Counted from the stretch's first letter, positions 1 through 64,000 are shown. The stretch: 64,000 nt of DNA from Capnocytophaga cynodegmi DSM 19736 (GCF_000379185.1 NZ_KB900704.1:147118-211117), one strand, 5' to 3'. A program made the numbers and translations. The notes: generated by a model from the letters alone, not told the origin.

Positions 1-1173
1 GCCATTATGGGTAGAATTACCATTGATGGTAAAATTGCCCAATTTAGTACCAAGCTCGAAATTTTTCCTGATAAATGGGACTTGAAATTCGGCAAAGTCT
101 TAGGTAAGAGTGAAGAAGCTCTTTCATTAAATCGCAAATTGGAAGAACTGAAAACTCGTTTGGTCAATCAATATGACCATTTGATGAAAACAGAAGGCTT
201 TGCCACTGCCGAAAAGCTTAAAAACAGCTTTTTAGGCATTGGAACAATGGACGATTCGCTTTTAAAAGTTTTTGAAAATTTCAACGTTGATTTTGAAAAA
301 ATGGTTCAAAAAGGAGTAAGAGGCAAACAGACATTAGCGAAATATCAAAGCGTGTATACACATCTTTTGGACTTTATAAACTACAAATACCATCGTACGG
401 ATATAGCTTTTAGGGAGCTTACAGCGGATTTTATTAAAGATTTTGATTTTTATCTTCGTGTTGATAAAGGTTTAACACACAATACGATATGGGTGTATAT
501 GATGCCTTTGTGTAAGATGATTGACATCGCTTTGGAAAAAGATTTGATTCACAAGAACCCATTCCGAGAATACGAAATTACAATGCAGGAAAAAAACCGA
601 GGTTATTTGCTAAAAGAAGAAATTGAGCAGTTATTGAGCTGTACTTTTAGGAGTAAAACCCGTGAATTGGTGCGTGATTTGTTCGTGTTTAGCTGTTTTA
701 CAGGACTTTCGTATATTGACATCAAACAGCTTAAAAAGAACCAAATTCAAACCTTTTTTGATGGCAATCGTTGGATTCTTTCCCGTAGGCAAAAAACGAG
801 CAATCCTTCCAATGTTCGCATACTTCCCATAGCTCAAAAAATCATCGACAAATACGAATCCATCAGCAGAGGTGAGTTTGTATTTCCTGTTCCAAGTAAT
901 ACCTCTTGCAATCTTCATTTAAGAGAAATTAGCTTAGAGGCGGGTATTGATAAAACAAAGTCATTGAGCTTTCATTGGGCAAGGCATACTTTCGGCACTT
1001 TATTCCTTACAGAGGGTGTTCCTTTGGAAAGTGTTAGTAAAATGATGGGACACAAGAATTTGAAAACCACACAGATTTATGCTAAAATCACCAATGAAAA
1101 AATCAGTAAGAATATGGAAAAAATCGCTTGTAAATTCAATGACTTTGGTGAGCGATTAGTCGCTTCATTATAG
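1..1173 (+). CDS. Tyrosine recombinase (integrase) of a Bacteroidota mobile element, 5' end outside window
   Basis: Site-specific recombinase that would integrate and excise a conjugative or mobilizable element. The frame is open to base 1, and the first ATG (base 7) corresponds to an internal position in the family (proteins of about 400 residues start some 25 residues earlier), so this is a 5'-partial gene. Counting from that ATG, the arm-binding region is at about 1-90, a SAM-like core-binding region at about 95-190 and the catalytic domain from about 200. Visible catalytic residues are Lys263, His323-x-x-Arg326, His349 and Tyr358. The box I arginine position reads Ser235 (TGLSYID), as described for CTnDOT-type integrases. 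A rho-independent terminator follows. Mobilization remnants downstream support an element origin. Confidence 0.93.
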   Translation, partial: AIMGRITIDGKIAQFSTKLEIFPDKWDLKFGKVLGKSEEALSLNRKLEELKTRLVNQYDHLMKTEGFATAEKLKNSFLGIGTMDDSLLKVFENFNVDFEKMVQKGVRGKQTLAKYQSVYTHLLDFINYKYHRTDIAFRELTADFIKDFDFYLRVDKGLTHNTIWVYMMPLCKMIDIALEKDLIHKNPFREYEITMQEKNRGYLLKEEIEQLLSCTFRSKTRELVRDLFVFSCFTGLSYIDIKQLKKNQIQTFFDGNRWILSRRQKTSNPSNVRILPIAQKIIDKYESISRGEFVFPVPSNTSCNLHLREISLEAGIDKTKSLSFHWARHTFGTLFLTEGVPLESVSKMMGHKNLKTTQIYAKITNEKISKNMEKIACKFNDFGERLVASL

Positions 1174-1224
1174 TGTAATTCACTGCAATTCATATGATAA
1201 TATAAAATATTAATCTTTAAGATT

Positions 1225-1267
1225 AACCGATACAGAGATTGTTTACAATTTTTGTATCGGTTTTTTT
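1225..1267 (+). terminator. Terminator of the integrase gene
   Basis: Perfect 10-bp inverted repeat (AACCGATACA at 1225-1234, TGTATCGGTT at 1253-1262) running into a T-tract. Confidence 0.8.
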
Positions 1268-1446
1268 ATTGGATTTTATTCGGCAGAGGAAGGCTACTTC
1301 ATTTCATTTTAGTTAGTAATGGTGTGTGCGTTTGTTTATGGGATTTTCTCCTGTTTTATTTATGGGGTAAGAAGCCGATATGGGTGTTCGTTTTCGAGAG
1401 CAAAGGTATTTCTGTGTTTGTAACGCTGCCACAAGGTCAAGCCTTT

Positions 1447-1505
1447 GGTTTTCAAAAAAATCTCCACACCCGTTTTCAACAGGGGTTGTATTTTTTTGAA
1501 AAACC
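1447..1505. repeat. Long imperfect hairpin
   Basis: Arms GGTTTTCAAAAAAAT (1447-1461) and ATTTTTTTGAAAAACC (1490-1505) enclose a 28-base loop holding ACACCC and GGGGTTGT, which can pair partly. The hairpin is in non-coding element DNA. It could be an RNA structure or a protein-binding site; no function is recognised. Confidence 0.7.
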
Positions 1506-1728
1506 TTGTAGCCGCTAAACACAGACCTTTTAGGCTCTCGAAACGACAACCGCATATTCCGGCTCTTTATACGAATAAAAAAAATGTCGAAAATGATAAA
1601 AATGAACGCACTACTTACTACTTGTTTTAATGAAACGACTTCGCTCTTCCTCTCATTGCCGAATTAAAAATTTTAGTTAAGATGAGCAAGTATGCTTATG
1701 TTTTTTGTGCTTTCTTCTTTTATATTTA

Positions 1729-1960
1729 GAAACTTACCTATTTGTATGCTTACTTATACACGCACGTACCTACATATTTACATACATATATACACAAACA
1801 AGTAAGTGTGTAAGTATTTACGTTTGCAGATAATCACATAGGTATTATCGTATTTGTTTACGTACGTATGTACATATGTAAGTACGTTGGTACGTAGCTA
1901 CGTAGCTACATACATATGTATGTGCGTACAAAGAAACATACACAATTACACACGTATTTA
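1729..1960. repeat. TACN-rich low-complexity tract
   Basis: About 230 bases dominated by TACG, TACA and GTAC words with nested palindromes, for example CATACATATGTATG near 1910 and repeated TACGTAGC words near 1890. It is very unlike the flanking DNA. It lies upstream of the probable oriT of a decayed element; its role is unknown. Confidence 0.75.
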
Positions 1961-2119
1961 CATAAGGAAGTCTTTGGCATTATAAGGCATTCAATGGCAA
2001 GGAATGATATACCTGCTAAATGATTGAAATTCGGTTGTTTTGCACAAAAACAAAAGACAATGATTTTGGAAGTTTTTTCTCTCTTTTTTAAAGCTGACTT
2101 TAATGCGACCGATAGGGAG

Positions 2120-2257
2120 TATTTTCTGTTCACCCGAACAGAGCAAGTTGTGTTTTGAGGCACTCTAAGGCGTATTAGTACCTCAAAACCACTTGCCCTT
2201 GCAGGGAGCTGAAAACCCCTCCAAAGTCGTGGTTTTTACTTACTAATAAAATTGTAT
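2120..2257 (+). other. Probable oriT region upstream of mobA
   Basis: Two inverted repeats precede the mobA remnant. One is CTGTTC (2126-2131) with GAACAG (2136-2141). The other is an imperfect pair, GCAAGTTGTGTTTTGAGG (2143-2160) and CCTCAAAACCACTTGC (2181-2196), around a 20-base loop. The position directly upstream of mobA/mobB fits the transfer origins of Bacteroidota mobilizable elements. The nick site cannot be read from sequence alone. Confidence 0.55.
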
Positions 2258-2706
2258 ACGGACAATAAATTACAACCTCAAAAACTAAAATTAGGAAGAG
2301 TTCCTAAAATAGATAAGGCTATTTACCGATATACTATCAGTTTCAATCAGGTAGAACACACTCGATTTTATCTCTTTTCGAACAATCGGGAATGAAAATC
2401 AAAGCTCATTTTATCACTTCGTTATTATTTTCCAAAGAAATCAAAAGTGTAAAATTCAATAAATCAGTATTGGATTTTTATATCAAACTCACCGAACTCT
2501 ATGGACAATTTCGGGCGGTGGGAGTGAATTACAATCAGATAGTAAAGATTTTGTATCGCAATTTTTCCGAAAAGAAAGCCGCTGCCTATCTGTTTAAACT
2601 CGAAAAACAAACCGCTCAAATGGTAGCTATCTGCAAAGAAATTATTGCTATTTCACAACAATTAGAACAACATATCACTGAAAAAAACACGAAAAATGGT
2701 CGCTAA
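2258..2706 (+). pseudogene. Frameshifted mobA-like mobilization protein
   Basis: The second half (ATG 2392 onward, 104 residues) resembles the C-terminal part of Bacteroidota MobA accessory proteins (FRAVGVNYNQIVK, then FSEKKA). The first part lies in another frame: from an ACG at 2258, where an ATG would be expected, it reads DNKLQPQKLKLGRVPK up to FNQVEHTRFYL and then stops. The matching continuation FEQSGMKIKAHF is in the 2392 frame. One base is therefore missing around 2370-2378. A decayed start and a frameshift make this a pseudogene. It overlaps the relaxase remnant by 11 bases, the usual mobA-mobB arrangement. Confidence 0.7.
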
Positions 2707-2995
2707 AATACATCGAGGAAGCAATCTTTTGGGAGTGCTTCTGTACAATCATAACAAATTAGACAAGCAAGAAGCTGCGATTTTACACACTCAAAAAATT
2801 ATTCCGCCTGTCAATGGAAACATAGGAATATCAAAAATTACCCATTCTTTTGCTCTGTATCTATTTGCCAAACAAAAGACCGAAAAGCAACCCAATGGGG
2901 TGAAGTATTCTTTTTTTAGAAAAAGTAATTATCTGTATTTTATGAAGTTATATATTACAAATACACTATTTTTCTTAGAGAACCAAATATGTTAA
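2696..2995 (+). pseudogene. Truncated relaxase (mobB-like), N-terminal remnant
   Basis: The first about 60 residues (MVAKIHRGSNLLGVLLYN, then ILHTQKI and FALYLFAKQKTEK) match the start of Bacteroidota MobB-type relaxases. Family similarity ends near 2890, where PNGVKYSFF and an unrelated tail follow. The downstream catalytic histidines are missing, so the product cannot nick DNA. The break at about 2885-2895 is taken as the junction between element and chromosome. Confidence 0.75.
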
Positions 2996-3043
2996 AGAAT
3001 GTAACAACACATCTGAAACATTACTGGTTGAATGGATTTGCTT

Positions 3044-3091
3044 TATAAAATATAAAAAGATTTGTTTATCCTTTTATATTTTATATATTTG
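3044..3091 (+). promoter_or_regulatory. ric promoter inside a long palindrome
   Basis: TTTG (3061-3064), 19 bases, then TATATTTG (3084-3091) is a full Bacteroidota promoter. It is wrapped by a perfect 14-bp inverted repeat, TATAAAATATAAAA (3044-3057) and TTTTATATTTTATA (3072-3085). The arms sit on both sides of the -33 box and touch the -7 box, a good position for a repressor or activator. Which regulator binds is unknown. Confidence 0.65.
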
Positions 3092-3114
3092 TACCAAAAT
3101 TTAAAACGCCAAGT

Positions 3115-3831
3115 ATGAATTTAGAAAATAACACTATTGGAGAGATTGTAGCTCAGGATTTTAGGGCTGCCGCAATATTTAAAAAGTACGGAATTGATTT
3201 TTGTTGCAAAGGAGGGCGAACTATTACAGAGGCTTGCAAGAAAAAAGAAATCAATCAAAATCAGCTAATGAATGAACTAAAAGCTATTCCGCAAGGAGGA
3301 AATGAAAATCTTAACGTAAGTGATTGGCCTCTCGACCTTTTGGCTAACTATATCGTACGAATGCATCATAGTTATGTACGGGAAAAAATTCCGTATTTAC
3401 TACAATTTTTAGATAAGCTTTGTAAAGTTCATGGAGACAGACATCCTGAATTGCTTGAAATCAATCACCTTTTTACGGAAAGTGCTTTTGATTTGCAAAG
3501 TCATCTGGAAAAAGAAGAGCAAATTCTATTCCCTTTCATTGAAGAATTGGTAAAAGCCTCACAAAATGGTGGGAAAACGCCTGTGCCTCACTTCGGAACG
3601 GTTGCCAACCCCATCAAAATGATGGAGTACGAACATAGTGCAGAAGGTGACCGATTTGAAAAAATCGCAACACTGACAGATGGCTACACCCCACCTGCCG
3701 ACGCTTGCAACACGTACAGAGTTACCTTTGCTATGCTTCAAGAATTTGAAGATAATTTACATCGACATATTCATTTGGAAAACAACATTTTATTCCCAAA
3801 AGCTATTGCATTGGAAAAACAATTGCAATAG
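3115..3831 (+). CDS. ric: Iron-sulfur cluster repair di-iron protein (RIC/ScdA/YtfE)
   Basis: Cytoplasmic di-iron protein that restores Fe-S clusters damaged by nitric oxide or peroxide. The N-terminal ScdA/DUF542 domain (1-55) has the IDFCCKGGRT motif. The hemerythrin-like domain (about 75-238) has metal-ligand His/Glu pairs in MHHSYVREK, HLEKEEQILFPF, MEYEHSAEGDRFE and HRHIHLENNILFPKA. The 238-residue length is normal for the family. The start follows a clear promoter. Its position beside the nos and copper genes suggests protection from NO during denitrification-like metabolism. Confidence 0.95.
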   Translation: MNLENNTIGEIVAQDFRAAAIFKKYGIDFCCKGGRTITEACKKKEINQNQLMNELKAIPQGGNENLNVSDWPLDLLANYIVRMHHSYVREKIPYLLQFLDKLCKVHGDRHPELLEINHLFTESAFDLQSHLEKEEQILFPFIEELVKASQNGGKTPVPHFGTVANPIKMMEYEHSAEGDRFEKIATLTDGYTPPADACNTYRVTFAMLQEFEDNLHRHIHLENNILFPKAIALEKQLQ

Positions 3832-3837
3832 AATAAA

Positions 3838-3876
3838 CATTGGAAATTTCAATTTTGAAATTTCCAATGTTTATTT
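3838..3876 (+). terminator. Terminator of ric
   Basis: Near-perfect inverted repeat CATTGGAAATTTCAA / TTGAAATTTCCAATG followed by TTTATTT, directly after the ric stop. It contains the first ATG of the next ORF, so that ATG is probably not a real start. Confidence 0.75.
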
Positions 3877-4298
3877 ATGGATTTAATAAAACCAATACAA
3901 TATTTTTCTTATTTCTGTCCTCGTTGAAAAGAAAATTTTACATAGGTATTTTATTTATAGCTTTTTCCGTACTTTATAGCAGTTTACGGACGGGGGTGTA
4001 TTTCACCTATTATCTTTTGGATAATGAGGGGTTTACGGAAAATTTCTGTCAGAATCAGGACAAACCCGAAATGCATTGCGACGGAAAATGTAAACTTGCC
4101 GATGTAGCTTCTGAAAATGAGAAAAATAACGACTTTAACTTTGAAAAATTCGCCACGGACTTCAATTGGATTTCTCACGAGAATTTTTCGTATCCCATTT
4201 TTGTAAAACAACAAGACACACAACACAAATTTCACCACAAAAATCCTTATTGGGAAAAAATTCATTTTGCTATTTTTCATCCACCTATTTTCGTGTAA
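3867..4298 (+). CDS. Small membrane protein with a Cys-rich motif, function unknown
   Basis: About 143 residues from ATG 3867; an ATG at 3840 lies inside the ric terminator and is disfavoured, and a TTG near 3924 is also possible. One hydrophobic segment (FYIGILFIAFSVLY) precedes a region with the motif FCQNQDKPEMHCDGKCKL. The C-terminus is rich in His, Phe and Lys. Short proteins with this ENFC-nKDKPE-HC-GKC signature occur beside metal TonB receptors in Flavobacteriia, which suggests a copper or iron role here. That is an inference from context and motif only. Confidence 0.65.
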   Translation: MFIYGFNKTNTIFFLFLSSLKRKFYIGILFIAFSVLYSSLRTGVYFTYYLLDNEGFTENFCQNQDKPEMHCDGKCKLADVASENEKNNDFNFEKFATDFNWISHENFSYPIFVKQQDTQHKFHHKNPYWEKIHFAIFHPPIFV

Positions 4299-4455
4299 TT
4301 TTCTTCATTTTTGACTGATTTTTGCCAAGCTAAGCAAAATAGAAGTTTTAACATTGCAAAATTCAATCTTTAGTATTTTGGAGATAAAAAATATCTTCAA
4401 GGGGATTTTATATTCCAAAAGCAACGAAAATTATTAATTTAAATAGCAATTTAAG

Positions 4456-5415
4456 ATGAAAATAACAACATATATCACCATTTTATTTACTTTTTTAATT
4501 GTTTCTTGCTCGAAAGATGATAAAAACATCGAAAAACCGATTGAAGAAACAAAAAATATCAGTCCTGTTGCACCTTCCGATGCTCCTACACCTTCGGATA
4601 AGCTCAAAGAAGTGGCAAATTTCACCGAAAATAATCACTTAATTTCCGTAAAAACTGTCAATGGAGCTTTATACACAGGATATAATGATGTTTACCTCAC
4701 CATTACAGATGTAAAAACAGGTAAAGCATTGTCGGCTGAAAAAATCAATTTCCTGCCAATGATGCGTATGTACGACAATGGCGATTCGAAAAAAATCAAG
4801 CATTCACATTCGTGTCCGCATACCGAAAATTTAACACAAGTACACAATAATCATTACCGAGGATATGCTGTCTTTCAGATGAATACGGGCGAACTTGGGC
4901 ATTGGGATTTGAATTTGAATTACACCATTTCAGGCAAAGAATTTCAGGTTAAGGAACAACGCATCGAAATTCAGAAACAACCTAAAGAAAGTCATCTGAA
5001 ATTTACAAGATTTAAAGGAAAAGACGGAAAAATGTATATTCTGGCACTTATTAGCCCAATGCAGCACCGTAACGGACGTAATGACAATGTTATAGCCGGT
5101 TTATTCAAGGCCGAATCGATGGTTTCTTTTCCGCAGGCAAAAGGTTTTTCACTTTTGTTAGACCCACGTATGCCCGGTGCTGACATGCAAAATCATTCTA
5201 CACCTTTTGACGACTTTAAAGCCCAACCCGATGGCTTCCACAAAGCCAATATTAACTATTCAATGAGTGGTTACTGGGAATTGAATTTCCAAATAAAAAA
5301 CACTGAGGGTGAAGTCATTGCAGGAACGGAAATCCCCAAAACTCCGAAAACCAAAGAAGATTTTGATGCCGTTAGTGAGGTACATTTACGAATAGATATT
5401 CCGGAAGGAAAATAA
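4456..5415 (+). CDS. Lipoprotein with two YtkA/FixH-like domains, probably copper related
   Basis: Signal peptide with lipobox ending in Cys18 (FLIVSCSK), so it is anchored to a membrane outside the cytoplasm. After a Pro-rich linker come two similar beta-sandwich-like halves (about 60-170 and 175-317). Each has a YtkA/FixH-like pattern with Met and His clusters (LPMMRMY, HSHSCPHTE, and RMPGADMQNHSTPF) that could bind copper. It lies directly upstream of an OprC/NosA-like copper receptor. The role may be capture or handover of copper for nitrous oxide reductase; the domain call is by pattern, not by search. Confidence 0.7.
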   Translation: MKITTYITILFTFLIVSCSKDDKNIEKPIEETKNISPVAPSDAPTPSDKLKEVANFTENNHLISVKTVNGALYTGYNDVYLTITDVKTGKALSAEKINFLPMMRMYDNGDSKKIKHSHSCPHTENLTQVHNNHYRGYAVFQMNTGELGHWDLNLNYTISGKEFQVKEQRIEIQKQPKESHLKFTRFKGKDGKMYILALISPMQHRNGRNDNVIAGLFKAESMVSFPQAKGFSLLLDPRMPGADMQNHSTPFDDFKAQPDGFHKANINYSMSGYWELNFQIKNTEGEVIAGTEIPKTPKTKEDFDAVSEVHLRIDIPEGK

Positions 5416-5529
5416 TTTTTTAGTATGAAAAGTATGGTAAGGTCTCTTTTTACTTGAAAAATCTTCAAAATAAAAATTGATTTTACCATATTTTTAAAAA
5501 AATGTGTTAAGTTAATTATTTATTTTCAT

Positions 5530-5700
5530 ATATGTACTTTTGTCTTAAAACAAAAGTACCAAAAATTCAAGGCTGTGGATACTCTGCTAAAAATCAAATC
5601 ATTTCACTGAAAATCTCCAAACTCGCTGACGTTCAAACAATGGATATTTTCTACGTTCCATTCATTGATTTTATTAACGCTCCGTTTCCAATGCCAGTAA
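5530..5700. repeat. Probable interspersed flavobacterial intergenic repeat
   Basis: The 370-base gap before the copper receptor holds a perfect 10-bp inverted repeat, GTACTTTTGT (5534-5543) and ACAAAAGTAC (5550-5559), followed by sequence that reads ISLKISKLADVQT in one frame. I recall similar stretches between genes in other Flavobacteriia. The 76-residue ORF here is therefore not called as a gene. A second copy is not present in this window. Confidence 0.4.
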
Positions 5701-5788
5701 AATCACAACAAAAATACTCAAAATCAACACTTAATTACAAAATAAAATATGTATTTAAGTAATGACCTCTAAAAATATGTTACAACGA

Positions 5789-7786
5789 ATGAAAAAATTT
5801 CTTTTCGGCATAACTGTTTTGTTATCAGGGATTTTGTTTGCCCAAAAAACACAAGAAAAAGACAGTGTGATTCATCTTTCGGAAGTGATTATCAAAGCTT
5901 TGAAGGAAAATCTTCCAGAGCAGAAAATAAGTCATTCTGTGGAAGATTATCTGCAATCTTCGCAAAATGTAAACTTAATCCGCAGGGGGGCGTACGCTTT
6001 TGAGCCTGTGCTGAATAATATGTTTAGCGAGCGTTCGGTGGTTACCATCGATGGAATGCGAATTTTTGGGGCGTGTACGGACAAAATGGACCCTGTAACT
6101 TCCTATGTGGAAATGCATAACTTATCCGACATCAGTATTAGTTCGGGGCAAGAGGGCAGTCATTACGGCACCACCATTGGCGGAAATATCGACCTGAAAC
6201 CTCAAAAAGTGCATTTTTCGGTAAAACCTCAGTGGAAAAACACATTGCAAACCAGTGTAAAAAGCAATAATTTGGAACGTTTTGCGATGGGAAACACGCT
6301 TTTTTCTTCCGGAAATTTCGGGGCAAATATTTCATTTTCACATCGAAAAGCAGATAATTATCGCGACGGAAATCGGAAGCTTATAAAATATTCACAATAC
6401 GAAAAAAGCAATGCTGCGACAAACGTAGGTTTTAAAATTGGCAATCGTGATGTGATTCGCGGGAGTGTAATTTACGATTCGGCTAAAAACATTGGTTATC
6501 CGGCACTTCCGATGGACGTTTCAAAAGCCAGAGCCTTGATTTCGATGCTTACACATACACATTATTTTGAAAATCAAAACTTTGAACTTTGGGAAACGAA
6601 ACTGTATTACAATGATATTTATCACGAAATGGACGATTCTTTTCGGGAGGAAGGCGATAAACTTCCGGTGAAAATGGATATGCCCGGAAAAAGCGAAACC
6701 TTTGGCGGGATTTCAAAAATTCGTTGGAAGAAAAATCGTTTTTCGCAAGATATTCGCCTAAATGCCTTTCACAATCTTTCCACTGCCGAAATGACGATGC
6801 ATTACCGAACCGGTGGCACGATGTTTACCTACACTTGGCCTAAGGTATCGACCAAAAATGCTAATTTTTCTGTGGAAAACCAATGGGAAATCACTGAAAA
6901 TCAAAAAATAACTTTTAATGGGAATTTGGGTTGGCAAAACAATTACGTAAAAAGCGATGTGGGTTACAATCTAAATCAAGTATTTCATCGGTTTGAGCGA
7001 AGTAAAAATCGGGTTTTACCCAGTTTGTATGGTTCGTACTTGTGGCAGGGTCAAAACTGGGAAATTTCGGCAGGCGCAGGTTGGGGACAGCGAGCTCCCT
7101 CTGTTTCAGAAAGTTATGGTTTTTATTTGTTTAACAGCTCGGACGGATATGATTACATCGGGAATCCGAATTTGGATAATGAAACTTCGTGGGAAGGAAA
7201 TTTTTCGGCTCAATATGCTAAAAATCAGTGGAAAGTTGCTTTTAAAAGTAGTTTTTTCCATATTCAGAATTACATCTTTGGGCAACCTTTCGGCGAGCCT
7301 GCTTGGCAGATGACGCCCCTCGGAGCTAAAAAACGAGGTTTGAAAATGTACGAATCATTGCTACACGCCAATCAGCTTAATGTTTCACTGCAAACAGAGT
7401 ACAATTTCGGGAAATATTGGTTTTGGAAAAACACATTGGGTTATGCTTACGGAGCTGATTTTGAAGGAAATCCGCTTCCGTTTGTACGTCCGCCTTATTA
7501 TTTATCGTCTGTGGCTTTTCGCAAAAATCGTTTTTCTTCGGAAGTTACCGTTGAAGGCGATTTGAAACAAACTCGATTCAGTACGGCTTACGGCGAGGAC
7601 GCCACTCCTGCATATACGCTGACAAATCTTTCAGTTTCATACGTATTGCCTTTTGGTTCGCATCAGATTGATTTTCAGTTGGAAGTAGAAAATTTACTCG
7701 ACACTTATTACACCACCTATGCCGACTGGAAAAACTTTCCCCGAATGGGACGAAATATCATTTTGGGAGTGAAATATCAGTTTTAG
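5789..7786 (+). CDS. TonB-dependent copper receptor, OprC/NosA-like
   Basis: Outer-membrane beta-barrel receptor. The start is set at the Met that opens a good signal peptide (MKKFLFGITVLLSG, cleavage near FAQ); in-frame ATGs at 5762 and 5777 lie upstream. The plug domain (about 25-160) contains MFSERSVVTIDGMR then GACTDKMDP. The CxxxM pair (CTDKM) is the copper-binding motif known from OprC. The barrel ends in a C-terminal Phe (LGVKYQF). About 665 residues is usual for the family. It is probably the copper import route for NosZ, whose operon lies just downstream on the other strand. Confidence 0.9.
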   Translation: MKKFLFGITVLLSGILFAQKTQEKDSVIHLSEVIIKALKENLPEQKISHSVEDYLQSSQNVNLIRRGAYAFEPVLNNMFSERSVVTIDGMRIFGACTDKMDPVTSYVEMHNLSDISISSGQEGSHYGTTIGGNIDLKPQKVHFSVKPQWKNTLQTSVKSNNLERFAMGNTLFSSGNFGANISFSHRKADNYRDGNRKLIKYSQYEKSNAATNVGFKIGNRDVIRGSVIYDSAKNIGYPALPMDVSKARALISMLTHTHYFENQNFELWETKLYYNDIYHEMDDSFREEGDKLPVKMDMPGKSETFGGISKIRWKKNRFSQDIRLNAFHNLSTAEMTMHYRTGGTMFTYTWPKVSTKNANFSVENQWEITENQKITFNGNLGWQNNYVKSDVGYNLNQVFHRFERSKNRVLPSLYGSYLWQGQNWEISAGAGWGQRAPSVSESYGFYLFNSSDGYDYIGNPNLDNETSWEGNFSAQYAKNQWKVAFKSSFFHIQNYIFGQPFGEPAWQMTPLGAKKRGLKMYESLLHANQLNVSLQTEYNFGKYWFWKNTLGYAYGADFEGNPLPFVRPPYYLSSVAFRKNRFSSEVTVEGDLKQTRFSTAYGEDATPAYTLTNLSVSYVLPFGSHQIDFQLEVENLLDTYYTTYADWKNFPRMGRNIILGVKYQF

Positions 7787-7917
7787 GTTTTTGATAAGTG
7801 CTTAAATAAGGAGTTTTATCCGCCACCCTTAATATCGTAAAAACACTTCCTGTAAAGTTCAGCAAAATCACTTTTAGAAGTCCAAACATTGAACTTTTGT
7901 ATAGAACTATTTTTCAA

Positions 7918-7953
7918 AGGCTGTCCAAATCTCTGGACAGCCTCTGTGTTTTA
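7918..7953. terminator. Terminator between convergent genes
   Basis: Perfect inverted repeat AGGCTGTCCA (7918-7927) and TGGACAGCCT (7934-7943), with A/T-rich flanks, between the copper receptor and the cytochrome gene. Confidence 0.75.
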
Positions 7954-7963
7954 AGTTTAAAGT

Positions 7964-8431
7964 TTATTTCTGAGCATCTATTCTAAATCCTCTGTGGCAA
8001 GATACACAATTGGTTAATAACTGATTGAGTTGTTCCTGCGTTCGTTTGGGTGAAAAGTTTTTCTCGGCTTCATCAGCTATTTCATCAAAGAGGTCGTGAG
8101 TTGAAAAACCTAATTGTTTGAAAGACAAGGGCAATGTTTGAACCAATCCCTGTGGAGCACATTCAGTTACAGCGTGTCCTGATTTTCGTGCCGCCTCAAT
8201 GATTAGCTCGGGACGTTCATACAAAATCCCTGCATTTATCTGATGTACACTTTCTACAAAATGCCTCATCTCTCGCATAACAAATTCTCGATTATCGTTG
8301 CTCATCACGATGCTCACTCGCTCATCTCCTTCTATCTTCTGGGTACTTCCTCCTACAAACTTTGAGATAAGAAAAGCATTAATTCCTAAAGAAATAAGCA
8401 ATAATCCTGCAAAAATTAATTTCTTTATCAT
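7964..8431 (-). CDS. Cytochrome c'-like monoheme protein
   Basis: 155 residues with an N-terminal membrane anchor or signal (about 1-25). One heme c site lies near the C-terminus (Cys142-Val-Ser-Cys145-His146). A C-terminal CxxCH after a helical body is the plan of cytochrome c'/c556, periplasmic proteins that bind NO or carry electrons. It starts 6 bases after the stop of the upstream TonB receptor, so the two are probably cotranscribed. Its position next to the nos operon fits a role in nitrogen-oxide metabolism; the electron partner cannot be told. Confidence 0.8.
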   Translation of the reverse strand: MIKKLIFAGLLLISLGINAFLISKFVGGSTQKIEGDERVSIVMSNDNREFVMREMRHFVESVHQINAGILYERPELIIEAARKSGHAVTECAPQGLVQTLPLSFKQLGFSTHDLFDEIADEAEKNFSPKRTQEQLNQLLTNCVSCHRGFRIDAQK

Positions 8432-8437
8432 AATATA

Positions 8438-10877
8438 TTAAAAATTATAATTGAATCCTACAACTATGTTACGTCCCATTCCTGGAATATAATTTGTAAA
8501 ACTATCAATGGTTGCCCCCTGTGCCTTCATTGGTGGTGGAACTACGATTTTGTCTCTTACAAGATAACTTGAAGCATATATTTTGTCAGCAAGATTGCGT
8601 GCATCTACGAAAATTCCCCATTTATGACGTTGAAATCCTATTCTGGCATTGATGAGTGTGAAAGGGTCTTGATGTAATTCATTCATATGATTGGTATATG
8701 TTTTCTCCAAAGATGACTCGGTGTTGATATTTAATAAAATACCTGAAGAGTGTTTATATTCCATTTTTCCAATGAGATAGTGACGCGGAATTCCAGCAAT
8801 TTGTTTGTCTTTATACAATCCTTCTTTGAAATAGAAATTACTGAAGTTATAGGTAGCTCCTACTTGCAAATAATCTTTATTTTCTACTATTCCATTCCAA
8901 ATATGGGATGTAAATCCTATTTCCGCTCCTTGGTGAATGGTTTTTGAAGGCGAATTGATGGTATTGCCACTTATTCCAACAAGGTCTGTAATGGTTAAAA
9001 GCTCACCTTTTATCCAAGAGTGATACAACGAAATATTCCATTGTAAACGATTCCCTATCTGACCTCTTGAGCCAATTTCTATGATTGAAGCTGTTTGTTC
9101 GGATAAATCAGAACTTTCTATTTTAGTGGGACTTGAGTTAATACTTCCTCCCGAAAGATTTATCAATTCTAAAAAAGTAGGTGGCTCGTAACTTCTGCTG
9201 AAATTCGCATAGGTTTGTACTGTTTTGGAAAGAGAAAATACTAATCCTATTTTGGGATTTAAACCAAAGAAATTGTGTTGCTTGTCAATAGCTTTGGAAG
9301 GGTTCATCGTCATTTTATTTGTCTGAAAACTGAATGAGGGACGCTGATTAGGATTGTCTTTCCTGTCTGTAATTTTTCTCAAATCCCAACTTGTTTGTAA
9401 AGATGCCACTAAATCTAATTCAGAAGTCAAAGAATATACCTCATTGAAATACAGAGTTTTGTTAAATGCCTCCAAATCATTATTAGCAAATATGATTGAC
9501 TTGCTTCCCAATCTGTTTATAAAATAAGTTTGATTGGTTTTTCCATAATGAAGGCTTCCTCCAATTGAAAAATAATTTTTATTGGATTTATGCTCAAACA
9601 CGATATTTCCTCCAAAATCATTATTGAAATTCTGACGAATATTTCCCGAGATTGGAAACGTGAATACATCATCTGTATACTGATAATACACTACCGAATG
9701 AAATGAAGCCTTGTCACCTACCTTAAGAGTATTTTTGTTCCCTATACGGAAGATTTCACTTGCACGATTAGGCTTGTCTCTCAACACATTAGGACCCAAA
9801 TTCTTAGGAGTTGGCTTCCCATTAACTTGTTTAGGGTCAGCATACATTTGAGCTTTGGTAATAGGACCTGACACATCAAATGCCAAATTTGTGTAATTTG
9901 CTAAAATACGGGCTTCAAAATTATCAGAAAACCGATACCCCATATTGAGCAATGCATTATATCTCTTAGAACTATTGTATGTTCTAAATCCGTTGCTTTG
10001 ATTGTAACTTGTTGATACAAAAATATCTTTGTTTCCTACATTTAGCCCTGAGGAAAGACTAGAGTTAAAATATTCAAAACTGCCTTTTTCTAATTTAACA
10101 GCAAAAGGCGATGCGTTGAATCCATTTTTGGTTACAAAATTTATCGCTCCCCCCCAAAGTAGCGCTCCCGTATTGCAAGGCGTTTGCTCCTTTATAAACT
10201 TCCACCAAATGAGATGCTTGCGGTTCCAGCACCCCTATGATGTAGGATCCATCTGCAAAATTAATCGGAATTCCATCTTGTAGTAAAGCAACTCCTCTTG
10301 ATTGCGGATTACTTTGAATTCCAGAGCCACGAATATTCAAACGAGGTTGGTCATTTCCTCCAAAAAACTCCTGAATTATCACACCAGGCTCGTTTCCTAT
10401 GGCGTCTTTAAGTGTTTGAGAACGTTGTGTTTTCAAGGCTGACAAGTCGGTAAGAATAACTCCTCCAGGAATACGATTTAAATTCTTTTGAATTGCTGAT
10501 TTGGAATTAGTTACTAAGCTGGGATTATCCGTAACCACAACCTCTTGTAATTCAATCTCATTTCTGAAAAGAATAGCATCCAAATAGGTTACCCTATTTT
10601 CGTTACTTGAGGCAGATACTTCCACTGTTTTCTCTACAAATCCCATTTTGTAAATTCGTAAAGTTACTTTTGGGACGGGTACAGCAAGATTGTAGAATCC
10701 CTTCTCATTGGTGATAGCTCTAATTTTTCCATTTCCTTTTACTTCAACAATGACATCAGTAATAATATTTCTGTTTTCATCCGTGATTTTCCCTTTTATC
10801 TTATACGGGAAATTCTGTGCTTGCAATGTTGCAGTTCCTAACAATATTAATAGGTATCTGCCTAAAACTTTTACCAT
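8438..10877 (-). pseudogene. TonB-dependent receptor with CarboxypepD_reg-like domain, interrupted by a +1 frameshift in a G7 tract
   Basis: The 5' part (10877 to about 10150) has a signal peptide, a carboxypeptidase-like regulatory domain (about 25-105) and a plug domain (from about 150, LNIRGSGIQSNPQSRGVALL, cut here). It breaks after QYGSATLGG. The 3' part (to 8438) is the beta-barrel, ending in VGFNYNF. On the coding strand the break sits in seven Gs (10149-10155). With six Gs the frame reads GGAINFVTKNG and joins the barrel without further stops, giving about 812 residues. It is therefore a recent frameshift, an on/off contingency tract or a read error. Substrate unknown; a siderophore or metal complex is likely. 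Confidence 0.85.
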
Positions 10878-10908
10878 AATGCTTAATTTTATTTAGAATA
10901 ATTAAATG

Positions 10909-10940
10909 CAAATGTAATGATTTGAAGTGAAGACAGCAAG
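10909..10940 (-). promoter_or_regulatory. Promoter of the TonB receptor/cytochrome unit
   Basis: On the minus strand TACATTTG (10916-10909) with CTTG about 20 bases upstream (10940-10937). The transcription start would be about 25 bases before the ATG. Confidence 0.5.
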
Positions 10941-11098
10941 AAAATAAAAGACTTTTTTGTGTTTTATTTTCAAATATAATTCATATTATTCAAAATAAAT
11001 GTATTATATATTTTTAGAATATACTCTGTAATACCAAAAATCATATTTTGGAACTGTAATTAATAAGTTTAAGAATGAAATAAATAGAATTCCTCTTA

Positions 11099-11881
11099 TC
11101 AAAAATCTTTTCTCTTTGCTTTGCGATTGATGAAAAATAACAGCCCCATAATCCAAGTCAAAAGCATTGCCATTGAAGCCCAAAGCCCTAGTTTTGAACC
11201 GAAAAAACTCTTGAAAATAGCCCCCGTATAACCCATAAGTGCCGAAATATCTAACTTTAAAAGAATCAGTATTCTTGATAAATCAATCGGGTTGAAGAAT
11301 GTAGCTATTAGCGAATATCTTTCAAGTGGATATTCCTGAAAAATAAGCAACGAAATCAGGAAAATACCGTCGTAAATCACCGCCATAAAAAGCCATAAAA
11401 GAATCGAGAAACTAAATCCTTTTATTTTATTTTCATTGTGCAGAGCTATTAAATATGAAAAACCAGCGAAGATAAAATTTAGGAAAATCCCCGTTATTAT
11501 CAGCATTAAAAAATTAAATATCTCTCCAGAAAGCAAAACTCCGTATAACAAAAACGGTATTCCCATTCCGAAAAGCAAACTAAGACTTAAAGACAATGCA
11601 ATCCCAATATATTGTCCTATGAAAAGCGTGGTTCGCCTTAGTGGTTGTGCCAATAAAAGCTCAATGAACTCTCGTGAATTATAGTAGTACATCACCCCGA
11701 ATATCGTAGCAATAAGCGGAATGAGAATAGTTACAATATTCATAAAAGTAATGATAGATTTGGCAACATCATTACTTAAAAAAAGTAAAATGCTACTAAG
11801 TAAAAGATAAAATCCCAAATAAAAATACGACCAACTGCTGCGCATTAGGTCAAAAAATGTATATCGAATAATCTTAATCAT
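11099..11881 (-). CDS. nosY: NosY, ABC transporter permease for nitrous oxide reductase maturation
   Basis: 260 residues with about six membrane segments (for example 17-37, 41-63, 95-120, 125-150, 170-200 and 235-255). NosY is the membrane part of the NosDFY complex that drives assembly of the CuZ site of NosZ. It overlaps the end of nosF by 8 bases, indicating coupled translation. It is the last gene of the operon. The length matches known NosY proteins (about 260-275). The identification rests on gene order as well as the ABC-2-like fold. Confidence 0.88.
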   Translation of the reverse strand: MIKIIRYTFFDLMRSSWSYFYLGFYLLLSSILLFLSNDVAKSIITFMNIVTILIPLIATIFGVMYYYNSREFIELLLAQPLRRTTLFIGQYIGIALSLSLSLLFGMGIPFLLYGVLLSGEIFNFLMLIITGIFLNFIFAGFSYLIALHNENKIKGFSFSILLWLFMAVIYDGIFLISLLIFQEYPLERYSLIATFFNPIDLSRILILLKLDISALMGYTGAIFKSFFGSKLGLWASMAMLLTWIMGLLFFINRKAKRKDF

Positions 11882-12584
11882 ACGCTTGTTCTTTAAGTAA
11901 TTGAGCTATGGCTTCCTGAAAATCTGTTTTTTGGGTTTTGTTGATGAGTTCGGTAATTGTTCCTCTGAAATAAATATTTCCTTCAAGAATAAAAAGTACC
12001 TCATCGGAAAGTTCTTCTATGAAACTCAAAATGTGTGAAGTCATCAAAATGGTTTTGCCTTTCTGCTTTTCTTTTATAATCAATTTTTTGAGTTCCAGCG
12101 TGGCGATGGGGTCTAATCCAGAAGTAGGTTCGTCAAGTACAATACACGGAGTATCAGCCATAAAGGTAAGCACGATGTTTACCTTCTGTTTTGTTCCGCC
12201 GGAGAGATTTCCCAACTTCTTTTCCAGATGTTTTTCCAAATTGAACACCTCGATCAACTCTTTATCGTTGCAATTTTCGCCCTTTAGTTGCTTGATGAGT
12301 TTAATGAGTTCTTTAACTTTCAGATTATTTGGAAAGTTCGCAATTTGAGGAAGATACGCAATTTGTTGGTGATAATCCCACTTATTTTTTATGGTTTTTC
12401 CTTGAAATTTAATATCGCCATCGGTGGGGATTACCATTCCGAGGAGACTTTTTATCAAAGTTGTTTTCCCTGAACCATTCGGACCTAATATGGCAAAGAT
12501 TCCGTTGCCTTCTATGGCGAAATCAATGCCTTTTAGTACGTGCAATTTGTCAAATTTTTTATGTACGTTGCTAAATTCTATCAT
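11874..12584 (-). CDS. nosF: NosF, ABC transporter ATPase for nitrous oxide reductase maturation
   Basis: Cytoplasmic ATPase of NosDFY. Visible motifs are Walker A GPNGSGKTT (about 34-42), signature LSGGTKQK (about 128), Walker B CIVLDEPTSGLDP (about 151) and a switch histidine in MTSHI. 236 residues is a bare ABC ATPase. It is 14 bases downstream of nosD and overlaps nosY. With NosY it couples ATP hydrolysis to delivery of sulfur or copper for CuZ in the periplasm. Confidence 0.92.
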   Translation of the reverse strand: MIEFSNVHKKFDKLHVLKGIDFAIEGNGIFAILGPNGSGKTTLIKSLLGMVIPTDGDIKFQGKTIKNKWDYHQQIAYLPQIANFPNNLKVKELIKLIKQLKGENCNDKELIEVFNLEKHLEKKLGNLSGGTKQKVNIVLTFMADTPCIVLDEPTSGLDPIATLELKKLIIKEKQKGKTILMTSHILSFIEELSDEVLFILEGNIYFRGTITELINKTQKTDFQEAIAQLLKEQAYD

Positions 12585-12598
12585 AGTATATATTCACT

Positions 12599-13843
12599 TT
12601 ATTTCTTGATTGGATATGGACGCATCAAAGGCGACGGATCTATTAAGTTTTCGGGGGTGAAAGACGGAGCTACTTTTTCCGAAAAGTTGATAATATCAAT
12701 AAAAAGACTTCGTAGTAACACAACACTTTCGGGAGTTTTGTTAGCAATGTACGAAAACAGTTTCACAGGGCGGAAAGGCACATCTCCAATGCCGTTTTTA
12801 TCCAAATCGTAGCCCGTATAATCGCTCCAATAATTATTTTCAAATTTGTTATCGTGAACTTTATTGCTGTACGAAACATCAAAAGTATTATTTTCAAAAT
12901 TATTATGGAAAAAATTGTTCGTATAACACGCCCCACGTATGCGGATTCCCCATCCGTTTTCTGAAAATGTGTTTTCTTCGTAATCAATTCTTGTACAGCC
13001 TTCTCCATTAATGCCAATCGTATTCTGATGAAAGATATTTCCGATGATTTTTGAGTCATAAATTTCTTTCAGAAGCAATCCGTAAGAAGTTTTTCCCCAG
13101 TTTTTTTGGAAAATATTTTCCTTCATTTCAATGAACTTGGAAAACATTACTGCAACTCCTGCTCCGTTGGCACGAAATTCATTTTTGTAGTACGTATTAT
13201 TGTTAGAAAACATAAAATGTAAGCCATAGCGAAGATTGTTATAACTTTTATTGCCTTTGATGGTAGATTCAGATACAAATTCAAAATAAATACCGTCACG
13301 CGACTTTGATACATCATTATTTTCAATGGTTACACGATTGCAGTACCATAAGTGAATAGCATTTCCGGAATTGTACTCCTCTTTTGCTCGTCCAACGACT
13401 TGATTTTGCCTTACAATGCCATCGTTAGACTTTTCTAAGAATATTCCATAGTAAATATCCTCAAAACTATTGTCTTCAATAATGAAATTATTACTTTTTA
13501 CAAGTCTAATTGCTGCAAAATCCTTCGTGAAACTTTCTCCAACACCTTTAAAATGAAATCCTTTTATGACAATGTCAGAAGTTTTGGCAACAAGTATTTC
13601 TCCTTTTCGCTCTCCGTCAATAATTGGGCGATTTTTTCCTAAAATAACCAGCGGCTTATCAATGGTTAAATCGTGTACTTTATAAGTTCCCTTTTCAACA
13701 AGAATAGTGTCATTGGGCTGAGCCATTTCAACAGCTTGTTTTAAGGTTTTTACTTGACAATTTTGGCAAACGGTAATCGTGTTTGCTTTGACAAAAAAGC
13801 CAATTAACAGAAAGTGATATAAAAGTAATTTTTTTAGCATCAA
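12599..13843 (-). CDS. nosD: NosD, periplasmic parallel beta-helix protein for CuZ assembly
   Basis: Signal peptide (MMLKKLLLYHFLLIGFFVKA), then a Cys pair (CQNCQ), then a right-handed beta-helix made of repeated N-rich turns (IIEDNSFEDI, VTIENNDVSK, STIKGNKSYNN, SKIIGNIFHQN) over about residues 70-330. 414 residues is normal for NosD, which binds NosZ and the Cu chaperone NosL. ATG 13843 or the next ATG three bases on could be the start. A 430-base non-coding gap separates it from nosL upstream. Confidence 0.93.
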   Translation of the reverse strand: MMLKKLLLYHFLLIGFFVKANTITVCQNCQVKTLKQAVEMAQPNDTILVEKGTYKVHDLTIDKPLVILGKNRPIIDGERKGEILVAKTSDIVIKGFHFKGVGESFTKDFAAIRLVKSNNFIIEDNSFEDIYYGIFLEKSNDGIVRQNQVVGRAKEEYNSGNAIHLWYCNRVTIENNDVSKSRDGIYFEFVSESTIKGNKSYNNLRYGLHFMFSNNNTYYKNEFRANGAGVAVMFSKFIEMKENIFQKNWGKTSYGLLLKEIYDSKIIGNIFHQNTIGINGEGCTRIDYEENTFSENGWGIRIRGACYTNNFFHNNFENNTFDVSYSNKVHDNKFENNYWSDYTGYDLDKNGIGDVPFRPVKLFSYIANKTPESVVLLRSLFIDIINFSEKVAPSFTPENLIDPSPLMRPYPIKK

Positions 13844-14023
13844 AAAAAGTGTTTTTTAATATGATTTTTCAGTAAAAAATATCGCAATGAAGGTGATTTG
13901 GTTTCTGATTTCTCTGTTTGATATTAAAATTTGAAAATTGTACGAGAAATTCCATACTTTTGAAATGTCATTTTTCGGTACAAACAGAAAATATTTCTTA
14001 TTTTGGACTTATATTTCATTTTG

Positions 14024-14215
14024 TACAGAAAATTTTTCTAATTCCCCCACTTTTTTTAGTTATTTAATACTGTGACTTTATTATTTCCCCATCGGATTTA
14101 CATTTTCCACTGCCGGATTTATATTTTCCCCGGAGCAACTTGCTTATTTTAGGCACAAAGTTAGCCATTCCCCCGAAAGGATTGGCTATTTTGTAGTAAA
14201 GTTTTCGTATTTTGG
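14024..14215. repeat. Nine degenerate tandem units of 21-22 bp
   Basis: Fills most of the nosD-nosL gap (13844-14273), which has no gene. Unit bounds are 14024, 14045, 14066, 14087, 14108, 14129, 14151, 14172 and 14194. Most units carry a C-run (CCCC) and end in ATTTT or TATTTTG; two adjacent units differ at few positions (CGGATTTACATTTTC and CGGATTTATATTTTC). The 21-22 bp period equals two helical turns. It lies inside the nos transcription unit. Function unknown; a similar array lies at 61479-61669. Confidence 0.65.
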
Positions 14216-14273
14216 AGAGAAAGAAACCCTTTTGAAGAAAATTATTGAGTTTTTTTAGTCAAAACTGACTTAT

Positions 14274-14711
14274 TTATTCCGACTCTTCTTCCAAAAAATA
14301 TTGCTTGATGGCTTCCCAATCGTATAATTTTCCGTCTTTTTCTTTGTGCATTTTCTCTGCATCGGCTTTATTTTCAAAAGCAGAAAGAAACGCTCCCATT
14401 GGGCTTGGAAGATTTTCAGAAATTAAAAAAGTAGCCTTTGTTGCATCGACCAACTTATCTTGTGACATATAATCACAAGCCAAATAAAGTGCTACATCTT
14501 CCTTTTGGTCACGAAGCATACACTCTATGGCATCATAACGATAAGCTTTGCCTTTATTGGTTACCACTTCGGCAGCAAATTGCTTATCCACAATGGTCAT
14601 TTGGCAGTAATCACACAAATGGCTTCCGTAATCGATGGGTTGTGCTTTGGGTTTACAGCTAATTACACTTGTTACTATTCCGATGAAAATAATTATTCTT
14701 GATATGTTCAT
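14274..14711 (-). CDS. nosL: NosL, copper chaperone lipoprotein
   Basis: Lipoprotein (lipobox ending in Cys19) whose mature part carries the NosL copper motif Cys33-Asp-Tyr-Cys36-Gln-Met38, followed by the conserved Phe-Ala-x-Glu and Tyr-Asp-x-x-Glu-Cys stretch. NosL delivers Cu(I) to NosD/NosZ for the CuZ centre. 145 residues is standard. It lies between the membrane protein gene and nosD; an intercistronic hairpin precedes it. Confidence 0.95.
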   Translation of the reverse strand: MNISRIIIFIGIVTSVISCKPKAQPIDYGSHLCDYCQMTIVDKQFAAEVVTNKGKAYRYDAIECMLRDQKEDVALYLACDYMSQDKLVDATKATFLISENLPSPMGAFLSAFENKADAEKMHKEKDGKLYDWEAIKQYFLEEESE

Positions 14712-14737
14712 ATTTTTAGTATTTTATTTATAAAGAA

Positions 14738-14786
14738 AATAAGTGTTGCCAATTATAGGATTATCATCAAATCAACAACACTTATT
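14738..14786 (-). terminator. Intercistronic hairpin before nosL
   Basis: Perfect 11-bp repeat AATAAGTGTTG (14738-14748) and CAACACTTATT (14776-14786). On the minus strand it is followed by TTTTCTTT. It is probably a leaky terminator or RNA-processing site that lowers expression of the distal nos genes. Confidence 0.6.
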
Positions 14787-14794
14787 ATAAAACT

Positions 14795-15376
14795 TTAAGA
14801 GATGTTCTTACGCCTGTAAACTATCATAAACGCCACGAAGGCTATAATACTTGCCAAAATCATTGCGTAAGTTCCCATATCGGGATATGATTTTGCAAGG
14901 AAATTCAATAATTGTTTCTCTCCCAAAAGCGGTGGTTGATAACTCATTCCGGGTATTTTAATTTGTGCCGTAGGGTTTAAATTATGACCATAATCGTATT
15001 CCCACAAGTAGAAGTCGTATATACCTAATGCTCCTAACACCATAAGCAGTAGGCTCCACACTAAATAAAGAATTTTCTTTCCTATAATGGCAAAAACAAC
15101 CCCTAAAATTGTCAATCCGATGATTATATATGGAAAGTAAGTCAATTCAGGAATACTTTCGGGAGTTATGGCTTTCATCCCAATGTAGTGATTTAGGATA
15201 TTTACATTTTGAAGTGTGAATTCGTCACTTCCTGTTATTTTGTTAATCCAAATATACATTTTTATCCCTTCAGGATACTGCGGAGCCTCCAATGTAATAT
15301 TCCAAATAGGAAATGCAAAAAGTAAAAGCATTAACATTGAGGCAATAAACATCAATATGCGCGATAGATTTTTCAT
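14795..15376 (-). CDS. Membrane protein of the nos operon, function unknown
   Basis: 193 residues with about four membrane segments (7-27, 86-105, 108-128, 168-188). A periplasmic stretch contains GMKAITPESIPEL and a conserved-looking Pro-rich part (KIPGMSYQPPLLG). Genes for such proteins sit between nosZ and nosL in Bacteroidota clade II nos clusters. No catalytic or metal motif is evident. Possible roles are quinol or electron supply or NosZ assembly; this is inference from position. Confidence 0.8.
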   Translation of the reverse strand: MKNLSRILMFIASMLMLLLFAFPIWNITLEAPQYPEGIKMYIWINKITGSDEFTLQNVNILNHYIGMKAITPESIPELTYFPYIIIGLTILGVVFAIIGKKILYLVWSLLLMVLGALGIYDFYLWEYDYGHNLNPTAQIKIPGMSYQPPLLGEKQLLNFLAKSYPDMGTYAMILASIIAFVAFMIVYRRKNIS

Positions 15377-15393
15377 AACAACTGTTTTTAAAT

Positions 15394-15425
15394 AAAGTAA
15401 GTACGCATTTTCACGTACTTACTTT
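15394..15425 (-). terminator. Hairpin directly after nosZ
   Basis: Perfect 12-bp repeat AAAGTAAGTACG (15394-15405) and CGTACTTACTTT (15414-15425), followed on the minus strand by TTTATTT. It ends or attenuates the nosZ message inside the operon. Confidence 0.7.
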
Positions 15426-15437
15426 ACGGATTTTGTT

Positions 15438-17393
15438 TTATTCTTCACCTAAGCTCCATTTGAGTTCAACATTCGCATTTTTGTCTGAAACACGAATGTA
15501 TCCTTGCATTTCTTGGTGCAAAGCCGAACAGAAGTCTGTACAATAAAACGGATAAATTCCCGCTTTCAGAGGCTCCCAATAAAGAGTTTCTGTTTGTCCC
15601 GGCATAATGAGCAACTCGGCATTTCGTGCACCCAATACTGAGAATCCGTGAGGAATATCCCAATCTTGCTCTAAGTTGGTTACGTGGAAGTAAACCTTGT
15701 CACCTACTTTAATTCCTTCAATATTATCAGGAGAGAAGTGGCTACGAATCATTCCCATATACACGTGAACGATGTTTCCTTCACGAACTACTTTTGCCTC
15801 TGCGTCGCTTCTTACAACGTACGGGTGTTTATTATCTTTAAGCGGATAATATTTCACAGATTTAGGAGCTATTTTGTCAGCGTGAATACCTTGTGCATAG
15901 TGAGGCTCACCGATGGTTGGGAAATCCAACAAAAGTTGCATTTTATCTCCTGAAATATCAAATAATTGTGCAGATTGTGTAAGTTCTGGACCTGTTGGTA
16001 AGTATCTATCTTTAGTGATTTTGTTCATTACCAAAAGATATTTTCCGTCTGGTTTTTTGGAGTCTCCTCCTGGAATCATTAAGTGTCCTGGTGAGTAGTA
16101 AACGGGCTGTCTGTCCACAATTTCCCACGTACCAACTTTCCATTTGATAACTTCAGAAGAAATGAAAAGTGTAGTGTAAGCAAAACCTTTGTCATCAAAC
16201 TCTGTGTGGAGAGGTCCAAGTCCTGCTTCTTTCACGATTCCTCCAACAACTTCGTCCATTTTCAAGATTGGCATTCCGTAGGCTTCTCCTTCAAATTTTT
16301 TCTCTTCGATGGCTTTCAAAACTTTTGTAAAGGAATGAACGGTTAGGTCTGCCGAAAGTTTTCCATTCCCGATGATGTATTCACCCGTTGGGTCAACATC
16401 TACTCCGTGAGGTGATTTTGGTGTTGGTAATAAATAAACCAATCCGGGGCATTCTTCAGGCGATAAAACTTTCACTTTGTTTTGTTTGGTAGAAGTCGCT
16501 ATGTGTGTATGTTCATCGTAAATGTTGTGCATATAGTTTGCATCTACTTCCTTGAATTTACCTTCTTTGATGAATTCTTCTGCTTTTTTCCAATTTATGG
16601 CAGCGATGAAGTCTTTATCATTTTGAGAAGCTTCTACTTCCAAAAGTGTGTTAGCTTCTTCAGTATTGTATGTCGTGAAGAACGTCCAACCGTGAGAGGC
16701 TCCCTTACCAGAATGCGCTAAATCGTAATTAAATCCAGGCATTAATACTTGAAATTCAATATTCATTCGCCCAGTTTCAGGATTAACTTTGATGAATGAA
16801 AGTACCCCTTTAAATTTTCCCTTGTACTGATTGATAGCTACATCTTCCTGCGGATAAGGCACTGCAAAACGAGTTCCCGCTACCACATATTCAGTATTTT
16901 CTGTAGTGAAAGGTGAACTATGGTTTCCAGCACTATTTGGAATTTCGATAATTTCAGCAGTTTCAAAAGTAGATAAATCAATACGTGCAATACGCGGTGT
17001 ATTATTTCCATTGATGAATAACCAACGTCCGTCTGTTTCTCCTTTTGTTTGAGAAAGTTCAGGGTGGTGCGAGTCGTCCCAAGGAATGAAACCGTGTGTG
17101 GTTTCCAACATTGGTTTTGTTTCCTCGTTGTAGCCGTATCCTTTTTCAGGGTCCTGAGAAAATACGGGAATCACTTTAAGCAAACGCCCGGAAGGCAAAC
17201 CGTAAACGCTCACCTGTCCGCTAAATCCACCCGATAGAAAAGCATAAAACTCGTCGTGTTCACCGGGTTTTACATATACTTTTGATGCCACATCGGTATC
17301 CAATACGCCTTGACCGTTTTTTTTGTCAGAGCCGCAAGATACTATTGCCGACAACAAAGTAACGCATCCAAAAAATTTAATTACATTTTTCAT
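15438..17393 (-). CDS. nosZ: Nitrous oxide reductase, Sec-type (clade II)
   Basis: Reduces N2O to N2 in the periplasm. The N-terminus is a Sec-type, probably lipoprotein signal (SAIVSCGSDKK) without a twin-arginine motif, which marks clade II NosZ. The seven-blade propeller carries CuZ histidines in DDSHHPE, PHGVDVD, GPLHTEF and EPHYAQGIHADK. The C-terminal cupredoxin holds the CuA ligands Cys618, Cys622, His626 and Met629 (CTDFCSALHQEM). The 651-residue length is usual. The cytochrome c gene 27 bases upstream is the likely electron donor. All maturation genes follow. Confidence 0.97.
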   Translation of the reverse strand: MKNVIKFFGCVTLLSAIVSCGSDKKNGQGVLDTDVASKVYVKPGEHDEFYAFLSGGFSGQVSVYGLPSGRLLKVIPVFSQDPEKGYGYNEETKPMLETTHGFIPWDDSHHPELSQTKGETDGRWLFINGNNTPRIARIDLSTFETAEIIEIPNSAGNHSSPFTTENTEYVVAGTRFAVPYPQEDVAINQYKGKFKGVLSFIKVNPETGRMNIEFQVLMPGFNYDLAHSGKGASHGWTFFTTYNTEEANTLLEVEASQNDKDFIAAINWKKAEEFIKEGKFKEVDANYMHNIYDEHTHIATSTKQNKVKVLSPEECPGLVYLLPTPKSPHGVDVDPTGEYIIGNGKLSADLTVHSFTKVLKAIEEKKFEGEAYGMPILKMDEVVGGIVKEAGLGPLHTEFDDKGFAYTTLFISSEVIKWKVGTWEIVDRQPVYYSPGHLMIPGGDSKKPDGKYLLVMNKITKDRYLPTGPELTQSAQLFDISGDKMQLLLDFPTIGEPHYAQGIHADKIAPKSVKYYPLKDNKHPYVVRSDAEAKVVREGNIVHVYMGMIRSHFSPDNIEGIKVGDKVYFHVTNLEQDWDIPHGFSVLGARNAELLIMPGQTETLYWEPLKAGIYPFYCTDFCSALHQEMQGYIRVSDKNANVELKWSLGEE

Positions 17394-17420
17394 ATAGAAA
17401 CTATTTAATATTATCCAAAA

Positions 17421-17924
17421 TTATTCGATGGTTCTGAAATATTCCAGAATTTCACGAGCTTGTTGCTCAGAAACATTTTGGTTTGCCATCGGAGCTCCGT
17501 TAGCCTCTTTAAGCAATTGCATTGCGATTGGGTCTTTCTGAATCATTTCTTCCGGATTCATAATCATATTCATAACCCACTCCGGCGAACGTCTTTTTAA
17601 AATGTCTTTCGGAGCCGGACCAATGAATTTTTTTGTAGGTCTATGGCAAGCCGAGCATAATGTTTTGAAATGCTCCTCCCCTTTTTTAGCCATAGCTTGG
17701 TCGATTGTTTCGCCAATGGTTACACTTTTGACTGGACCTATTCCTTTGTTTGACATAAAATCCGAAGGATTAGACGTATCCACCACCTCAGCCTTAGGAG
17801 TTTCTTTTTCCGTTACTGTTGTTTGAGGCGTACTTTCTTGTGTTTGCTGCTGATTCTGATTGTTGTTTTTACAACTTGCAAAAATGAGCAAAACTGCTGC
17901 TAATGTTGTTGTTATTCTTTTCAT
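17421..17924 (-). CDS. Monoheme cytochrome c lipoprotein, first gene of the nos operon
   Basis: Lipoprotein signal with Cys18 (IFASCKNN), a long Gln/Thr/Pro linker (19-60), then a class I cytochrome c domain with Cys90-Ser-Ala-Cys93-His94. The likely distal Met ligand is in GAPMANQ. It is probably a tethered electron carrier to NosZ. Genes of this type head clade II nos operons in Bacteroidota. Promoter and dyad upstream are described separately. Confidence 0.9.
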   Translation of the reverse strand: MKRITTTLAAVLLIFASCKNNNQNQQQTQESTPQTTVTEKETPKAEVVDTSNPSDFMSNKGIGPVKSVTIGETIDQAMAKKGEEHFKTLCSACHRPTKKFIGPAPKDILKRRSPEWVMNMIMNPEEMIQKDPIAMQLLKEANGAPMANQNVSEQQAREILEYFRTIE

Positions 17925-17959
17925 ACGAATTATTATTAGTTTGTTAGTATATTTCTTGG

Positions 17960-18005
17960 CAAAAGTATAAAAAACACATCGAAGATAAAAAGATTTTCTT
18001 ATCTT
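17960..18005 (-). promoter_or_regulatory. nos operon promoter with upstream dyad
   Basis: Minus-strand -7 box TACTTTTG (17967-17960), but no TTTG at the usual -33 place. A dyad lies there instead: AAGATAA (17982-17988) and TTATCTT (17999-18005), centred about 40 bases upstream of the expected start, the usual position of a class II activator such as Crp/Fnr. Anaerobic or N-oxide control is plausible but not shown. Confidence 0.5.
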
Positions 18006-18110
18006 TTTTTAAGAAAGTTTAATATCTAAAAGAAGAATATATGTTAATTATCTGTTTATTAGAGCTTACGAACGTTTCTTTTGATTGTTTTGAACGGAAC
18101 CTCCTCACTA

Positions 18111-18141
18111 TTTGCCAATTTGTAAATAGTTCGTACCTTTG
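18111..18141 (+). promoter_or_regulatory. Strong-looking promoter without an annotated gene
   Basis: TTTG (18111-18114), 19 bases, TACCTTTG (18134-18141) is an ideal Bacteroidota promoter. The first thing downstream is a 16-codon ORF (18177-18227); the next full gene begins 250 bases on and has its own promoter. Confidence 0.65.
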
Positions 18142-18176
18142 CAACATTGAGTTACAACGCAAAACAAATAAAATCA

Positions 18177-18227
18177 ATGAAATTGGCTCCGTTACTAAAT
18201 CGTTACCTCATAGACTTTGAGAAATAA
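18177..18227 (+). CDS. Possible 16-residue leader peptide
   Basis: The ORF reads MKLAPLLNRYLIDFEK and then stops. It begins about 30 bases after the expected start of the 18111-18141 promoter, with an A-rich stretch before the ATG. A second mini-ORF (MKLVGFLIEK) follows at 18253-18285. No domain can be assigned. It could be a leader peptide, a tiny protein, or chance coding inside a small RNA. Confidence 0.35.
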   Translation: MKLAPLLNRYLIDFEK

Positions 18228-18343
18228 ACAACCACCTAAAAATGAACCTGTTATGAAATTAGTTGGATTTTTAATTGAAAAATAAAAAATATTAACAGAT
18301 TTTGAAAAAATAGTTTTTTTTCGAGACAAATATAAGCTCTTTT

Positions 18344-18374
18344 TTTGCTATTTTTGAAAATAAAACTACCTTTG
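18344..18374 (+). promoter_or_regulatory. Promoter of the LLM oxidoreductase gene
   Basis: TTTG (18344-18347), 19 bases, TACCTTTG (18367-18374); the ATG is about 20 bases downstream. Confidence 0.65.
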
Positions 18375-18394
18375 CATACGTAAAAAGCAATGCT

Positions 18395-19318
18395 ATGTTA
18401 GATGCCTATAACCTATCCATCGGGCTACTTCTTCCTATAGAGGCTTACGAGGGAAGCGTTCCAAAAATGGAAAATCAGATACATTTGATACAACTGGCTG
18501 AATCTTATGGTTTTGATACCATTTGGGTGCGTGATATTCCCCTAAAAGACCCTGATTTTAGAGATGTAGGACAGATTTTTGACCCTTGGGTATATCTTTC
18601 GCACATAGCATCTCTCACAAAAACCATCAAAATAGGAATAGCCAGTTTGGTATTGCCTTTACGTCACCCTCTTCACGTTGCGAAAGCTTCGGCAAGTTTG
18701 GACGTACTTTTTCCGAATCGCTTTCATATGGGAGTAGCTTCAGGCGACCGTCCAATAGAGTATCCTGCTTTCAATCAGCCTTTTGGATTGAGGAGTACCC
18801 GAGTATTTGAACATATGAAAATGCTTAGAAATATTTGGTCAAAAGAATTTCCTCACTATGACAATGATTATGGCATTCTTATGAACAAATCGGGCGATGT
18901 GATTCCAAAACCACTAAAGGGGAATATTCCTATGTACGTTACAGGGCATATTGGCGGAGTTAACTTGGAATGGATTTCAAAAAATTCTGATGGATGGATT
19001 TATTATCCTCGTGACTTTGCCCTCACAAAAAAAGTTGTTAAAAATTGGATAGAAACATTAGAGCAGGGAGGGGAAGCTCGAAAACCTTACATTCAACCCA
19101 TATACATTGACCTTATGGAAGACCCAAACTTTAAACCTGTAAATATTGATTTGGGATTTCGCTTAGGAAGAAACTATTTAATTGATATGTTCTTAACTTT
19201 GAGAAAGATAGGTGTTAATCATATAATACTAGTCTTGAAGCATAGTTCACGTCCAGTTGATGTTATTTTGAATGAAATTGGAAGAGAAGTACTTCCTCAA
19301 TTAAGAAGAGCTTTTTAA
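18395..19318 (+). CDS. LLM-class flavin-dependent oxidoreductase
   Basis: 307-residue luciferase-like monooxygenase fold (TIM barrel binding FMN or F420). Typical stretches are the N-terminal IGLLLPIE, AESYGFDTIWVRDIP and the HPLHVAKASASLD segment followed by RFHMGVASGDRP. The reaction cannot be predicted within this family. It lies 33 bases upstream of oxyR on the same strand, so cotranscription and a link to oxidative stress are possible. Confidence 0.88.
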   Translation: MLDAYNLSIGLLLPIEAYEGSVPKMENQIHLIQLAESYGFDTIWVRDIPLKDPDFRDVGQIFDPWVYLSHIASLTKTIKIGIASLVLPLRHPLHVAKASASLDVLFPNRFHMGVASGDRPIEYPAFNQPFGLRSTRVFEHMKMLRNIWSKEFPHYDNDYGILMNKSGDVIPKPLKGNIPMYVTGHIGGVNLEWISKNSDGWIYYPRDFALTKKVVKNWIETLEQGGEARKPYIQPIYIDLMEDPNFKPVNIDLGFRLGRNYLIDMFLTLRKIGVNHIILVLKHSSRPVDVILNEIGREVLPQLRRAF

Positions 19319-19351
19319 AAAATAAAAATTTTCTAACTTAAATAAAAAACT

Positions 19352-20293
19352 ATGACTATTACCCAATTTCAGTACGTTTTAGCCGTTGCAAAATATAAGA
19401 ATTTTACCACCGCAGCCGAAAATAGTTTTGTTACCCAACCTACTTTAAGTATGCAAATTCAAAAATTGGAGGAAGAATTGGGAGTAATCATTTTCGACAG
19501 AAGTAAAAAACCATTACAAATTACTGAAATTGGAGAACAAATCATTAAGCAAGCTCAAGTCATTGTTAATGAATCGGATAGAATGAACGATATTGTCGCT
19601 CAACAAAAGGGAATCGTTGGAGGAGAATTTCGTATGGGAATTATTTCCACAGTTTCTCCTACATTATTACCTATGTTTTTGGCTAATTTTATTCATAAAT
19701 ACCCAAAAGTTTCTTTAAAAATAGAAGAACAAAATACTGAAAATATCTTACAAAAGATTGAAGAAGGCTCTTATGATGCAGCTATTTTAGCAACTCCTCT
19801 AAATCACCCAAATATTATTGAGAAACCACTTTATTATGAGCCTTTTGTAGCATATATTCCTGATAATCACAGGCTACAAGCCAATAAAACCATCTATTCA
19901 GAAGACTTGGATATAAACGATATTCTAATGTTAGAAGACGGACATTGTTTCAAAGAAAGCGTTTTAAACATTTGTAATCAAGATATTATTGAATCAAAAA
20001 AGTATTTCCAACTAAAAAGTGGAAGTTTTGAAACACTAATCCGATTAGCAAATGAAGGCTTAGGAATGACCCTAATTCCGTACCTGCATTCTTTGGAGTT
20101 GAAAGAAAGCGAAAAAAAACATATACACCTCTTCGCCGAGCCATATCCCGCACGAGAAATCAGCTTAATTTATCATAAAAATGAATTAAAACTACAAACT
20201 GTAAAAGCTTTATATGAAGTAATTTCAGGTGTTATTCGTGGTGCAATTGCTTTTCAGAACGTGAAAATTATCAGTCCCACCCGACGAAAATAG
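19352..20293 (+). CDS. oxyR: OxyR, LysR-type hydrogen peroxide sensor
   Basis: N-terminal winged HTH (1-60, TTAAENSFVTQPTLSMQIQK) and a LysR substrate domain. The redox pair is present at Cys199 and Cys208 in LEDGHCFKESVLNIC, the same residues as in E. coli OxyR. Peroxide oxidises them to a disulfide that switches the activator. 313 residues is normal. It follows the LLM gene closely, perhaps in one transcript. Confidence 0.94.
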   Translation: MTITQFQYVLAVAKYKNFTTAAENSFVTQPTLSMQIQKLEEELGVIIFDRSKKPLQITEIGEQIIKQAQVIVNESDRMNDIVAQQKGIVGGEFRMGIISTVSPTLLPMFLANFIHKYPKVSLKIEEQNTENILQKIEEGSYDAAILATPLNHPNIIEKPLYYEPFVAYIPDNHRLQANKTIYSEDLDINDILMLEDGHCFKESVLNICNQDIIESKKYFQLKSGSFETLIRLANEGLGMTLIPYLHSLELKESEKKHIHLFAEPYPAREISLIYHKNELKLQTVKALYEVISGVIRGAIAFQNVKIISPTRRK

Positions 20294-20386
20294 CAAAGTT
20301 TCTTAGCTTTAATTTGCTCTTCTTTTTTATACTTTTAAAGAAGAATTTATTTGTAAAAATTTTATTTTTAAGATATTTGATTAAAG

Positions 20387-20424
20387 CCTGTCTAAACTTT
20401 TACTTTTCTAAAAGTTTAAACAGG
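20387..20424 (+). terminator. Hairpin after oxyR
   Basis: Arms CCTGTCTAAACTTTT (20387-20401) and AAAAGTTTAAACAGG (20410-20424), with one mismatch. No good T-run follows. The rest of this 318-base gap holds only the operator/promoter of the next gene. Confidence 0.55.
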
Positions 20425-20552
20425 TTAGCTGTTCTATTCCTCCTACCAAAATTTTAACAATTAAGGAAATATTAATAAGTCAACCGTTCGTACTTGAAAC
20501 AGAATTTTCGGTCGTGAAATTTATGTATCACTTTCATTTAAAAAAAAACGCC

Positions 20553-20588
20553 TGTGCTGTAATTTCGCATATATAAAAACTATTTTTG
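20553..20588 (+). promoter_or_regulatory. WYL-regulon operator 1 and promoter
   Basis: TGTGCTGTAATTTCGCATA (20553-20571), 9 bases, then TATTTTTG (20581-20588). It matches 14 of 19 positions of operator 2, with the same spacing to the -7 box. It drives the first YD-repeat-like gene. Confidence 0.6.
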
Positions 20589-20611
20589 ACCCCAAGATAC
20601 AAGATTGAAAT

Positions 20612-21757
20612 ATGAATAACGTTAAAAAGAAAATCCGAAAAATCTATTTTCTAAACGGTAACACCACCGAAATTACCTATCAAAAACCCAAAAGAATAAT
20701 CACAGAAGAATACGACCTGCACGGAAACATCACCCTGCACCGTATTGAAGAAGTCATCGACGGAAAGTTCGTTGTCTCTCCAAAAAGCAAAATTTTTGAA
20801 AATCAGTACAATATATGGAACAAATTATCCAATGTGAAAGTTTTTCAAAATCAAAAAATGATACGACAAGAATCTTTTTTCTATCATCATTTTAGCCAAA
20901 AGTATATTTCCATCATTTCAGAAGACAACCGTATAGAAAAAGAAGTTTACTGCGGTTCCGGAAAAATTATCCGAAAAGAATCCTATACTTTGGGAGAAAC
21001 AAATGAAGCTAAAATAGTCGAGTATAAATACGATGAGTTACACGATACAATAATAGCTATTGAGTACTCTAATAATGGAAATTTAATTGGTTATGAAAAC
21101 TTTGAGTATGATGACAACAAAAAACTTATTTCATGGAAAAAAGAATATCGTTCTGCCGAAGATATTACAAAAGAGTTTGCTTATTACGAACAAGGGCAAA
21201 AAATAATGCACAAAATAGAGTGTTTGGACAAGGAAAATCACACTCTCTATAAAAAGAGTTTTCACTACTTTAAAAGAGAAGAAAATATTATGGAATGCGT
21301 TGAATATGACGACGGAGAAGTGACAAAATATGAACGTACCAAAAAGAAAAAAGGAAAAAAAGAAATTAAAAACCGAACCGTTTATATGTGCGTTTCGGAT
21401 AACGATGATACAAACGAATTTTTCTATTTTTTAGAAAACGTTGACTATGAAAATGGAGTTGTAGTTAGACAATGTACTCAAAAATTCGATACTGAAAACC
21501 GCCTTATAGAACGCAAAATTACTGAGCAAAACGGAGATTACTACTTGAAAACCTATCAATACAATAACCCCAGCGGAAATCCGTCGGAACGTAAAAGAGC
21601 CACCTACAATTCAGACGAACAAATAATTAGCACCGAAATGATTGAAAAATATCTGGAAACCTACGATGATACAGGAAACTTGATTAAAAAAACGCATATT
21701 AAAACCGATGGCATCACCACTTCTATTGAAGAAGAACATATCCAATATTATCCGTAG
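20612..21757 (+). CDS. YD-repeat-like protein, paralogue 1, function unknown
   Basis: 381 residues, no signal peptide, strongly charged and rich in Tyr, Lys and Glu. The chain is built of short beta-like repeats in the style of RHS/YD proteins (EEYDLHGNITLH, VEYKYDE, FEYDDNKKLISWK, TYDDTGNLIKK). It resembles the product of 23803-24990 in repeat pattern and ends, so the two are paralogues. No toxin tip, transmembrane or secretion signal is visible, so it is probably cytoplasmic. It is controlled by the shared 19-bp operator. Confidence 0.75.
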   Translation: MNNVKKKIRKIYFLNGNTTEITYQKPKRIITEEYDLHGNITLHRIEEVIDGKFVVSPKSKIFENQYNIWNKLSNVKVFQNQKMIRQESFFYHHFSQKYISIISEDNRIEKEVYCGSGKIIRKESYTLGETNEAKIVEYKYDELHDTIIAIEYSNNGNLIGYENFEYDDNKKLISWKKEYRSAEDITKEFAYYEQGQKIMHKIECLDKENHTLYKKSFHYFKREENIMECVEYDDGEVTKYERTKKKKGKKEIKNRTVYMCVSDNDDTNEFFYFLENVDYENGVVVRQCTQKFDTENRLIERKITEQNGDYYLKTYQYNNPSGNPSERKRATYNSDEQIISTEMIEKYLETYDDTGNLIKKTHIKTDGITTSIEEEHIQYYP

Positions 21758-21951
21758 GAATTGTAATTTTGTTCCACAATCTACATATTTTTTTAACATA
21801 TCTTTAATATTTCTACTATTTTTTATATTTTAGTCCCATAAAATTATTTTTTTACCTATTTTGATTTGAGGTTTACTAGAATCCAACCAAATGGATAGAG
21901 TAAAACAAGAGCTGTATTTTTTATTTCCAAAAATTCAAAAAGAAATAAATC

Positions 21952-21987
21952 TATGCCGTGATTTAGCATAGCCACAATTTAATTTTG
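21952..21987 (+). promoter_or_regulatory. WYL-regulon operator 2 and promoter
   Basis: TATGCCGTGATTTAGCATA (21952-21970; TATGC and GCATA are inverted), 9 bases, TAATTTTG (21980-21987). The operator covers the -33 position. Confidence 0.75.
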
Positions 21988-22023
21988 TACCGAAAAACAA
22001 TAATAATTTATAACATATAAAAT

Positions 22024-23070
22024 ATGAAAGTTTACGCACATTTTTTTATTGAAAAAGGAGAAAAAGAAGTTCAATATCGTTGGAGAACACTATTGCAATT
22101 CGGTGATTCTTGGGAAGTTATCGGGTCGGTGGTGATGAAAAACCCAGGTAGTGCCAAATCAAAGTTAGTAGTTAGCGATGAGAAAATCCTTGAGCAACTA
22201 AATAAATTTGACGCCTCCGAAAAATGGCACGAATTTACGGCAGATAACACGATGCAAAACATTGAAAAATTGTTTAGAGAATATTCAAAGTTTAACAATT
22301 CTGATTTTAAAGGTGTTATCCAAGTTTTTAATCTGTTTAACGTTATAGAAGCCGATTTAGGTAAAGCCTTAAAAATTGCTCAAAATGTTAAAAATCGGCT
22401 GTTTTACCAAACTACTGATGTCGATTTGAACAACTTAAAAGCTCCTGTTTATTTAGGTTGGGGAGGTTTAGGAAACGATGAACAATTCAAACCCGTTGCC
22501 TTGAAATTCTTTGAAAAAACAAAGTCATTGAATATAAGTTATTTACATAATGAATTTGAAGTAAATAGTTTTTATCATCCGCTGTATTTGATAGGGAGAG
22601 GAAAATATAAACCAAAATCAATATACTTAAAATCTTGTTTTTTAGAGAATACAACGCAACCTAAAAATATGAAAGATTTTAATTTTCAGCCAAATATCAA
22701 TCCGCAAAATATTTTCAATCTATTGAAAGAAAATTTTAAGGATTCAACCATTTTGGAAGAAAATAAAACAACAATCCGCATTCCTTTTCCTGATGTTAGT
22801 AAATTACAACTAACTATAACACAGAGTGGTAAAGGAAGTATCGGTGTTCGTCATACGGATTTTAATCCAAAAGAAAACTATTCAAAAAAAGAATATTATG
22901 AGCAAGATAGTTTTTCAGAAATTTTGAGTGAGTTTGGATATACTTCAGCTGTTACTTGGCTTGGACAAAAGAATTTTAAGGATTTTGACGGTTTTTCGGA
23001 TGATGAAATCGCTGATGAAATCATCGCCGAAATAGAAAGTTTAAAAACTGATTTTGATAAGGTTAAGTAA
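22024..23070 (+). CDS. DUF1643-type protein with an extra C-terminal domain
   Basis: 348 residues. The first about 200 have DUF1643 features: VVMKNPGSA near residue 38, VFNLFNV, YLGWGGLGND and the closing FYHPLYL. The biochemical role of DUF1643 is unknown. The C-terminal part (about 220-348) is a separate unknown domain with an acidic end (DEIADEIIAEIES). It has its own operator-bearing promoter and is followed by a hairpin and then a metallophosphoesterase gene. Confidence 0.75.
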   Translation: MKVYAHFFIEKGEKEVQYRWRTLLQFGDSWEVIGSVVMKNPGSAKSKLVVSDEKILEQLNKFDASEKWHEFTADNTMQNIEKLFREYSKFNNSDFKGVIQVFNLFNVIEADLGKALKIAQNVKNRLFYQTTDVDLNNLKAPVYLGWGGLGNDEQFKPVALKFFEKTKSLNISYLHNEFEVNSFYHPLYLIGRGKYKPKSIYLKSCFLENTTQPKNMKDFNFQPNINPQNIFNLLKENFKDSTILEENKTTIRIPFPDVSKLQLTITQSGKGSIGVRHTDFNPKENYSKKEYYEQDSFSEILSEFGYTSAVTWLGQKNFKDFDGFSDDEIADEIIAEIESLKTDFDKVK

Positions 23071-23078
23071 CATAAATT

Positions 23079-23115
23079 AAAGGGCAGAAATTTTGGTTTT
23101 TCTGCCTTTATTTTT
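23079..23115 (+). terminator. Terminator after the DUF1643 gene
   Basis: AAAGGGCAGAAA pairs with TTTCTGCCTTT and runs into TTTTT. It lies just upstream of the next gene, so it may act as a partial terminator. Confidence 0.6.
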
Positions 23116-23131
23116 CTAAAAAAGAAACAAA

Positions 23132-23716
23132 ATGCTTTTTAACTATAAAAATCATAAAATATTTGCTTTTTCCGATACACACGGAATGCATCATAAGTTA
23201 GAAATTCCAGAAAACATCGATATTCTGATTTGTGCAGGAGATGGCATACAAGGATTTTCCGAAAATGAATTTCCGCATTTTTTAAGATGGTACGGCTCAA
23301 TTCCTGCCAAACTACGATTGTTTGTAGCCGGAAATCACGAAATTTTCTTCGACCGATATCCACAAAGGGCTAAAATTCTTATTCCCAAAAGTATTGTCTT
23401 ACTCGAAAATCAAGAAATGGATTTTGAGGGAATTCGTTTCTGCTCGGTAGTAGCACGTCCGTATCTGAAAAATGAGGTACAAATCTCTGAAAATGTAGAT
23501 TTTTTAATCACACACGCTCCCGTAAAAGGAATTTTAGATGATGATATTGGTTGTTCTAATTTGCGTAGACTCATTACTGAATCCACACCTAAGTATCACA
23601 TTTTCGGGCATATCCACAGCCAAGGATTACAACAATGGCAAAACGAAAAAACAACTTTTTGTAATGTTTCATATTTTAATCATCTGCAAAATTCTTATAC
23701 TCAATATTTAACATAA
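23132..23716 (+). CDS. Metallophosphoesterase (calcineurin-like)
   Basis: 194 residues with the full metal-binding set: SDTHG (Asp15, His17), CAGDG (Asp near 34), GNHE (near 67), THAP and GHIH. It is a short, single-domain cytoplasmic phosphoesterase of the 'predicted phosphohydrolase' type; the substrate may be a nucleotide, phosphoprotein or nucleic acid. It has no operator of its own and starts 61 bases after the DUF1643 gene, so it may depend on readthrough from that promoter. Confidence 0.9.
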   Translation: MLFNYKNHKIFAFSDTHGMHHKLEIPENIDILICAGDGIQGFSENEFPHFLRWYGSIPAKLRLFVAGNHEIFFDRYPQRAKILIPKSIVLLENQEMDFEGIRFCSVVARPYLKNEVQISENVDFLITHAPVKGILDDDIGCSNLRRLITESTPKYHIFGHIHSQGLQQWQNEKTTFCNVSYFNHLQNSYTQYLT

Positions 23717-23749
23717 AATGCATTTAAATTTTTTCAAAAATAATTTACA

Positions 23750-23785
23750 TATGCAGTGATTTAGCGTATCATAAGTTTAATTTTG
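23750..23785 (+). promoter_or_regulatory. WYL-regulon operator 3 and promoter
   Basis: TATGCAGTGATTTAGCGTA (23750-23768), 9 bases, TAATTTTG (23778-23785). Confidence 0.75.
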
Positions 23786-23802
23786 TTAAAAATGAAAATA
23801 AC

Positions 23803-24990
23803 ATGATGGCAAGTCAAGTAAAAAGAGAACTGAAAACTATTAGAGATGTTGAATATCCTATTGAATATAGAGGATTTAGAAAATTTGAAAAATTCGATGA
23901 AACACATCTTTGTACCTATGACATTCACGGAAATATCACCCAAATACTTAAAAAACAAACTTCAAAAGAAAATCCAAATAAGGTGCACACCGTTGTAAAT
24001 AAAATTTTTGAAAATATCTATGACAAAAACGATAATTTAGAAATGATCAATATTTTTGAATCCAACTCATTGTTTTCAAAAATATTTTTTTCTTATTTTC
24101 CAAATGGTACAATCTCCTCAATAACAAAATTAACAATGAATGGCGATGTAGAAAAAAGGTTCTACAATAAGCAAGGTAAAGAAATTGCTTCGAATTCCAT
24201 AAGTAGTAACTTAGATCCTTTAAATAATAGTGTTTCGTATAATTATTATAACAATCTGAATCAATTGGTATTAAATGTAGAATATTTTACATTTACCCAT
24301 GAAAACAAAATAGAGATATCAAAAACAAAATACGATTACGATTCAAATGGAAATATTGTCAAAAGCGTTTGCAAATCGGGTTCTTCAAAAGTCTATGAGA
24401 AGTTTTATTTTTATGACCTACAAGAGAACAAAAAAGAAGAGTTATTACAACAGGAGGCTCGGAAAGATACAGATTATTTAAAATCCACTACAAGAATATT
24501 TTACTTTATCGATAACAAAAAAAACACTACCGAAACATTTGAATTTGAAAGAAAAAAACTAATACGCAGATATTTATTTTTAAACATAACTAATGACCTC
24601 TTTTTTGACAGTCAGCACTATTTTTTGGAAATAACTGATAACTGCGGAAAAACACGTATCCATAAACGAAAATATGACAGTAAAAATCGAGTTATTTGGT
24701 ACAAAAAATCAAAACCTGATTACCAATTTTATTCTATCACGACGTATAAATATGACTCAAAAACCGATTTTTTACTTGAAGAAACTTTTAACAGCTACCA
24801 AAATAATGAAGTAGAAACTTCAAATACCACATTTTATGAGTATGAATTTGATAAAAATGGAAATATTACTAAAAAGAGTGACTTTACAATAAATCACCTT
24901 GTTGCTAATGCCGTTCCTTACAGAGTAAAGGTTACAGTGGAAAAGGAATATTACGACTCAAAAGCTAAAACCCCACCCCCATCTGCTTAA
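23803..24990 (+). CDS. YD-repeat-like protein, paralogue 2, function unknown
   Basis: 395 residues, no signal peptide or membrane segment. YD-like repeats include CTYDIHGNITQ, FSYFPNGTISS, YDYDSNGNIVK, YDSKNRVIWYK and YEFDKNGNITKK. It is a paralogue of 20612-21757 by repeat style, similar early motif (YD-HGNIT, then KIFEN-Y) and length. Function unknown. It is expressed from a promoter carrying the shared operator. Neither paralogue has the conserved core or C-terminal toxin of secreted RHS proteins. Confidence 0.75.
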   Translation: MMASQVKRELKTIRDVEYPIEYRGFRKFEKFDETHLCTYDIHGNITQILKKQTSKENPNKVHTVVNKIFENIYDKNDNLEMINIFESNSLFSKIFFSYFPNGTISSITKLTMNGDVEKRFYNKQGKEIASNSISSNLDPLNNSVSYNYYNNLNQLVLNVEYFTFTHENKIEISKTKYDYDSNGNIVKSVCKSGSSKVYEKFYFYDLQENKKEELLQQEARKDTDYLKSTTRIFYFIDNKKNTTETFEFERKKLIRRYLFLNITNDLFFDSQHYFLEITDNCGKTRIHKRKYDSKNRVIWYKKSKPDYQFYSITTYKYDSKTDFLLEETFNSYQNNEVETSNTTFYEYEFDKNGNITKKSDFTINHLVANAVPYRVKVTVEKEYYDSKAKTPPPSA

Positions 24991-25032
24991 AGAATCTATT
25001 TATTTTTTTATGAATTAGTATAAAAACAACCA

Positions 25033-25068
25033 CATGCCATGATTTAGCATACATTTAATTTATCTTTG
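25033..25068 (+). promoter_or_regulatory. WYL-regulon operator 4 and promoter
   Basis: CATGCCATGATTTAGCATA (25033-25051), 9 bases, TATCTTTG (25061-25068), immediately upstream of the WYL regulator gene, implying autoregulation. Confidence 0.75.
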
Positions 25069-25081
25069 TCAAAAAAGAAAT

Positions 25082-26011
25082 ATGAAACGAACAACAGCAA
25101 AAGAGAGTACCTCTCGTCTATTCAAGCGTTATATTTGGCTAATCGACTTAATCTCTAGAAAACAAGGAATTACCTACGAAGAAATCAATAATCGTTGGTT
25201 GCATTCTTCTCTTAACGAAGACGAAAAAGAATTTCCGTTGCGTACCTTTCACAATCACCGCGAAGCCATTGCTCAAATGTTTGATATTGATATTGAGTGC
25301 AACACCAAAAACGGCTACAAGTATTACATTTCCAACATTGCTGATATTAAACAAAATACACTTCAAAATTGGTTATTAAATTCCTTTACGGTCGGAAATT
25401 TATTGCAAGAGCAAAAAAACCTGCATCATCGTATCTCGCCCGAAAATGTGCCTTTAGGACGAGAATTTTTGGGACAAATCGTTGAAGCAATGAAAGAAAA
25501 TCTAAAATTGATTGTCCACTATCAAGGATTTTTACACGATTTTGCCACCGAAGCTCAAATACATCCATATTGCCTTAAAATTTTGAAACAACGCTGGTAT
25601 CTCATTGCTTTTAAAGAAGATAGCCACGCAATGCGGATTTACGCCCTCGACCGTATTAAAGATTTGAAAATCACAGATGAATCTTTTTCATTAGATAACG
25701 ATTTTGATGCCAAAGACTATTTTGAAAACAGTTTTGGTATTATCGTTGATGAATCTATTTCAGCCGAAAAAGTAACAATTAAGGTTGAAAAATCAAAATC
25801 TAATTTTTTGAAATCCCTCCCCTTACATCATTCTCAAAAAGAAATCAAAACGGAAGATGATTACACCTTTTTTGAATATTTTTTACGCCCAACGTATGAT
25901 TTTCGACAAGAAATTCTCTCTCACGGAGCTGAAATTGAAGTGATTTCACCCAATTGGTTTCGTGAGGAAATCAAAAAAATTGTAGCTGAAATGCATAAGT
26001 TTTACTCATAG
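25082..26011 (+). CDS. WYL-domain transcriptional regulator
   Basis: 309 residues. The N-terminal DNA-binding region (about 1-85) resembles a winged HTH (YEEINNRW, then FPLRTFHNHREAIAQMF). The WYL domain (about 140-225) has the signature QRWYLIAFKED followed by MRIYALDRIKDL, and a WCX-like C-terminal extension follows. WYL regulators respond to ligands, in several cases nucleic acids or nucleotides, and many control phage-defence genes. Four copies of one operator, including one before this gene, make it the likely regulator of the neighbouring genes. It may activate or repress; the operator lies on the -33 site. Confidence 0.88.
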   Translation: MKRTTAKESTSRLFKRYIWLIDLISRKQGITYEEINNRWLHSSLNEDEKEFPLRTFHNHREAIAQMFDIDIECNTKNGYKYYISNIADIKQNTLQNWLLNSFTVGNLLQEQKNLHHRISPENVPLGREFLGQIVEAMKENLKLIVHYQGFLHDFATEAQIHPYCLKILKQRWYLIAFKEDSHAMRIYALDRIKDLKITDESFSLDNDFDAKDYFENSFGIIVDESISAEKVTIKVEKSKSNFLKSLPLHHSQKEIKTEDDYTFFEYFLRPTYDFRQEILSHGAEIEVISPNWFREEIKKIVAEMHKFYS

Positions 26012-26059
26012 CCTATTTGTTAAAAAAATTGTATTTTTGCAATTCAGATTTTTACGATT

Positions 26060-29000
26060 ATGTACTTAATTTTCGATACCGAAACCACAGGTTTACCAAA
26101 ACGTTGGGACGCACCTATCACAGATTCAGATAATTGGCCTCGAGCTGTGCAAATTGCTTGGCAACTGCACGACCGTCACGGGAAGCTCATAGAGCATAAA
26201 GATTTTCTCATCACACCTGATGATTTTAACATTCCGTACGATGCTGAAAAAGTACACGGAATATCCACCGAATTAGCTCAACAACAAGGAATTTCAATTC
26301 AAAAAGTATTCGAAGAGTTTAATGAAGCTCTAAAAAAATCAACTTACGTGGTTGGGCAAAATATTGGCTTCGACATCAATATTATGGGAGCAGAATTTCA
26401 TCGCTATGGTGTTGATAGTCCGCTTGTTAATATGCCCGTTTTGGATACTTGTACCGAAATCACAGCAGAACTCTGCAAGATCCCTGGGGGACGTGGTGGT
26501 CGTTATAAATTACCTACACTCACTGAGTTACACAAATTTCTGTTCAATGTTCCTTTTGCAGAAGCGCATAATGCCACTGCCGACGTGGAAGCAACTACCC
26601 GTTGTTTCTTTGAATTGATACGCATCGGACAAGGATTTGAAACAAAAGATATTTCGGCTGAATACATTACTGAATTTCAACAATATAACCCAACCGAAAT
26701 TCAACCCATTGGGCTAAAACACATCAACCTGAAAGAGGCCTCGGAAGAAATTCGTAAAGAAATTCAAAAGCAATCAGGAAGCGGATTAAGTCAACAAGAG
26801 CTTGATGCAAATATCGCCTTGTTGGAAAAAGCTCCGTTTGCTCATTTGCACAATCACACACAATTCTCTGTATTACAAGCCACTACATCTATCCAAAATC
26901 TGGTTAAGAAAACCATTCAGGAGAAAATGCCTGCCGTAGCAATGACCGACAGCGGAAATATGATGGGGGCTTTTCATTTCATCAAGGAAGTTTTGGGGCA
27001 CAACAAATCCGCCAAAGCCAAAAATGATGAAGCTATCGAAAAGGGCGAAACTCCTTCCGAAATCGAAATTAAACCCATTGTCGGGTGCGAATTTAATGTC
27101 TGTGAAAATCATTTGGACAAAAGCCATCAAGACAATGGTTATCAAGTTGTTATGTTAGCCAAAAATAAAAATGGCTATCACAATTTGGCAAAAATGGCTT
27201 CCATTGCTTATACCGATGGTTATTATTACGTACCGAGAATTGACAGAAATATCGTTGAAAAATATAAAGAAAACCTCATCGTATTAACTGGTGGAATGAA
27301 TGGCGAAGTTCCGTCCAAAGTACTGAATATCGGAGAGAAACAAGCCGAAACAGCATTACTTTGGTGGAAAAATCTTTTCGGTGAAGACCTTTACATCGAA
27401 CTGATGCGACACAATCAAGAAGATGAAAACCGTGTCAATCAAGTACTTATAGAACTATCCAAAAAACATCAAGTAAAGCTCGTAGCCACGAATAACACAT
27501 TCTATATCAACCAGAAAGATGCCAACGCACACGATATTTTGCTATGTGTAAAGGACGGAGAAAAACAGGCAACTCCCATCGGAAGAGGTCGCGGATATCG
27601 CTTCGGAATGCCCAATCAGGAATATTATTACAAGTCCGCCGAGCAAATGAAAACTTTGTTTAAGGACGTTCCAGAAGCCATTTTAAATATTCAAGAAATC
27701 ATCGATAAAATTGAGATTTATAACTTAGCTCGAGAGGTTTTATTGCCAAAATTTCAAATTCCTGATGAATTTCTGGTAGAAGATGACCCTGACGGAAAAA
27801 AAGGAGAAAACAAATATCTCCGACATCTGACTTATCTCGGAGCAGAAAAACGTTACGAACTTCCTCTTTCTGAAGAAGTTATTGAACGATTGGATTTTGA
27901 ATTGATGATTATTGAAAAAACAGGATATCCTGGGTATTTCCTTATCGTTCAAGACTTTATCGCAGCAGCTCGTGAAATGGGCGTTTCCGTAGGTCCAGGA
28001 AGGGGGTCAGCGGCGGGTTCGGCAGTAGCTTATTGCCTCGGAATCACGAACATAGACCCAATCAAATACGACTTACTTTTTGAGCGTTTCCTCAACCCTG
28101 ACCGCGTAAATATGCCCGATATCGATATTGACTTTGATGATGAAGGACGCTCATTAGTAATGGATTACGTTATCAACAAGTACGGAAAAAATCAGGTGGC
28201 TCAAATCATCACTTACGGAACAATGGCGGCGAAATCTTCCATTCGGGATACCGCTCGTGTACTGGATTTACCTTTGCACGAGTCCGACAGAATTGCCAAA
28301 CTCGTGCCAAATATGAAATTGGCAAAGATTTTCAGTATGGACGACAAACAGCTGAAAGAAAAGCTACGTTCCGACGAACTTCCAAAAGTAAACGAACTCA
28401 AACAAATAGCCGAAGGTACGGATTTGGCTGCCGAAACGCTGCAACAAGCTCAAGTTCTGGAAGGTTCTGTTCGCAATACTGGAATTCACGCCTGTGGCGT
28501 TATTATCACTCCTGATGATATTACCAATTTCGTGCCTGTTTCAGTCGCCAAAGATTCGGATTTATTTGTTACTCAGTTTGATAACTCCGTTGTAGAAAGT
28601 GCTGGACTGCTAAAAATGGACTTTTTAGGGCTTAAAACACTCACCCTGATTAAAGATTCTGTCGAACTTATAAAAAGGCGGAATGGCATAGAAATCAATC
28701 CTGATGAAATTCCGATTGATGACAAAAAAACGTACGAGCTTTTCCAACGTGGTGAAACTGTGGGGATTTTCCAATACGAGTCGCCTGGAATGCAAAAATA
28801 TATGAGAGAACTTAAACCTACCGTTTTTGCTGATTTAATTGCGATGAACGCCCTATACAGACCAGGTCCCTTGGAGTACATTCCGAGTTTTATCAAACGC
28901 AAACACGGGACGGAACCCATTGTGTATGACCTTGATGCAATGGAAGAATACCTCAAAGAAACTTACGGAATTACGGTATATCAGGAGCAAGTAATGTTAC

Positions 29001-30520
29001 TTTCTCAGAAGTTGGCTGGTTTTTCCAAAGGTGATGCTGATATGCTTCGTAAAGCAATGGGGAAAAAGATTTTCGCTTTACTTGAAAAACTAAAACCTAA
29101 GTTTGTGGAAGGAGGCATCAAAAATGGGCATCCTGCGGATATTTTAGAAAAAATTTGGAAGGACTGGGAAGCCTTTGCGAGTTATGCTTTTAACAAATCG
29201 CATTCCACTTGTTATGCTTGGATTGCATACCAAACTGCATATTTGAAAGCCAACTATCCTGCTGAATTTATGGCGGCGGTACTCTCCAATAATATGAACG
29301 ATATTAAGCAAGTTTCGTTCTTTTTGGAAGAATGTCAACGTATGGGAATCAAAGTGTTAAGCCCTGATGTAAATGAATCGTTTTATAAATTTACCGTAAA
29401 TAAAGACGGAAACATTCGCTTTGGAATGGGAGCCATCAAAGGGGTTGGAAAAAATGCAGTAGAAACCATTGTTGATAGCCGAAAAGATGGAAATTATACT
29501 TCTATTTTTGATGTAACCAGACGTGTAGATTTCAGGAATATTAACAAAAAAGCCTTTGAAAACATTGCTTTGGCGGGTGGATTTGATTCTTTTACCAAAG
29601 TACATCGAGCTCAATATTTTCACGATGAAGGCGATGGCATTGTCTTTTTAGAAAAAGCTATCCGCTATGGCAATAAGTATCAGGAAAATAAAAACTCACC
29701 TCAAATGAGTTTATTTGGAGAAAGTTCGGGAGTTGAAATTCCTGAACCTACCATTCCGAATTGTGAAAGTTGGGGAAATTTGGAACAATTACGTCGCGAA
29801 AAAGAAGTTGTAGGGATTTACATTTCAGGGCATCCGTTAGATGATTTTAAACATTCATTGGACAATTTCTGCAATTTATCACTTACACAATTACAAGACC
29901 TTTCTCCCTTGATTAACAGAGAAATAAGTATTGCTGGAATGATTACCGATGTCCAGCATCGTACCTCTAAAAACGGAAAAGGTTGGGCGTCATTTATTTT
30001 GGAAGATTATGAAGGGTCGCACGAATTCAAATTATTTAATGATGATTATTTAAAATTTCGTAACTACCTCATTTTAGGCACTTTTCTGTATTGTAAATTT
30101 GTAGTTAAAGAAGGATGGCAGAAGAAGGATAGTAACGAAAAGGCAGAACCTCGCATTCAGTTTACAATGATGATGCAATTGCAAGACGTACTTGCTAATT
30201 TAGCAAAAAAAATCGCTTTACATCTAAATATCAAAGATATTTCAACAGATTTAATCGAAAATTATAAAAATATCATTGAAAAATATCGAGGAGATTATCC
30301 AATTACGTTCATTGTGCATAATATGGAAGAAAATATACATCTAAATATGGACAATGGACAGCTGAAAGTCGATATTTCAAAAGAATTTCTTGAAGAACTA
30401 GACCAAAAATCGGTTTCATACGTCTTGAATGACCGAAAAATGGAGAAATTGATTACCAAAAAGAAAGAGGAAGTCGAAGAAGAAGAACAATTAGAAGTTG
30501 AATTAATCGACGAAAATTAA
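26060..30520 (+). CDS. dnaE: DNA polymerase III alpha subunit with N-terminal DnaQ-like exonuclease
   Basis: Replicative polymerase of 1486 residues. The N-terminal DEDDh exonuclease (1-195) has FDTETTG, NIGFDIN and HNATADVEA. The PHP domain starts at about 263 (HLHNHTQFSVL). The polymerase core has the catalytic Asp pair in PDIDIDFD (about 685) and the third Asp in LLKMDFLGLKT (about 855). A helix-hairpin-helix and an OB domain follow, then an acidic tail. Fusion of proofreading to DnaE is known in Bacteroidota and gives the longer protein. A TATTTTTG box (26032-26039) lies just upstream. Confidence 0.97.
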   Translation: MYLIFDTETTGLPKRWDAPITDSDNWPRAVQIAWQLHDRHGKLIEHKDFLITPDDFNIPYDAEKVHGISTELAQQQGISIQKVFEEFNEALKKSTYVVGQNIGFDINIMGAEFHRYGVDSPLVNMPVLDTCTEITAELCKIPGGRGGRYKLPTLTELHKFLFNVPFAEAHNATADVEATTRCFFELIRIGQGFETKDISAEYITEFQQYNPTEIQPIGLKHINLKEASEEIRKEIQKQSGSGLSQQELDANIALLEKAPFAHLHNHTQFSVLQATTSIQNLVKKTIQEKMPAVAMTDSGNMMGAFHFIKEVLGHNKSAKAKNDEAIEKGETPSEIEIKPIVGCEFNVCENHLDKSHQDNGYQVVMLAKNKNGYHNLAKMASIAYTDGYYYVPRIDRNIVEKYKENLIVLTGGMNGEVPSKVLNIGEKQAETALLWWKNLFGEDLYIELMRHNQEDENRVNQVLIELSKKHQVKLVATNNTFYINQKDANAHDILLCVKDGEKQATPIGRGRGYRFGMPNQEYYYKSAEQMKTLFKDVPEAILNIQEIIDKIEIYNLAREVLLPKFQIPDEFLVEDDPDGKKGENKYLRHLTYLGAEKRYELPLSEEVIERLDFELMIIEKTGYPGYFLIVQDFIAAAREMGVSVGPGRGSAAGSAVAYCLGITNIDPIKYDLLFERFLNPDRVNMPDIDIDFDDEGRSLVMDYVINKYGKNQVAQIITYGTMAAKSSIRDTARVLDLPLHESDRIAKLVPNMKLAKIFSMDDKQLKEKLRSDELPKVNELKQIAEGTDLAAETLQQAQVLEGSVRNTGIHACGVIITPDDITNFVPVSVAKDSDLFVTQFDNSVVESAGLLKMDFLGLKTLTLIKDSVELIKRRNGIEINPDEIPIDDKKTYELFQRGETVGIFQYESPGMQKYMRELKPTVFADLIAMNALYRPGPLEYIPSFIKRKHGTEPIVYDLDAMEEYLKETYGITVYQEQVMLLSQKLAGFSKGDADMLRKAMGKKIFALLEKLKPKFVEGGIKNGHPADILEKIWKDWEAFASYAFNKSHSTCYAWIAYQTAYLKANYPAEFMAAVLSNNMNDIKQVSFFLEECQRMGIKVLSPDVNESFYKFTVNKDGNIRFGMGAIKGVGKNAVETIVDSRKDGNYTSIFDVTRRVDFRNINKKAFENIALAGGFDSFTKVHRAQYFHDEGDGIVFLEKAIRYGNKYQENKNSPQMSLFGESSGVEIPEPTIPNCESWGNLEQLRREKEVVGIYISGHPLDDFKHSLDNFCNLSLTQLQDLSPLINREISIAGMITDVQHRTSKNGKGWASFILEDYEGSHEFKLFNDDYLKFRNYLILGTFLYCKFVVKEGWQKKDSNEKAEPRIQFTMMMQLQDVLANLAKKIALHLNIKDISTDLIENYKNIIEKYRGDYPITFIVHNMEENIHLNMDNGQLKVDISKEFLEELDQKSVSYVLNDRKMEKLITKKKEEVEEEEQLEVELIDEN

Positions 30521-30539
30521 ATCCTTTCAATCAAAAAAA

Positions 30540-31577
30540 TTGATGAACGCTTTTTACGAAAAATATATTTTAAATTTCAAACGTCCGTCGGGAACATCAA
30601 GAGGAATACTGACCCAGAAAGAAACCTATTTTTTAGTAATTATTGATGGAGAAAAAAAAGGAATTGGCGAATGTGGTTTGCTAAAATCATTGAGCTTTGA
30701 TGACCGCCCCGACTATGAAGACAAGTTGCAATGGGTCTGTGATAATATTGCATTAGGAGAAACATCTTTACTTAATGAACTTACCGAATTTCCTTCTATT
30801 CAATTTGGTGTAGAACAAGCTTTTAGGTCATTAAAATCTGATAATCAATATATTTTATTTCCTTCTGATTTTACGCAAGGAAAGTCTAACATTCCTATTA
30901 ACGGACTGATTTGGATGGGTACCCCCGAATTTATGAAATCGCAAATACGAGAGAAACTCGCACAAGGTTTTCATTGTATCAAAATGAAAATTGGGGCAAT
31001 TGCCTTTGAACAGGAATATGAAATTTTGAAAAATCTACGGAAAGAATTTTCGTCACAAGATATTGAAATTCGTGTAGATGCCAATGGAGCATTTGCACCG
31101 GAGGAAGCTTTGGAAAAATTAAAACGCCTGAGCGAATTAGAGTTACACTCCATTGAACAGCCAATCAAGGCAAATCAGATTGAACAAATGGCAGCTCTTT
31201 GTCAAAATACACCTATTCCGATTGCATTAGATGAAGAACTTATTGGGGTAGTTCACCTCTCTGACAGAAAAAAACTTTTGGAAAAAATAAAACCGCAATA
31301 TATCATCATAAAACCTTCTCTTTTAGGAGGATATAAAAATTCAGAAGAATGGATTTCTCTCGCTGAGAAACAGAAAATAGGTTGGTGGATAACCAGTGCC
31401 TTAGAAAGTAATATCGGACTGAATGCCATTGCCCAATGGACTTTTACACTTAATAATCCAATGCCTCAAGGATTAGGGACAGGAGCTTTATATACCAATA
31501 ACATTGCCTCCCCTTTGTTGGTGGAAAAGGGTACTTTAAAATATAATCCTAATACCAAATGGAAGGAAATATTTTAA
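30540..31577 (+). CDS. menC: o-Succinylbenzoate synthase (menaquinone biosynthesis)
   Basis: Enolase-superfamily enzyme, 345 residues. The capping domain is at 1-115. The barrel carries the catalytic lysine motif KMKIG (about 148), metal ligands in VDANG (Asp about 179), IEQPI (Glu) and LDEEL (Asp), and the second lysine in IIIKPSLLGG. The C-terminus (GLGTGALYTNNIASPL) is typical of Bacteroidota MenC. It makes o-succinylbenzoate for menaquinone, needed for anaerobic electron transfer including N2O reduction. It lies 20 bases after dnaE. The related dipeptide epimerase is a less likely alternative. Confidence 0.88.
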   Translation: MMNAFYEKYILNFKRPSGTSRGILTQKETYFLVIIDGEKKGIGECGLLKSLSFDDRPDYEDKLQWVCDNIALGETSLLNELTEFPSIQFGVEQAFRSLKSDNQYILFPSDFTQGKSNIPINGLIWMGTPEFMKSQIREKLAQGFHCIKMKIGAIAFEQEYEILKNLRKEFSSQDIEIRVDANGAFAPEEALEKLKRLSELELHSIEQPIKANQIEQMAALCQNTPIPIALDEELIGVVHLSDRKKLLEKIKPQYIIIKPSLLGGYKNSEEWISLAEKQKIGWWITSALESNIGLNAIAQWTFTLNNPMPQGLGTGALYTNNIASPLLVEKGTLKYNPNTKWKEIF

Positions 31578-31595
31578 AAAATTATTTATAGAAAT

Positions 31596-31628
31596 AAAAA
31601 AGAGGCTATGATAAGCCTCTTTTGTTTT
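31596..31628. terminator. Bidirectional terminator between menC and pnp
   Basis: AAAAGAGGC (31598-31606) and GCCTCTTTT (31615-31623), with A and T flanks, serving convergent genes. Confidence 0.8.
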
Positions 31629-33822
31629 ATTGATTATTTTCTTTGTTATCTGATTTTTGGTGTCTTTGTTTATTCTCGTTTCTTGGTCTATCATTCCTAG
31701 GTTTATCCTCTCTTGGAGGGCGTGGTAACAACGCTTTCCGAGATACTTTCTGTTTACGCGTTTTGGGGTCAATACCAATGTATTTCACTTCGATAATATC
31801 CCCTTCTTTTATTAAATCTGATGGTTTCTCAGTGCGTTCCCAAGCCATTTCAGAAATGTGTAGTAAAGAATCTTTACCAGGAACAAACTCAACCACAGCA
31901 CCGAAATCCAACAATTTTGTAACTTTTACGCTATACGTTTCTCCTTCAACAGGCTCAAAAATACACGCTTTGATAGCATTGATAGCTCTCTCCATTCCTT
32001 CTGGGTCAGTTCCCAGAACCTCAATGATACCGAAATCGCCTTCTTCTTCAATAACAATAGTTGTACCCGTTTCTTGTTGAATTCCTTGAATATTTTTACC
32101 ACCAGAACCAATAACTGCACCAATGTAATCTTTCGGAATTTCCATAGTAACAATTTTCGGTGCGTGAGGTTTCACTTCTGCTTTTGGCTCAGCAATAGTA
32201 TCAGTAATTTTACCTAAAATGTGTAGACGTCCTTCACGAGCTTGTTCTAAGGCTTTTTCCAGAATTTCATACGTTAATCCTTTGATTTTGATATCCATCT
32301 GACAAGCCGTTATACCATCTTTAGTTCCAGTTACTTTGAAATCCATATCCCCCAAATGGTCTTCGTCTCCTAAAATATCGGAAAGCACTGCATATTTTTC
32401 GCCATCAGTAATCAAGCCCATTGCAATTCCTGATACAGGTTTGGTCATTTGTACACCAGCATCCATAAGTGCCAGAGTTCCAGCACATACCGTAGCCATT
32501 GATGAAGAACCATTCGACTCTAAAATTTCAGAAACTACACGAACCGTGTAAGGGCAATCTGCAGGAATCATTCGTTTTAAGGCACGTTGTGCCAAGTTTC
32601 CGTGACCGATTTCTCTTCGGGAAGTTCCTCTAAGCGGACGAGCTTCACCTGTTGAGAATGGTGGAAAGTTATAATGCAAGTAGAAACGTTCTTCACCCTG
32701 TTCTGTTGGCAAGTCGATTACATTAGCCTCACGAGAAGTTCCCAAAGTCACTGTTGTAAGTGACTGAGTTTCACCACGTGTAAAGATAGAAGAACCGTGA
32801 GCTGATGGTAAATAATCTATCTCACACCAAATAGGACGAATTTGAGTCGTATTCCGTCCGTCCAAACGAATATTTTCATCTAAAATAAGATTTCTAACCG
32901 CCTCTTTTTGAGCTTTTCCAAAATATTTACTGATTAGCGTTGCAAACTCTTCTTGCTCTTCTTCAGAGAATAACGCTAAACACTCCTCTTTTACAGCAGC
33001 GAATTTTTCACCACGCTCTTGTTTTGAAGTATTTTCTTTGGCTATAGCATAACATTTCGGATATGCCAAACCATACACTTTTTGTTCAACTTCTTCATTT
33101 TCAAGCTCTGGCTCATAAGTACGTTTTTCGGTTTTACCTACTTTTTCCGCTAAATGGATTTGAGCATCAATTTGAAGTTTGATGGCTTCGTGAGCAAATT
33201 TGATAGCCTCCGCCATATCTTTTTCAGAAACTTCATCCATTTCCCCTTCAACCATTGCCACAAAATCTTTGGAAGCTCCTACCATAATGTCCATATCAGA
33301 TTGTGCAAGTTGCTCTCTGTTAGGATTTATGATAAATTTACCATCAATTCGTGCTACACGAACCTCTGAAATGGGTCCGTCAAAAGGAATATCCGACACA
33401 GCGATACAAGCCGAAGCCGCCAATCCTGCCAAAGCATCAGGCATTACATTATCATCGTGCGACATTAGCTGAATCATCACTTGAGTTTCAGCGTGATAAT
33501 CTTTAGGGAATAACGGACGTAACACCCTATCGACCAAACGCATTGTTAGCACTTCTTGGTCACTGGGACGTGCCTCACGCTTGAAAAATCCGCCAGGGAA
33601 ACGCCCCGCAGCAGCAAATTTTTCGCGATAATCTACCGTTAGTGGTAAAAAATCAGTTTCAGGGTTAATTTCTCTTGCGGAAACCACTGTTGCCAACAAC
33701 ATTGCATTTCCCATACGTACAACAACTGAACCATCTGCCTGTTTTGCTAATTTTCCAGTTTCAATGGAAATGGTTCTTCCGTCGCCTAAATCAATAATTT
33801 CTTTTTTAACTTCTGGAATCAT
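31627..33822 (-). CDS. pnp: Polyribonucleotide nucleotidyltransferase (PNPase)
   Basis: 731-residue 3'-5' exoribonuclease using phosphate. Two RNase PH domains are present (first about 15-140, second about 320-535 with [23 protein letters not shown]). These are followed by a KH domain ([19 protein letters not shown]) and an S1 domain ([23 protein letters not shown]). The tail is rich in Arg, Asn, Lys and Gln. It follows rpsO on the same strand, the common rpsO-pnp order. Confidence 0.97.
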
Positions 33823-33962
33823 TTTGTTATTTTTTAATTAAACATTAGGCGTTGTGTTGTTGTTTGGGCTTCCCAATGGTTGGTTTGTACCAACGGCTTA
33901 TTAAATAATTTAGTTCAAATTTTCCTAAGAAGAAATACTTTTATTTTTGGTAATAACTAAAA

Positions 33963-33986
33963 AAAGAGGCAAAAAGCCCCTTTTTG
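33963..33986 (-). terminator. Terminator of rpsO
   Basis: Minus-strand hairpin GGGGC-TTTTT-GCCTC followed by a T-run, between rpsO and pnp. Confidence 0.7.
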
Positions 33987-33987
33987 A

Positions 33988-34257
33988 TTATTTTCGAATA
34001 CCTAATTCTTTGATAATTGCACGATATCTCTCAATATCATTTGTTTTCAGATAGTCAAGTAAACTTCTACGTTTACCTACTAATTTCACCAATGAACGCT
34101 CTGTGTTGAAATCTTTTCTATTTCTTTTCAAGTGTTCTGTTAAGTGATTAATTCTGAAAGTGAATAAGGCAATTTGCCCTTCTGCTGAACCTGTGTTGGT
34201 TTCTGAACCACCGTGTTTTTTAAAAATTTCTGCTTTTACTTCTTTTGTTAAATACAT
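33988..34257 (-). CDS. rpsO: 30S ribosomal protein S15
   Basis: 89 residues with the S15 pattern (GSAEGQIALFTFRINHLTEHLKRN, RSLVKLVGKRRSLLDYLK). It binds 16S rRNA in the platform of the small subunit. It lies upstream of pnp. Confidence 0.98.
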   Translation of the reverse strand: MYLTKEVKAEIFKKHGGSETNTGSAEGQIALFTFRINHLTEHLKRNRKDFNTERSLVKLVGKRRSLLDYLKTNDIERYRAIIKELGIRK

Positions 34258-34482
34258 TCCAATATTATTTAATGATTATTATGTACTAGTTTTTGAAGTT
34301 GCAAATGTATGGAAAAATATTTAATCCACAAGTTAATATGTGATTTTTTAATTTATTTTCTTTCTGAAATTCAATTAAAATTTTGATTATAAATAAATTA
34401 AACTTCTTTTATTTGATAAAATTTATTTTATTTTGTAGCTTTGTAACCAACTTATTTAACTAAAATTGTAAATACCATTGAG

Positions 34483-35925
34483 ATGAGTTTCTTGGCTTTC
34501 ATTCAAATCGTATACATTATTTTACTAATTGCTGTTTGTCTTCGGATTATTTGGGACACACGTTCAGTAAGTAAAACGTTAGCATATCTGCTTTTAGTTA
34601 TTTTTATACCTGTTTTAGGTATAATTTTTTATTTTTCTTTCGGAATTAACTACAGAAGACATAAAATTTATAACAAAAAACTAGAAATAGACCAATTTTT
34701 TCGCAACGAATTAGAAACAAAAATCGAAATTCTTAGAAAAAATCATCTGGAACAGCCTTCTTTGAGTGAGAATATGGAAATTATTCGATTTCTTTCACAA
34801 ACAGAACAAACTTTTGTAGCTCCAAATAGTTCAATAGAGATTTTAAATAATGGAGAAAATCTTTTCCCTGTGTTACTTCGTGAAATGCGAAATGCAAAAT
34901 CACACATACATATTGAATATTACATTTATGAAAATGATACAATTGGAAATCAAGTAAAAGAAATATTGATAGAAAAAGCTCGTCAGGGAGTTGAAGTCCG
35001 TTTCATTTACGATGATTTTGGAAGCAGAAGCATTCGTAAAAACATTGTTAAAGAACTTAAAGAAAACGGAGTACAAGTATTCCCGTTCCATAAAATTAAT
35101 TTTATTTATTTCGCTAATAGAATAAACTATCGCAACCACCGGAAAATTGTAGTTATTGATGGAAAAACTTCTTTCGTGGGAGGAATTAATGTTAGTGACA
35201 AGTACATCAATTCGGCAGAAAATGAACTTTATTGGCGTGATACTCACTTGATGATAAAAGGAGTTACATCTCTCTCATTACAGATGGTTTTCTTATCGGA
35301 TTGGAACTTCTGTAGTAATGAAAACATAACAATACAACCAACATATTTCCCAACTGATTTTTCAAATCTACTAAAAAATTATTATACTCAAATTGCCTAT
35401 AGTGGTCCTGATTCTGACTTACCTACAATTCTTTACACAACAATTCAAGCTATCTATTCAGCTAAAGAGGAAATTCTTTTAACTACACCTTATTATATTC
35501 CTGATACTTCTCTGCAAGAAGCTCTTATTATAGCCTCACTTAGCGGAATATCAGTTAAATTATTGCTTCCAAAAGAAGGGGATTCCTTCTTAGTAAATAT
35601 CACTTCTCAGTCATTTCTTGAGGAATTATTGAGAGCAGGTGTGAAAATCTATCTCTACAAAAAAGGATTTATCCATTCAAAAACTTTTGTAATTGATGGC
35701 AAATGGGCTTCAGTGGGTACCGCCAACTTAGATGCACGAAGTTTCGACCTCAATTTCGAAGTATCTGCACTTATTTACAACCAAGATATTGCTCTTCAAT
35801 TGCGAGAAACTTTTCACAAAGACCTTCTTGACGCTGAAACTCTCACATTAGAAAAATGGGAAAAAAGACCAAAATACAAACAATTAGCTGAGAAAATATT
35901 ACGGCTAACTTCTCCTTTTATGTAA
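34483..35925 (+). CDS. cls: Cardiolipin synthase
   Basis: 480 residues. Two N-terminal membrane segments (about 5-25 and 33-55) precede two phospholipase D domains with HKD motifs: NHRKIVVIDGKTSFVGG (about 222) and HSKTFVIDGKWASVGTAN (about 400). It joins two phosphatidylglycerols into cardiolipin at the inner membrane. The gene diverges from rpsO and converges on the antiporter gene. Confidence 0.95.
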   Translation: MSFLAFIQIVYIILLIAVCLRIIWDTRSVSKTLAYLLLVIFIPVLGIIFYFSFGINYRRHKIYNKKLEIDQFFRNELETKIEILRKNHLEQPSLSENMEIIRFLSQTEQTFVAPNSSIEILNNGENLFPVLLREMRNAKSHIHIEYYIYENDTIGNQVKEILIEKARQGVEVRFIYDDFGSRSIRKNIVKELKENGVQVFPFHKINFIYFANRINYRNHRKIVVIDGKTSFVGGINVSDKYINSAENELYWRDTHLMIKGVTSLSLQMVFLSDWNFCSNENITIQPTYFPTDFSNLLKNYYTQIAYSGPDSDLPTILYTTIQAIYSAKEEILLTTPYYIPDTSLQEALIIASLSGISVKLLLPKEGDSFLVNITSQSFLEELLRAGVKIYLYKKGFIHSKTFVIDGKWASVGTANLDARSFDLNFEVSALIYNQDIALQLRETFHKDLLDAETLTLEKWEKRPKYKQLAEKILRLTSPFM

Positions 35926-35940
35926 AGGAAAGAAAAAAAT

Positions 35941-37416
35941 CTATTCACTAACAATTTCTAACATATCATATACCTCTGTCATAGCCAACTCATTATCAGA
36001 AATAACAATAAGCATATCGTTAGGATTTATTTTAGTTGAACCATTGGGCGTTATATATTTTTCATCTCGTTTTATCATTGCAATAATCGCATTTTTAGGG
36101 AACTCAAGTTCAACTATTTTCTTGCCTATAATGTGATTATCGGCAGGTATTAAAATTTCTTGCATCACAGCCTTTGGATGTTCACGAATGATTGCATCAG
36201 CAGGATTTTCATCATTTTCAACATCTTGCTGAACAGAAGCTATATTCAGCCACTTCGCTACCACCGAAAGTGTTGTTCCCTGAATCAAAACCGAAGTTAC
36301 AGAAATGAAAAACACAATATTAAAAATGATATGAGCTTTATCTATTTCTGCCAAAAGCGGGTATGTTGCAAATACAATTGGTACGGCTCCTCGTAGCCCA
36401 ACCCACGAGATATAAGAACGCCGAGCAAAGCACATTCTAAAAGGAATCGTACTTAAAAATACGCTTAAAGGTCGGGCTACCAAAATCAGAAATACTGATA
36501 TTAAAAGTCCTAAACCAGCTAAAGGAATTATTTCTGTTGGAACGACCAAAAGACCCAAAGTTAAGAACAGAACGATTTGCATTAACCAAGCCAATCCGTC
36601 AAATACTTTTAGAACACTTCCTTTGTGTATAAAGTTCTGATTTCCAAGAAAAACCGAACATATGTAAATTGCTAAAAATCCATTTCCGCCAAGTGCTTCA
36701 GTTCCTGAAAAAGTTATAAACATCAAAGCGATTGCTAGTACAGGATATAGCCCTTCAAAGCCTAATTGTATTCTATTGAAAATCAACTTACTAAGTTTCC
36801 CAAAAACAAAACCAAGAACACCTCCCAAAATAATCTGACGTAAAAACACGAGAATAACCATCCAAACAGATTGCTCGGGAATTTGAACTAGGCCTAAAAA
36901 TGTGGTTGTCAGTACATAAGCCATCGGGTCGTTACTTCCACTTTCAAACTCCAGAGTTGGACGAAGATTAAACTTTAAATCCAAATTTTTAGAGCGTAAT
37001 ATAGAGAATACAGCTGCTGCATCAGTTGAAGAGACGATTGAACCTAACAAAAGACTTTCAAATAACGTAAAATCAGTAATATACCATACAAAAAGCCCCA
37101 AGCTGACCGCCGTTAACAAAACGCCTAACGTTGAGAGCATAATCCCTTGAAAAAGAATAGGTTTTACCGACTTCCAACGAGTTTCTAAACCTCCAGAAAA
37201 CAAGATAAAATTTAGTGAAATAATACCTATAAATTGGGCTAATTTAGGATCATTAAACTGAATTTTTAATATCCCATCAGTACCAGCGAGCATTCCCACT
37301 CCTAAGAATAAAATCAATGTTGGAACACCAAATCTGTAAGATGTTTTACCTGCCACTAAACTGACTAGCAACAACAAAGAGCCTATTAATAGTATATTTT
37401 CTGAAGTTAAATTCAT
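35941..37416 (-). CDS. CPA1-family K+/H+ (or Na+/H+) antiporter with TrkA-C domain
   Basis: 491 residues with about 12 membrane segments (1-390) of the NhaP/CPA1 type, including the SSTDAAAVFS and FESGSNDPMAYVLT motifs. It ends in a cytoplasmic TrkA-C (RCK-C) domain (about 410-491). The architecture matches NhaP2/CvrA-like K+/H+ antiporters that regulate cytoplasmic K+ and pH. Ion choice cannot be read from sequence. Confidence 0.9.
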   Translation of the reverse strand: MNLTSENILLIGSLLLLVSLVAGKTSYRFGVPTLILFLGVGMLAGTDGILKIQFNDPKLAQFIGIISLNFILFSGGLETRWKSVKPILFQGIMLSTLGVLLTAVSLGLFVWYITDFTLFESLLLGSIVSSTDAAAVFSILRSKNLDLKFNLRPTLEFESGSNDPMAYVLTTTFLGLVQIPEQSVWMVILVFLRQIILGGVLGFVFGKLSKLIFNRIQLGFEGLYPVLAIALMFITFSGTEALGGNGFLAIYICSVFLGNQNFIHKGSVLKVFDGLAWLMQIVLFLTLGLLVVPTEIIPLAGLGLLISVFLILVARPLSVFLSTIPFRMCFARRSYISWVGLRGAVPIVFATYPLLAEIDKAHIIFNIVFFISVTSVLIQGTTLSVVAKWLNIASVQQDVENDENPADAIIREHPKAVMQEILIPADNHIIGKKIVELEFPKNAIIAMIKRDEKYITPNGSTKINPNDMLIVISDNELAMTEVYDMLEIVSE

Positions 37417-37551
37417 TGTAAATAGTAATTTGGTGCGAATATAGAAAAAAACGCTGAAACTTCAATTGATTTTTGATTTTTTAAACGCTAAATTTCACAA
37501 TTTTTTATATCTTTGGGCGTTAATTTTATAATCAAAATACTCAAAAATATT

Positions 37552-38775
37552 ATGCAAAAATTAGTAGAACGTTTCATAACGTATATAAAAACAGACACAC
37601 AGTCTGACCCTGAAAGCCAGACTACTCCAAGTACTGATAAGCAATGGAATTTGGCTCGTTTATTAGTGGAAGAATTAAAATCTATTGGTTTAGAAGATGT
37701 TACAATTGACGAAAATTCATACGTAATGGCGACACTTCCTTCTAATGTTGATTATGAGGTTCCTACCGTCGGATTTATCGCTCACTTTGACACTTCACCT
37801 GATTTTTCAGGAGAAAATGTCAATCCACAATTTGTCGAAAATTACGACGGAGGAGACATCGTCCTAAACAAAGAAAAAAACATAATACTTTCTCCTTCTT
37901 ACTTTGAAGATTTACTTCTGTACAAAGGACAAACCATTATTACCACTGATGGCACAACACTTTTGGGAGCTGATGATAAAGCTGGAATTGCTGAAATTGT
38001 TACAGCAATGGAATATTTAATACAACATCCTGAAATTAAGCACGGAAAAATTAGAGTAGGATTTACTCCTGATGAAGAAATAGGTCGTGGAGCACATAAA
38101 TTTGATGTAGAAAAATTTGGTGCGGATTGGGCTTATACAATGGATGGAAGCCAAATTGGTGAATTAGAATACGAAAGTTTTAATGCTGCGGGTGCCAAAG
38201 TACACTTCAAAGGAAAAAGCGTTCACCCTGGTTATGCTAAAAACAAAATGATTAATTCATTACTAATTGCTAATCAATTCATTAGTGCATTACCAGAAAA
38301 TGAAATTCCGCAACGTACCAGCGGACGCGAAGGCTTCTATCACATAACTGATGTCGCAGGAGATATAGAAAACACAGTGGTTCAATTAATTATACGTGAC
38401 CACGACCGAAAATTATTCGAAAAACGCAAAGAAACTGTACAACAAATTGTAGATGAATTAAACAAAGAATATACTAATGCAGTTTCGGTAGAGATTAAAG
38501 ACCAATACTTTAATATGAGAGAAAAAATAGAACCTGTTTTCCATATTGTAGAAGTTGCGGAAAGAGCAATGAAAGAATTAGGTATCAACCCTATTATCAA
38601 GCCAATACGAGGTGGGACAGATGGTTCACAACTAAGTTATATGGGATTACCTTGTCCAAATATTTTTGCAGGTGGGCACAACTTCCACGGAAAGTTTGAA
38701 TATGTTCCTGTACAAAGTTTAGAAAAAGCCACTCAGGTTATCGTAAAAATTGCAGAATTAGTTGCGGAAAAATAG
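37552..38775 (+). CDS. pepT: Peptidase T (tripeptide aminopeptidase)
   Basis: 407 residues from ATG 37552. An upstream in-frame ATG (37513) lies inside the promoter box TATCTTTG (37508-37515) and is rejected. M20 metallopeptidase; zinc ligands and catalytic residues lie in [37 protein letters not shown] and the C-terminal [10 protein letters not shown]. It removes the N-terminal residue of tripeptides in the cytoplasm, useful to a peptide-fermenting organism. A clear terminator follows. Confidence 0.96.
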
Positions 38776-38784
38776 AAAAAAAAT

Positions 38785-38837
38785 AAATCCCTCTCATAAT
38801 TAAATGCAATAATAATTTTCTGGGAGGGATTTTGTTT
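38785..38837 (+). terminator. Terminator of pepT
   Basis: AAATCCCTC (38785-38793) and GAGGGATTT (38824-38832), then TGTTTT. Confidence 0.75.
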
Positions 38838-38957
38838 TAAAAAATAGTTTCTTGAAATGACATAAAAGTTCAAACCAAAAATCATTAACAATCATTTTTA
38901 AAATAAAATTTTCTTTACCCATTAAGATTATTTTTTACTTTTGCAAAAAAATTAAAA

Positions 38958-39473
38958 ATGATGAAAAGAAAAGTGCTTTTTTTGAGTTTTATTTTTGCTT
39001 TATGTCTAATTGCTTGTAATGATGGAGATTTGGAAGTGGAAACTATCTCTTTTGATAATTCTAACGTTTTGTCTTGCACAAGTGATACAACTGCTACATT
39101 CCTATTTAAATACAACTCAAAACAGGCATTGGTTTTAGAACTACCAAAAGGGGTTCTAAAAAACGAAGAAAATAATCTATCTGGTATCATTTCAAACGAT
39201 TACAAACTATATTACAGAACTTTTAGTGATGCTGTAAACACCTCGTATTTCTGCGGAAGTTACCCACCTGCATCACCTTCTGTTATATCTCAGTTTGAAG
39301 CCACTGGAGGAAAAATATCAATCGTAACCAAACCGGTTTTGAATGAAACTACACAAGAAGTGCTTCGTTATGACCATCTTATAACCATTACTGACTTAGT
39401 GATATTGAATTCTGAAGGTAATAAGTTGGTAGATTCTAATTTTGTTTTTGGAACATACCAAACTAAAAAGTAA
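38958..39473 (+). CDS. Small lipoprotein, function unknown
   Basis: 171 residues with a lipoprotein signal (lipobox ALCLIAC, lipid Cys about 21). The mature part is a beta-rich domain with two further Cys (VLSCTSD and SYFCGSYPP) that could form a disulfide. I recognise no family. The start may be 38958 or the next ATG at 38961. A probable -7 box ends about 15 bases upstream. The gene converges with gldA, only 5 bases separating their stops. Confidence 0.75.
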   Translation: MMKRKVLFLSFIFALCLIACNDGDLEVETISFDNSNVLSCTSDTTATFLFKYNSKQALVLELPKGVLKNEENNLSGIISNDYKLYYRTFSDAVNTSYFCGSYPPASPSVISQFEATGGKISIVTKPVLNETTQEVLRYDHLITITDLVILNSEGNKLVDSNFVFGTYQTKK

Positions 39474-39478
39474 ATTTC

Positions 39479-40372
39479 TTACTTTGTTAATTCTGTAAAT
39501 AATTGTTCCAAAGTTTTATGCTTATAATTGATTTGCAATATTTTAAGTCCATTTTCTTTTGCAAAATCAAATACAGCAGGACGCATATCTGTTTCTGTAT
39601 CAAATGAAATATTGTACAAAAACTCAAATTCGTTAACAACTGACTTTACATTTGGAATTTGTTTTAAAAGACGTTCTTCTACTCTGAAATCGAATGCTAC
39701 CTCTATAACTTGCTCTTTTCCTTGAAGTTCTGACATCTTTTTATCTAAAACTATATTTCCTTTGTTCAACACAATAACCCTATCGCAGATTGCTTGAACC
39801 TCTTGCATAATATGTGATGAAAGTAAAACTATTTTATTTTGCCCTAATTCTTTTATAATACTCCTAATTTCAACAAGTTGATTGGGGTCAAGTCCCGTAG
39901 TTGGTTCATCGAGAATTAAAATTTCTGGGTCGTGAATTAATGCAGAAGCAAGTCCCACACGTTGGCGATAACCTTTCGAAAGTTGCTCAATTTTTTTATT
40001 ACTTTCAGGCGTAAGTCCTGTGATTTCAATCACTTCCTCTACTCTACTTCGGGGAATTTTTCCGTACAAATCAGCCATAAAGGATAGATATTCACGCACA
40101 TACATTTCCAAATACAACGGATTATGTTCTGGCAAATATCCTATTTTTTTCTGAGCCAATATAGGTGTTTTCAGCATATTGCTCCCATCAATTGTTATTT
40201 CTCCTTTTGTTGGGATTAACGAACCTGTAATCATTTTCATTGTTGTAGATTTTCCAGCTCCGTTTGGTCCTAAAAAACCTGTTATTTCTCCTTTCTTCAA
40301 ATTAAAACTGATTTGATTTACAGCAATTTGACTTCCATATTGCCGTGTTAATTCCCTTACTTCAACTGACAT
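39479..40372 (-). CDS. gldA: GldA, gliding motility ABC transporter ATPase
   Basis: 298 residues from ATG 40372 (MSVEVRELTRQYG). An upstream ATG (40489) precedes the promoter and is rejected. Walker A GPNGAGKST, signature LSKGYRQRVGLA, Walker B EILILDEPTTGLDP and the switch His are in place, followed by a C-terminal domain typical of GldA. With GldF and GldG it forms an ABC system needed for gliding in Flavobacterium and relatives, which fits a gliding organism. Confidence 0.88.
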   Translation of the reverse strand: MSVEVRELTRQYGSQIAVNQISFNLKKGEITGFLGPNGAGKSTTMKMITGSLIPTKGEITIDGSNMLKTPILAQKKIGYLPEHNPLYLEMYVREYLSFMADLYGKIPRSRVEEVIEITGLTPESNKKIEQLSKGYRQRVGLASALIHDPEILILDEPTTGLDPNQLVEIRSIIKELGQNKIVLLSSHIMQEVQAICDRVIVLNKGNIVLDKKMSELQGKEQVIEVAFDFRVEERLLKQIPNVKSVVNEFEFLYNISFDTETDMRPAVFDFAKENGLKILQINYKHKTLEQLFTELTK

Positions 40373-40390
40373 ATTTTGAAAATTTTTGTC

Positions 40391-40421
40391 CAAAAGTACA
40401 GATTTTGAATGAAATGGCAAA
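40391..40421 (-). promoter_or_regulatory. gldA promoter
   Basis: Minus strand: TTTG (40421-40418), 19 bases, TACTTTTG (40398-40391). It sets the start at 40372. Confidence 0.65.
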
Positions 40422-40606
40422 CTTTTAACAAAAAAGCACAACCCGCTTGATTCCTTTGCAAGAAAAAAATTACTCTTCAAAATAAGCATCTAATAATCAG
40501 AAGGTTGATAATAAACTTTTCAAAAAGATATTTCTTAACTAATTCAGCAAAAAAGACTTATCAACTTATTTATCTGATTATATGCAAAAAATTGATTTTT
40601 TTTACG

Positions 40607-40614
40607 TAAGTTTG
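40607..40614 (+). promoter_or_regulatory. -7 box of the prc promoter
   Basis: TAAGTTTG about 107 bases before the prc ATG. The rest of this 349-base gap, apart from the gldA promoter, shows nothing else of note. Confidence 0.45.
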
Positions 40615-40721
40615 CCTCTTTAATTAAATGTGGCATTGATTTTGCTTTCAAAATCCATATTTTTTTATTAAAAATAGTGATTATTATTTAATGTATCAAT
40701 CTTTAAAGTATTTATTTCACA

Positions 40722-42815
40722 ATGAGAAATTTTTCAATATCACTTACACTATTATTTGTCTCCTTTGCTTCGTGCAGTTTCGTGAGCAAAAAATTCGATG
40801 ACCCAGAAAAGGACAAACTTCTGGTAGAAATTATCCAACACATTCTTACAAACAAACACTTCAATCCTATTGATGTTAATGATGACTTTTCCAAACAAAT
40901 GTACAAAAATTACATTGAGCATTTGGATAGCCAAAAACGTTATTTTTTACAATCAGATATTAACGAATTCAAAAAATATGAAACTCGTTTGGACGATGAT
41001 TTAAAAAATGACGACCTTACATTCTTTAACCTAACTTACAACAGATTAACTCAAAGAATGAAAGAAGCTCAGGATATTACAAAAGATATTTTCAAAAAGC
41101 CTTTCAACTTTTCATCAAAGGAAACTATCAATACTGATTTTGAGAAGATTCCATACGTGAAAAACAAGGCTGAACTCCAAAAACGTTGGGAACGAATCAT
41201 CACATTTTCAATCCTTTCTAATTACATAACAAAAGAGAAAGAGGAAAAAAACAAAAAAGAAAAAGATGCCAACTACAAAGTAAAATCGGATAAAGAATTA
41301 CAAAAAGAAGCTATTGAAACTTCTGAAAAAACACTTCTTGAACTTTTTTCTTTCCTCAATGACACGGTAAAAGAAGAATGGTTTAGTGTTTATGTTAATG
41401 CAATGACTGAAACTTTCGACCCACACACTACTTATATGGCTCCTGATATCAAAGATAATTTCGACCGTGATATGTCGGGAAAATTTGAGGGGATTGGGGC
41501 TCAACTACAAAAGAAAGCAGATGGTATTCGCATCACAGGTATAATGCTTGGCGGTCCAGTTTGGAAAGGAAAACTTTTGGAAGTTGGCGACCATATTTTA
41601 AAAGTGGCACAAGGAGATGAAGAACCTGTGGATATTGTAGGTATGCGATTAGATGATGCTATAAAATTGATAAAAGGTCCCAAAGGAACAGAGGTTCGCC
41701 TTACTGTGAAGCGTGTTGACGGAACCATCGAGGTTGTACCAATTGTTCGTGATATGGTAGAATTAGAAGAAACATTTGCAAAAGCCGCAATCATTGAAGA
41801 TGGTGACAAAAAATATGGTATCATTAATTTGCCTAAGTTTTATATTGATTTCAAAAACCATAAGGAAAGAAATGCAGCTTCAGATGTGGCTTTAGAAATT
41901 GAAAAACTTAAAAAAGAAAATATTGATGGCTTAATTATTGACCTGAGAAACAACGGAGGAGGTTCATTAAAAGCTGTGGTTGAACTCGGTGGTTTATTCA
42001 TCAAAAATGGACCTATCGTTCAGGTGAAATCACCTCGTGGTCGTATTGATGTTTTATCAGACACGGACTCTCGTATCCAATGGAATGGGTCACTAGTTAT
42101 TCTTGTTAATGAATTGTCAGCCTCTGCTTCTGAAATTTTGGCAGCAGCTATGCAAGATTACAAAAGAGCTATCGTAATCGGAGGAAAACAAACATTCGGA
42201 AAAGGTACCGTTCAGAGTTTTGAAGATTTGAATAATTATGTTCGTCAAAATTCATTTGGAGATTTAGGAGCCTTGAAGTACACAATTCAAAAGTTCTATC
42301 GTATTAATGGAGGCTCTACCCAATTGGAAGGAGTTAAAAGTGACATTGTTGTTCCAGATAAATACAAATACATTGATGTTGGAGAACGCGACCTAATCAA
42401 TGCAATGAAATGGGACAAAATTGATGCCGTGAAATTTGAATCTTGGGAAAATCAAAAAAACTTCGAGAAAGCTATCCAAAATAGTAACAAAAGAATCAGT
42501 GAAAACGCTCATTTAAAACTCATTGATGAAAATGCTAAATGGGTAAAACAACAACAAGATAAAAATGTTTTCCCTCTAAATCACGAAGCTTATAAAAAAA
42601 TTATTGAAAAAGATGAAGAAGAAGCTAAACGATTTAAAGCCATTTCAGATTACAAATCAAATCTAAAATTTGTGTCTCTTCCTTCAGAAGAAGCTAAAAT
42701 TCAAGGAAGTGAAGATTTAAAATTACGTCGTGACCGTTGGCACGAAACCTTACAGCAAGATGTTTACATTGATGAAGCTGTGAATGTTTTAAAAGATTTG
42801 AATGCAAATAACTAA
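40722..42815 (+). CDS. prc: C-terminal processing (tail-specific) protease, S41 family
   Basis: 697 residues with a lipoprotein-like signal (FASCSF, Cys19). An N-terminal helical domain comes first, then PDZ (about 245-330, GIGAQLQKKADGIRITGIM), the S41 protease core with catalytic Ser in NELSASASEIL and Lys in GGKQTFGKGTVQ, and a C-terminal DUF3340-type domain (to 697). It cleaves periplasmic proteins from the C-terminus and trims cell-wall enzymes. A strong terminator follows. Confidence 0.95.
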   Translation: MRNFSISLTLLFVSFASCSFVSKKFDDPEKDKLLVEIIQHILTNKHFNPIDVNDDFSKQMYKNYIEHLDSQKRYFLQSDINEFKKYETRLDDDLKNDDLTFFNLTYNRLTQRMKEAQDITKDIFKKPFNFSSKETINTDFEKIPYVKNKAELQKRWERIITFSILSNYITKEKEEKNKKEKDANYKVKSDKELQKEAIETSEKTLLELFSFLNDTVKEEWFSVYVNAMTETFDPHTTYMAPDIKDNFDRDMSGKFEGIGAQLQKKADGIRITGIMLGGPVWKGKLLEVGDHILKVAQGDEEPVDIVGMRLDDAIKLIKGPKGTEVRLTVKRVDGTIEVVPIVRDMVELEETFAKAAIIEDGDKKYGIINLPKFYIDFKNHKERNAASDVALEIEKLKKENIDGLIIDLRNNGGGSLKAVVELGGLFIKNGPIVQVKSPRGRIDVLSDTDSRIQWNGSLVILVNELSASASEILAAAMQDYKRAIVIGGKQTFGKGTVQSFEDLNNYVRQNSFGDLGALKYTIQKFYRINGGSTQLEGVKSDIVVPDKYKYIDVGERDLINAMKWDKIDAVKFESWENQKNFEKAIQNSNKRISENAHLKLIDENAKWVKQQQDKNVFPLNHEAYKKIIEKDEEEAKRFKAISDYKSNLKFVSLPSEEAKIQGSEDLKLRRDRWHETLQQDVYIDEAVNVLKDLNANN

Positions 42816-42836
42816 GTAACAGAGTTTATATTTTTT

Positions 42837-42890
42837 GAGACAATTTAGAGATGAAGATTTATGATTTCGTCTCTAAATTGTCTCTTTTTT
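42837..42890 (+). terminator. Terminator of prc
   Basis: Perfect 15-bp repeat GAGACAATTTAGAGA (42837-42851) and TCTCTAAATTGTCTC (42870-42884), followed by T6. Confidence 0.9.
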
Positions 42891-42955
42891 AGACATTTAC
42901 AAAACTAAGATTAAATATCAAAAAGTATTTAATCATCAATTTTTATAACTTCCTA

Positions 42956-43891
42956 TTGCATTTTCCTAACTTTTTTATACCTTTACGGAACTATTTTGAA
43001 AAATATAAGAAATTGGCACAATCAATCGAAAAATTTAACAGACGAAGATTAATAACTTCTTATTTTTCAGTGATAATAAGTATCACTTTGGTATTATTTT
43101 TATTAGGTACTTTAGGATTTTTAATTTTGAGTTCAAAACGATTGGCAAATTACTTTAAGGAGCAAGTTTCTATGACAATTTTTTTGAAAGACGATGCTAA
43201 AGAGGCTGATATTGAACAATTACAAAAAACGCTTTCCATCACAGAATATGTTAAATCATTGAAATTCATACCAAAAGAAGTTGCTGCAGAAACTTTTAGT
43301 GAAGAAATTGGCGAAGATTTTGTTACTTTTATTGGTGATAATCCGCTACAAAACTCCATTGATTTGAGCCTAAAAGCCGAATTTGCAGAACCTGAAAAAA
43401 TGAAAGAACTCGAAAAAGAATTATCCCAAAATTCGTTTATTTCTGAGGTAGTTTATGATAAATCATTGATTACACTTATTCACGAGAATGTAAACAGAAT
43501 TGGAATAATACTTTTGATTTTCAGTAGTTTATTCACTTTTATAGCCATTCTCCTTATAAATTCTTCTATTCGTTTGTCAATATATTCCAAACGATTCATT
43601 ATCAAAACGATGCAACTTGTAGGAGCTACTCGCGGATTTATTCGCCGACCTTTCATTTTAACAAATATCCGTTTAGGAATTTTGAGTGCAATTCTTGCCA
43701 TACTACTTCTTTATGGTTGTTTAACATACATTGGTTCAATATCCGCTGAATTTGAGATATTTTCAAGTACTAATGATATGATTATTGTTTTTTCAATTAT
43801 CTTCATCATAGGGATATTGATTAGTTGGATAAGTACCTTTTTTGCTGCCCAGCGGTTCCTAAATTTGAATACTAACGACCTTTATTACTGA
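42956..43891 (+). CDS. ftsX: FtsX, cell division membrane protein
   Basis: About 290-311 residues with the FtsX plan: a short cytoplasmic N-terminus (FNRRRLITSYFSVIIS), membrane segment 1, a periplasmic domain (about 65-170) and three more membrane segments near the C-terminus. With FtsE it controls cell-wall hydrolases at division. The first ATG (42956) sits where a promoter-like TACCTTTA occurs, so the true start may be TTG 43013. It heads the ftsX-DUF3098-uppP block. Confidence 0.9.
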   Translation: MHFPNFFIPLRNYFEKYKKLAQSIEKFNRRRLITSYFSVIISITLVLFLLGTLGFLILSSKRLANYFKEQVSMTIFLKDDAKEADIEQLQKTLSITEYVKSLKFIPKEVAAETFSEEIGEDFVTFIGDNPLQNSIDLSLKAEFAEPEKMKELEKELSQNSFISEVVYDKSLITLIHENVNRIGIILLIFSSLFTFIAILLINSSIRLSIYSKRFIIKTMQLVGATRGFIRRPFILTNIRLGILSAILAILLLYGCLTYIGSISAEFEIFSSTNDMIIVFSIIFIIGILISWISTFFAAQRFLNLNTNDLYY

Positions 43892-43915
43892 TAAAATAAA
43901 ACATACTAAATTGTT

Positions 43916-44158
43916 ATGAATAAACATCATTCGACATTAATTTTTGGAAGGAAAAGTTACATTTTTATGCTTATTGGATTAGCTATCATTGCATTAGGAT
44001 TTATATTGATGAGTGGAGGAGGAAGCGATGATCCCAATGTTTTTGATGCTTCTATCTTTAGTTTCAGACGCATTCATTTAGCTCCTACCCTAGTTCTGTT
44101 GGGTTTTGCTGTTGAAGTTTATGCCATCTTATTAAATCCTAATAAATCTAAAAAATAA
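43916..44158 (+). CDS. DUF3098 family membrane protein
   Basis: 80 residues with two membrane segments (about 16-33 and 57-73) joined by a short loop (SGGGSDDPNVF). This family is found between ftsX and uppP in Bacteroidota; function unknown, perhaps in envelope assembly. Its stop overlaps the uppP start by one base (TAATG), so translation is coupled. Confidence 0.88.
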   Translation: MNKHHSTLIFGRKSYIFMLIGLAIIALGFILMSGGGSDDPNVFDASIFSFRRIHLAPTLVLLGFAVEVYAILLNPNKSKK

Positions 44159-44970
44159 TGAACACAATTGAAGCTATCATAATTGCTATTATTGAGGGAC
44201 TTACAGAATACTTGCCAATTTCTTCTACTGCTCATATGGGTTTTACAGCCTCTTTACTTGGGATTGAAGAATCTGAATTTCTGAAAATGTTTCAGGTTTC
44301 CATTCAGTTTGGGGCTATTCTTTCGGTAGTTGTGTTGTATTGGAAGAAATTTTTTGATTTTTCAAACTTAAATTTTTACATTAAGCTTATTTGTGCCGTA
44401 ATCCCTGCACTTATACTGGGAAAACTGTTTGACGACAAAATAGAAGCTGTTCTTGGCAATCAAATTGCAATTTCAATTGTATTAATTTTAGGAGGGATAA
44501 TTCTTCTTTTTGCTGACAATTGGTTTAAAAATCCTAAAATAACTAATGAAAAAGAAATTTCAATAAAGAAATCAGTCATCATTGGGTTTTGGCAATGTTT
44601 GGCTATGATGCCAGGTACTTCACGCTCAGCTGCATCAATCATTGGTGGTATGACACAAGGATTAAGCCGAAAAGCTGCTGCTGAATTTTCTTTTTTCCTT
44701 GCCGTACCTACGATGCTTGCTGTCACGGTTTATTCCATTTTCCTTAAAGATTGGGGAACTGAAACTATAAAACAAAAAGGTTACGAAATAATTTTAGCTT
44801 CTGAACAAAATATTTTAATTTTCATCATTGGAAACCTTGTTGCCTTCATTGTTGCAATGATTGCCGTCAAATCTTTCATACACTTACTAACTAAATATGG
44901 ATTTAAAATTTGGGGTTATTACAGGATTATCATTGGTATAATTTTGCTCATCTATTTTGTGAATAAATAA
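44158..44970 (+). CDS. uppP: Undecaprenyl-diphosphatase (BacA type)
   Basis: 270 residues, about 8 membrane segments. The two active-site motifs are EGLTEYLPISSTAH (about 13-26) and MPGTSRSAASI (about 148). It recycles undecaprenyl diphosphate to the monophosphate carrier for peptidoglycan and surface glycans. It is translationally coupled to the DUF3098 gene. Confidence 0.96.
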   Translation: MNTIEAIIIAIIEGLTEYLPISSTAHMGFTASLLGIEESEFLKMFQVSIQFGAILSVVVLYWKKFFDFSNLNFYIKLICAVIPALILGKLFDDKIEAVLGNQIAISIVLILGGIILLFADNWFKNPKITNEKEISIKKSVIIGFWQCLAMMPGTSRSAASIIGGMTQGLSRKAAAEFSFFLAVPTMLAVTVYSIFLKDWGTETIKQKGYEIILASEQNILIFIIGNLVAFIVAMIAVKSFIHLLTKYGFKIWGYYRIIIGIILLIYFVNK

Positions 44971-44981
44971 TTAAAAAACAT

Positions 44982-45016
44982 AAAAAAATCCGAAGCTTTA
45001 ACTTCGGATTTTTTAT
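44982..45016. terminator. Bidirectional terminator after uppP
   Basis: AAAAAATCCGAAG (44983-44995) and CTTCGGATTTTTT (45002-45014) between convergent genes. Confidence 0.85.
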
Positions 45017-45034
45017 TTTAATATGTTGTCTTCT

Positions 45035-45445
45035 CTATCGAACTCTTTGCCAATATTGTGTTCTCCCTATGAGAGAAATTCCCAAATACCCCCTCACTTT
45101 CAATTTGTCAGAATTTTCTAATGCCATATTACATTTGTATTCTTTTCCTGTTTTGGGATCTAAAATTTTTCCTCCATTCCATTCATCTCCATCTTTCTTC
45201 AAACCAGTAATAATAACTAATCCTAAATAAAGTTTATTTTTGTTACTTCCTGAACAAGCTGAACAAGTAGCATTTTTATTTTTTTCTTCCAGAAGTTCTA
45301 CAAGTTTCCCGTAAACCAAACCATTTTTCTCGTAAATCTCAACTATTGATTTTTCTTTACCTGTCTCATCATCAATGGTTTTCCAACGACCAACAACACT
45401 ATGTGCCTTTAGTGCAGAAACAAGAACAAACAAGCCAATACACAT
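45035..45445 (-). CDS. DUF2147 family secreted protein
   Basis: 136 residues: a short N-terminal hydrophobic signal, then a DUF2147 domain (VVGRWKTIDDETGKEKSIVEIYE, GLKKDGDEWNGGKILDPKTGKEYKC, GYLGISLIGRTQYWQR). The family is a periplasmic calycin-like beta-barrel of unknown role. The signal peptide looks short, so the start may lie slightly upstream at a non-ATG codon. Convergent with uppP. Confidence 0.85.
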   Translation of the reverse strand: MCIGLFVLVSALKAHSVVGRWKTIDDETGKEKSIVEIYEKNGLVYGKLVELLEEKNKNATCSACSGSNKNKLYLGLVIITGLKKDGDEWNGGKILDPKTGKEYKCNMALENSDKLKVRGYLGISLIGRTQYWQRVR

Positions 45446-45541
45446 TTTTTAATACTTCTATTTTTAAATTACACAGAACAAATATAAAAAAAGAACACAA
45501 AAAACAAAAAAATCACTTATTTTCTTCTGAATTTTGATTTT

Positions 45542-46132
45542 TTACTTCTCGTAAAATCCCATTTGGTCTATATATTGCCAAACTTTTGGAGCCAATAACG
45601 GACGTACGTTTCTTTTTTCCTTAATTTCATTTCGGATAAAGGTTGCCGACAACTCAATTATGGGAGCATTTATTTTTATTATATTTGAATGATTTTCAAA
45701 CTCTTCTGGAATATTTCCTTCAGAAATACGGGGATACACAAAAATAGAGTAATTTCTCAAAATATGCTCATAATTCTTCCATTTATGAAAACTTTTAAGA
45801 TTATCCTCCCCCATTATCAAAGCAAAATCAAATGTAGGATATTTTTCCTCCAGATAAGCTAATGTGTTTACCGTATAATTGGGCTGGGACAAATGAAATT
45901 CTATATCAGAAGGACGTAACTTTTCATACTCCTCAACAGCCCTATGAACCATCTCAAAACGACTATAATTATCTAATAATGAATGTTTCTCTTTAAAAGG
46001 ATTTTGAGGAGTAACCACAAACCAAAGTTCATCCATCGTGCTGTGTTCCACTAAGTGATTTGCGATGATTAAGTGACCAATATGAATCGGATTAAAAGAC
46101 CCAAAAAACAACCCTACTTGTTTTTTACCCAT
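45542..46132 (-). CDS. nadD: Nicotinate-nucleotide adenylyltransferase
   Basis: 196 residues; nucleotidyltransferase motifs GSFNPIHIGHL (10-20) and SATFIRNEI (about 170). It forms NaAD from NaMN and ATP in NAD synthesis. It lies 6 bases after gmk on the same strand. Confidence 0.95.
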   Translation of the reverse strand: MGKKQVGLFFGSFNPIHIGHLIIANHLVEHSTMDELWFVVTPQNPFKEKHSLLDNYSRFEMVHRAVEEYEKLRPSDIEFHLSQPNYTVNTLAYLEEKYPTFDFALIMGEDNLKSFHKWKNYEHILRNYSIFVYPRISEGNIPEEFENHSNIIKINAPIIELSATFIRNEIKEKRNVRPLLAPKVWQYIDQMGFYEK

Positions 46133-46138
46133 TGTAGT

Positions 46139-46708
46139 CTATGTTGATTTTAAAAATTTACTTACCACGTTTTCAGCCTCTTGTAAAGCTTTCTGCAAAT
46201 CATCATTTTCGATTATTACATCAAACTTTTCAGCCTGAGCCAATTCCTGTGAAGCCTTATCTAATCTCATTTTTATTTTTTCTTCACTTTCAGTTTGCCG
46301 ATTTCGTAATCTTTTCTCCAGTTCTTCAATACTTGGTGGCTTTACAAAAATAGCCAAACTCTGATCTGGAAATTGCTCTTTAATTCGCAATCCGCCAACC
46401 ACATCAATATCAAAAACAACGGCTTTACCTAACGACCATAATCGTTCTACCTCTGTTTTCAAAGTTCCATAAAAATTTCCTTCATAAACTTCCTCCCACT
46501 CCAAAAAATCACCCAAAGCGATGCGTTCTTTAAATTCATCTATAGAAAGAAAATAATACTCTTTCCCATGTTGTTCCTTTCCTCTGGGAGCTCTTGAAGT
46601 AGCTGATATAGAGAATGCTAAGTTTAATTTTTCGAGTGATAATAAATGTTGTACAATGGTCGATTTACCACTACCAGAAGGAGCAGAAAATATGATTAAT
46701 TTATTCAT
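46139..46708 (-). CDS. gmk: Guanylate kinase
   Basis: 189 residues; P-loop SAPSGSGKST (8-17), GMP-binding TSRAPRGKEQHGKEYYF and EWEEVYEGNFYGT. It phosphorylates GMP to GDP. It lies between yicC and nadD, an order common in Bacteroidota. Confidence 0.97.
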   Translation of the reverse strand: MNKLIIFSAPSGSGKSTIVQHLLSLEKLNLAFSISATSRAPRGKEQHGKEYYFLSIDEFKERIALGDFLEWEEVYEGNFYGTLKTEVERLWSLGKAVVFDIDVVGGLRIKEQFPDQSLAIFVKPPSIEELEKRLRNRQTESEEKIKMRLDKASQELAQAEKFDVIIENDDLQKALQEAENVVSKFLKST

Positions 46709-46740
46709 CTTAATAGAAAATTGTAAAATATAATGCTAAA

Positions 46741-47595
46741 TTACAAAACGTTGGAAACTTGCTCTTTAATCTTTTCGAGTTCATCTTTCATTTGTACAAC
46801 AACCTGTTGCATCGGTGAAAAATTAGCTTTTGAACCCAATGTATTTACTTCTCTTCCAATCTCTTGAGCAATAAAACTTAATTTTCGTCCGTTGGATTCT
46901 CCTGAATTTAGTGTCTCAATAAAATAATCCAAATGATTTTTCAATCGAATTTTTTCCTCTGTGATGTCCAGTTTTTCCAGATAAAAAATTAACTCTTGCT
47001 CAAAACGATTAGCATCTACATTGCGAATTTCAGCAATGGCCTTCTCCAAACGCTCACGAACGAGTATCAAACGTTCTGAATCTAAGGCCTCTACATCTTT
47101 AAGTAAATCTCGAATGTTTTGTATTCTGAGAGTAAAATCCTCTTTAAGCACAAAACCTTCTTCAGTTCTAAATTTTTTCAAATCACTGATTGCCAACAAA
47201 ATATGCTTCGATATAGTTTCAAACTCATCAGAAGAAATATTCTCAACGGAAGTTTGCAAAGCATCTGGCATACGTACAGCCATTTTCAGGAGTTCTGTTG
47301 TGTCACCATCAACTATATTTTTCATCTGTGCAATGTATGATTTCACAACATTTTCATTGATTTTAACAGAAGTCTGGGAATTCGTATTCTCAACAAAAAT
47401 ACTAAAATCCACCTTACCTCGTTGCAATTCATCTGCAAGGATTTTACGAAACTCCAACTCTTTCTCTCTGTATATCAAAGGAATACGAGTATTAATATCT
47501 ATACTCTTGCTATTCAATGACTTAATTTCTATACTTACGTGCTTATCGGCAAGTGAGACAACACTTTTACCAAAGCCAGTCATAGATTGTATCAT
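46741..47595 (-). CDS. YicC/YloC family endoribonuclease
   Basis: 284 residues beginning MIQSMTGFGKS and ending in EVNTLGSKANFSPMQQVVVQMKDELEKIKEQVSNV, both hallmarks of the YicC family, recently shown to be endoribonucleases. It lies upstream of gmk and nadD on the same strand. The start is set by the highly conserved N-terminus. Confidence 0.93.
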   Translation of the reverse strand: MIQSMTGFGKSVVSLADKHVSIEIKSLNSKSIDINTRIPLIYREKELEFRKILADELQRGKVDFSIFVENTNSQTSVKINENVVKSYIAQMKNIVDGDTTELLKMAVRMPDALQTSVENISSDEFETISKHILLAISDLKKFRTEEGFVLKEDFTLRIQNIRDLLKDVEALDSERLILVRERLEKAIAEIRNVDANRFEQELIFYLEKLDITEEKIRLKNHLDYFIETLNSGESNGRKLSFIAQEIGREVNTLGSKANFSPMQQVVVQMKDELEKIKEQVSNVL

Positions 47596-47686
47596 AAAAA
47601 TTTTTATTTAGTAGTTCAAAAAACAAAAAGAAAATAAATATTTACTAATTTCTTTTGTTTTTCAGTTATTTATAATTCTTAAGTGT

Positions 47687-48982
47687 TTATCTTACATTTT
47701 TTATACAAGGTTTCAAAAGCATATTACTCACCTCTCCAAATCCAATACGAAGATTGTGTTTTTGGCAGTAACCTTTTATTGTAATTATATCATTATCTTC
47801 AAGATACGTACGTTCAACACCATTATTCAGTACAATTTTTTTAGTTCCTCCCTGTGTAATTTCGAGTAAAGAACTACCACTTTCATCTGTATTTCCAGAA
47901 ATAGCTCCGCTTGACATCAAGTCACCACTATTCACCTTACAACCGCTGATGGTATGATGTGTAAGTTGTTGTTCCATCGTCCAAAAAGTGTTCAGATAAT
48001 TTGTTTTTGAAATCATCGTTGTATTTGCTTCCGAAGTTATCAAAAACACCTCTAAATGAATGTCATACGTATAATTTTTGTCCTTTTGAAGATATGGAAG
48101 AGGCTCAGGAATTTGTTTTTCCTTTCTAACTCTGAAAGGAGCCAAAGCATCTATTGTAACTATCCAAGGAGAAATAGACGAAGCAAAATTTTTCGCTAAA
48201 AATGAAGAAGTTGGCTGTGTCCGTTCCCATTTCTGAATATCTCTCGCACTCCAATTATTAAAAATTACCATCCCGAAAATATATTCATCTGCCTCCTCAA
48301 TAGGAATGCTTTCTCCCAAAACGTTTGCATCTGTGGTTATGAACGCCATTTCCAGCTCAAAATCAACTTCATTCGATGGCAAAAGCTCTAATTTCGAAGC
48401 ATCTTTTGGAAGAATTTGTCCGTATGGACGATGAATTGGAATTCCTGAAGGCACGATGGAAGAGCTTCTACCGTGGTATCCCAAAGGAAAACTAAGTGGA
48501 GAAACTAAAAAATCTTCATATTGATTAATTTTTTTCAAATTCTCCATATAAGACATCTGATTCTTGCTCGAATAAAAGTTCGTATAATCCCCTATTCGCA
48601 CAGGTAACTGCATTTCAATTTCATCTAAATTGAATAAAATTATCTTACGATGCCTTTCGTTATCTCTTAAGGAAGGATTGTTCACATCGAATATTTCAGC
48701 AATGCGATTTCTGACCAAACGCCAAGTTTTCTTTCCATCTGAGATAAAATCATTCAAACAATCTTGAGAGAAAATATCATCAGCCAAGGCAATTCCTTTG
48801 AAATATCCCAAACGATGCATTGCTCCCAAATCAACTGCTGTGTTGCCTATCCTCGTTCCAATGGTAACAACATCATCAGGGGTTAAAAAAACTCCAAAAG
48901 GAATATTCTGAATCGGAAAATCAGAGTCTTCCGAAACATCAATCCAAGTTTGAAGCACTGGTGAAACTGAACTCTCAAACAT
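47687..48982 (-). CDS. fahA: Fumarylacetoacetase
   Basis: 431 residues with the N-terminal SH3-like domain (about 1-115) and the C-terminal catalytic FAH domain. Metal-site acidic residues are in DFELEMAF and EADEYIFGMVIFNNWSARDIQKWE, with LSPWIVT-like and GDLMSSGAISG motifs. It splits fumarylacetoacetate, the last step of tyrosine breakdown. No other tyrosine-degradation gene is in the window. Confidence 0.94.
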   Translation of the reverse strand: MFESSVSPVLQTWIDVSEDSDFPIQNIPFGVFLTPDDVVTIGTRIGNTAVDLGAMHRLGYFKGIALADDIFSQDCLNDFISDGKKTWRLVRNRIAEIFDVNNPSLRDNERHRKIILFNLDEIEMQLPVRIGDYTNFYSSKNQMSYMENLKKINQYEDFLVSPLSFPLGYHGRSSSIVPSGIPIHRPYGQILPKDASKLELLPSNEVDFELEMAFITTDANVLGESIPIEEADEYIFGMVIFNNWSARDIQKWERTQPTSSFLAKNFASSISPWIVTIDALAPFRVRKEKQIPEPLPYLQKDKNYTYDIHLEVFLITSEANTTMISKTNYLNTFWTMEQQLTHHTISGCKVNSGDLMSSGAISGNTDESGSSLLEITQGGTKKIVLNNGVERTYLEDNDIITIKGYCQKHNLRIGFGEVSNMLLKPCIKNVR

Positions 48983-49168
48983 ATATTACAATTTATAGCT
49001 ACCACAATTGAGGAAACAAATATATTATTTTGCAGAATATAAATAAAATTTTTGATGAAAATATTTCAAAAATGAAACTACAAATAATTTATTTCTTTAC
49101 AAATCATACAAGTAAAATAACTGAGAAAACTTTTCCTAAAAAACACATCAAAATATTACAAAAAAGAC

Positions 49169-49176
49169 TACCTTTG
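49169..49176 (+). promoter_or_regulatory. -7 box of the glyA promoter
   Basis: TACCTTTG 28 bases before the ATG. No clear -33 TTTG. Confidence 0.45.
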
Positions 49177-49204
49177 GGGGATAATATAAACAATTTGAAA
49201 CCAT

Positions 49205-50479
49205 ATGTTACGAGACAAACACATTTTTGAATTAATTGAAGACGAAAAAGAAAGACAACTACGTGGAATTGAGCTTATTGCTTCTGAAAACTTTGTAAGC
49301 CCACAAGTAATGGAAGCTGCAGGTTCCGTTCTAACAAACAAATATGCCGAAGGATATCCAGGTCGTCGCTATTATGGTGGCTGTGAAGTAGTTGACGAAG
49401 TAGAACAACTTGCTATCGACAGAGCTAAAATACTCTTTGGTGCAGAATATGCCAATGTACAACCTCACAGCGGCTCACAAGCTAATGCTGCTGTTTACTC
49501 TGCCTGTTTGCAACCCGGTGATACTATTTTAGGATTAGACCTTGCTCACGGAGGGCATTTAACACACGGCTCTCTTGTGAACTTTTCTGGGAAAATATTC
49601 CGTGCTGTATCTTACGGAGTTGAGAAAGAAACAGGTATGCTCAATTACGATAAAATTGCAGAAATTGCTCAAAAAGAAAAACCTAAAATGATTGTTGCCG
49701 GATATTCGGCTTATTCGAGAAATATTGATTTTAAACGATTTAGAGAGATTGCAGATAGTGTTGGAGCATTTCTTTTAGCTGATATTGCTCACCCTGCAGG
49801 GCTTATCGCAAAAGGTCTGCTAAACGACCCTATTCCTCATTGCCATTTCGTAACAACTACCACGCACAAAACCTTACGTGGACCTCGTGGTGGACTTATC
49901 TTAATGGGTGAAGATTTTGAAAATCCATTCGGATTAAAAACTCCAAAAGGAGAAACCAGAATGATGTCTTCTTTAGTAGATTTAGCAGTTTTCCCAGGAA
50001 ATCAGGGTGGCCCATTAATGCACGTAATTGCTGCGAAAGCAGTTGCCTTTGGAGAAGCTCTTTCCGATGAGTTTCTTCATTACACCATCCAAGTACAAAA
50101 AAATGCGAAAGCCTTAGCAAAAGCTTTAATCGAAAAAGGTTATGATATTGTTTCTGGAGGAACAGATAATCATTTAATTCTCATTGATTTAAGAAATAAA
50201 AATATAAGCGGAAAAGATGCTGAAAAAGCACTTGTAAAAGCTGATATTACAGCAAATAAGAATATGGTTCCGTTTGATGATAAAAGTCCGTTTGTAACTT
50301 CAGGAATTCGTCTTGGAGTTGCTGCTGTTACCACACGTGGTTTGAAAGAAGCTGATATGCAAATCATTGCAGACCTTTTTGATGAAGTTATTAAAAATCA
50401 CCACAACGACGAACATTTAGAAGAAATCGCAGAAAAAGTAAATGACTTTATGGAAGATAGACCATTGTTTACTTATTAA
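49205..50479 (+). CDS. glyA: Serine hydroxymethyltransferase
   Basis: 424 residues; PLP lysine motif [14 protein letters not shown] (about 226), N-terminal [16 protein letters not shown] and [12 protein letters not shown]. It interconverts serine and glycine with one-carbon transfer to tetrahydrofolate. It stands alone, with a strong bidirectional terminator before secA. Confidence 0.98.
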
Positions 50480-50493
50480 TATATAAAAACAAA

Positions 50494-50525
50494 AAATAGT
50501 CCTGAAAATCAGGACTATTTTTTTA
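50494..50525. terminator. Bidirectional terminator between glyA and secA
   Basis: AAATAGTCCTG (50494-50504) and CAGGACTATTT (50510-50520), then T-run. Confidence 0.85.
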
Positions 50526-50537
50526 TCTATAATGTAA

Positions 50538-53500
50538 TTAGCTATTAGGCAAAACTACCCATTCTCCTTTTTCGATAAGAGGTAAAGCTTGTTTGTATTT
50601 CATTTCTTTACGCTCTCCTGTTCGGATATTTTGAATGGTAACTCGTTCATTTCTATTAATTTTAGGTTGCTCACGAACGATAGTTTCAACCACTTGCGGA
50701 CGTTGCTGTGTCTGCTCCATTGCCTGTCGATGGCGACTTGCTATTTCATCACTATTCAAAACTTCCTCTTTTGAAGTTTGATAATTTTCGGGTTCTTGAG
50801 AAATCCTTGCTTCTTCCACAGGTTGTGTTTGTTGTGGTAACTCTGCTTTAAACAAGAACGAAACGATTTCTTTATTTACCTTATCAATCATCGTTTTGAA
50901 AAGTTCAAAGGCTTCAAACTTATAGATTAACAGCGGATCTTTCTGCTCGTGAACTGCCAACTGAACTGATTGTTTCAACTCATCCATTCGGCGTAAGTGC
51001 ATTTTCCATTCCTCATCGATAATCGCTAAAGTAATATTCTTTTCAAAATCATTAATTAATTGTTTACCATTGGTTTCGTAAGCTTCTTTTAAGTCCGTAA
51101 CGATATTAAGTGCTTTTTGACCATCTGTAAAAGGAACTACGATACGCTCGTACGTATTTGATGGATTTTCATAAACATTCTTTATCACAGGAAAAGCTAT
51201 TTCTGCGCTTTTCTCTGTTCTTTGATGATAATGAGCCAAGACTTCTTTATATAATTTGAAAACCAAATCATTAGCTGAGGTTTTCGCAAACTCTGACTCA
51301 GTAATTTGTGTTTTCAAAGCAAAATATTTAATCAACTCATACTCAAAGTTCTTGTAATTATTTCCACCTTTATTCCCCTGTACTATTACCTCACAAGTAT
51401 CAAAAATCATATTTGCCAAATCCACTTTAAGGCGTTCTCCTTCCAAAGCGTGACGACGACGTTTGTAAATCACTTCTCTTTGAGCATTCATCACATCGTC
51501 ATATTCCAGCAAACGTTTACGGATTCCAAAGTTATTTTCCTCTACTTTTTTCTGTGCGGCTTCAATACGTTTGGTCATAATAGAATGTTGAATCACATCG
51601 CCTTCCTTATGTCCCAAATTATCCATCAATTTAGCAATACGCTCAGAACCAAATAGTCGCATCAGATTATCTTCCAAAGAAACATAGAAGAGTGAACTTC
51701 CTGGGTCTCCTTGACGACCTGAACGCCCTCTAAGCTGTCTGTCCACTCGGCGTGAATCGTGGCGTTCCGTTCCGATAATTGCCAAACCTCCAGCAGCCTT
51801 TACTTCAGGCGTAAGTTTAATATCCGTTCCTCGACCAGCCATATTCGTTGCAATTGTTACCACACCAGGTTGCCCTGCTTCTGCCACAATGTCAGCTTCT
51901 TTTTTATGTAACTTAGCATTCAATACGTTATGTTTAATCTTACGCATTGTAAGCATTCGGCTTAGCAATTCAGAAACCTCCACCGATGTTGTACCAATAA
52001 GCACAGGACGCCCCGCTTCTGACAAACGCACAACCTCCTCAATTACAGCATTATATTTTTCACGCTTTGTTTTGTAAATCAAATCATTTTGGTCTTTACG
52101 TGCAATTGGTCGGTTTGTTGGAATTTCCATTACATCTAATTTGTAAATTTCCCAAAACTCCCCAGCTTCCGTAATTGCAGTACCTGTCATTCCCGAAAGT
52201 TTATTGTACATACGGAAATAATTTTGCAACGTAATTGTAGCATAAGTTTGTGTTGCTGCCTCAATTTTTACATTTTCCTTAGCTTCAATAGCTTGATGTA
52301 ATCCATCAGAATAACGGCGACCATCCATAATACGTCCCGTTTGTTCATCAACAATCAAAACTTTATTGTCAATTACCACATATTCAACATCTTTTTCAAA
52401 TAATGTATATGCTTTCAACAATTGATTAAGTGTGTGAATACGCTCACTTTTTACACTAAATTCTTGGAAAAGTTTTTCTTTCAAAGCAGCTTCTTCCTCA
52501 ATTGGAAGATTTTGTTTCTCAATATTTGTTATTTCGATACTAACATCAGGAAGTACAAAGAAATTTTTATCTCCATCAAAAGAAATATCAGCAAACCCTT
52601 TGTCTGTCAGCTCAATTTGATTATTTTTTTCATCAATCACGAAATAAAGTTCTTCATCAACTTTTGGCATTTCGCGATTGTTATCCTGCATATAATAATT
52701 TTCAGTTTTTTGAAGAAGTTGCTTCACTCCTTCTTCACTTAAAAACTTGATAAGTGCCTTATTCTTAGGCAATCCACGATGCACACGAAGCAACAAGAAA
52801 CCTCCTTCTTTAGTATTTCCTTCTGCGATGAGTTTACGTGCATCAGCAAGAACTTTTGTTAAATATTGTCTTTGTTTTGAAACTAAATCAGAAACAATTG
52901 GTTTTAACTCGTTAAACTCGTGATATTCTCCCTTAGGTGTTGGTCCTGAAATGATTAGTGGAGTACGTGCATCATCAACTAACACAGAATCCACCTCATC
53001 GACAATGGCATAATTATGAGCACGTTGAACCAAATCAGCGGAAGTATGTGCCATATTGTCACGTAAATAGTCGAAACCAAATTCGTTATTTGTTCCGTAA
53101 GTGATATCAGCATTGTATGCCCTACGTCTTTCTTCGGAGTTAGGTCGGTGATTATCAATACAATCTACACGCATTCCGTGAAACTCAAACAACGGAGCCA
53201 TCCACGCACTATCCCTTCTTGCTAAGTAATCATTCACGGTCACCAAGTGAACTCCATTTCCTGTTAAAGCGTTCAAATATACAGGCAATGTTGCTACAAG
53301 TGTCTTACCCTCACCTGTTTGCATTTCCGCAATCTTCCCTTGATGTAAAGCGATTCCTCCGATAAGTTGCACATCGTAATGCACCATATCCCACGTAACT
53401 TCCTTACCTGCTGCGTCCCACGAATTTTTCCAAATGGCTTTATCTTCATCAAGGCTCACATAACTTTTTGTTGCAGAAAGTTCTCTATCATAAGGAGTTG

Positions 53501-53897
53501 CAGTTACAGTAAGTATCTGATTATTAGCGAATCGTTTTGAAGTTTCCTTAACAACAGCAAAAGCTTCTGGTAAAATTTCATTGAGTGTTTTCTCTGAAAC
53601 TTCGTATGCTTCGGTATTTAACTTATCTATTTCAGTATACAAATCTTCCTTTTTATCAATATCTTCGGTTTGATTTGCTTGTTGCTGTAAATCAAAGATT
53701 TTGGCATCTATTTCTGCCCTTGCTCCTTTGATTTTTTCTTTAAATTCAATAGTTTTTGCACGAAGCTCATCGTTAGAAATATTCTCTAACTGACTGGCGT
53801 AAGCCTTTATTTTCTCAACAATAGGCTGAATTGCCTTTAAGTCTTTCTTTGCCTTATCACCTACAAAAATTTTTATTAGTGAATTTACAATATTCAT
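50538..53897 (-). CDS. secA: SecA, protein translocase ATPase
   Basis: 1119 residues. Walker [21 protein letters not shown]-free DEAD core, GRGTDIKL and [13 protein letters not shown] motifs are present. Bacteroidota SecA is longer than the E. coli protein (about 900) because of inserts in the first half, as seen around residues 330-460. The C-terminus ends in [15 protein letters not shown] and lacks the zinc-binding Cys tail. It drives export of the many signal-peptide proteins noted here. Confidence 0.96.
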
Positions 53898-54022
53898 ATA
53901 TATTTAATTAAAAACGAAATTATTAATAATCTACATTTATTTTTGAATCTCTGCCAGAATTTCCCAATAAGTGTACCATATTTAGGAAAACTGACAAAAA
54001 TTCAGGATTTTATTAAAAACAA

Positions 54023-54053
54023 AAAAGTCTCTTATCTTTCAAGAGACTTTTCC
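54023..54053 (-). terminator. Terminator between the DUF2795 gene and secA
   Basis: AAAAGTCTCTT (54023-54033) and AAGAGACTTTT (54041-54051), with A/T tracts. Confidence 0.8.
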
Positions 54054-54070
54054 TTTATATTCAAAACACA

Positions 54071-54292
54071 TTAATATTCATCTTCATTCCAAAAGTAATC
54101 CTCATCAGAAGGATAATCTGGCCAAATTTCTTCAATTGACTCATACATATCGCCTTCATCTTCAAGAGATTGAAGATTCTCAACAACTTCCATTGGAGCT
54201 CCAGTTCTGATTGCATAATCAATTAATTCATCTTTGGTTGCAGGCCAAGGTGCATCACTCAAATATGATGCAAGTTCTAATGTCCAATACAT
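54071..54292 (-). CDS. DUF2795 family protein
   Basis: 73 residues from MYWTLELASYLSDAPWPATKDELIDYA, a DUF2795 pattern, with a very acidic C-terminus (DEDYFWNEDEY). An upstream in-frame ATG (54337) lies inside the -7 box of the promoter (54335-54342) and cannot be used. Function unknown; small cytoplasmic protein widespread in Bacteroidota. Confidence 0.85.
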   Translation of the reverse strand: MYWTLELASYLSDAPWPATKDELIDYAIRTGAPMEVVENLQSLEDEGDMYESIEEIWPDYPSDEDYFWNEDEY

Positions 54293-54334
54293 AATTCCTC
54301 TGGTATTAATTTTTTGTTCTATTGAATTTTTTTG

Positions 54335-54365
54335 CAAAAGTAATTTTATTTTTCAATTATACAAA
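54335..54365 (-). promoter_or_regulatory. Promoter of the DUF2795 gene
   Basis: Minus strand: TTTG (54365-54362), 19 bases, TACTTTTG (54342-54335). Confidence 0.65.
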
Positions 54366-54503
54366 CATTTTAAGTTTTTTATTTTCACATACTGATAAAA
54401 ATTAAAAATTAACATCTAATATCTCGATTTACGTAAAAATATTTCTTAAATAACTACTCTGTATTGATAAATTTAATATTTTTGCAACATAATTAATAAA
54501 TAT

Positions 54504-56105
54504 ATGATTGTAAGCCAAATCCCGTTGAAACAAACTCACTTTTTTTCTTCTCTTATGAGTGACTATGTACTTGAAAAAGAGGAGTTACGTAGCTTTTATA
54601 ATCACTTTCCGAGCGTTTCAAACTTCAAAAAACAAATTGAAGAAAAGCAAAATAGCTTTAGCAATGAAGCAAGAGTTCGGTTGATTAATTCCATAAAAGA
54701 GCAGTATTCTGAAATGAAAACCTCTTCAAAAGTATTGGAAAATATTGAGCTTTTGGGTAAAAAAAATACATTTACAATTACAACGGGGCATCAGTTGAGT
54801 CTTTTTACTGGGCATCTTTATTTCATATACAAAATTGTATCCACAATCAATACAGCCAAAATTCTTTCTGAAAAATATCCTGATTTTAATTTTGTTCCAA
54901 TATATTGGATGGCTACTGAAGATCACGACTTTGAGGAAATTAATCATTTTCATTTACAAAACCAAAGTCTGTACTGGAATAGCTCAGAAAAGGGAATGAC
55001 GGGAGCATTCAAAACTGATTCTTTAGAAAAAGTTTTTGAGGTATTTGAAAGTTCAATTGGTGTTGGAAAAAATGCTGATTTTCTGAAAAATCTATTCAAA
55101 TCCAGTTATTTAGAACATAATAATATTGCTTGTGCCACTCGTTTTTTAGTAAACGCTCTGTTTGAACAATATGGCGTAGTAGTTGTAGATGGAAATCATC
55201 ACGAACTTAAAAAATCTTTTATTCCTTACATTAAAAACGATTTGTTCAAAAACACTGCTTATCAAGAAGTTACAAAAACTATTTCAGAACTTGAAGACAA
55301 AAACAAAACGTATCCTATACAAGTAAATCCACGTGAAATCAATCTATTTTACCTTACTGAAAATGGTAGAAATCGCATTGTTGCCTCTGAAAATGGATTT
55401 GAAGTTCATCAAACAGACATTTTTTTTAGTAAAAGTGAAATTCTTGAGGAATTAGAAAATTATCCTGAACGTTTTTCTCCAAACGTAATTATGCGACCTC
55501 TGTATCAAGAAGTTATCTTACCTAATTTGGCTTATATCGGCGGAGGTGGAGAAATTGCTTATTGGCTGGAACTCAAACGTTTTTTTGAAATAGAAAAGAT
55601 TCCTTTTCCAATATTGATGCTTCGAAATTCAGCTTTATTAGTATCTAAAAATCAGTATAATAAAATAAAAAAACTGAATGTTTCTATAACAGATTTATTT
55701 CTGAAAACGGAAGATTTAAAAGATAAAAAAGTCAGAGAACTTAGCGAGTTTCCGATTGATTTCACTCAGCAGAAAAACGCTCTACAAAAACAATTTTCAG
55801 ACTTATATTTAATTGCCGAAAAAACAGATGCTTCTTTTAAAAATGCCGTCAAAGCCCAAGAAGTAAAGCAACTAAAAGGATTAGAAAATCTTGAAAAACG
55901 ACTACTTAAAGCTCAAAAGCGAAAATTTTCTGATGAAATACAACGCACAATTCTTCTGAAAAATGAGCTATTTCCAAATAACTCATTACAAGAACGTTAT
56001 TGTAATTTCTCAGATTTTTACATACAGCAAGGTACAGATTTTATCCCTAATTTGATTGAAAACTTCAATCCGTTTGAATTTAAGTTCTTGGTAATGACCT
56101 ACTAA
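54504..56105 (+). CDS. bshC: BshC, putative bacillithiol cysteine ligase
   Basis: 533 residues; BshC stretches TTGHQLSLFTGHLYFIYKI (about 93-111), YWMATEDHDFEEINHF and YIGGGGEIAYWLELK, plus a coiled-coil part before the C-terminus. It adds cysteine to GlcN-malate to make bacillithiol, the main low-mass thiol in Flavobacteriia. It fits the oxidative and NO stress genes elsewhere in the window. A SprT-like gene starts 8 bases later. Confidence 0.95.
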   Translation: MIVSQIPLKQTHFFSSLMSDYVLEKEELRSFYNHFPSVSNFKKQIEEKQNSFSNEARVRLINSIKEQYSEMKTSSKVLENIELLGKKNTFTITTGHQLSLFTGHLYFIYKIVSTINTAKILSEKYPDFNFVPIYWMATEDHDFEEINHFHLQNQSLYWNSSEKGMTGAFKTDSLEKVFEVFESSIGVGKNADFLKNLFKSSYLEHNNIACATRFLVNALFEQYGVVVVDGNHHELKKSFIPYIKNDLFKNTAYQEVTKTISELEDKNKTYPIQVNPREINLFYLTENGRNRIVASENGFEVHQTDIFFSKSEILEELENYPERFSPNVIMRPLYQEVILPNLAYIGGGGEIAYWLELKRFFEIEKIPFPILMLRNSALLVSKNQYNKIKKLNVSITDLFLKTEDLKDKKVRELSEFPIDFTQQKNALQKQFSDLYLIAEKTDASFKNAVKAQEVKQLKGLENLEKRLLKAQKRKFSDEIQRTILLKNELFPNNSLQERYCNFSDFYIQQGTDFIPNLIENFNPFEFKFLVMTY

Positions 56106-56113
56106 TCAATTTT

Positions 56114-56737
56114 TTGTATCTTTCTTCTAACGAAATGGAACATATACTTGCAAAATATCTACCTGAAAATGCGGTTTTACCTTGTTTTGAACTCATCAAA
56201 CTACATAAAATACATCTAAAAATTGTAAATGAACGAAAAACAAGGCACGGAGATTACAGACAACTACCTAACGGACAACATCTTATAACCATAAACACTA
56301 ATAGCAACAAGTATCGCTTTTTAATCACACTTATTCACGAAATTGCTCATTTAGTAGCTTTTGAAAAATTTAGTAAACAAATAAAACCCCACGGAAACGA
56401 GTGGAAATACACTTTTCGTATGTTGATGTTGCCTTTCATTTCTCCTGATATTTTTCCGCAGAAACTATTAGGGATTGTCGCCAATCATTTTAAAAATCCG
56501 TCCGCAAGTAGTGATATTGACCCCGTTTTATCAATTGCTCTAAAAGATTTTGACAGTAAAGAGGAAATGGAAAATTTTGTCTTTGAATTACCTATGGGAG
56601 CTATATTTCGCACACAAGATGGAAGAGTTTTTCAAAAAGGCAAAAAAAGAATTAAATGTTACGAATGTATGGAAATACAGACGAGAAAAATTTATATTTT
56701 TCAGCCTCACGCTATAATAGAACCTTTAAAGTCATAG
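56114..56737 (+). CDS. SprT-like zinc metalloprotease-fold protein
   Basis: 207 residues with the HExxH site in LIHEIAHLVAFEKF (about 75) and a third ligand probably in KPHGNEWKY. The C-terminal part has a Cys pair (KCYEC) and a His but is shorter than the usual zinc ribbon. SprT/Spartan proteins act on DNA-protein crosslinks or other targets. It is probably cotranscribed with bshC. It converges with pssA, overlapping by 6 bases. Confidence 0.88.
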   Translation: MYLSSNEMEHILAKYLPENAVLPCFELIKLHKIHLKIVNERKTRHGDYRQLPNGQHLITINTNSNKYRFLITLIHEIAHLVAFEKFSKQIKPHGNEWKYTFRMLMLPFISPDIFPQKLLGIVANHFKNPSASSDIDPVLSIALKDFDSKEEMENFVFELPMGAIFRTQDGRVFQKGKKRIKCYECMEIQTRKIYIFQPHAIIEPLKS

Positions 56738-57451
56738 CTTGTTGCTATATTTGTCCTGAAAGATAGAAATAAAAATATAGAAAACAATAATTACAGGAAC
56801 AGCGATAAGTTTAAAAGACAACAAACCTAATATACTTATTATCAAAAATATATACCTTATCTTATTATTCTGAAATAAATAATCTTTAAATTTCAATGCA
56901 AACAATGGAACTTCAGCATTTAACATATAGCTACTCAAGAGAGTAATCCCAGTCAAAATCCACGTATTTTGCAAAATATTTTCGAGAAAATCAGTAGAAT
57001 GATATTGTAAAATTACTGGTAAAGACAGGATAAACAACGCATTAGCAGGAGTTGGTAAACCTATAAAACCAGTTGTTTGACGGGTATCGATATTAAATTT
57101 TGCTAATCTGTAAGCTGAAGCCAAAGTAATGAAAAATCCAAAATAGGGAAATATTTCTGCAAACAAACCATTATTCTGAAGCACAAAATTACTTTTTGAA
57201 AGAAGTTGAAACATTCCCACGCCAGGAACCACTCCTGAAGTTACCATATCCGCCAAAGAATCCAACTGCAATCCCAAATCAGATTTTACATTCAGAAGAC
57301 GTGCAAAAAATCCATCAAAAAAATCAAAAAATATACCTAAAGCCACAAAAAAGAAAGTCCAATCCAGTTTGTTCTGAACAGCCAAAACAACAGCTATTGT
57401 GCCACAAAACAAATTTAATAGCGTAATAATGTTAGGAATTTGTTTTCTCAT
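56732..57451 (-). CDS. pssA: CDP-diacylglycerol-serine O-phosphatidyltransferase
   Basis: About 239 residues from MRKQIPNIITLLNLFCG; an ATG at 57469 is less likely. The CDP-alcohol phosphotransferase motif DG-x2-AR-x8-G-x3-D-x3-D is seen as DGFFARL, then GLQLDSLAD. About six membrane segments follow. It makes phosphatidylserine, the precursor of phosphatidylethanolamine. Confidence 0.94.
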   Translation of the reverse strand: MRKQIPNIITLLNLFCGTIAVVLAVQNKLDWTFFFVALGIFFDFFDGFFARLLNVKSDLGLQLDSLADMVTSGVVPGVGMFQLLSKSNFVLQNNGLFAEIFPYFGFFITLASAYRLAKFNIDTRQTTGFIGLPTPANALFILSLPVILQYHSTDFLENILQNTWILTGITLLSSYMLNAEVPLFALKFKDYLFQNNKIRYIFLIISILGLLSFKLIAVPVIIVFYIFISIFQDKYSNKL

Positions 57452-57464
57452 TTCTCTAAAAAAG

Positions 57465-57505
57465 AACACATAAGAAAAAGAGACTAAACTCTCATCTTAT
57501 GTGTT
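57465..57505 (-). terminator. Terminator of the FKBP-type lipoprotein gene
   Basis: AACACATAAGA (57465-57475) and TCTTATGTGTT (57495-57505), with an inner GAG/CTC stem. Confidence 0.75.
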
Positions 57506-57520
57506 TATATTCTACTTTTT

Positions 57521-58336
57521 TTATTTACACTTATCTTTATCCAAATAATCTGGAATACCATCTTTATCGCAGTCTGGCAATGTAACTATCCCATAATCAT
57601 CACGTTTGATTTCCTTAATAGAAGGAATATTATCTCCGTCGTGGTCTGCATTTCTGGTTTTTATTAAATGTATTGTAAATATCAACGGAGAATATGCAGG
57701 AATTTTTGAAGTTGCCGAACTAAAATAAGCTACACCCGATGGCATAAAGAAGACCCCTACTCCACCATCTTTTGGGACGTTTAGTGTTCCATCGGTATTA
57801 GAAATCACTCCTGATTTTGAATCTTTTAACAATGAAACCGCCTCTCTAAATCCCATAACACTTCCGTTATTTCTTTCGCTTCTGGTGCCAAGCAAATCCC
57901 ACCAATTGGATTTTGTATAACCTATAGTTCTATCGAATTCCTTTCCGTTTAGCAATTGTCCTTTGTAAGCTATGAAAACAGAATCTGCAACGGTTGATTT
58001 TTGTCCACTACCCTCTTGTACAGGCAGATAATACAACTTATGACGTACTTTATTGTTATTTGCATCATAAACATCAAGCTCTATGTTTTTAACTTTCTCA
58101 AACAAAGAAGCCTCTTTTGCATTCTTCCCTGCGATGGTATCTAATATAACTTCATTATTTTCAAACTTATAGAAATGTGTTTTTAGATACGACACGATTG
58201 AAGCCTCGTTTTCGTCTCGTACCTCCGTCACATCACGAGGAGGAGTTATCTTTTTCTCATTATCATCGTCTTTTTTACAAGAAACTGCCATCAATACTGA
58301 TAACAAACTGATACTTAATATAGTTTTTCTTATCAT
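57521..58336 (-). CDS. FKBP-type lipoprotein with Asp-rich calcium-like C-terminus
   Basis: 271 residues from MIRKTILSISLLSVLMAVSCKKDD (lipid Cys20). An upstream ATG at 58417 would put 27 odd residues before the signal and lies in the divergent promoter zone. The middle has FKBP-like features (ADSVFIAYKGQLLNGKEFDRT, VPKDGGVGVFFMPSGVAYF, YSPLIFTIHLIK). The C-terminus has thrombospondin type 3-like loops (DHDGDNIPSIKE, DCDKDGIPDYLDKD) that usually bind calcium. It is probably a surface or periplasmic foldase, as seen among gliding-related lipoproteins; exact role unknown. Confidence 0.85.
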   Translation of the reverse strand: MIRKTILSISLLSVLMAVSCKKDDDNEKKITPPRDVTEVRDENEASIVSYLKTHFYKFENNEVILDTIAGKNAKEASLFEKVKNIELDVYDANNNKVRHKLYYLPVQEGSGQKSTVADSVFIAYKGQLLNGKEFDRTIGYTKSNWWDLLGTRSERNNGSVMGFREAVSLLKDSKSGVISNTDGTLNVPKDGGVGVFFMPSGVAYFSSATSKIPAYSPLIFTIHLIKTRNADHDGDNIPSIKEIKRDDYGIVTLPDCDKDGIPDYLDKDKCK

Positions 58337-58425
58337 ACAAAAATTATATTTTTTTGAGGGTGCAAGATACGAAATTATATTATTTTTGCACCATACTTTA
58401 TAAATATTTAATACCAAAGATTTTT

Positions 58426-58821
58426 ATGAGGATTGACAAATTCTTGTGGTGTGTACGTTATTTTAAAACACGAAATATCGCTACCGAAGCCTGTAAAAAA
58501 GGACATATACGAATTAATGGAGAGACTGTTAAACCATCACGAGAAGTTTTCGTTGGGGATAAAATTGTTGTCCGCAAAAATCAGATTAACTATGAGTTAA
58601 AGGTTTTGGATATTCCCCTTTCAAGAGTTGGAGCGAAGTTAGTGGATGTATACCGACACGATTTAACTCCCCAAGAAGCCTTTGAACAAGCTGAAATACA
58701 AAAACTTGCACAAGAATATTACCGACAAAAAGGCGAAGGACGACCCACTAAAAAAGACCGCCGTGCTATTGACAATCTACTCAACGAAATTGATGATGAC
58801 GATGATTTTTTTGATGAGTAA
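58426..58821 (+). CDS. S4-domain RNA-binding protein, Hsp15-like
   Basis: 131 residues from MRIDKFLWCVRYFKTRNIATEAC; an upstream ATG (58354) precedes the TATTTTTG promoter box. The S4 domain (1-65) is followed by a basic-acidic tail ending DDDDDFFDE. Hsp15 (HslR) binds stalled 50S subunits carrying peptidyl-tRNA. A terminator-like hairpin follows. Confidence 0.9.
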   Translation: MRIDKFLWCVRYFKTRNIATEACKKGHIRINGETVKPSREVFVGDKIVVRKNQINYELKVLDIPLSRVGAKLVDVYRHDLTPQEAFEQAEIQKLAQEYYRQKGEGRPTKKDRRAIDNLLNEIDDDDDFFDE

Positions 58822-58830
58822 ATAAAAACA

Positions 58831-58862
58831 CCTCCAAAAGTTATACAATTTGGAGGCAATGA
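58831..58862 (+). terminator. Terminator-like hairpin after the S4 gene
   Basis: CCTCCAAA (58831-58838) and TTTGGAGG (58849-58856). On the minus strand a T-rich stretch follows, so it may serve both convergent genes. Confidence 0.6.
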
Positions 58863-58895
58863 TTTTACTAGTCCCTTCTATATTCAGGCTGTATA

Positions 58896-59645
58896 TTACG
58901 TATATCGTACGGGATTGGCACTCCCTTTTTTACTAAATCCTTTGGGGACTCGTTTTCTTAAATATAGATTTTGTACCTCTTTGGAAGCCCTTTCGCCAAC
59001 GAACCCAACTCTGTCAGGGACTTCGTGATCAAAATCAGGAAAGTTTTCTCTGGTAGCCTCTCTCCACTCCAAAGGCTTAAAAACACCTATAATAATACCA
59101 TTCTTCACAGCTAAAACATACTCTGATTTTCTAGCTCTTTTAATACTCAGTTTCCAAGAAAAACGAACTTTTTGGTAAATATCATCTACTTCATGGTTAT
59201 AATTATTAATAGTTATCAATATCATATTATGCTTAAAAACAGCCTCTTCAGCAGTGTATTTTTCTTCTATTTGTTCGGATGTCATCATTCCAAAATCATC
59301 ACTCTTATGACCTCTTACTAAATTGGTTAATTCACCATCTTCACCATAAGCATCAATCAAAGCACTTTCCACTTCAAAAGCTGTATTTTCGCTCATTCCG
59401 TGACGATGAATAATGTGCTTTACCTGAAATTTTGCTTTTTGAATTTCCCTAATTTTATCATATTTCAAACTAACAGCGTCATCCCCTTTTTCATTAAATG
59501 ATAAAGCTGTTTTTATGTGATTAAAAACGCGGTTTCCTTTACCTTTCCCCACATAGAATGTTTTGCTATTACGAGGGTCAATAAGCCGATAGACATAGTA
59601 ATTTAAGTTTTCCGCTACTTCTGGTTTAAATTCTGTTACATTCAC
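58896..59645 (-). CDS. GIY-YIG nuclease family protein (LEM-3-like)
   Basis: 249 residues. The GIY-YIG domain (about 14-110) shows YYVYRLIDPRN, TFYVGKGKGNRVFNH and the catalytic Glu region AFEVESALIDAYG, as in LEM-3/ankyrin-type nucleases. The C-terminal part (about 130-249) is a second domain (SWKLSIKRARKSEYVLAVKNGIIIGVF is its core, ending in GFVGERA) of unknown role, perhaps modified-base or ligand binding. It starts 22 bases after the unknown secreted-protein gene. Possible roles are DNA repair, restriction or an effector. Confidence 0.85.
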   Translation of the reverse strand: MNVTEFKPEVAENLNYYVYRLIDPRNSKTFYVGKGKGNRVFNHIKTALSFNEKGDDAVSLKYDKIREIQKAKFQVKHIIHRHGMSENTAFEVESALIDAYGEDGELTNLVRGHKSDDFGMMTSEQIEEKYTAEEAVFKHNMILITINNYNHEVDDIYQKVRFSWKLSIKRARKSEYVLAVKNGIIIGVFKPLEWREATRENFPDFDHEVPDRVGFVGERASKEVQNLYLRKRVPKGFSKKGSANPVRYT

Positions 59646-59667
59646 CTTTCAATTGTTTTCACGTTAA

Positions 59668-61311
59668 TTAAAAATGACTCAATCCATTTTGGATACCATA
59701 ATAGGTCTGTTGTTCCTTACGTGTTAAATGTTGAAGTACCTCAGATTCTGGGTCTTGATTTTTACGGATATCTTTAATGTTTTCAATTATTTCACGTATT
59801 TCTAAAAGTATTTTAGATATTTTCTCTTTATCAGGGGAAGTTACTGCATTAGAGTAAAATCTTCCATTTTTTGTGTATTTTTTTTGTATTGACTCTAAAA
59901 TAGCTATTTTTATACTTGCTTTTGCTAGCAAAGAACGATAGTTTTGTAGAACTTTCTTTTCTTCAACATTTAGCTCTTTGGGTAATTCTTTCATTAGACG
60001 ACCAAAACCTTCCTTCTCATCTCCTGTTTTAGCTCTGTTGATAAAGGAATAAGCTTGTCCCCAAAGTCTGTACATTTGCCCAGTTTTCACACTCTTAACA
60101 ATGATATCTGAATCATAATTAGAAGAAGAATTTATAATTATTTCGAACTTTTCTGTAGGAGCTACAGAACTTAGCTTCATATAACTTCCCTTTTCATAGT
60201 CTACTTCATCTTCTATACTCTCTATAGGATACATTCCAATCATTCTTTTTCTGGATAATTCATCAGAAAATTGCCCATCACGCTTCATTGTTGCTAATTG
60301 CTCAATTTTTGTAATTGTTGATTTTACAAAAACTACATGCTTTTTTGATTTTTGTTCTCCCTCTATAAAATTCAAAAGTCTCCCCCCTTCTATGACATAA
60401 AATTTATCAGTTTCCTTTTCTTGTATTAATTGATAAACTTCTCTATCATTCAACCGTACTAGTGGATTCACATCATACTTGTATGTACTAATATCATTAG
60501 ATGAAAGTACTTCATACAATTTAGGTTTTACTTTGAAATGTTCTACAATTTTACAATAGTCATTTATAATAATGAAAGTACCATTTAGCTGGTTATACTT
60601 TAAAGGAACAGTATCTACCTGAATAACCTTTTCTCGTATTGTTGTTGGTGACAGTATAATCCCTTTCTCTGTCTTACTCATTGACTCCAATTCTGTCAAT
60701 TTTCTTTTATAGGTTTTAACCTGATAATTTTCAGATGGTGCCTTGAATTCTAGTTGGTCTACGTATCTTTTATAAAGTCCTAACAAACTTACACTCCCTC
60801 TCACTTTACCATTTTCATACAAGGGACTTAGAAGATGAGTAATCCAACCCCCTGTTTGTGGATTCATAGTTTTGAATTGAGAAGGAAAAGAATGTTTATC
60901 AGCTATTTCTTGAACTTTCTTCATATACTCCTCTTTTTTATTTCTTTTGTCTTTTGAACTCAAATTCAAGTACTCATCAATTATTAGTGAAATTTTTTTA
61001 ATTTCATCATATTTACCTTTTTTTTCCTCATAATGAACCATATATTCCTGATATTCTTTCTCATAAGGTTTTAGTTCTTCTAAACTTCTTTGATAAATTT
61101 TTGATGGAACTTTTCCCTCTATATACTTCGGATAATCCATTTCATTTATAGTTGCTGAGTAAATCTTATCAGGATATTTATGATGGTTTATTGCTATGTA
61201 TAGCATTTCAGGAGTTATTTTTATTTCTTGAAAAACATCTTCTTTTTCCTGTCCATTCAATACATTTAAAGAAAAAAAGAAGAAAATAATTATAAACGAT
61301 ATATTTTTCAT
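59668..61311 (-). CDS. Secreted protein of unknown function
   Basis: 547 residues with a signal peptide (MKNISFIIIFFFFSLNVLNGQ). The mature protein is rich in Lys, Glu, Tyr and Ser with several predicted coiled or helical stretches (about 80-135 and 440-530). A beta-rich middle contains VYQLIQEKETDKFYVIEGG. No metal, hydrolase or sorting motif is visible; it has no Por-type C-terminal signal that I can recognise. It may be cotranscribed with the GIY-YIG gene. Family not recognised. Confidence 0.75.
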   Translation of the reverse strand: MKNISFIIIFFFFSLNVLNGQEKEDVFQEIKITPEMLYIAINHHKYPDKIYSATINEMDYPKYIEGKVPSKIYQRSLEELKPYEKEYQEYMVHYEEKKGKYDEIKKISLIIDEYLNLSSKDKRNKKEEYMKKVQEIADKHSFPSQFKTMNPQTGGWITHLLSPLYENGKVRGSVSLLGLYKRYVDQLEFKAPSENYQVKTYKRKLTELESMSKTEKGIILSPTTIREKVIQVDTVPLKYNQLNGTFIIINDYCKIVEHFKVKPKLYEVLSSNDISTYKYDVNPLVRLNDREVYQLIQEKETDKFYVIEGGRLLNFIEGEQKSKKHVVFVKSTITKIEQLATMKRDGQFSDELSRKRMIGMYPIESIEDEVDYEKGSYMKLSSVAPTEKFEIIINSSSNYDSDIIVKSVKTGQMYRLWGQAYSFINRAKTGDEKEGFGRLMKELPKELNVEEKKVLQNYRSLLAKASIKIAILESIQKKYTKNGRFYSNAVTSPDKEKISKILLEIREIIENIKDIRKNQDPESEVLQHLTRKEQQTYYGIQNGLSHF

Positions 61312-61478
61312 TTGTTAAAAATTTAAAATCACCCCTACTCTATTACAGGCTTTTCGGATTACGCCTTTTTTCAATGAACAAATATTTAATGAACAATTAT
61401 ACAATGAATAAAGAACAATTTTTATAAATAAGTGTTATTCATCATATAATTTTTAATTATTTTTCTCTATTTCTTAGG

Positions 61479-61669
61479 GTTCAACACCCATTTTTAGCAG
61501 TTCAAAACCGCATTTAATCAGTTAAAAACCATATTTACCCCCTAAAAAAAACTATAAACAGTAGTTCAGAACTCCAATTTAGCAATCCAGAAGCTCTTTT
61601 TGTTACTACAAAACCCCAAATTACCAGTTCAGAACCGCATTTTATAGCTCCAGAAACCCTATTTTGGCA
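61479..61669. repeat. Nine degenerate tandem units of 21-22 bp
   Basis: Fills much of the gap 61312-61675, which has no gene. Unit starts are 61479, 61500, 61521, 61542, 61564, 61585, 61606, 61627 and 61648. Most begin AGTTCAGAACC or similar and carry CATTTT or ATTTA about 12 bases on. Seven units are exactly 21 bp and two are 22. The array ends 6 bases before the stop codon of the minus-strand gene at 61676. It is not a CRISPR: there are no spacers. It resembles the array at 14024-14215 in period and layout. Confidence 0.75.
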
Positions 61670-61675
61670 GTTATA

Positions 61676-62143
61676 TTACTTAGTTGTGCGTTTTCCAGAC
61701 CTAAAAAACTGACTTAAAGCCTCCCAAATGGATTTAATCCCTGGGATATTCTCTTTGCTTAAAAATCGAATATTTCGGTAAAAACTAAGCGAATTGAAAT
61801 AATTATCGTGGTCAAGCAACACTTTGGTATCCGAAAGCTGTTCGGCAAGGTTTTCAAGTCGCTGTAAACGAGTTTCAATCTGCGTACGAGCCAGAAAATC
61901 ACGGTCGTATTCTTCCTTATCTAAAAAACTCGGCACATATTGCGGGTACTGCTCCATCAACTCCTTACATTTGTTTACAAAAAGTTTGTTCTGTTCAGCG
62001 ATACTGCCATACTGCCTACGCTCATCGGGGGTTAGGTTCACCGTTTTGCCTTTCAGTACGGTTTCAATAGTTTGAAGAGCTGCATCAATCTTACCAAGTT
62101 CCTCATCAGTAAAAGATACCTGAATTAAATTTTCAAAAGCCAT
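61676..62143 (-). CDS. Conserved hypothetical protein
   Basis: 155 residues, no signal peptide, mostly helical (EELGKIDAALQTIETVLKG, RLQRLENLAEQLSDTKVLL). I recall similar proteins in Flavobacteriia (FT-EEL-KID at the start, SKEN-PG near the end) without assigned function. It has a long 5' leader with a microsatellite and a terminator-like hairpin (62180-62335), which implies unusual control. The 21-bp array follows its stop. Confidence 0.75.
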   Translation of the reverse strand: MAFENLIQVSFTDEELGKIDAALQTIETVLKGKTVNLTPDERRQYGSIAEQNKLFVNKCKELMEQYPQYVPSFLDKEEYDRDFLARTQIETRLQRLENLAEQLSDTKVLLDHDNYFNSLSFYRNIRFLSKENIPGIKSIWEALSQFFRSGKRTTK

Positions 62144-62183
62144 ATCTTGTAGATTTTACGTTGTTATAGTTCGAAGAAAATAA

Positions 62184-62223
62184 AAATCCGCTCAACAGAG
62201 ATTCCTCTCCATCAAGCGGATTT
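62184..62223 (-). terminator. Terminator-like hairpin in the leader of the 61676-62143 gene
   Basis: Arms AAATCCGCT (62184-62192) and AGCGGATTT (62215-62223) with a nested AGAG/CTCT stem. On the minus strand it is followed by TTTTTATTTTC, as in a rho-independent terminator, about 40 bases before the ATG. Confidence 0.65.
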
Positions 62224-62260
62224 ACACCTTTTATATATTATATTATTATTTAGCTGTTTA

Positions 62261-62330
62261 TGTGCTGTGCTGTGCTGTGCTGTGCTGTGCTGTGCTGTGC
62301 TGTGCTGTGCTGTGCTGTGCTGTGCTGTGC
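62261..62330. repeat. Pentanucleotide microsatellite, 14 copies of TGTGC
   Basis: Seventy bases of perfect TGTGC repeat (GCACA on the minus strand). Perfect arrays of this length are prone to slipped-strand changes. The array sits just downstream of a minus-strand promoter, so it should lie at the very 5' end of a transcript. Confidence 0.95.
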
Positions 62331-62341
62331 TAAGGCACGTA

Positions 62342-62373
62342 CAAATATACTGATTTTATGTGAATTACACAAA
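62342..62373 (-). promoter_or_regulatory. Promoter reading leftwards into the microsatellite
   Basis: Minus strand: TTTG (62373-62370), 20 bases, TATATTTG (62349-62342). Transcription would begin near 62335 and pass through the GCACA repeats at once. The rest of the gap 62374-62645 shows only A/T-rich sequence. Confidence 0.65.
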
Positions 62374-62645
62374 TTTTTCATAGTATTTTTATGCTTTCAA
62401 TTGAGTTAATATGCGGTGCAAATGTATAAAAATTAACATTAAAACCAAATACTTCAAGTAAATTTAACAAAAAAATCAAAGTGATTGGATATCACATTAT
62501 AGGCAAATCTTCCATTTTCATATCCTTTTCTTCTTTATTTAAAGAATATTGAAACACAGAAATAGGTTATCTTTTGAAAAACAGATATAAAATTGCAAAT
62601 AAAATAGCTTTAAAACAATATGTTTATTTTTATAACAAACCCTGT

Positions 62646-62676
62646 TTTGTAAAATAGATTATAAAAGTTACTTTTG
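62646..62676 (+). promoter_or_regulatory. Promoter of the Mur-like gene
   Basis: TTTG (62646-62649), 19 bases, TACTTTTG (62669-62676); the ATG is 32 bases on. Confidence 0.65.
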
Positions 62677-62707
62677 CCAATATTTTTATTCTTTATAATC
62701 ATCAAAA

Positions 62708-63505
62708 ATGCGAGTACATTTCATATTTAATGAAGATATTTTATTACAGAATTTAATGTCTGAACTTTCAAAAACAGATATAGTTACATCAAAAAATGAG
62801 GAAATAAACTCAAAAATTGACCTTGTTGTTGTAAGTACAGAACTACCAGAAATTCACCCAGATATATTAAAAGCCAATAGTTTAGGGTTAAAAACTATCT
62901 TTTATCCTGAGTTTATTCGTGAATATTTTAAAAATAAAACTCGAGTTGTCATAGCAGGAAATGAAGGCAAGAAAAACATTCTTAAAATGGTGTTGCACAC
63001 AATGAATTTCCACGATATTCCTATCAGCTTTTTTATTGAAAATAAGATAGATGAAAAGAATTTTCAAATTGTAGAAGATAGTGAATTTGCATTGATTGAA
63101 GGTAACGAAAATAGCATAACAAATGACAATCTTCAGGCAAAATTTCTCTCATATCAACCTACAGTTGCCTTAATTTCAGACATTTCTTTCGAAGAAAATT
63201 CTGAAAAATATAGCTCTTTTATTGATAGCATTACCAAAGGAGGAATTTTAATCTACAATAAGGAAGATTCTTCGTTAAAAAACATCGTTGAAACTTCTGA
63301 AAATCCAATTCGGAAGTTGGAATACAAAACACCTCATTATGAAACAGATGGAAAATCATTATTCTTAACAACTGATGAAGGGCAGCTCCTATTAGAAAAT
63401 ATTCAACCACAAGAAGTTATAAACATAGAAGGAGCAAAATGGATTTGCCAAAATATGGGCATAGACGAAGTAGATTTCTATGAAGCTATGGCTTCTTTCT
63501 ATTAA
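62708..63505 (+). CDS. Shrunken Mur-ligase-like protein (Mpl family relative) lacking the P-loop
   Basis: 265 residues, aligned by eye to Bacteroidota Mpl-type peptide ligases (about 450 residues). Matching stretches are the start MRVHFI, NKTRVVIAG, MVLHTMNFHDI, KFLSYQPTVALISDI, GGILIYNKEDS, NPIRKLEY and the end EGAKWICQNMGIDEVDFYEA. The ATP-binding loop GSHGKTT of the family reads GNEGKKN (84-90), losing the Thr. Stretches are deleted and the C-terminal domain is absent; the stop follows at SFY. It cannot be an active ligase. The open frame and intact promoter suggest a retained, perhaps regulatory, protein rather than a plain pseudogene. Confidence 0.7.
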   Translation: MRVHFIFNEDILLQNLMSELSKTDIVTSKNEEINSKIDLVVVSTELPEIHPDILKANSLGLKTIFYPEFIREYFKNKTRVVIAGNEGKKNILKMVLHTMNFHDIPISFFIENKIDEKNFQIVEDSEFALIEGNENSITNDNLQAKFLSYQPTVALISDISFEENSEKYSSFIDSITKGGILIYNKEDSSLKNIVETSENPIRKLEYKTPHYETDGKSLFLTTDEGQLLLENIQPQEVINIEGAKWICQNMGIDEVDFYEAMASFY

Positions 63506-63684
63506 CTTTCTTCCACAGTAAAACTTTAAAAAATCGTATCTTTTTCTATTTTCATCATTGGCATAACAATTGCAAGATATATATGTTTATTTGTAGTAAA
63601 ACACAAATAACAAACTGATGTACAGAAATTTATTTAAGTAGAACAATTTTCATTTGTCAGAATCATTCAAACAATCCTGACATA

Positions 63685-64000
63685 ATGACACGTATAAATA
63701 ATATAGAAATGATAATAGGAAATTTTGACAGCTTTTCGCCAGAATCCTTAGATAGTGATGCAGAATTCATTCCTTTAATGACACCTGAAGATGAGGAGGA
63801 AATACAGAATGAATCATTGCCTCAATCGTTGCCTATTTTGCCCTTGCGAAATATGGTTTTATTTCCTGGAGTTGTAATTCCAATTACAGCAGGGAGAGAT
63901 GCTTCTATCAGGTTAATTAATGAAGCTAATGAAGGCTCAAAAACTATTGGTGTGGTTGCTCAAATTAATGAAAATGTGGAGTTTCCAAAAGGTGAAGATA
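63685..64000 (+). CDS. lon: Lon protease, N-terminal part (continues past the window)
   Basis: About 105 residues of the LON substrate-binding domain are visible: an acidic lead (SPESLDSDAEFIPLM, TPEDEEEIQ), then LPILPLRNMVLFPGVVIPI and TIGVVAQINENVEFP. The PILPLRN-x-VLFPG-x-x-P motif marks Lon, the ATP-dependent protease for damaged and regulatory proteins. The start at ATG 63685 gives the acidic extension usual in Bacteroidota Lon. Confidence 0.95.
   Translation, partial: MTRINNIEMIIGNFDSFSPESLDSDAEFIPLMTPEDEEEIQNESLPQSLPILPLRNMVLFPGVVIPITAGRDASIRLINEANEGSKTIGVVAQINENVEFPKGED

What the first reader, a model, noticed from the sequence alone, without database searches (positions are those of the whole stretch)
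20553..26011. Putative new WYL regulon: four identical operator-promoter modules over YD-like, DUF1643 and regulator genes
Four promoters within 4.5 kb share a 19-bp dyad (best copy TATGCCGTGATTTAGCATA), each exactly 9 bases from its TAnnTTTG box: 20553, 21952, 23750 and 25033. They control two paralogous YD-like proteins, a DUF1643 protein (with a metallophosphoesterase gene behind it) and the WYL regulator itself. The site replaces the usual -33 TTTG, so the promoters may need activation or be tightly repressed. WYL regulators often govern phage-defence or DNA-damage responses, so this may be an inducible defence or stress system. I know of no described system with this gene set.
Basis: partly seen in the sequence, partly recalled or inferred. 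Interest (0 to 1): 0.85.

Follow-up and report, generated by a model that had tools for sequence, protein, structure and literature searches.

The report
WYL regulon controlling variable defence-like genes
One regulatory protein of the WYL type and its DNA landing site, always set at the same short distance from the promoter, appear to switch on sets of exchangeable, defence-like genes in Capnocytophaga and many other Bacteroidota, an arrangement I could not find described.

Summary
All four 19-bp sites are present, each exactly 9 nt before a TAnnTTTG box. In this genome the composite motif (up to 1 mismatch) occurs nowhere else. In the genus it occurs only in the four genomes with a close copy of this WYL gene. 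Around 48 loci of the same WYL family in several Bacteroidota families the module recurs: 49 hits against 1-4 for scrambled motifs, with 42 of 49 at 9 nt and 6 at 10 nt. The usual -33 TTTG is absent. Fixed spacing and a missing -33 element match the published layout of WYL activators (DriD, PafBC), not that of the repressors BrxR and CapW. The regulated genes are exchangeable. GmrSD/DUF262 pairs, a metallophosphoesterase (PADLOC PDC-S10), AAA ATPases, RtcB, nucleases and repeat proteins recur, and 12 of 18 PDC-S10 genes in 30 genomes lie within 10 kb of this WYL family. Best reading: a Bacteroidota WYL activator that induces an accessory, probably anti-phage or nucleic-acid-damage gene set through identical operator-promoter cassettes. 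Binding, the sign of regulation and the inducer remain untested. New variant of a known kind.

The parts
20553..20571 (+). operator site 1 (TGTGCTGTAATTTCGCATA), 9 nt before TATTTTTG (20581-20588)
   Evidence: conserved at the orthologous promoter in G019 (L053:3846)
20612..21757 (+). YD-like protein 1 (381 aa), paralogue of the 23803 gene
   Evidence: orthologue L053:3905-5047
21952..21970 (+). operator site 2 (TATGCCGTGATTTAGCATA), 9 nt before TAATTTTG (21980-21987)
22024..23070 (+). 348-aa protein: DUF1643-like N-terminal part and a C-terminal domain shared with a UDG-like protein in L015
   Evidence: C-terminus 42% identical to L015:6170-7270, E=8e-13; DUF1643 relative in L055 E=0.002
23132..23716 (+). 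calcineurin-like metallophosphoesterase, PADLOC PDC-S10
   Evidence: PF00149 3e-9; PDC-S10 9.6e-47
23750..23768 (+). operator site 3 (TATGCAGTGATTTAGCGTA), 9 nt before TAATTTTG (23778-23785)
23803..24990 (+). YD-like protein 2 (395 aa)
   Evidence: (RHS_repeat E=4e-4)
25033..25051 (+). operator site 4 (CATGCCATGATTTAGCATA), 9 nt before TATCTTTG (25061-25068); WYL autoregulatory promoter
   Evidence: same arrangement before the WYL gene in L015, L051, L053
25082..26011 (+). WYL regulator (309 aa; N-terminal putative HTH, WYL 129-197, WCX 228-304)
   Evidence: PF13280 3e-15, PF25583 1e-9

Best explanation
This is a WYL-type regulon. The 309-aa WYL protein, probably as a dimer, binds a 19-bp dyad (consensus TRTGC-N5-TTTGGCAYA) that lies where the -33 promoter element should be, always 9 (sometimes 10) nt upstream of the TAnnTTTG -7 box. 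These promoters lack a -33 TTTG, so I propose that RNA polymerase uses them only when the WYL protein, loaded with a signal molecule (by analogy single-stranded or other damaged nucleic acid), holds it there, as DriD and PafBC do. The protein activates its own gene and the genes beside it, each with its own copy of the cassette. The cargo is exchangeable between genomes and is rich in defence- and nucleic-acid-related families, so the locus is most likely an inducible accessory defence or damage-response island. Shown here: sites, spacing, specificity, conservation, cargo, and insertion at a place that is empty in a relative. Inferred: binding by the WYL protein (strong), activation rather than repression (moderate), signal and function (weak to moderate).
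For: Specificity: composite motif with up to 1 mismatch only in G000, G002, G016 and G019, the four genus genomes with a WYL at least 71% identical; 0 of the other 16. Family-wide recurrence: 49 hits in 48 WYL-linked loci against 1, 1, 2 and 4 for scrambled motifs; matrix scan 96 hits against 0-5 with operator columns permuted. Fixed geometry: operator-only matches, free spacing, lie at 9 nt (40), 10 nt (3) or 3 nt (1) from TAnnTTTG and at no other distance within 40 nt; TTTG at spacer 17-23 is found in at most 1 of 40 promoters. 20 of 45 WYL genes have the module directly upstream. Operator arms vary together with the HTH of the WYL protein (Mantel r=0.40, P=4e-4; e.g. ACTGnC arms with PERTFHR helices, TCTGCC arms with PKRTF or AKRTF). 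Published layout: DriD sites overlap the -35 at constant distance from the -10 on promoters with poor -35 elements (PMC12340889); PafBC stands between sigma and the -35 region (PMC11804915). Profile search of solved structures ranks PafBC (1e-19) and a set I take to be DriD (1e-15) far above CapW (2e-4) and BrxR (6e-3). Cargo: GmrSD_N 10 and AAA 5 of 76 neighbours, RtcB, RNase T, MBL, SprT; PDC-S10 12 of 18 genome-wide hits within 10 kb of a family WYL. Accessory status: LysR and dnaE are 155 nt apart in G005 but 5.8 kb apart here.
Against: No binding, expression or phenotype data. 25 of 45 WYL genes have no site directly upstream (some sit inside operons headed by a site, others have none that I can see). 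The covariation test weakens when near relatives are removed (n=18, r=0.25, P=0.08). A repressor lying over the -33 region is not excluded; constant spacing could also come from duplication of whole cassettes. The window cargo proteins have no proven defence role: PDC-S10 is itself only a candidate family, and relatives of it occur in viral contigs. The 76-protein tally is partly hand-assembled and includes two operons (L073, L076) that I already knew to hold DUF262.
Confidence: 0.6

Rival explanations
1. The WYL protein is a repressor of BrxR/CapW type: it sits on the -33 region, blocks RNA polymerase, and leaves the DNA when it binds a signal made during infection.
For: The WYL regulators of defence operons studied in the papers read here, BrxR and CapW, are repressors; the operator overlaps the promoter; autoregulation is typical.
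Against: CapW sites overlap the -10 and BrxR sites lie downstream of it, not at a fixed place over the -33; the promoters lack a -33 TTTG, which a repressor-only model does not need; spacing is held at 9-10 nt in many families; profile similarity is lower to BrxR and CapW than to PafBC and DriD.
Confidence: 0.27
2. The 19-mer is a promoter element read by an alternative sigma factor or by another regulator, and the WYL gene is only one of its targets.
For: Fixed distance to the -7 box and absence of a -33 box would also fit a sigma factor's own -33 element; some sites lie far from any known family WYL (16 of 52 sites with up to 1 mismatch, my count).
Against: Sites are dyads, not typical sigma elements; genomes without this WYL have almost none (0 of 16 genus genomes at up to 1 mismatch; 2 weak hits in 6 genomes of family f11 without the WYL); arms vary with the WYL HTH.
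Confidence: 0.08
3. The cassettes are copies of one promoter spread by recent duplication and have no common regulator.
For: The three best window copies share 68-74% identity over 50 nt including downstream flank.
Against: Only operator and box are kept in other species while the 9-nt spacer varies freely; cargo genes are unrelated; the dyad is kept across WYL proteins about 40% identical.
Confidence: 0.03

Closest known systems
DriD (Caulobacter crescentus), WYL activator of a non-SOS DNA-damage response
   Same: HTH-WYL-WCX protein; about 20-bp pseudo-palindrome overlapping the -35 at constant distance from the -10; several dispersed promoters with poor -35 elements (PMC12340889)
   Different: Bacteroidota -7 box instead of -10; different operator sequence; exchangeable accessory cargo; site directly before its own gene; ssDNA sensing and activation untested here
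PafBC / SiwR (mycobacteria)
   Same: WYL proteins that act close to the promoter core; PafBC stands in for -35 recognition (PMC11804915, PMC10693628)
   Different: PafBC is a heterodimer with a -26 motif and a DNA-repair regulon; here one protein and a dyad
BrxR and CapW
   Same: WYL regulators of defence islands, palindromic operators of about 20 bp
   Different: Repressors whose sites lie on or downstream of the -10; one or two sites per island rather than a cassette per gene (PMC9122601, PMC9122588)
GmrSD / DUF262 type IV restriction systems and PADLOC candidates PDC-S10, PDC-S26, PDC-S48
   Same: These families make up part of the cargo at the relatives' loci
   Different: No GmrSD gene in the window locus; PDC families have no tested function that I found

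Membership tests
WYL-domain transcription factors | WYL domain followed by WCX | tested here: met
   PF13280 3e-15, PF25583 1e-9, both above cut-off
WYL-domain transcription factors | N-terminal winged HTH | tested here: inconclusive
   No Pfam HTH hit; a low-confidence model gives helices 7-28, 32-41, 51-66 and a two-strand wing (pLDDT 44)
DriD/PafBC-type WYL activators | binding site over the -35 (-33) region at fixed distance from the -10 (-7) box | tested here: met
DriD/PafBC-type WYL activators | promoters with poor or missing -35 element | tested here: met
   TTTG at spacer 17-23 in at most 1 of 40 promoters
DriD/PafBC-type WYL activators | activation on binding single-stranded DNA | not testable with these tools
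   needs protein and transcription assays
BrxR/CapW-type WYL repressors | operator on or downstream of the -10 box | tested here: not met
   operator ends 9-10 nt upstream of the -7 box
BrxR/CapW-type WYL repressors | repression relieved on infection | not testable with these tools
   no expression data
PDC-S10 metallophosphoesterases | match to the PADLOC profile | tested here: met
   9.6e-47 over residues 6-187
DUF1643 (PF07799) | match to the Pfam profile | tested here: not met
   no hit at E<=1; only an indirect link through L055 (E=0.002)
YD/RHS repeat proteins | RHS_repeat match above cut-off | tested here: not met
   one protein just below cut-off (21.2 against 22 bits), the other none

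The most novel reading that the evidence does not exclude
Bacteroidota have a widespread, horizontally moving counterpart of a damage response: a family of WYL activators whose single operator-promoter cassette tags each cargo gene separately, so that newly acquired defence or repair genes, including satellite clusters far from the regulator, join one inducible regulon.
Probability: 0.45. Interest if true: 0.85.

Novelty: new variant of a known kind. Interest (0 to 1): 0.68.

Why it matters
Little is known about how bacteria induce defence genes, and I found no WYL regulon described for Bacteroidota. Here one motif predicts the regulon, its likely mode of action and new candidate defence genes across the phylum, including about half of the sampled genomes of one family (117 of 251 carry the regulator). 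The motif can be used as a search handle: any gene behind a TRTGC-N5-TTTGGCAYA-N9-TAnnTTTG module becomes a candidate member.

Tried and rejected
Structure prediction of the 348-aa protein and of the WYL protein on two-row alignments gave unusable models (pLDDT 33 and 44), so no fold search was run. Viral contigs held no relative of the WYL or 348-aa protein; the phosphoesterase has many viral relatives, so its presence alone is weak evidence for defence. An exact composite pattern search over 299 family genomes found only this genome: the pattern was too strict for distant relatives and the sample held few carriers. No structured RNA in 18000-28000. The identical site-1-like string on contig C13 lies inside a coding region without a -7 box and was dismissed. 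No paper on PDC-S10 was found.

Full report
What is in the window. The 5.8-kb stretch between a LysR-type gene (ends 20293) and dnaE (starts 26060) holds five genes on the + strand: a YD-like protein, a 348-aa protein, a metallophosphoesterase, a second YD-like protein and a WYL regulator. Four 19-bp sites stand before the first, second, fourth and fifth gene, each exactly 9 nt before a TAnnTTTG box. The host is a Capnocytophaga or near relative: the best locus in named genomes is a Capnocytophaga MAG with a 71% identical WYL, and a genome of the same genus, G016, carries that MAG's promoter sequences.

Is it more than chance? Yes. In the whole genome the composite motif with up to 3 mismatches gives these four sites and one 3-mismatch hit; the reversed control gives none. 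Among 20 genomes of the genus, sites with up to 1 mismatch occur only in the four that carry a WYL protein at least 71% identical (G000, G002, G016, G019). In G019 the locus lies at the same place, between LysR and dnaE, with five operator modules and a different gene content; a sixth, perfect module lies 336 kb away. In G016 (and its twin L015) and in G002 the module and the WYL gene lie at other chromosomal places. In G005 LysR and dnaE are adjacent (155 nt), so the locus is an accessory insertion; the flanks align up to the LysR end and from the dnaE start codon.

The module belongs to a WYL family, not to this locus. Relatives of the WYL protein are frequent in one other family of the class (117 of 251 genomes, often several copies) and occur in further families. 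I read 48 loci. A mismatch search for the dyad followed by the box, with 7-11 nt allowed, gave 49 hits against 1, 1, 2 and 4 for four scrambled versions; 42 were at 9 nt and 6 at 10 nt (the totals are my count from its list). A matrix refined on these sites gave 96 hits against 0-5 when the operator columns were permuted (the refinement favours the observed count, so the untrained search is the cleaner test). Dropping the spacing altogether, operator-only matches were at 9 nt 40 times, at 10 nt three times, at 3 nt once and nowhere else within 40 nt. A genome-wide search in 30 genomes again exceeded its reversed control manyfold, and six genomes without the WYL gave only two hits. By my count, 36 of 52 hits with up to 1 mismatch lie within 10 kb of a known family WYL; the others are satellite sites or pairs (for example G818 contig 19, G1211 contig 13, G743 contig 18).

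Who reads the site? The WYL protein is the only constant neighbour. Loci whose WYL has another recognition-helix sequence tend to have other arms: PERTFHR with ACTGnC...GnCAGT (L125, L128), PKRTF or AKRTF with TCTGCC (L133, L136, L139, L146), PLRTFHN with TRTGC...GCAYA (most). Across 36 loci operator distance follows HTH distance (Mantel r=0.40, P=4e-4) slightly better than distance in the C-terminal part (r=0.32); after removing near relatives (n=18) the trend remains but is not significant (P=0.08). This is suggestive, not proof, of binding.

Activator or repressor? Three facts point to activation. The operator occupies the place of the -33 element, and a TTTG at the usual spacing is missing (the usual Bacteroidota spacing is from general knowledge). 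The distance to the -7 box is kept over large evolutionary distances, which contact with RNA polymerase demands and steric blocking does not. And this is the published layout of DriD, whose sites overlap the -35 at constant distance from the -10 on promoters with poor -35 elements (PMC12340889), and resembles PafBC, which stands between sigma and the -35 region (PMC11804915). CapW sites overlap the -10 and BrxR sites lie downstream of it (PMC9122588, PMC9122601). Profile similarity to solved structures also ranks PafBC first and a WYL set that I take to be DriD second, with CapW and BrxR much lower (the DriD identification is from memory). That similarity covers the WYL domain and says little by itself about the sign of regulation.

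What does it control? In the window: two paralogous YD-like proteins of unknown role, the PDC-S10 phosphoesterase, and the 348-aa protein. The last shares its C-terminal domain with a protein in L015 whose N-terminal part resembles uracil-DNA glycosylases (PF03167 E=0.0012, below cut-off), while its own N-terminal part is weakly related to a DUF1643 protein in G007. So the N-terminal domain differs while the position in the locus is kept. In relatives the cargo differs: GmrSD/DUF262 proteins (12 of 48 loci), the phosphoesterase (14), a 550-700 aa AAA protein (9), FtsZ-like proteins (5), RtcB (3), and in one or two cases MBL nucleases, RNase T, SprT, DprA and PD-(D/E)XK. Of 18 PDC-S10 genes in 30 genomes, 12 lie within 10 kb of a family WYL, where well under one would be expected by position alone (my count and estimate). 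About 16 of 57 GmrSD genes do so as well. L015 and L054 cargo also match PADLOC candidates PDC-S26 and PDC-S48. This is the profile of a defence or nucleic-acid-repair island, but no member was assayed.

Verdict. The operator and regulon are close to certain; binding by the WYL protein is likely; activation is the better supported of two modes; a defence or damage role is plausible. WYL regulators at defence islands are known, so the kind is known. The fixed -33-replacing cassette carried by each exchangeable cargo gene, in Bacteroidota, is a variant I could not find described (the library lacks most subscription journals).

Noticed in passing
L074 and L077 upstream of their WYL genes (TATATTTG boxes at L074:7194 + and L077:8507 -); L056 and L058 likewise: A different WYL family in Bacteroidota has its own dyad (CGACA-N5-TGTCG) 11 nt before TATATTTG directly upstream of the WYL gene, also near where the -33 should be; the -33-replacing layout may be general for Bacteroidota WYL regulators.
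   Followed up: partly
L052:6716-6901 (-): G002 keeps the last 62 codons of this WYL gene near dnaE (89% identical) while a 94% identical full copy sits 155 kb away beside a short transposase-like ORF (L051:7766-8038): the locus has moved, or been duplicated and lost.
   Followed up: partly
L015:7330-7940 and L055:3601-4200: The phosphoesterase gene is frameshifted or broken in two loci, although the neighbouring genes look intact.
   Followed up: no
L054:8369 (-) towards 5163: In G019 a perfect operator module lies 336 kb from the locus, near an 851-aa protein with a weak PADLOC PDC-S48 match: a possible remote regulon member.
   Followed up: partly
L053:13981-14871: A second, 54% identical WYL gene at the end of the G019 locus has no matching operator upstream.
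   Followed up: no
L083-L106: 24 IMG/VR viral contigs encode relatives (28-45% identity) of the PDC-S10 phosphoesterase, so viruses carry this family too.
   Followed up: no
L128:9500-11373 and L144:5535-6800: RtcB RNA-ligase genes, in L128 next to an FtsZ-like protein, lie behind the WYL operator: possible RNA-repair cargo.
   Followed up: no
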